DNA of 11,844 nucleotides. It comes from a bacterium (lineage in GTDB: Bacteria; ARS69). This document shows, piece by piece, positions 1 to 11,844 of this stretch. The stretch is taken from positions 1 through 11,844 of the forward strand of contig JALGZR010000139.1 in assembly GCA_025774805.1 (NCBI GenBank). The letters run 5' to 3'. Within the stretch, counting starts at the first letter, position 1, and each line of letters opens with the position of its first letter. The translations under genes were made by a program, and so were the position numbers. The notes under the pieces were generated by a model. That model searched no databases, had not been told where the DNA came from, and worked only from the letters and a program-made list of their open reading frames with translations.

Positions 1-33
1 CACGATCAAGGGTAGGCGGCAGGGCGCGGGGTG

Positions 34-1857
34 TCAACCGTCCAGTCGGCCCGGGGTGGGAACGACGGGTAGGATCGGCCGGCCGCAACGTCCGGAGCCC
101 GCCCGTCGCGGACCGGGGAGGCTCAATCCTTGACCGAGATCGAAGCCGTTCCCGTACCCTTCGTCGTCGAGCCGACCCGCGACACGTCGTCCGTCGCCTG
201 CAGGCACGACCGGTCGAGCCCGCTCAGGGCGCGCACGGCGCGGCGATCGTACTTCGTGTCCGCGCCCTTCTGCAGCAGATCGAGCGCCTCCCGGACCGAG
301 ATCGCGCCGCGATGGGATCGGTCGGACGTCATCGAGTTCGAACGCGTGGGCCGCGATCAACAGATGGGTCGTCAGCGGGATCTCGTCTCCTTTCAGACCG
401 TCGGGGTATCCGCTCCCGTCGGCCCGCTCGTTGTGGTGGCGCACCATCGGCCACACGGAGGCGAGAGCGGGAATCCCCCTCAGGATCCTCTCTCCCGTCA
501 CGGGATACTTTCTCAGGTGCTCGAGCTCCTCGTCGGTGAGGGCGCCCTCCTTGTGCAGGACCGCGTCGGAGATCGTGACCTTCCCGATCCCGTGCATGAG
601 AGCCGCGCGCCGGAGGGTGCGGACCGTGTCGCCGTCGAGCTTGAGGGCCCGCGCCATCTCCTCGCAGTACCGGGCCATGCGGTCACTCCGTCCTCGCGCG
701 TAAGGATCGCGCTCCTCGACGGCCCGGGCGAAGACTCCCAGCAGCGAATCGAGGTCCGCCTCGAGGCGGGCCTGGTTCGTCGACTGACCGAGGGCCACCA
801 GGGCGAGACTCGCGAGATTCTCGAGGACCATCAGATCGGCTTGGGTGAACTCATCCCCCTCCCGGCGATCGTAGACGACGAGGACGCCGTGAAGTGTCTC
901 ACCGAGGAGCAGGGGAACCGCCAGCGTGCTCTTGGGCGCCTTCGAGAGGCCCGGTCCCATCGGCCCCATGCCGGCCACGTCGGTGTTGCGGAGAAGGAGG
1001 GGTCGACGCTCGCGGGCCGCCCTCCCCGGAATGCCCTCGCCGAGCGGGAGGCGGTAGTCCCGGAGACGGTCCGCCTCGTCGCCGGCGGCGGCCAAGGTCA
1101 CGAAGTCGCCGCCCTCTTCGTCCACCCCCACGAAGCACACGGTCCGCGCACAGAGCGCATCGAGGAGCCCCTTCACGAGCGATTCCGGCAGCCCGCTCTC
1201 GTCGGTCGAGGACTGAAGCGCGCGCGCGAGCTCCGTGATCCCGTGCCGCATGCGCTCCTGGCTCCGCTGTGCCTCCTCGGAGCGCTGCTCGAGCTCCGCC
1301 GTGATGCGCTCGATCGTCTCGCTGATCTTGCCGATCTCGTCCTGGCTCGCCTGCCGGATGCGGTGGCTCAAGTCCCCCGAGGCGGTCCGGGTCGCACGGT
1401 CGAGGATATCGAGGAAGACCCGAGCGAGCTCCGCCCGGATGAAATGGAACCCGGCGACCGCCGACGCGAGCATCAACAGGATGACCACGGCGGCGTGCCC
1501 GGAAAAGAATCCGGTCGTGCCTTCCGCCCGCGGTCCGACGAGGTAGATCGCCAGCAGGATCGGCACCAGCGACATCAGCGCGAACCCGATCGTGAACTTG
1601 CGCGAGATGCTCGAAGGCCTCTGCCTCTCTTCCGAGACATCGATCGCGTCCCCGGCCCGGCCGCGCGGCCGGTCCGAGCCTTTGCGTTGCGGTCCGCTCA
1701 ACCCGTCCTCCCCTGCGGATGCGGAGGTCTCCCAGAGTTCGTATCGTCCAAAGAACCGTACGATCTGAGCCCTTAGTTGGCTGGAACGGACCGGGGACGA
1801 AGAGGGCAATCTCTTGCCGGGCATGCTCTTGGCGGCGCCGCCGGAGGCCTCCGACAC
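34..1857 (-). CDS. Membrane HAMP-GAF-HD-GYP protein with degraded HD-GYP site; frameshifted near C-terminus
   Basis: A charged N-terminus (1-86) is followed by two membrane spans (about 88-108 and 121-140), a HAMP linker (140-195, GDLSHRI..QDEIGKI), a GAF sensor domain (about 205-357) and an HD-GYP domain (about 370 on). HD-GYP domains hydrolyse cyclic di-GMP through a two- or three-metal centre. Compared with the consensus, ligand positions are changed: RGHS is RGRS (R390), HD is HG (H422-G423), the HP of the HPxxG motif is YP (Y451), and the Asp of ADxFDAM is His (H504). H474-H475 and GSGYPDGL are kept. Catalysis therefore looks lost, though nucleotide binding may remain. After codon 508 one extra base (333) shifts the frame, and residues 509-607 are nonsense running to 34. 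Restoring the frame ends the protein at 123 (577 residues). GTG start, GAGGG at 1871-1875. Confidence 0.85.
   Translation of the reverse strand: MSEASGGAAKSMPGKRLPSSSPVRSSQLRAQIVRFFGRYELWETSASAGEDGLSGPQRKGSDRPRGRAGDAIDVSEERQRPSSISRKFTIGFALMSLVPILLAIYLVGPRAEGTTGFFSGHAAVVILLMLASAVAGFHFIRAELARVFLDILDRATRTASGDLSHRIRQASQDEIGKISETIERITAELEQRSEEAQRSQERMRHGITELARALQSSTDESGLPESLVKGLLDALCARTVCFVGVDEEGGDFVTLAAAGDEADRLRDYRLPLGEGIPGRAARERRPLLLRNTDVAGMGPMGPGLSKAPKSTLAVPLLLGETLHGVLVVYDRREGDEFTQADLMVLENLASLALVALGQSTNQARLEADLDSLLGVFARAVEERDPYARGRSDRMARYCEEMARALKLDGDTVRTLRRAALMHGIGKVTISDAVLHKEGALTDEELEHLRKYPVTGERILRGIPALASVWPMVRHHNERADGSGYPDGLKGDEIPLTTHLLIAAHAFELDDVRPIPSRRDLGPGGARSAAEGRGHEVRSPRRARPERARPVVPAGDGRRVAGRLDDEGYGNGFDLGQGLSLPGPRRAGSGRCGRPILPVVPTPGRLDG
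123..332 (-). pseudogene. Displaced C-terminal end of the HD-GYP domain
   Basis: The 69 codons from ATG 332 begin MTSDRSHRGAISVREALDLL and continue GADTKYDRRAVRAL, which are the standard closing blocks of an HD-GYP domain (consensus AMTSDRPYR....EAL.EL..GAGTQFDP..V..F). They belong directly after AAHAFEL at 334-336 in the upstream frame; a single surplus base at about 333 separates them. No ribosome-binding site precedes the ATG, so independent translation is not expected. The final ~25 residues (Ser/Thr/Gly-rich, ending SVKD) are not part of the domain. The break is a natural frameshift or a one-base sequencing error. Confidence 0.8.
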
Positions 1858-1866
1858 GCCGCCGAG

Positions 1867-1875
1867 CCCACCCTC
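1867..1875 (-). promoter_or_regulatory. Ribosome-binding site fixing a GTG start (HD-GYP-like protein)
   Basis: GAGGGTGGG overlaps the TGA of the preceding glycosyltransferase (1874-1876) and sits nine bases ahead of GTG 1857. The alternative ATG at 1824 has no such site, so GTG is preferred. Confidence 0.5.
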
Positions 1876-2962
1876 AGGATCTCCCGGAGAGCACCCGGTC
1901 GTAGATCTCCGCCGTCCGCTCCACGACCCGATCCCAGTCGTACTCGGCCTCGATCCGCTCCCGGCCCCGCGCCCCCATCTCGGCCCGCCGGTCCTCCTCT
2001 CCGTGGAGCCGTCGCAGGCGGTTTCCGAGATCGGCGACGTCTCCGGTCCGGAACGTCTCCCCGACCCCCTCCACGAGCTCGCGGTTCTCCGGGATGTCGC
2101 TCGCGAGCACGGGGCGGCCGTAGCTCATCGCCTCCAGGAGCGCGATCGAGAGACCCTCCAGACTCGAGGGCACGACCACGAGCGCGGCGTGCTGCTGGAG
2201 GGCGGCCAGGTCGTCTCCGTAGACCGATCCCACGAAGCGCACTCCCGGGTCGGCGATCCGCCGACACGATTCCACGTAGTCGTCCGTGAAGTGCCCCTCC
2301 CCCGCGACGACCAGAGGCCAGTCGCAGACCGCCCCCCGGTGCGCCTCGAGCAGAACGTGCAGTCCCTTCTCGGGAACGAGTCGACCCACGAAGAGGAGGT
2401 ACCCGCCCGGATCGATCCCCCACTTCTCCAGTGGCGACGTGGGTCCGGGGGGCGGAATCGGCGTCCCGTTCGGAACGTAGTGGACGCGGCGGGCCCCCGT
2501 CGCGGTGAAGTGCCCTTCCAGCGTTCGGGAGACGACGATCGTCGCATCGGGAAGGCGGGTGGCCGTCCATTCGCAGAGGCGCAGGAAGGTCCGGGCGACC
2601 CTCCCCCACTTCTCCCGCCGCCAGTCCAATCCGTGAACGGTGATCACCACGCGCTTCGCTCTCACACGAGGCATCCACGCCAGGGCGGACGGGCCGAGCG
2701 CGTGGTAGTGGACGATGTCGGCCTCGGAGAAGAGCGCGTGCGCACTGGAGAGGGCGACGTGCGTGATCGCGTCGAGGTGCTTGGTGGGAACCGACGGCAG
2801 GCGAACGAGCTCCAGGCCGTTCAAGGACGCGCCGGCCGGCGTGTAGTGCGTCCGGCAGTAGACCCGGACCCCGTGCCCGCGGCTGACGAGCCTCGAGCCG
2901 AGCTCCTCGACGTGACGTTCGATCCCGCCGTACGTCGCGGGCACGCCCTTCTGGCCGATCAT
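1874..2962 (-). CDS. GT4 glycosyltransferase, DUF1972-type N-terminus
   Basis: The 362 residues from ATG 2962 read as a GT-B glycosyltransferase of the group whose N-terminus carries IGQKGVPATYGGIERHVEEL, a DUF1972-like signature found in rhamnosyltransferase-type enzymes. Further motifs are DIVHYHALGPSALAW, TVHGLDWRREKWGR, VPNGTPIPPP, LLFVGRLVPEKGLHVLLEA (Arg/Lys diphosphate pair) and an E-x7-E motif in LEGLSIALLEAMSYG, then PVLASDIPENREL. The sugar is not predictable. Start choice: ATG 2962 forms an ATGA overlap with the previous stop but would cut off the first beta strand. Relatives begin M-[RK]-I-A-M-I-G, and here the codon aligned with that Met is ATC at 2972-2974, seven bases after GAGGAGG. 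The true start may therefore be ATC (366 residues). A longer open frame upstream lies within the previous gene and is not protein-like. Confidence 0.9.
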   Translation of the reverse strand: MIGQKGVPATYGGIERHVEELGSRLVSRGHGVRVYCRTHYTPAGASLNGLELVRLPSVPTKHLDAITHVALSSAHALFSEADIVHYHALGPSALAWMPRVRAKRVVITVHGLDWRREKWGRVARTFLRLCEWTATRLPDATIVVSRTLEGHFTATGARRVHYVPNGTPIPPPGPTSPLEKWGIDPGGYLLFVGRLVPEKGLHVLLEAHRGAVCDWPLVVAGEGHFTDDYVESCRRIADPGVRFVGSVYGDDLAALQQHAALVVVPSSLEGLSIALLEAMSYGRPVLASDIPENRELVEGVGETFRTGDVADLGNRLRRLHGEEDRRAEMGARGRERIEAEYDWDRVVERTAEIYDRVLSGRS

Positions 2963-4188
2963 CGCGATGCGGATGACGCCACCTCCTCGAGGATCGAGAG
3001 CATCGACCGGATCTGTCCGGCCAGACTGTACTCCCCCTCGAGAACCTCTCGTCCTCTCCGCCCCATGCGGTGGGCGAGCTCGGGATCCCGCTGAAGTCGG
3101 GAAAGCCCCTCGGCCAGCCCCTCGGCATCTCCCGAATCGAACAGTAGCCCCGTCTCCCCGTCCCGAACGATCTCGGGAATGCCCCCGATCCGCGCCCCGA
3201 CCACTGGCACTCCCGAGGCGCACGCCTCGAGAGCGGCGATCGGAGCGTTCTCGTACCACTCGGACGGGAGGACCACGGCGCGCGCGCCCCGAATCCGATC
3301 GAACAGGTCGCGGCGCTCCAGGTATCCGGGGAAGTCGACCCGTCCCGGCGCCAAGCGCTCGGCGTCACGGCGCACCCGGTGCTCCTCCGGGCCGTCGCCC
3401 GCGATCGTGAGGCGAAGGTCGGGGCGGGAGGCGACGGCGGCGACCAAGGTCCCGAGTCCCTTCTCCCTCGACAGGCGTCCGACGTAGAGAAAGCCGTCCC
3501 CCGGTCGGTCCGCGGCGCGAAAGGCCTCCGGGTCGAGGCCGTTGGGAACGAACGACACCCGTTCGGCGCTCATTCCGAATTCCACGAGCTTGCGGACGAG
3601 GAAGCGACTCGGGGAGATCACCCGGCGGATTCCCCGCTCCAGCGTTCGGCGATGACGGTGCCAGGTCATCTCGAGAAACGCCACCACCGAGGCGCTCCGG
3701 CTCGCCCGGACGCAGCGGTGGCGAATCACGGGGTGAAAGCGGCCGCCCTTGCACCGCTCGCAGACCTCCCCCCCCGTGTAGAGCAGGTAGTTCGGACAGA
3801 TCACCTTGTAGTCGTGAAGGGTGTGCACCGCCCCCACCCCCTCCTCCCGGAGCACGTCGACGATCGAAGGAGAGAGCTGGTGGTGGAAGTTGTGCAGGTG
3901 GGCGACGTGGGGACGGGTCGCGTGGATCAGGCGGCGGATCCGGCGGGCCGCCACCCCCGAATGGAGGACGCGGACCGCCGCCCTCAGCCGGGCGACCGGG
4001 GATCGCGCGGAGTAATCGACCTCGGGCACGAAATACTCCGCCCAGGGGGTCTCCCGATTCGCGGGGGACGCCATCGCGAAGGGAATGACCTCGTGACCCG
4101 CGCTCTCGTAGCCGCGGGCGAGATCGAGCATCACGCGCTCGGATCCGCCCTTCGCCCAGTAGAATTTGTTGACGACCAGTATTCTCAT
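2959..4188 (-). CDS. GT4 family glycosyltransferase with a four-cysteine insert
   Basis: This 409-residue GT-B glycosyltransferase starts MRILVVNKFYWAKGGSERV, with the acceptor-domain Gly loop at 14-15. It has HVAHLHNFHHQLSPSIV (94-110) and TLHDYKVICPNY (123-134). The donor domain contains FVPNGLDPEAF (213-223), LYVGRLSREKGLGTLVAAV (234-252) with R238 and K243 as likely diphosphate ligands, and E313-x7-E321 (YENAPIAALEACASG). Cysteines 131, 143, 146 and 159 form a C-x11-C-x2-C-x12-C pattern, seen in a subset of GT4 enzymes and suggestive of structural metal binding. It probably adds a sugar to the lipid-linked repeat unit in the cytoplasm; donor and linkage unknown. ATG at 4188 gives the canonical N-terminus but no Shine-Dalgarno sequence is visible. 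The TGA overlaps the ATG of the next gene (2959-2962). Confidence 0.92.
   Translation of the reverse strand: MRILVVNKFYWAKGGSERVMLDLARGYESAGHEVIPFAMASPANRETPWAEYFVPEVDYSARSPVARLRAAVRVLHSGVAARRIRRLIHATRPHVAHLHNFHHQLSPSIVDVLREEGVGAVHTLHDYKVICPNYLLYTGGEVCERCKGGRFHPVIRHRCVRASRSASVVAFLEMTWHRHRRTLERGIRRVISPSRFLVRKLVEFGMSAERVSFVPNGLDPEAFRAADRPGDGFLYVGRLSREKGLGTLVAAVASRPDLRLTIAGDGPEEHRVRRDAERLAPGRVDFPGYLERRDLFDRIRGARAVVLPSEWYENAPIAALEACASGVPVVGARIGGIPEIVRDGETGLLFDSGDAEGLAEGLSRLQRDPELAHRMGRRGREVLEGEYSLAGQIRSMLSILEEVASSASR
2982..2988 (-). promoter_or_regulatory. Strong Shine-Dalgarno inside the end of the upstream GT gene
   Basis: GAGGAGG is seven bases from ATC 2974 but nineteen bases from ATG 2962. 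The spacing favours initiation at ATC, an unusual start codon. The ATG remains possible through coupling with the overlapping stop. Confidence 0.5.
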
Positions 4189-4442
4189 GGTCGGCGGAGA
4201 GTCGTCGGCGTCGCCGACGATCGGGTCACGGGACGTCCCGGGACCGCGGCGTGGCCCCGGCGAGCCAGCGCCGGAGGATCCACGCCGCCGGAACCAGCGG
4301 CTTCGCCTTCATTCTGGGTGCGACGGTACAGCTCATCCAGCACCGGATCGAACAGCTCCGGACCGCCTCCAGGACATCCGGCGTTCCGGAGTCGGCCTCG
4401 ATCTCCTCCCGGCTCTTCTCGAGCAGACTTCCGAGCGGCCGA
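4189..4442. other. 254-base gap with inverted repeats and a short protein-like stretch
   Basis: This is the only sizeable gap in an otherwise tightly packed cluster. Toward the GT4 gene it holds three inverted repeats: a perfect 19-base one at 4202-4220 (9-base arms, single central base), a 12-base palindrome at 4229-4240, and 6-base arms at 4257-4262 / 4269-4274. None is followed by a T run on the minus strand, so intrinsic termination is not supported. Toward the DegT gene, minus-strand 4358-4441 reads as acidic, protein-like sequence (LLEKSREEIEADSGTPDVLEA), and the neighbouring frame continues as ELFDPVLDELYRRTQNE to about 4308. No start codon with a ribosome-binding site is visible. It may be an untranslated spacer with an internal regulatory region, a gene relic, or both. 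I saw no convincing -35/-10 pair. Confidence 0.5.
4202..4220. repeat. Perfect 9-base inverted repeat just upstream of a GT4 start codon
   Basis: Arms TCGTCGGCG and CGCCGACGA are separated by one base. In RNA this would fold as a 7-base stem with a 5-base loop, 13 bases ahead of the ATG at 4188. That start has no recognisable Shine-Dalgarno sequence, so a hairpin here could influence initiation. There is no T tract for termination. GC-rich DNA produces such repeats by chance fairly often. Confidence 0.5.
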
Positions 4443-5555
4443 TCAGGCTCCCGCTCCCACGAGCTCCTTCAGGACCGAGACCACGTACTCGGGAGCGGCC
4501 TCGTCCATTTCGGCATAGAGGGGGAGGGACATCACTTCCCGGGCCAGTGCTTCCGAGTGAGGGAACGCGCCCTCGCCGAAGCCCAATCGGGAGTATGCGG
4601 GTTGGAGATGCAGGGGAATCGGATAGTGGACACCCACGCCCACGCCCCGCTCCCGCAGGAGAGGAAGCAGCTCGTCCCGTTCCGGGACCCGGACGACGTA
4701 CAGATGGTAGACGTGGCGGAGGTTGCCGTTGCGCGGCTTCAGCGGCCGGATGTCGGTCCCGATGAGAAGCTCGTCGTAGCGCGCCGCGAATCGGCGCCGT
4801 CCCTCCGTCCAGTCCTCGAGGTGTCTCAGCTTCACGTCGAGGATCGCCGCCTGCAGCCCGTCCAGACGGTAGTTGAAGCCCTCGACCTGGTGCTCGTACT
4901 TCGTGCTGCGGCCATGGTCGCGCAGCAACCGGATCCGCTCGGCGAGCACCGCGTCGTCGGTCGTGATCCCGCCCCCGTCTCCGTACGCCCCCAGGTTCTT
5001 GCCCGGATAAAAGCTGAAGCAGGCCACGCGTCCAATCGAGCCGCACCGCTTGCCCTTGTACTCCGCTCCGTGCGCCTGCGCCGAGTCCTCGATCACGGTG
5101 ATCCCGTGACGCTCGGAGATCTCCAGGATCGGATCCATGTCCGCCGGCTGCCCGTAGATGTGAATGGGGACGACCGCCCTCGTACGGGGGCCGATGGCCG
5201 CCTCGAGCTGGCCGGGATCGATGCAGCCGTCCTCCTCGCGAGAGTCGATGAGCCGGATCGTGGCCCCTGTCTGGGTGATCGCCTCGGTCGTCGCGATGAA
5301 CGTGTACGGAGTGGTGATCACTTCATCTCCCGGCCCGATGTCCAGGGCCGAGAGCGCCAGGTGGAGGGCGGCCGTTCCGCTGGCGACCCCGATCGCGTGC
5401 CGGGTTCCGCAGTACTCCGCGAAGTGCTCCTCGAATCGCGCGAGCGCCGGACCCCCGACGAACGCGCAGCTCTCCAGAAGCTCCTCGATCGCCGGCGTAA
5501 GCTCACCGCGGATCGTGTGGTACTGGGCCCGAAGGTCGTTGAACGGCACTTTCAC
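4443..5555 (-). CDS. DegT/DnrJ/EryC1/StrS-family PLP-dependent sugar aminotransferase
   Basis: This 370-residue protein is full length for the family. It converts a keto-sugar nucleotide to the amino sugar, usually using glutamate as amino donor. Visible features: VPFNDLRAQY (N-terminus), GVASGTAALHLALSALDIGPGDEVITTPYTF (56-86, cofactor-phosphate region), IEDSAQAHGA (155-164, D157 contacting the PLP ring nitrogen), CFSFYPGKNLGAYGDGG (179-195) with the Schiff-base lysine K186, and FNYRLDGLQAAI (227-238). The start is GTG at 5555; GGGAGG at 5565-5570 sits nine bases upstream, and GTG overlaps the oxidoreductase stop as GTGA. Pairing with a Gfo/Idh/MocA oxidoreductase recalls the wlbA-wlbC / wbpB-wbpE step making a 3-amino UDP-sugar, but no N-acetyltransferase of that pathway is in view. 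The substrate is therefore inference. Confidence 0.93.
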   Translation of the reverse strand: MKVPFNDLRAQYHTIRGELTPAIEELLESCAFVGGPALARFEEHFAEYCGTRHAIGVASGTAALHLALSALDIGPGDEVITTPYTFIATTEAITQTGATIRLIDSREEDGCIDPGQLEAAIGPRTRAVVPIHIYGQPADMDPILEISERHGITVIEDSAQAHGAEYKGKRCGSIGRVACFSFYPGKNLGAYGDGGGITTDDAVLAERIRLLRDHGRSTKYEHQVEGFNYRLDGLQAAILDVKLRHLEDWTEGRRRFAARYDELLIGTDIRPLKPRNGNLRHVYHLYVVRVPERDELLPLLRERGVGVGVHYPIPLHLQPAYSRLGFGEGAFPHSEALAREVMSLPLYAEMDEAAPEYVVSVLKELVGAGA

Positions 5556-5914
5556 GGTCGTGTACCTCCCGGAGTCGCCCCCGATGGGGAGGACCCCGTT
5601 GGATTCACGGCGAGCTTCTCGCCGTTACGTCGGATCGAGTCGCACGCGCGCTCCATGACTCGAACCACGGCCAGGCCGGCGTGCCCGTCGGACCGTGGCT
5701 GCTCCTGCTTCTGGATGCAATGCACGAAGTGCTGGCATTCGTTTTTCAGGGGCTCGCTGTCGTCGAGGCGCGGAGTGTAGATGTCGCCGAACCGGTACGA
5801 CAACTGAAACTCCCCGAAGGTATCGTAATGCGGCTGGACAGTCATCCCCTTGTCGTAGACCCGGATCTTCTCCTGGGTCGACACGTCGTCGTACACGAGC
5901 ATCTTCTGTCGCCC
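5552..5914 (-). pseudogene. Displaced C-terminal part of the Gfo/Idh/MocA oxidoreductase
   Basis: About 120 residues begin GRQKMLVYDDVSTQEKIRV and contain a GEFQLSYRFGDIYTP block and EPLKNECQHFVHCIQ, followed by MERACDSIRRNGEKLAV. These are recognisable C-terminal blocks of WlbA-type oxidoreductases, in a frame offset from the N-terminal half. Joining the halves at about 5914 gives only ~328 residues. From my knowledge of the family, some 20-25 residues (the strand with the SWLDP..K.R motif, just before the MLVYDD block) are absent at the junction, so this is a deletion plus frameshift rather than a simple one-base slip. No ribosome-binding site precedes the internal ATG at 5902, so separate translation is unlikely. 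The TGA (5552-5554) overlaps the DegT GTG start. Confidence 0.8.
5565..5570 (-). promoter_or_regulatory. Ribosome-binding site fixing a GTG start (DegT aminotransferase)
   Basis: GGGAGG lies nine bases before GTG at 5555, inside the end of the upstream oxidoreductase frame. The GTG overlaps the upstream TGA, and the protein then begins with the family-typical KVPFNDLRAQY. Confidence 0.75.
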
Positions 5915-6540
5915 GGATACTCGAGGTGGATGAACGCCACGTCCTCGATCCCGGACTGGATGTACGCCTGTCCCTGGGCGCTGACGGTGAGCGGCTCGGA
6001 TCCGAGCATGTAATTGAGAATCGAGACGTCGTGGGGAGCGAGATCCCAGACGACGTTGATGTCCTCCTGGAACAGACCGAGATTCACCCGCGTCGTGCTG
6101 ATGTAATAGATGTGCCCGAGCTCGCCGGACGTGATGAGCTCCTTCATCTTGTTGACCGCGGCGGTATACACAAACGTGTGCCCGGCCATCAGGGTCAGTC
6201 CCCGTTCCTCGGCAAAGTGATTCATCTCCTCCGCCTCGGACACGCTCGCCGCCATGGGCTTCTCCACGAGGAGGTGCTTGCCCGCCTCCAGGAACCGCAT
6301 CGCGATCGGGTGGTGCGTCGACACGGGCGTCGCGATGAGGGCCGCATCCACCTCCTGATCCGCGACGATCTGATCGACATCGGTCGTCGTCTCGACGCTC
6401 GGGTAGAGCCGGGAGATGTAGCGCAGGCGCTCCTTGTTCAGATCGCAGGCGACCTTCATCCGGACGTTGGGGAATTGGGTGAAGTTCCGGATGAGATTGG
6501 GGCCCCAGTACCCGCAACCGATGACGGCGACTGTTAGCAA
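5842..6540 (-). CDS. Gfo/Idh/MocA-family sugar oxidoreductase, N-terminal part (frameshifted; broken gene)
   Basis: The first ~209 residues are a clear NAD(P)-dependent sugar dehydrogenase of the Gfo/Idh/MocA family, resembling WlbA/WbpB-type enzymes that oxidise UDP-sugar acids or acetamido sugars. Visible are GCGYWGPN (8-15, dinucleotide loop), LIATPVSTHHP (68-78), LLVEKPMAAS with E93-K94-P95, MAGHTFVYTAAV (118-129) and WDLAPHDVSILNYMLG (165-180) with the likely catalytic H170. After LEYPG (codon 210, about 5911-5913) the frame turns into Arg/Cys/Thr-rich nonsense ending at 5842. The genuine C-terminus continues in another frame from about 5914 (see separate entry), and the usual segment joining the two halves looks missing. 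The start is TTG at 6540, with AAGGAG at 6548-6553. As read, the product lacks its substrate-binding C-terminus and is probably inactive unless the break is a sequence error. Confidence 0.85.
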   Translation of the reverse strand: MLTVAVIGCGYWGPNLIRNFTQFPNVRMKVACDLNKERLRYISRLYPSVETTTDVDQIVADQEVDAALIATPVSTHHPIAMRFLEAGKHLLVEKPMAASVSEAEEMNHFAEERGLTLMAGHTFVYTAAVNKMKELITSGELGHIYYISTTRVNLGLFQEDINVVWDLAPHDVSILNYMLGSEPLTVSAQGQAYIQSGIEDVAFIHLEYPGDRRCSCTTTCRPRRRSGSTTRG

Positions 6541-6547
6541 GGGGAAG

Positions 6548-6553
6548 CTCCTT
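6548..6553 (-). promoter_or_regulatory. Ribosome-binding site fixing a TTG start (oxidoreductase)
   Basis: AAGGAG lies seven bases before TTG at 6540. It supports TTG as the start because the protein then begins LTVAVIGCGYWG, the normal N-terminus of the family, and there is no ATG nearby in frame. Confidence 0.75.
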
Positions 6554-6574
6554 CCAGTTGAACGGGCGGTCGCC

Positions 6575-8107
6575 TCAGTACGCTCCCTCGCCGAAGATCA
6601 CGACGGGAACGGTTCGAAAGAGGATCTCGAGGTCCGTCTTGAGGGACCAGTGATCGATGTAGTAGAGATCGAGCAGAACCATCTCGTCGAAGGGGACGCT
6701 GGAGCGACCGCTGACCTGCCACAGGCCGGTCAGGCCCGGCTTGGCCCGAAGCCGCTTCTTGTGCCACTCCTTGTAGTGGTTCAGCTCGTAGAAGATGGGC
6801 GGTCGGGGACCGACGATGCTCATCTCTCCCTTGGCCACGTTCAGCAGCTGGGGGAGCTCGTCGAGGCTGGTGCGCCGCAGGATGTGGCCGATCGGCGTCA
6901 CGCGCGGATCCGTGGTCATCTTGAAGACCTGTTCCCGTCTCAACGCATCCGAGAAGTTCAGCTCCTGACCGGTGATGAGCTTGGTGGCGTACTCCCGATG
7001 GATCGAGTCGTCCGTCTCCAGCTTCATCGTGCGGAACTTCCACATGGTGAATTCGCGCCCGTGCTGCCCGGCGCGCACCTGTCGGAAGAGAACCGGTCCC
7101 GGGGAGAAGATCTTGATCAGGAGCGAGATGAACAGGATCAGTGGATGGAAGAGCGTGAGCAGCGACACGGAGACGATCAGATCGAACAGACGCTTCATCA
7201 GCATGCCCAGGTGGGGCGTCCCCTCGGACCGGATGTCGTACGTAGGCACTCCGTCGATGGTCTCCACGTGAGTGTCGGAGGCCACGAGGTGGAGAATGTC
7301 GCTCACGAGGCGAACGGGAAGCTGCGCCTTCATGCACCGCGACATCATGGCCAGGGTGCCCTCCTGGCCCAGACTCGGCATGGCCAGAAAGACCTGATCG
7401 GCATGCAGCTCGCGGGTGACTCTCGAGAGTTCGTCGATCGACCCCCGCACGACGACCCCGTCGATCTCCTGCCCGATCTTCTCGGGGTCGTCGTCGACGA
7501 ACCCGACGACCTCGTACATCAGGGCCTCGTTCGTCCGGATGCGCTGGAGAAACCGCTTGCCCTCGACCCCGGCGCCGACGACCACGATGCGCTGAATGCG
7601 GCGGCGGGCCTGGAACCGGCCGAGGTAGAGCGACCGGAGGAACAGCAGACGGACGATCAGGGAGAGCCAGAGCGTGAACAGCCACGCGAAGCCGAGGACG
7701 AGGCGCTTTTCGAAGAAGTAGTTCGTCCGGGTGAGGAAGCCGAGCGCCAGGACCAGGAGGCACCCCAGGGTGATGGTCTTCAGGATTCCCGCGGTCTGGT
7801 CGAAGAGCGTCCCTATGACCTTCGGCCGGTAGAGACCGTTGACGCCGTGGATGACGATCCAGAGGGGAAGCAGCAGGATCAGGGTGATGTAGTGCTCGGT
7901 CCGCACGGGCACCAGAGGCCCCTGGAAGAGGCCCGTGGAGAAGCGCATCCAGTAGCCGCCCAGAAAGCCCGCGAACAGAACCGCCGCGTCGAGGACCATC
8001 GCGGCGATCTCGAGTCGGAGCTCCGAGGGGCGGGTCGGCTCGCGCGGGGCGGGAGTCGGATCCGGGGAGGCGCCCGCGGGGATTGGTGTCTTGACCTGGC
8101 TGTTCAT
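6575..8107 (-). CDS. Polyprenyl glycosylphosphotransferase (initiating sugar-1-phosphate transferase, WbaP/EpsE-like)
   Basis: This 510-residue protein is expected to transfer a sugar-1-phosphate from a UDP-sugar to undecaprenyl phosphate, starting repeat-unit synthesis on the inner membrane. A Pro-rich soluble N-terminus (1-30) precedes four membrane spans (about 36-55, 73-92, 108-126, 134-158). A Rossmann-like CoA-binding-type domain follows ([15 protein letters not shown], 173-187; GFVDDD, 202-207). Next come the [13 protein letters not shown] membrane hairpin (305-333) and the Bac_transf catalytic domain: [19 protein letters not shown] (355-362), [21 protein letters not shown] with the conserved D416-E417 pair, MSIVGPRPP (429-437), [14 protein letters not shown] (456-469) and DLYYIDHWS (480-488). 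This is the full EPS_sugtrans architecture at normal length. ATG at 8107 has GGAG four bases upstream. It follows the preceding GT gene by 47 bases and precedes the oxidoreductase by 34. Confidence 0.95.
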
Positions 8108-8154
8108 CCCGCTCCGTTCCGCCGGGGGATCACCCGGCGCGATCTCGAAGTATT

Positions 8155-9345
8155 CTAACGAATTACGGTCTCCCGATCGAGCCGATTCTCGTCGGGGAGG
8201 CCGCTCTCTTCACCCAGCACGGCCCGGTAGACCTCGAGGGTCCGGTCGACGACGCGGTCGACCCGGAATCGCTCCTCGGCGATGCGACGGCCGCGGAGGC
8301 CGTGGGCCGCGCTCCGGCCGGGGTCCTCCAGGTAGCCGCGGAGGGCCTCGGCGAGACGCTCCGCATCTCCGGGGGGAACCAGCGCGCCCGTGACTCCGTC
8401 CTCCACGAGATACCTGGTGCCGCCGACGTCCGTGGCGACCACCGGGAGCCCGACCGCCATGGCCTCCATGATCGCGACCGAGGCGGTCTCCTGGCGGGAG
8501 GGAAGGACCAGCACGCCGGCCCCGGCCAGCTCGCGCGCCAGCGACTCGGGCGGCACGGCCCCCGGCAGCTCCACGCGCAGTCCGATCCCCAGGGCCGCCG
8601 CGCGCCGTCGCAGAGACTCGACGTAGCCGGCATCGTCGGCCGGTCCCACGAGACGGAGGCGGAAGTCGACGCCCCCGGACGCGAGGCGCCCGGCCGCCTC
8701 CAGCAAGGTCTCCGGGTCCTTCAGGGGCACGATGCGACCGGAGAAGACCACCACCGAGGGATCTCCCGGTCCATCCCGGTGAAAGAACTCGTCGGCCACC
8801 GGATTCACGATCTCGTGCGTCCGCAACGAGCGGAGGCGATCGCCGAAGTACTCCCGAACGTACGGGCTGATCACGATCAGATGCCGGGCCCGCTTCAGAC
8901 ACATCCGTTCCATCCGGGTGATCGCCCACGCCCGCACCCGGTTCGCTACCCCGGCGGGGAGTTGCCGTCCGTACGCGTCCTGGATTCCGTGCGCGGTCGT
9001 CACCCACGGCCCACCCGCGTCGGCCGCGCCCAGGGACGCCGCTCCGAGCACGTGGGCATGGACGATGTCCGGGGCGATACTCGCCAGGGCCCGCGCCGTC
9101 GTGCGTCGTTCCCCGAAGCCCAGGGTCAGGTTCCCGAAGCGGGACGACGCCGGGAACCGGTGCACCCGCACCCCCTCCAGCGTCTCGACCGTCGAGTCCT
9201 TCCGTCCCAGCTCGCAGCTCACGACGTGCACCTCGAGCCCGCTCCGGCGGGCCATCTCCGTGGCCAGACGGCGCACCACCGCCTGAACGCCGCCGACTCC
9301 CCCGTCGGGGGACCGCGGATACTCGGAGACGAGGGCGATTCTCAT
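8155..9345 (-). CDS. GT4 family glycosyltransferase (GT-B fold)
   Basis: This 396-residue retaining glycosyltransferase has two Rossmann-like domains. The N-terminal acceptor domain starts MRIALVSEYPRSPDGGVGGVQ with the Gly-rich loop near residue 15-20, and has DIVHAHVLGAAS (93-104) and TTAHGIQ (116-122). The C-terminal nucleotide-sugar domain has FSGRIVPLKDPETLLEAA (201-218), where R204 and K209 fit the diphosphate-binding pair. The GT4 E-x7-E motif is E286 to E294 (QETASVAIMEAMAVG), followed by PVVATDVGG. It probably extends the lipid-linked oligosaccharide at the cytoplasmic membrane; the sugar is not predictable. The ATG at 9345 has AAGGAGG (9353-9359) seven bases upstream and overlaps the previous stop as ATGA. 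A much longer in-frame extension exists but lies inside the preceding gene and is not protein-like. Stop is TAG at 8155. Confidence 0.9.
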   Translation of the reverse strand: MRIALVSEYPRSPDGGVGGVQAVVRRLATEMARRSGLEVHVVSCELGRKDSTVETLEGVRVHRFPASSRFGNLTLGFGERRTTARALASIAPDIVHAHVLGAASLGAADAGGPWVTTAHGIQDAYGRQLPAGVANRVRAWAITRMERMCLKRARHLIVISPYVREYFGDRLRSLRTHEIVNPVADEFFHRDGPGDPSVVVFSGRIVPLKDPETLLEAAGRLASGGVDFRLRLVGPADDAGYVESLRRRAAALGIGLRVELPGAVPPESLARELAGAGVLVLPSRQETASVAIMEAMAVGLPVVATDVGGTRYLVEDGVTGALVPPGDAERLAEALRGYLEDPGRSAAHGLRGRRIAEERFRVDRVVDRTLEVYRAVLGEESGLPDENRLDRETVIR

Positions 9346-10895
9346 GCTCCGGCCTCCTTCTCTTCCGGCAACGCGGGCCACGGGATGCGGCGGCGGGGCT
9401 CGGGAGCGGCCCGCACGGGGAGATCCCGCACGTGACGTTCGTACATCCCGACGGTGGTTCCCATGAGGGCGAACATGAGCACGTTTACGTACTCGAAGTA
9501 CCGCATCTCGAAGAACATCGCGTTGAGGAAGTACCCGACCATCGCGCACCACAAGCAGACGATCCAGTCGCGGGACAAAAGGCCCTCGTGGGGCAATCGG
9601 CGGTACGCCTTGAGAGAGGTCCGCCAGATGAAGAAGTAGATCAGCAGGTACGGAATGAAACCGCTCAGGCCCTGCTCGGCGAAGATCGTGGCCAGCATGT
9701 TGTGCTGGACCGCCTTGCCGCCGACGCCGGGGTCGATGTAACCGAAGAAGGGAACGTGGCGCGGGCGCCGGTACTGGAGGGCGACCTCGGGGAAGTTCAT
9801 GAAGCCGCACCCGAAGAGGGGGTTGTCCGCGAAGACCTCGGCGGTCTCGTACAGAAGCTCGATCCGGTGGTGCACGGTGTTGATCGTGGCGAGCCCGCCC
9901 TTCTCTCGGTCCGCGGTCGAGAGATTGTCCCAGTTCAGGAACACGACGACCATTCCGGCGAGAACGAGACCCGTGCACATGGTCCGGAGACGCCGGCTCC
10001 AGATCACGCCCGTGAAGAGGGCCCCGACGAATCCCAGGTAGACCGAGCGCGTCATGGTGAACACGAGCGTGGCCGGAGTCACGAGGACGAGCACGAGCTG
10101 GAGGATCCGGGGAAACATGCCCTTCAGGCGGCTCAGAAAGAGCATCGAGGGAAAGAAACCCATGATCATCACGGTCCCGAGAACGGCGGGCTGGATGAAG
10201 ATCCCCCGGACCCGAAAGCCGAGGCGGGCCAATCCCCGGTCCCCCAGGTTCGGATCGACGATGAACTTCGGGAAGACGAGCTCGTACCACTTCAACTTCT
10301 CGAAGACGCCCATCACCCCCATGTAGATCCCGATCAGGACCAGATACCCCACGAGGATCTGGACCTGGTGCTTCTGCTTGATGGCCGCGCGGGCGAAGTA
10401 GAAGAACATGAACGGTAAGAGATACCCCCGCATCAGCATCTGCCACCGGGGGGCCTGGCCCGAGGTCACCACCGAGATGAAGAGCATCACGAGGAAGGCG
10501 ATCATCGCCTTCTCGATGGCCCCGAACCTGGGTACCTCCCGCAACGCCATGAGGATCTGGGCCAGGAAGATCAGATACAGGAGCATCGCCACGATGCGCG
10601 CGGGATAGAGATCGGGGAACCCCGGCAGTCGAATCCAGAACTCGTGTTGGAAGAAGATCACGGCGGTGAGGTAGAACAGGAATCCCCACACGATGTCGCG
10701 CCGGAGGAGCAGGAAGACCACGATCGCGACGTTGAGCAGGCCGAGCGCGGCGACCAGGATCGTCACGTCCATGACCGCCCCGAGATACACGCTGAGAGCG
10801 ACCATGAGTCCGAGGAGGATCGTCCGGACCAGAGGAGTCAGGCGGATCGGCTCGGGCCTTCCGGCGGAGAGGGTCTGTCCCAGATCGAGGCTCAT
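9342..10895 (-). CDS. O-antigen ligase / polymerase family membrane protein
   Basis: This is a 517-residue, almost wholly hydrophobic protein with about 10-12 membrane spans. A Wzy_C/O-antigen ligase-like region covers roughly residues 225-425. Visible motifs are RGIFIQPAVLG (230-240), TMTRSVYLGFVGALF (280-294), a large extracytoplasmic loop (about 320-400), and QHNMLATIFAEQGLSG (397-412), which matches the conserved H-N..L...E.G..G motif whose His is important in WaaL-type ligases. In this family the protein either polymerises lipid-linked repeat units (Wzy) or ligates glycan to an acceptor (WaaL/PglL-like); sequence alone does not decide which. The start is ATG at 10895, with GGGGAGG at 10901-10907 five bases upstream. 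The frame stays open further upstream, but that part overlaps the preceding gene and reads as Arg/Gly/Pro-rich noise. The stop overlaps the next ATG (9342-9345). Confidence 0.85.
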   Translation of the reverse strand: MSLDLGQTLSAGRPEPIRLTPLVRTILLGLMVALSVYLGAVMDVTILVAALGLLNVAIVVFLLLRRDIVWGFLFYLTAVIFFQHEFWIRLPGFPDLYPARIVAMLLYLIFLAQILMALREVPRFGAIEKAMIAFLVMLFISVVTSGQAPRWQMLMRGYLLPFMFFYFARAAIKQKHQVQILVGYLVLIGIYMGVMGVFEKLKWYELVFPKFIVDPNLGDRGLARLGFRVRGIFIQPAVLGTVMIMGFFPSMLFLSRLKGMFPRILQLVLVLVTPATLVFTMTRSVYLGFVGALFTGVIWSRRLRTMCTGLVLAGMVVVFLNWDNLSTADREKGGLATINTVHHRIELLYETAEVFADNPLFGCGFMNFPEVALQYRRPRHVPFFGYIDPGVGGKAVQHNMLATIFAEQGLSGFIPYLLIYFFIWRTSLKAYRRLPHEGLLSRDWIVCLWCAMVGYFLNAMFFEMRYFEYVNVLMFALMGTTVGMYERHVRDLPVRAAPEPRRRIPWPALPEEKEAGA

Positions 10896-11844
10896 GCCGT
10901 CCTCCCCTCGTAGAGAAGGACCTTCACCCCCGTGTATTCCCACCGACCCTCTTCCCGAAGCGTCTCTTCGAAGATGCGACGGATCCGGGACTCGGGGGCC
11001 ACGTCCCACCATCGCGTGAGCACCAGCCAGACACGCCCCCCGTGCTCCCGGGCCTCGGCGACGTGGGTGCGCATCTCCTCGTCGGTGCGAAGGAATCGCT
11101 TGTGGACGTGCAGGAGACGGGCTTTCCCGTCCGCGGCGTCGGCAAAGTAGTATCGGAAGGGGCGAAACGCGTAGATGACCACGACGGCGTCCCCCGGTCG
11201 CTCGTTCTCCAGGATGAGGCGGGCCGCGGAGCGGCAATCCTCTTTGCCGTAGGCCGGGTGGAAGAAGTGATTTGCCAGGGAGACGACGATCAGCAAGGCG
11301 GCCACGAGCGCGGAACCCCGGACGAGGCGTCCTCGACCCGACCAGCCGTGGGCGAGCAAAGCGAGAAAGACGGGGAAGAAGACGACGAGGTAGCGGGGAT
11401 GGAACGTCTTGATCTCCCGAAGCGCGAGAAACACGGAGAGAACCAGCGGCACCCCGATGACGGACAGCAGGAAGGAGCCCCTCCCCCGCCGAACGGCGTC
11501 CCTGAACCCCACGATCGCCGCCGTGGCCACGGCCGCGATCCCGATCCCGATCACCGGGGCGTGCGGCAGGAGCGCCTGGAACGAGCGGTCGAGGTGCAGG
11601 GAGCGCAGGGACGGGCCGAGCGAGTAGCCGTAGACGAAGGACCAGAACACGAACGGCACCTCGACCGGGGAGAAGCTCGACTGCTCACGCAGGGGCATGC
11701 CCACGGGAGAGGCGGCGTCGACGAACAGGCGCTCGGCCCCCATCCTCGAAAACCAATCGACAAACCAGGGCAGAAAAACGAGCCCCACGAAACCGAGAAC
11801 TCCGACCCAGCCGAGAAGGAGTCCTCGCGGGCGGGGCCGGCGCA
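10892..11844 (-). CDS. GT-C (PMT/ArnT-like) membrane glycosyltransferase, C-terminal part, cut by window edge
   Basis: The open frame runs off the right edge: it continues without a stop from 11788 to 11844, so GTG at 11788 is not the true start. About 316 residues are visible. They begin in a hydrophobic segment ending LPWFVDW, followed by two or three more membrane spans and a FHPRYLVVFFPVFLALLAHGW segment. The last ~120 residues are soluble (AARLILENERPGDAVVV, FRPFRYYFAD). This layout, with an RYL..P motif in the last membrane block and a periplasmic tail, matches the C-terminal half of GT39/GT83-type enzymes, which move sugar from polyprenyl-phosphate sugar on the outer face of the inner membrane. 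The catalytic N-terminal loop lies outside the window, so donor and acceptor are unknown. Its TGA overlaps the ATG of the next gene (ATGA, 10892-10895), suggesting translational coupling. Confidence 0.75.
   Translation of the reverse strand, partial: RRPRPRGLLLGWVGVLGFVGLVFLPWFVDWFSRMGAERLFVDAASPVGMPLREQSSFSPVEVPFVFWSFVYGYSLGPSLRSLHLDRSFQALLPHAPVIGIGIAAVATAAIVGFRDAVRRGRGSFLLSVIGVPLVLSVFLALREIKTFHPRYLVVFFPVFLALLAHGWSGRGRLVRGSALVAALLIVVSLANHFFHPAYGKEDCRSAARLILENERPGDAVVVIYAFRPFRYYFADAADGKARLLHVHKRFLRTDEEMRTHVAEAREHGGRVWLVLTRWWDVAPESRIRRIFEETLREEGRWEYTGVKVLLYEGRTA

Follow-up and report, generated by a model that had tools for sequence, protein, structure and literature searches.

A membrane-anchored HD-GYP protein with five of seven metal ligands replaced beside a polysaccharide locus, a candidate metal-free receptor for cyclic di-GMP

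What might an HD-GYP protein do at the end of a polysaccharide locus when most of its metal ligands have been replaced? The question is raised by a gene on an 11,844-nucleotide stretch of DNA (the window), which corresponds to the entire contig C255 in a metagenome-assembled genome of 284 contigs that is 96% complete with 5% contamination. The gene starts with a GTG at 1857 on the minus strand and extends in full to about 122; the part up to a frame break (338..1857, minus strand, residues 1-507) was defined from the open reading frame, Pfam, hydropathy and an AlphaFold2 model. Hydropathy indicates two transmembrane helices at about residues 90-108 and 122-140, and Pfam recovers a weak, sub-threshold HAMP match at 152-191, a GAF_2 domain above cut-off at 226-356 and an HD_5 domain (PF13487) at 375-507, the last scoring 104.8 bits against a curated cut-off of 27.2 and thus placing the protein in the HD-GYP family. 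The membrane protein with HAMP and GAF domains described in the initial annotation of this DNA is thereby recovered, HAMP being the weak element. The AlphaFold2 model has a mean pLDDT of 84, with block means of 91-97 across the HD part. In a Foldseek comparison PmGH (4mcw, E 8e-17) comes first among PDB structures and DvhD (9rbz) next. Both the model confidence and the top match indicate an HD-GYP fold for residues 370-507, the portion of the domain before the frame break, at which the model stops, leaving the last helices outside it.

PmGH is an active GAF-HD-GYP phosphodiesterase (PDB 4MCW) whose metal ligands are H189, H221, D222, H250, H276, H277 and D305, together with E185 (PMC4159591). 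A profile alignment to PmGH, which shares the GAF domain and the HD-GYP fold with the membrane-anchored window protein, places R390, H422, G423, Y451, H475, N476 and H504 opposite its seven core ligands, giving the string RHGYHNH where HHDHHHD is usual. Five of the seven metal ligands shared by active phosphodiesterases are hence replaced, all on the minus strand: R390 (CGG, 688..690) stands for H189, G423 (GGG, 589..591) for D222, the Asp of the HD pair, Y451 (TAT, 505..507) for H250, N476 (AAC, 430..432) for H277, the second His of the HH pair, and H504 (CAC, 346..348) for D305. The initial annotation had named R390, G423, Y451 and H504 correctly, and its count was too low by N476: it had placed a retained HH pair at 474-475, whereas PmGH E-H-H-E-R aligns opposite H474-H475-N476-E477-R478, so that the pair falls one residue later and only its first His is kept. 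Retained are H422 (H221), H475 (H276), the catalytic pair D384/K426 (D183 and K225 in PmGH) and, as had been claimed, the GYP loop, which against the consensus HHExxDGxGYP reads H475-N476-E477 followed by DGSGYPDG, with GYP present and the second His replaced. The equivalent of PmGH E185 is Y386, which aligns the window protein with the other HD-GYP subgroup, where this position is Tyr or Phe (PMC4159591).

Such depletion is exceptional: all seven ligands are present in 106 of 115 other HD-GYP domains (80 of these loci were picked up by scanning for a pattern that covers the HH region, and 33 domains were not pattern-selected), and none of the remainder lacks more than one. The changes also gather at the metal site. 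Among columns at least 90% conserved in the 115 homologues, the window protein differs at 5/7 ligands and at 2/18 other positions (p=0.007), and with only the 33 homologues not selected by pattern the contrast is 5/7 against 3/15 (p=0.03). Where the two same-locus orthologues described below agree with each other, changes on the window branch affect five of the seven ligands and 15 of 80 other columns (p=0.006); with residues 504 and 507 set aside, the figures are 4/6 and 14/79 (p=0.017). The least secure calls are those of H504 and E507, the final residues before the frame break.

Orthologues of the gene occur in two other genera of the family (G003, contig C216, and G004, contig C591), at 53% and 42% identity and with identical domain order. 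Both keep six of the seven ligands, and the last Asp is Asn in each. As judged from these alignments, the loss of five ligands is specific to the window lineage and not family-wide, except at the last position, within a phylum of only five genomes, with a best match in the genome collection of 31% identity and with no congeneric relatives among those compared. The initial annotation had looked to orthologues sharing the substitutions as support for a pseudo-enzyme and to intact ones as a sign of decay. The substitutions are not in fact shared, the orthologues being intact apart from the Asp-to-Asn change; nonetheless the protein as a whole is not evolving faster, with 47 lineage-specific changes over 417 columns in the window protein against 47 in that of G003, distributed as 9 against 14 in the TM-HAMP part, 18 against 22 in the GAF domain and 15 against 11 in the HD part without ligands. 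Four neighbouring genes likewise show no accelerated evolution on the window side. Since the changes are concentrated at the ligands while the rest of the protein is not accelerated, simple decay is disfavoured.

Directly upstream of the HD-GYP gene lies a family 4/1 glycosyltransferase (1877..2962, minus strand) that is syntenic in G002, G003 and G004, and upstream of this the polysaccharide locus (2959..11842), also on the minus strand. In order it contains a glycosyltransferase (2959-4188), the last 49 codons of a radical-SAM gene (4298-4444), a DegT aminotransferase (4443-5555), a broken Gfo/Idh/MocA oxidoreductase (about 5555-6540), a sugar transferase (6575-8107), a further glycosyltransferase (about 8155-9345), a Wzy_C/O-antigen ligase-like polymerase (9342 to about 10880) and a membrane protein without a Pfam match (10892-11842). 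In G003 and G004 the HD-GYP gene occupies the same place, between this family 4/1 glycosyltransferase and a trio of tRNA-Gly, tRNA-Cys and tRNA-Leu, whereas the complete genome of a fourth genus, G002, has the locus and the tRNAs and lacks the gene. Its tie to the polysaccharide locus, proposed earlier from position, is therefore recurrent but not obligatory. The locus is also damaged. The Gfo gene is short of 70 nt relative to its G004 orthologue, at about 5908-5920 on the minus strand, which breaks the frame and reflects either a real deletion or an assembly fault. The radical-SAM gene is intact between the DegT and glycosyltransferase genes in G002 and G004; a search of the window's genome for the missing part found no intact orthologue, the best match being 36% identical. 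Together with the lack of a SPOR-type gene described below, this damage points either to erosion of the locus or to internal deletions in the contig. Elsewhere the same genome has matches to seven GGDEF and two PilZ domains, and to four further HD-GYP domains whose aligned ligands are intact, so that the cell has the signal as well as further candidate phosphodiesterases.

The frame break involves one base at 336..340 (about 337, minus strand). Past the break the assembled reading frame reads on to 34 in the wrong register, and the remainder of the domain is coded from about 335 to 122 in another frame: this C-terminal segment (122..336, minus strand; SMTSDRSHRGAIS...ASISVKD-stop) matches the C-termini of the orthologues. 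The break lies at the edge of a 114-base sequence common to contig C268, which begins exactly at the break, is identical over these 114 bases and then diverges; contig C49 shares exactly 114 identical bases with the other end of the window (11731-11844). These overlaps mark where the contig joins its neighbours and, being of constant length, resemble those left by a de Bruijn assembler, with the break at a branch of the graph, for which reason we treat the frame break as unreliable: it is likely to be an error in itself and may reflect an assembly or strain-mixture effect. Programmed frameshifting was considered as a cause, and we saw no evidence for it. C268 runs on into the expected tRNAs and hence is the true continuation of the window contig. 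The alternative that C268 is a second, intact copy of the gene was rejected, given that it starts at the graph branch, holds the 3' end only and has the tRNA synteny of a continuation; holding only the 3' end, it cannot report the ligand codons. At the left end of the window (1-337), the overlap with C268 suggests a mixture of strains.

With respect to catalysis, a single Ala at H189, D222, H250 or H277 essentially abolishes the activity of PmGH (PMC4159591). The corresponding positions are all replaced here, and hydrolysis should accordingly be gone; from sequence, we consider catalysis almost certainly lost, and the pseudo-enzyme without hydrolysis that had been suggested is well supported on this point.

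A precedent for what such a domain might do instead is DvhD of Desulfovibrio vulgaris (PDB 9RBZ/9RC0), which binds c-di-GMP with a Kd of about 99 nM without metal or hydrolysis, responds by splaying its stalk helices and regulates an adhesin protease; its HD motif is SQ and its HH pair MN (PMC13090378). Both are membrane proteins in which a sensor-type domain and a stalk precede the HD-GYP domain, and both have lost the HD and HH motifs (HG and HN in the window protein) and the last Asp, with Asn as the second residue of the HH pair in each. They differ in that DvhD retains the equivalents of H189 and H250, both lost here, and carries a dCache domain in the periplasm as well as a PAS domain, in contrast to the HAMP-GAF arrangement of the window protein, whose transmembrane helices are separated by only about 13 residues, leaving almost no periplasmic part and no periplasmic output domain of the DvhD type. 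Adhesin protease-type genes, as regulated by DvhD, are absent from the window. Of the DvhD contacts to c-di-GMP, Y523, L577 and Y621 align with Y386, L440 and Y484, and M646, R650 and R653 are conserved only in the C-terminal segment beyond the frame break, which as assembled removes them and separates the HD-GYP domain from the contact segment; Y652 is His. At the bridging site K520, P567 and R569 correspond to R383, S430 and A432, so that this site is not preserved.

Other degenerate HD-GYP proteins are known, and the window protein is a further one. PA2572 of Pseudomonas aeruginosa, a YN-GYP variant, has a domain reported to be enzymatically inactive and nevertheless shows phenotypes, and an unconventional Bdellovibrio HD-GYP protein (Lovering 2011) is described as enzymatically inactive where it is cited in PMC3749722, the source also for PA2572. 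The likeness to PA2572 is one of description; its HD pair is YN, whereas the window protein keeps the His and has Gly for the Asp. The Bdellovibrio protein, which we take to be Bd1817, is absent among the PDB sequence matches and is likewise comparable by description alone. A literature search for HD-GYP together with 'pseudoenzyme' gave no match.

Taken together, we favour, at a probability of about one half, the reading that the window protein is a pseudo-phosphodiesterase acting, as DvhD does, as a c-di-GMP receptor without metal, in the service of the neighbouring polysaccharide locus. Its ancestor would have been an HD-GYP protein at the end of the same locus, as in the sister genera; in the window lineage five of the seven ligands would then have been replaced, with the fold, the GYP loop, D384/K426 and the sensor domains kept. 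Made by the GGDEF proteins of the cell, c-di-GMP would bind the metal-free HD-GYP cleft of a dimer and shift its helical stalk, altering contacts with a cytoplasmic or membrane partner belonging to the polysaccharide machinery, while the GAF domain would tune the response. Because only about 13 residues lie between the transmembrane helices, the putative receptor is expected to act on this machinery from the cytoplasmic side. Nucleotide binding is inferred here from the aligned contacts and the analogy with DvhD. Against a receptor stand the contact residues beyond the break, the His at Y652, the Ser and Ala at the bridging P567 and R569, the short link between the transmembrane helices, which leaves no output domain in the periplasm like that of DvhD, and the orthologues that do not share the changes; moreover, the broken or deleted neighbouring genes make locus decay or poor assembly possible, and it is the eroded locus, or the internal deletions of the contig, that holds our confidence at only about one half.

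Several of these observations could be read as signs of a dying gene. If this genome is losing its polysaccharide locus to decay, the HD-GYP gene may be a pseudogene dying with it, which would accommodate the frame break at about 337, the shortened Gfo gene, the radical-SAM remnant, for which the genome has no intact orthologue elsewhere, and the ligands retained in the same-locus orthologues. The clustering of changes at the ligand sites and the unaccelerated remainder of the protein and its four neighbours speak against this, as does the segment after the break, where 5 of 217 coding bases differ from C268 before the stop (two nonsynonymous and three synonymous differences) against 15 of 120 beyond it (p=0.06 without the shared 114 bases), and we consider a pseudogene rather improbable. 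That the true gene has normal ligands, misread through sequencing or assembly error, would be in keeping with a metagenome assembly of this contig number and contamination and with a frame break at a graph branch, next to H504 and E507. Yet random errors would not pick out ligand codons, and in such a GC-rich genome CAC and GAC are the usual His and Asp codons, from which those of R390 (CGG) and G423 (GGG) are each two bases away. Single base-call errors are accordingly unlikely, in agreement with the earlier remark that there is more change here than one sequencing error could cause, and an explanation by error altogether is very improbable.

Equally remote is the prospect that the protein has kept enzymatic activity, whether through a rearranged or different set of metal ligands or on another substrate: H422, H475, D384 and K426 remain and PmGH D305A retains some activity, but of the five ligands lost, four are each essential to PmGH (PMC4159591). 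A dead HD-GYP domain might also dispense with the nucleotide and act purely as a protein-protein scaffold by contacting partners, a role suggested for inactive GGDEF/EAL/HD-GYP proteins. The unconserved bridging P567 and R569, the His at Y652 and the precedent of PA2572, inactive yet with phenotypes (PMC3749722), are consistent with this; the retention of Y386, L440 and Y484 in the canonical cleft and of the later Met and two Arg argues for nucleotide binding instead, and we hold a pure scaffold to be unlikely.

Returning to the metal-free receptor, the orthologue series permits a more specific and tentative suggestion, which we consider somewhat doubtful, that an enzyme was converted stepwise into a cyclic-dinucleotide receptor at one conserved place, the last Asp becoming Asn in the sister genera and four more ligands changing in the window. 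This would have happened independently from DvhD, in a protein that lacks a periplasmic output domain. If true, nature would here have supplied an enzyme and a receptor that represent the states before and after the change. HD-GYP domains that have lost activity have received little study, and only for DvhD does a structure show c-di-GMP bound without metal; orthologues that retain or lack the metal site at a single locus would make it possible to test how an enzyme turns into a receptor and which residues are enough for binding. Otherwise the window protein would be unremarkable, a signalling protein encoded next to polysaccharide genes.

Gene content at the HD-GYP position differs between the genera. 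In G003 (L037:1078-1530) and G004 (L038:2282-2938) a small gene, absent from the window, lies between the glycosyltransferase and HD-GYP genes; Pfam confirms a SPOR domain in the G004 product, the G003 product looks similar, and the G004 protein found no match when searched against the window's genome. G002 has a glycogen-synthase-like gene (L127:6563-8107, minus strand) between the glycosyltransferase and the tRNA-Gly-Cys-Leu trio, at the position that the HD-GYP gene holds elsewhere.
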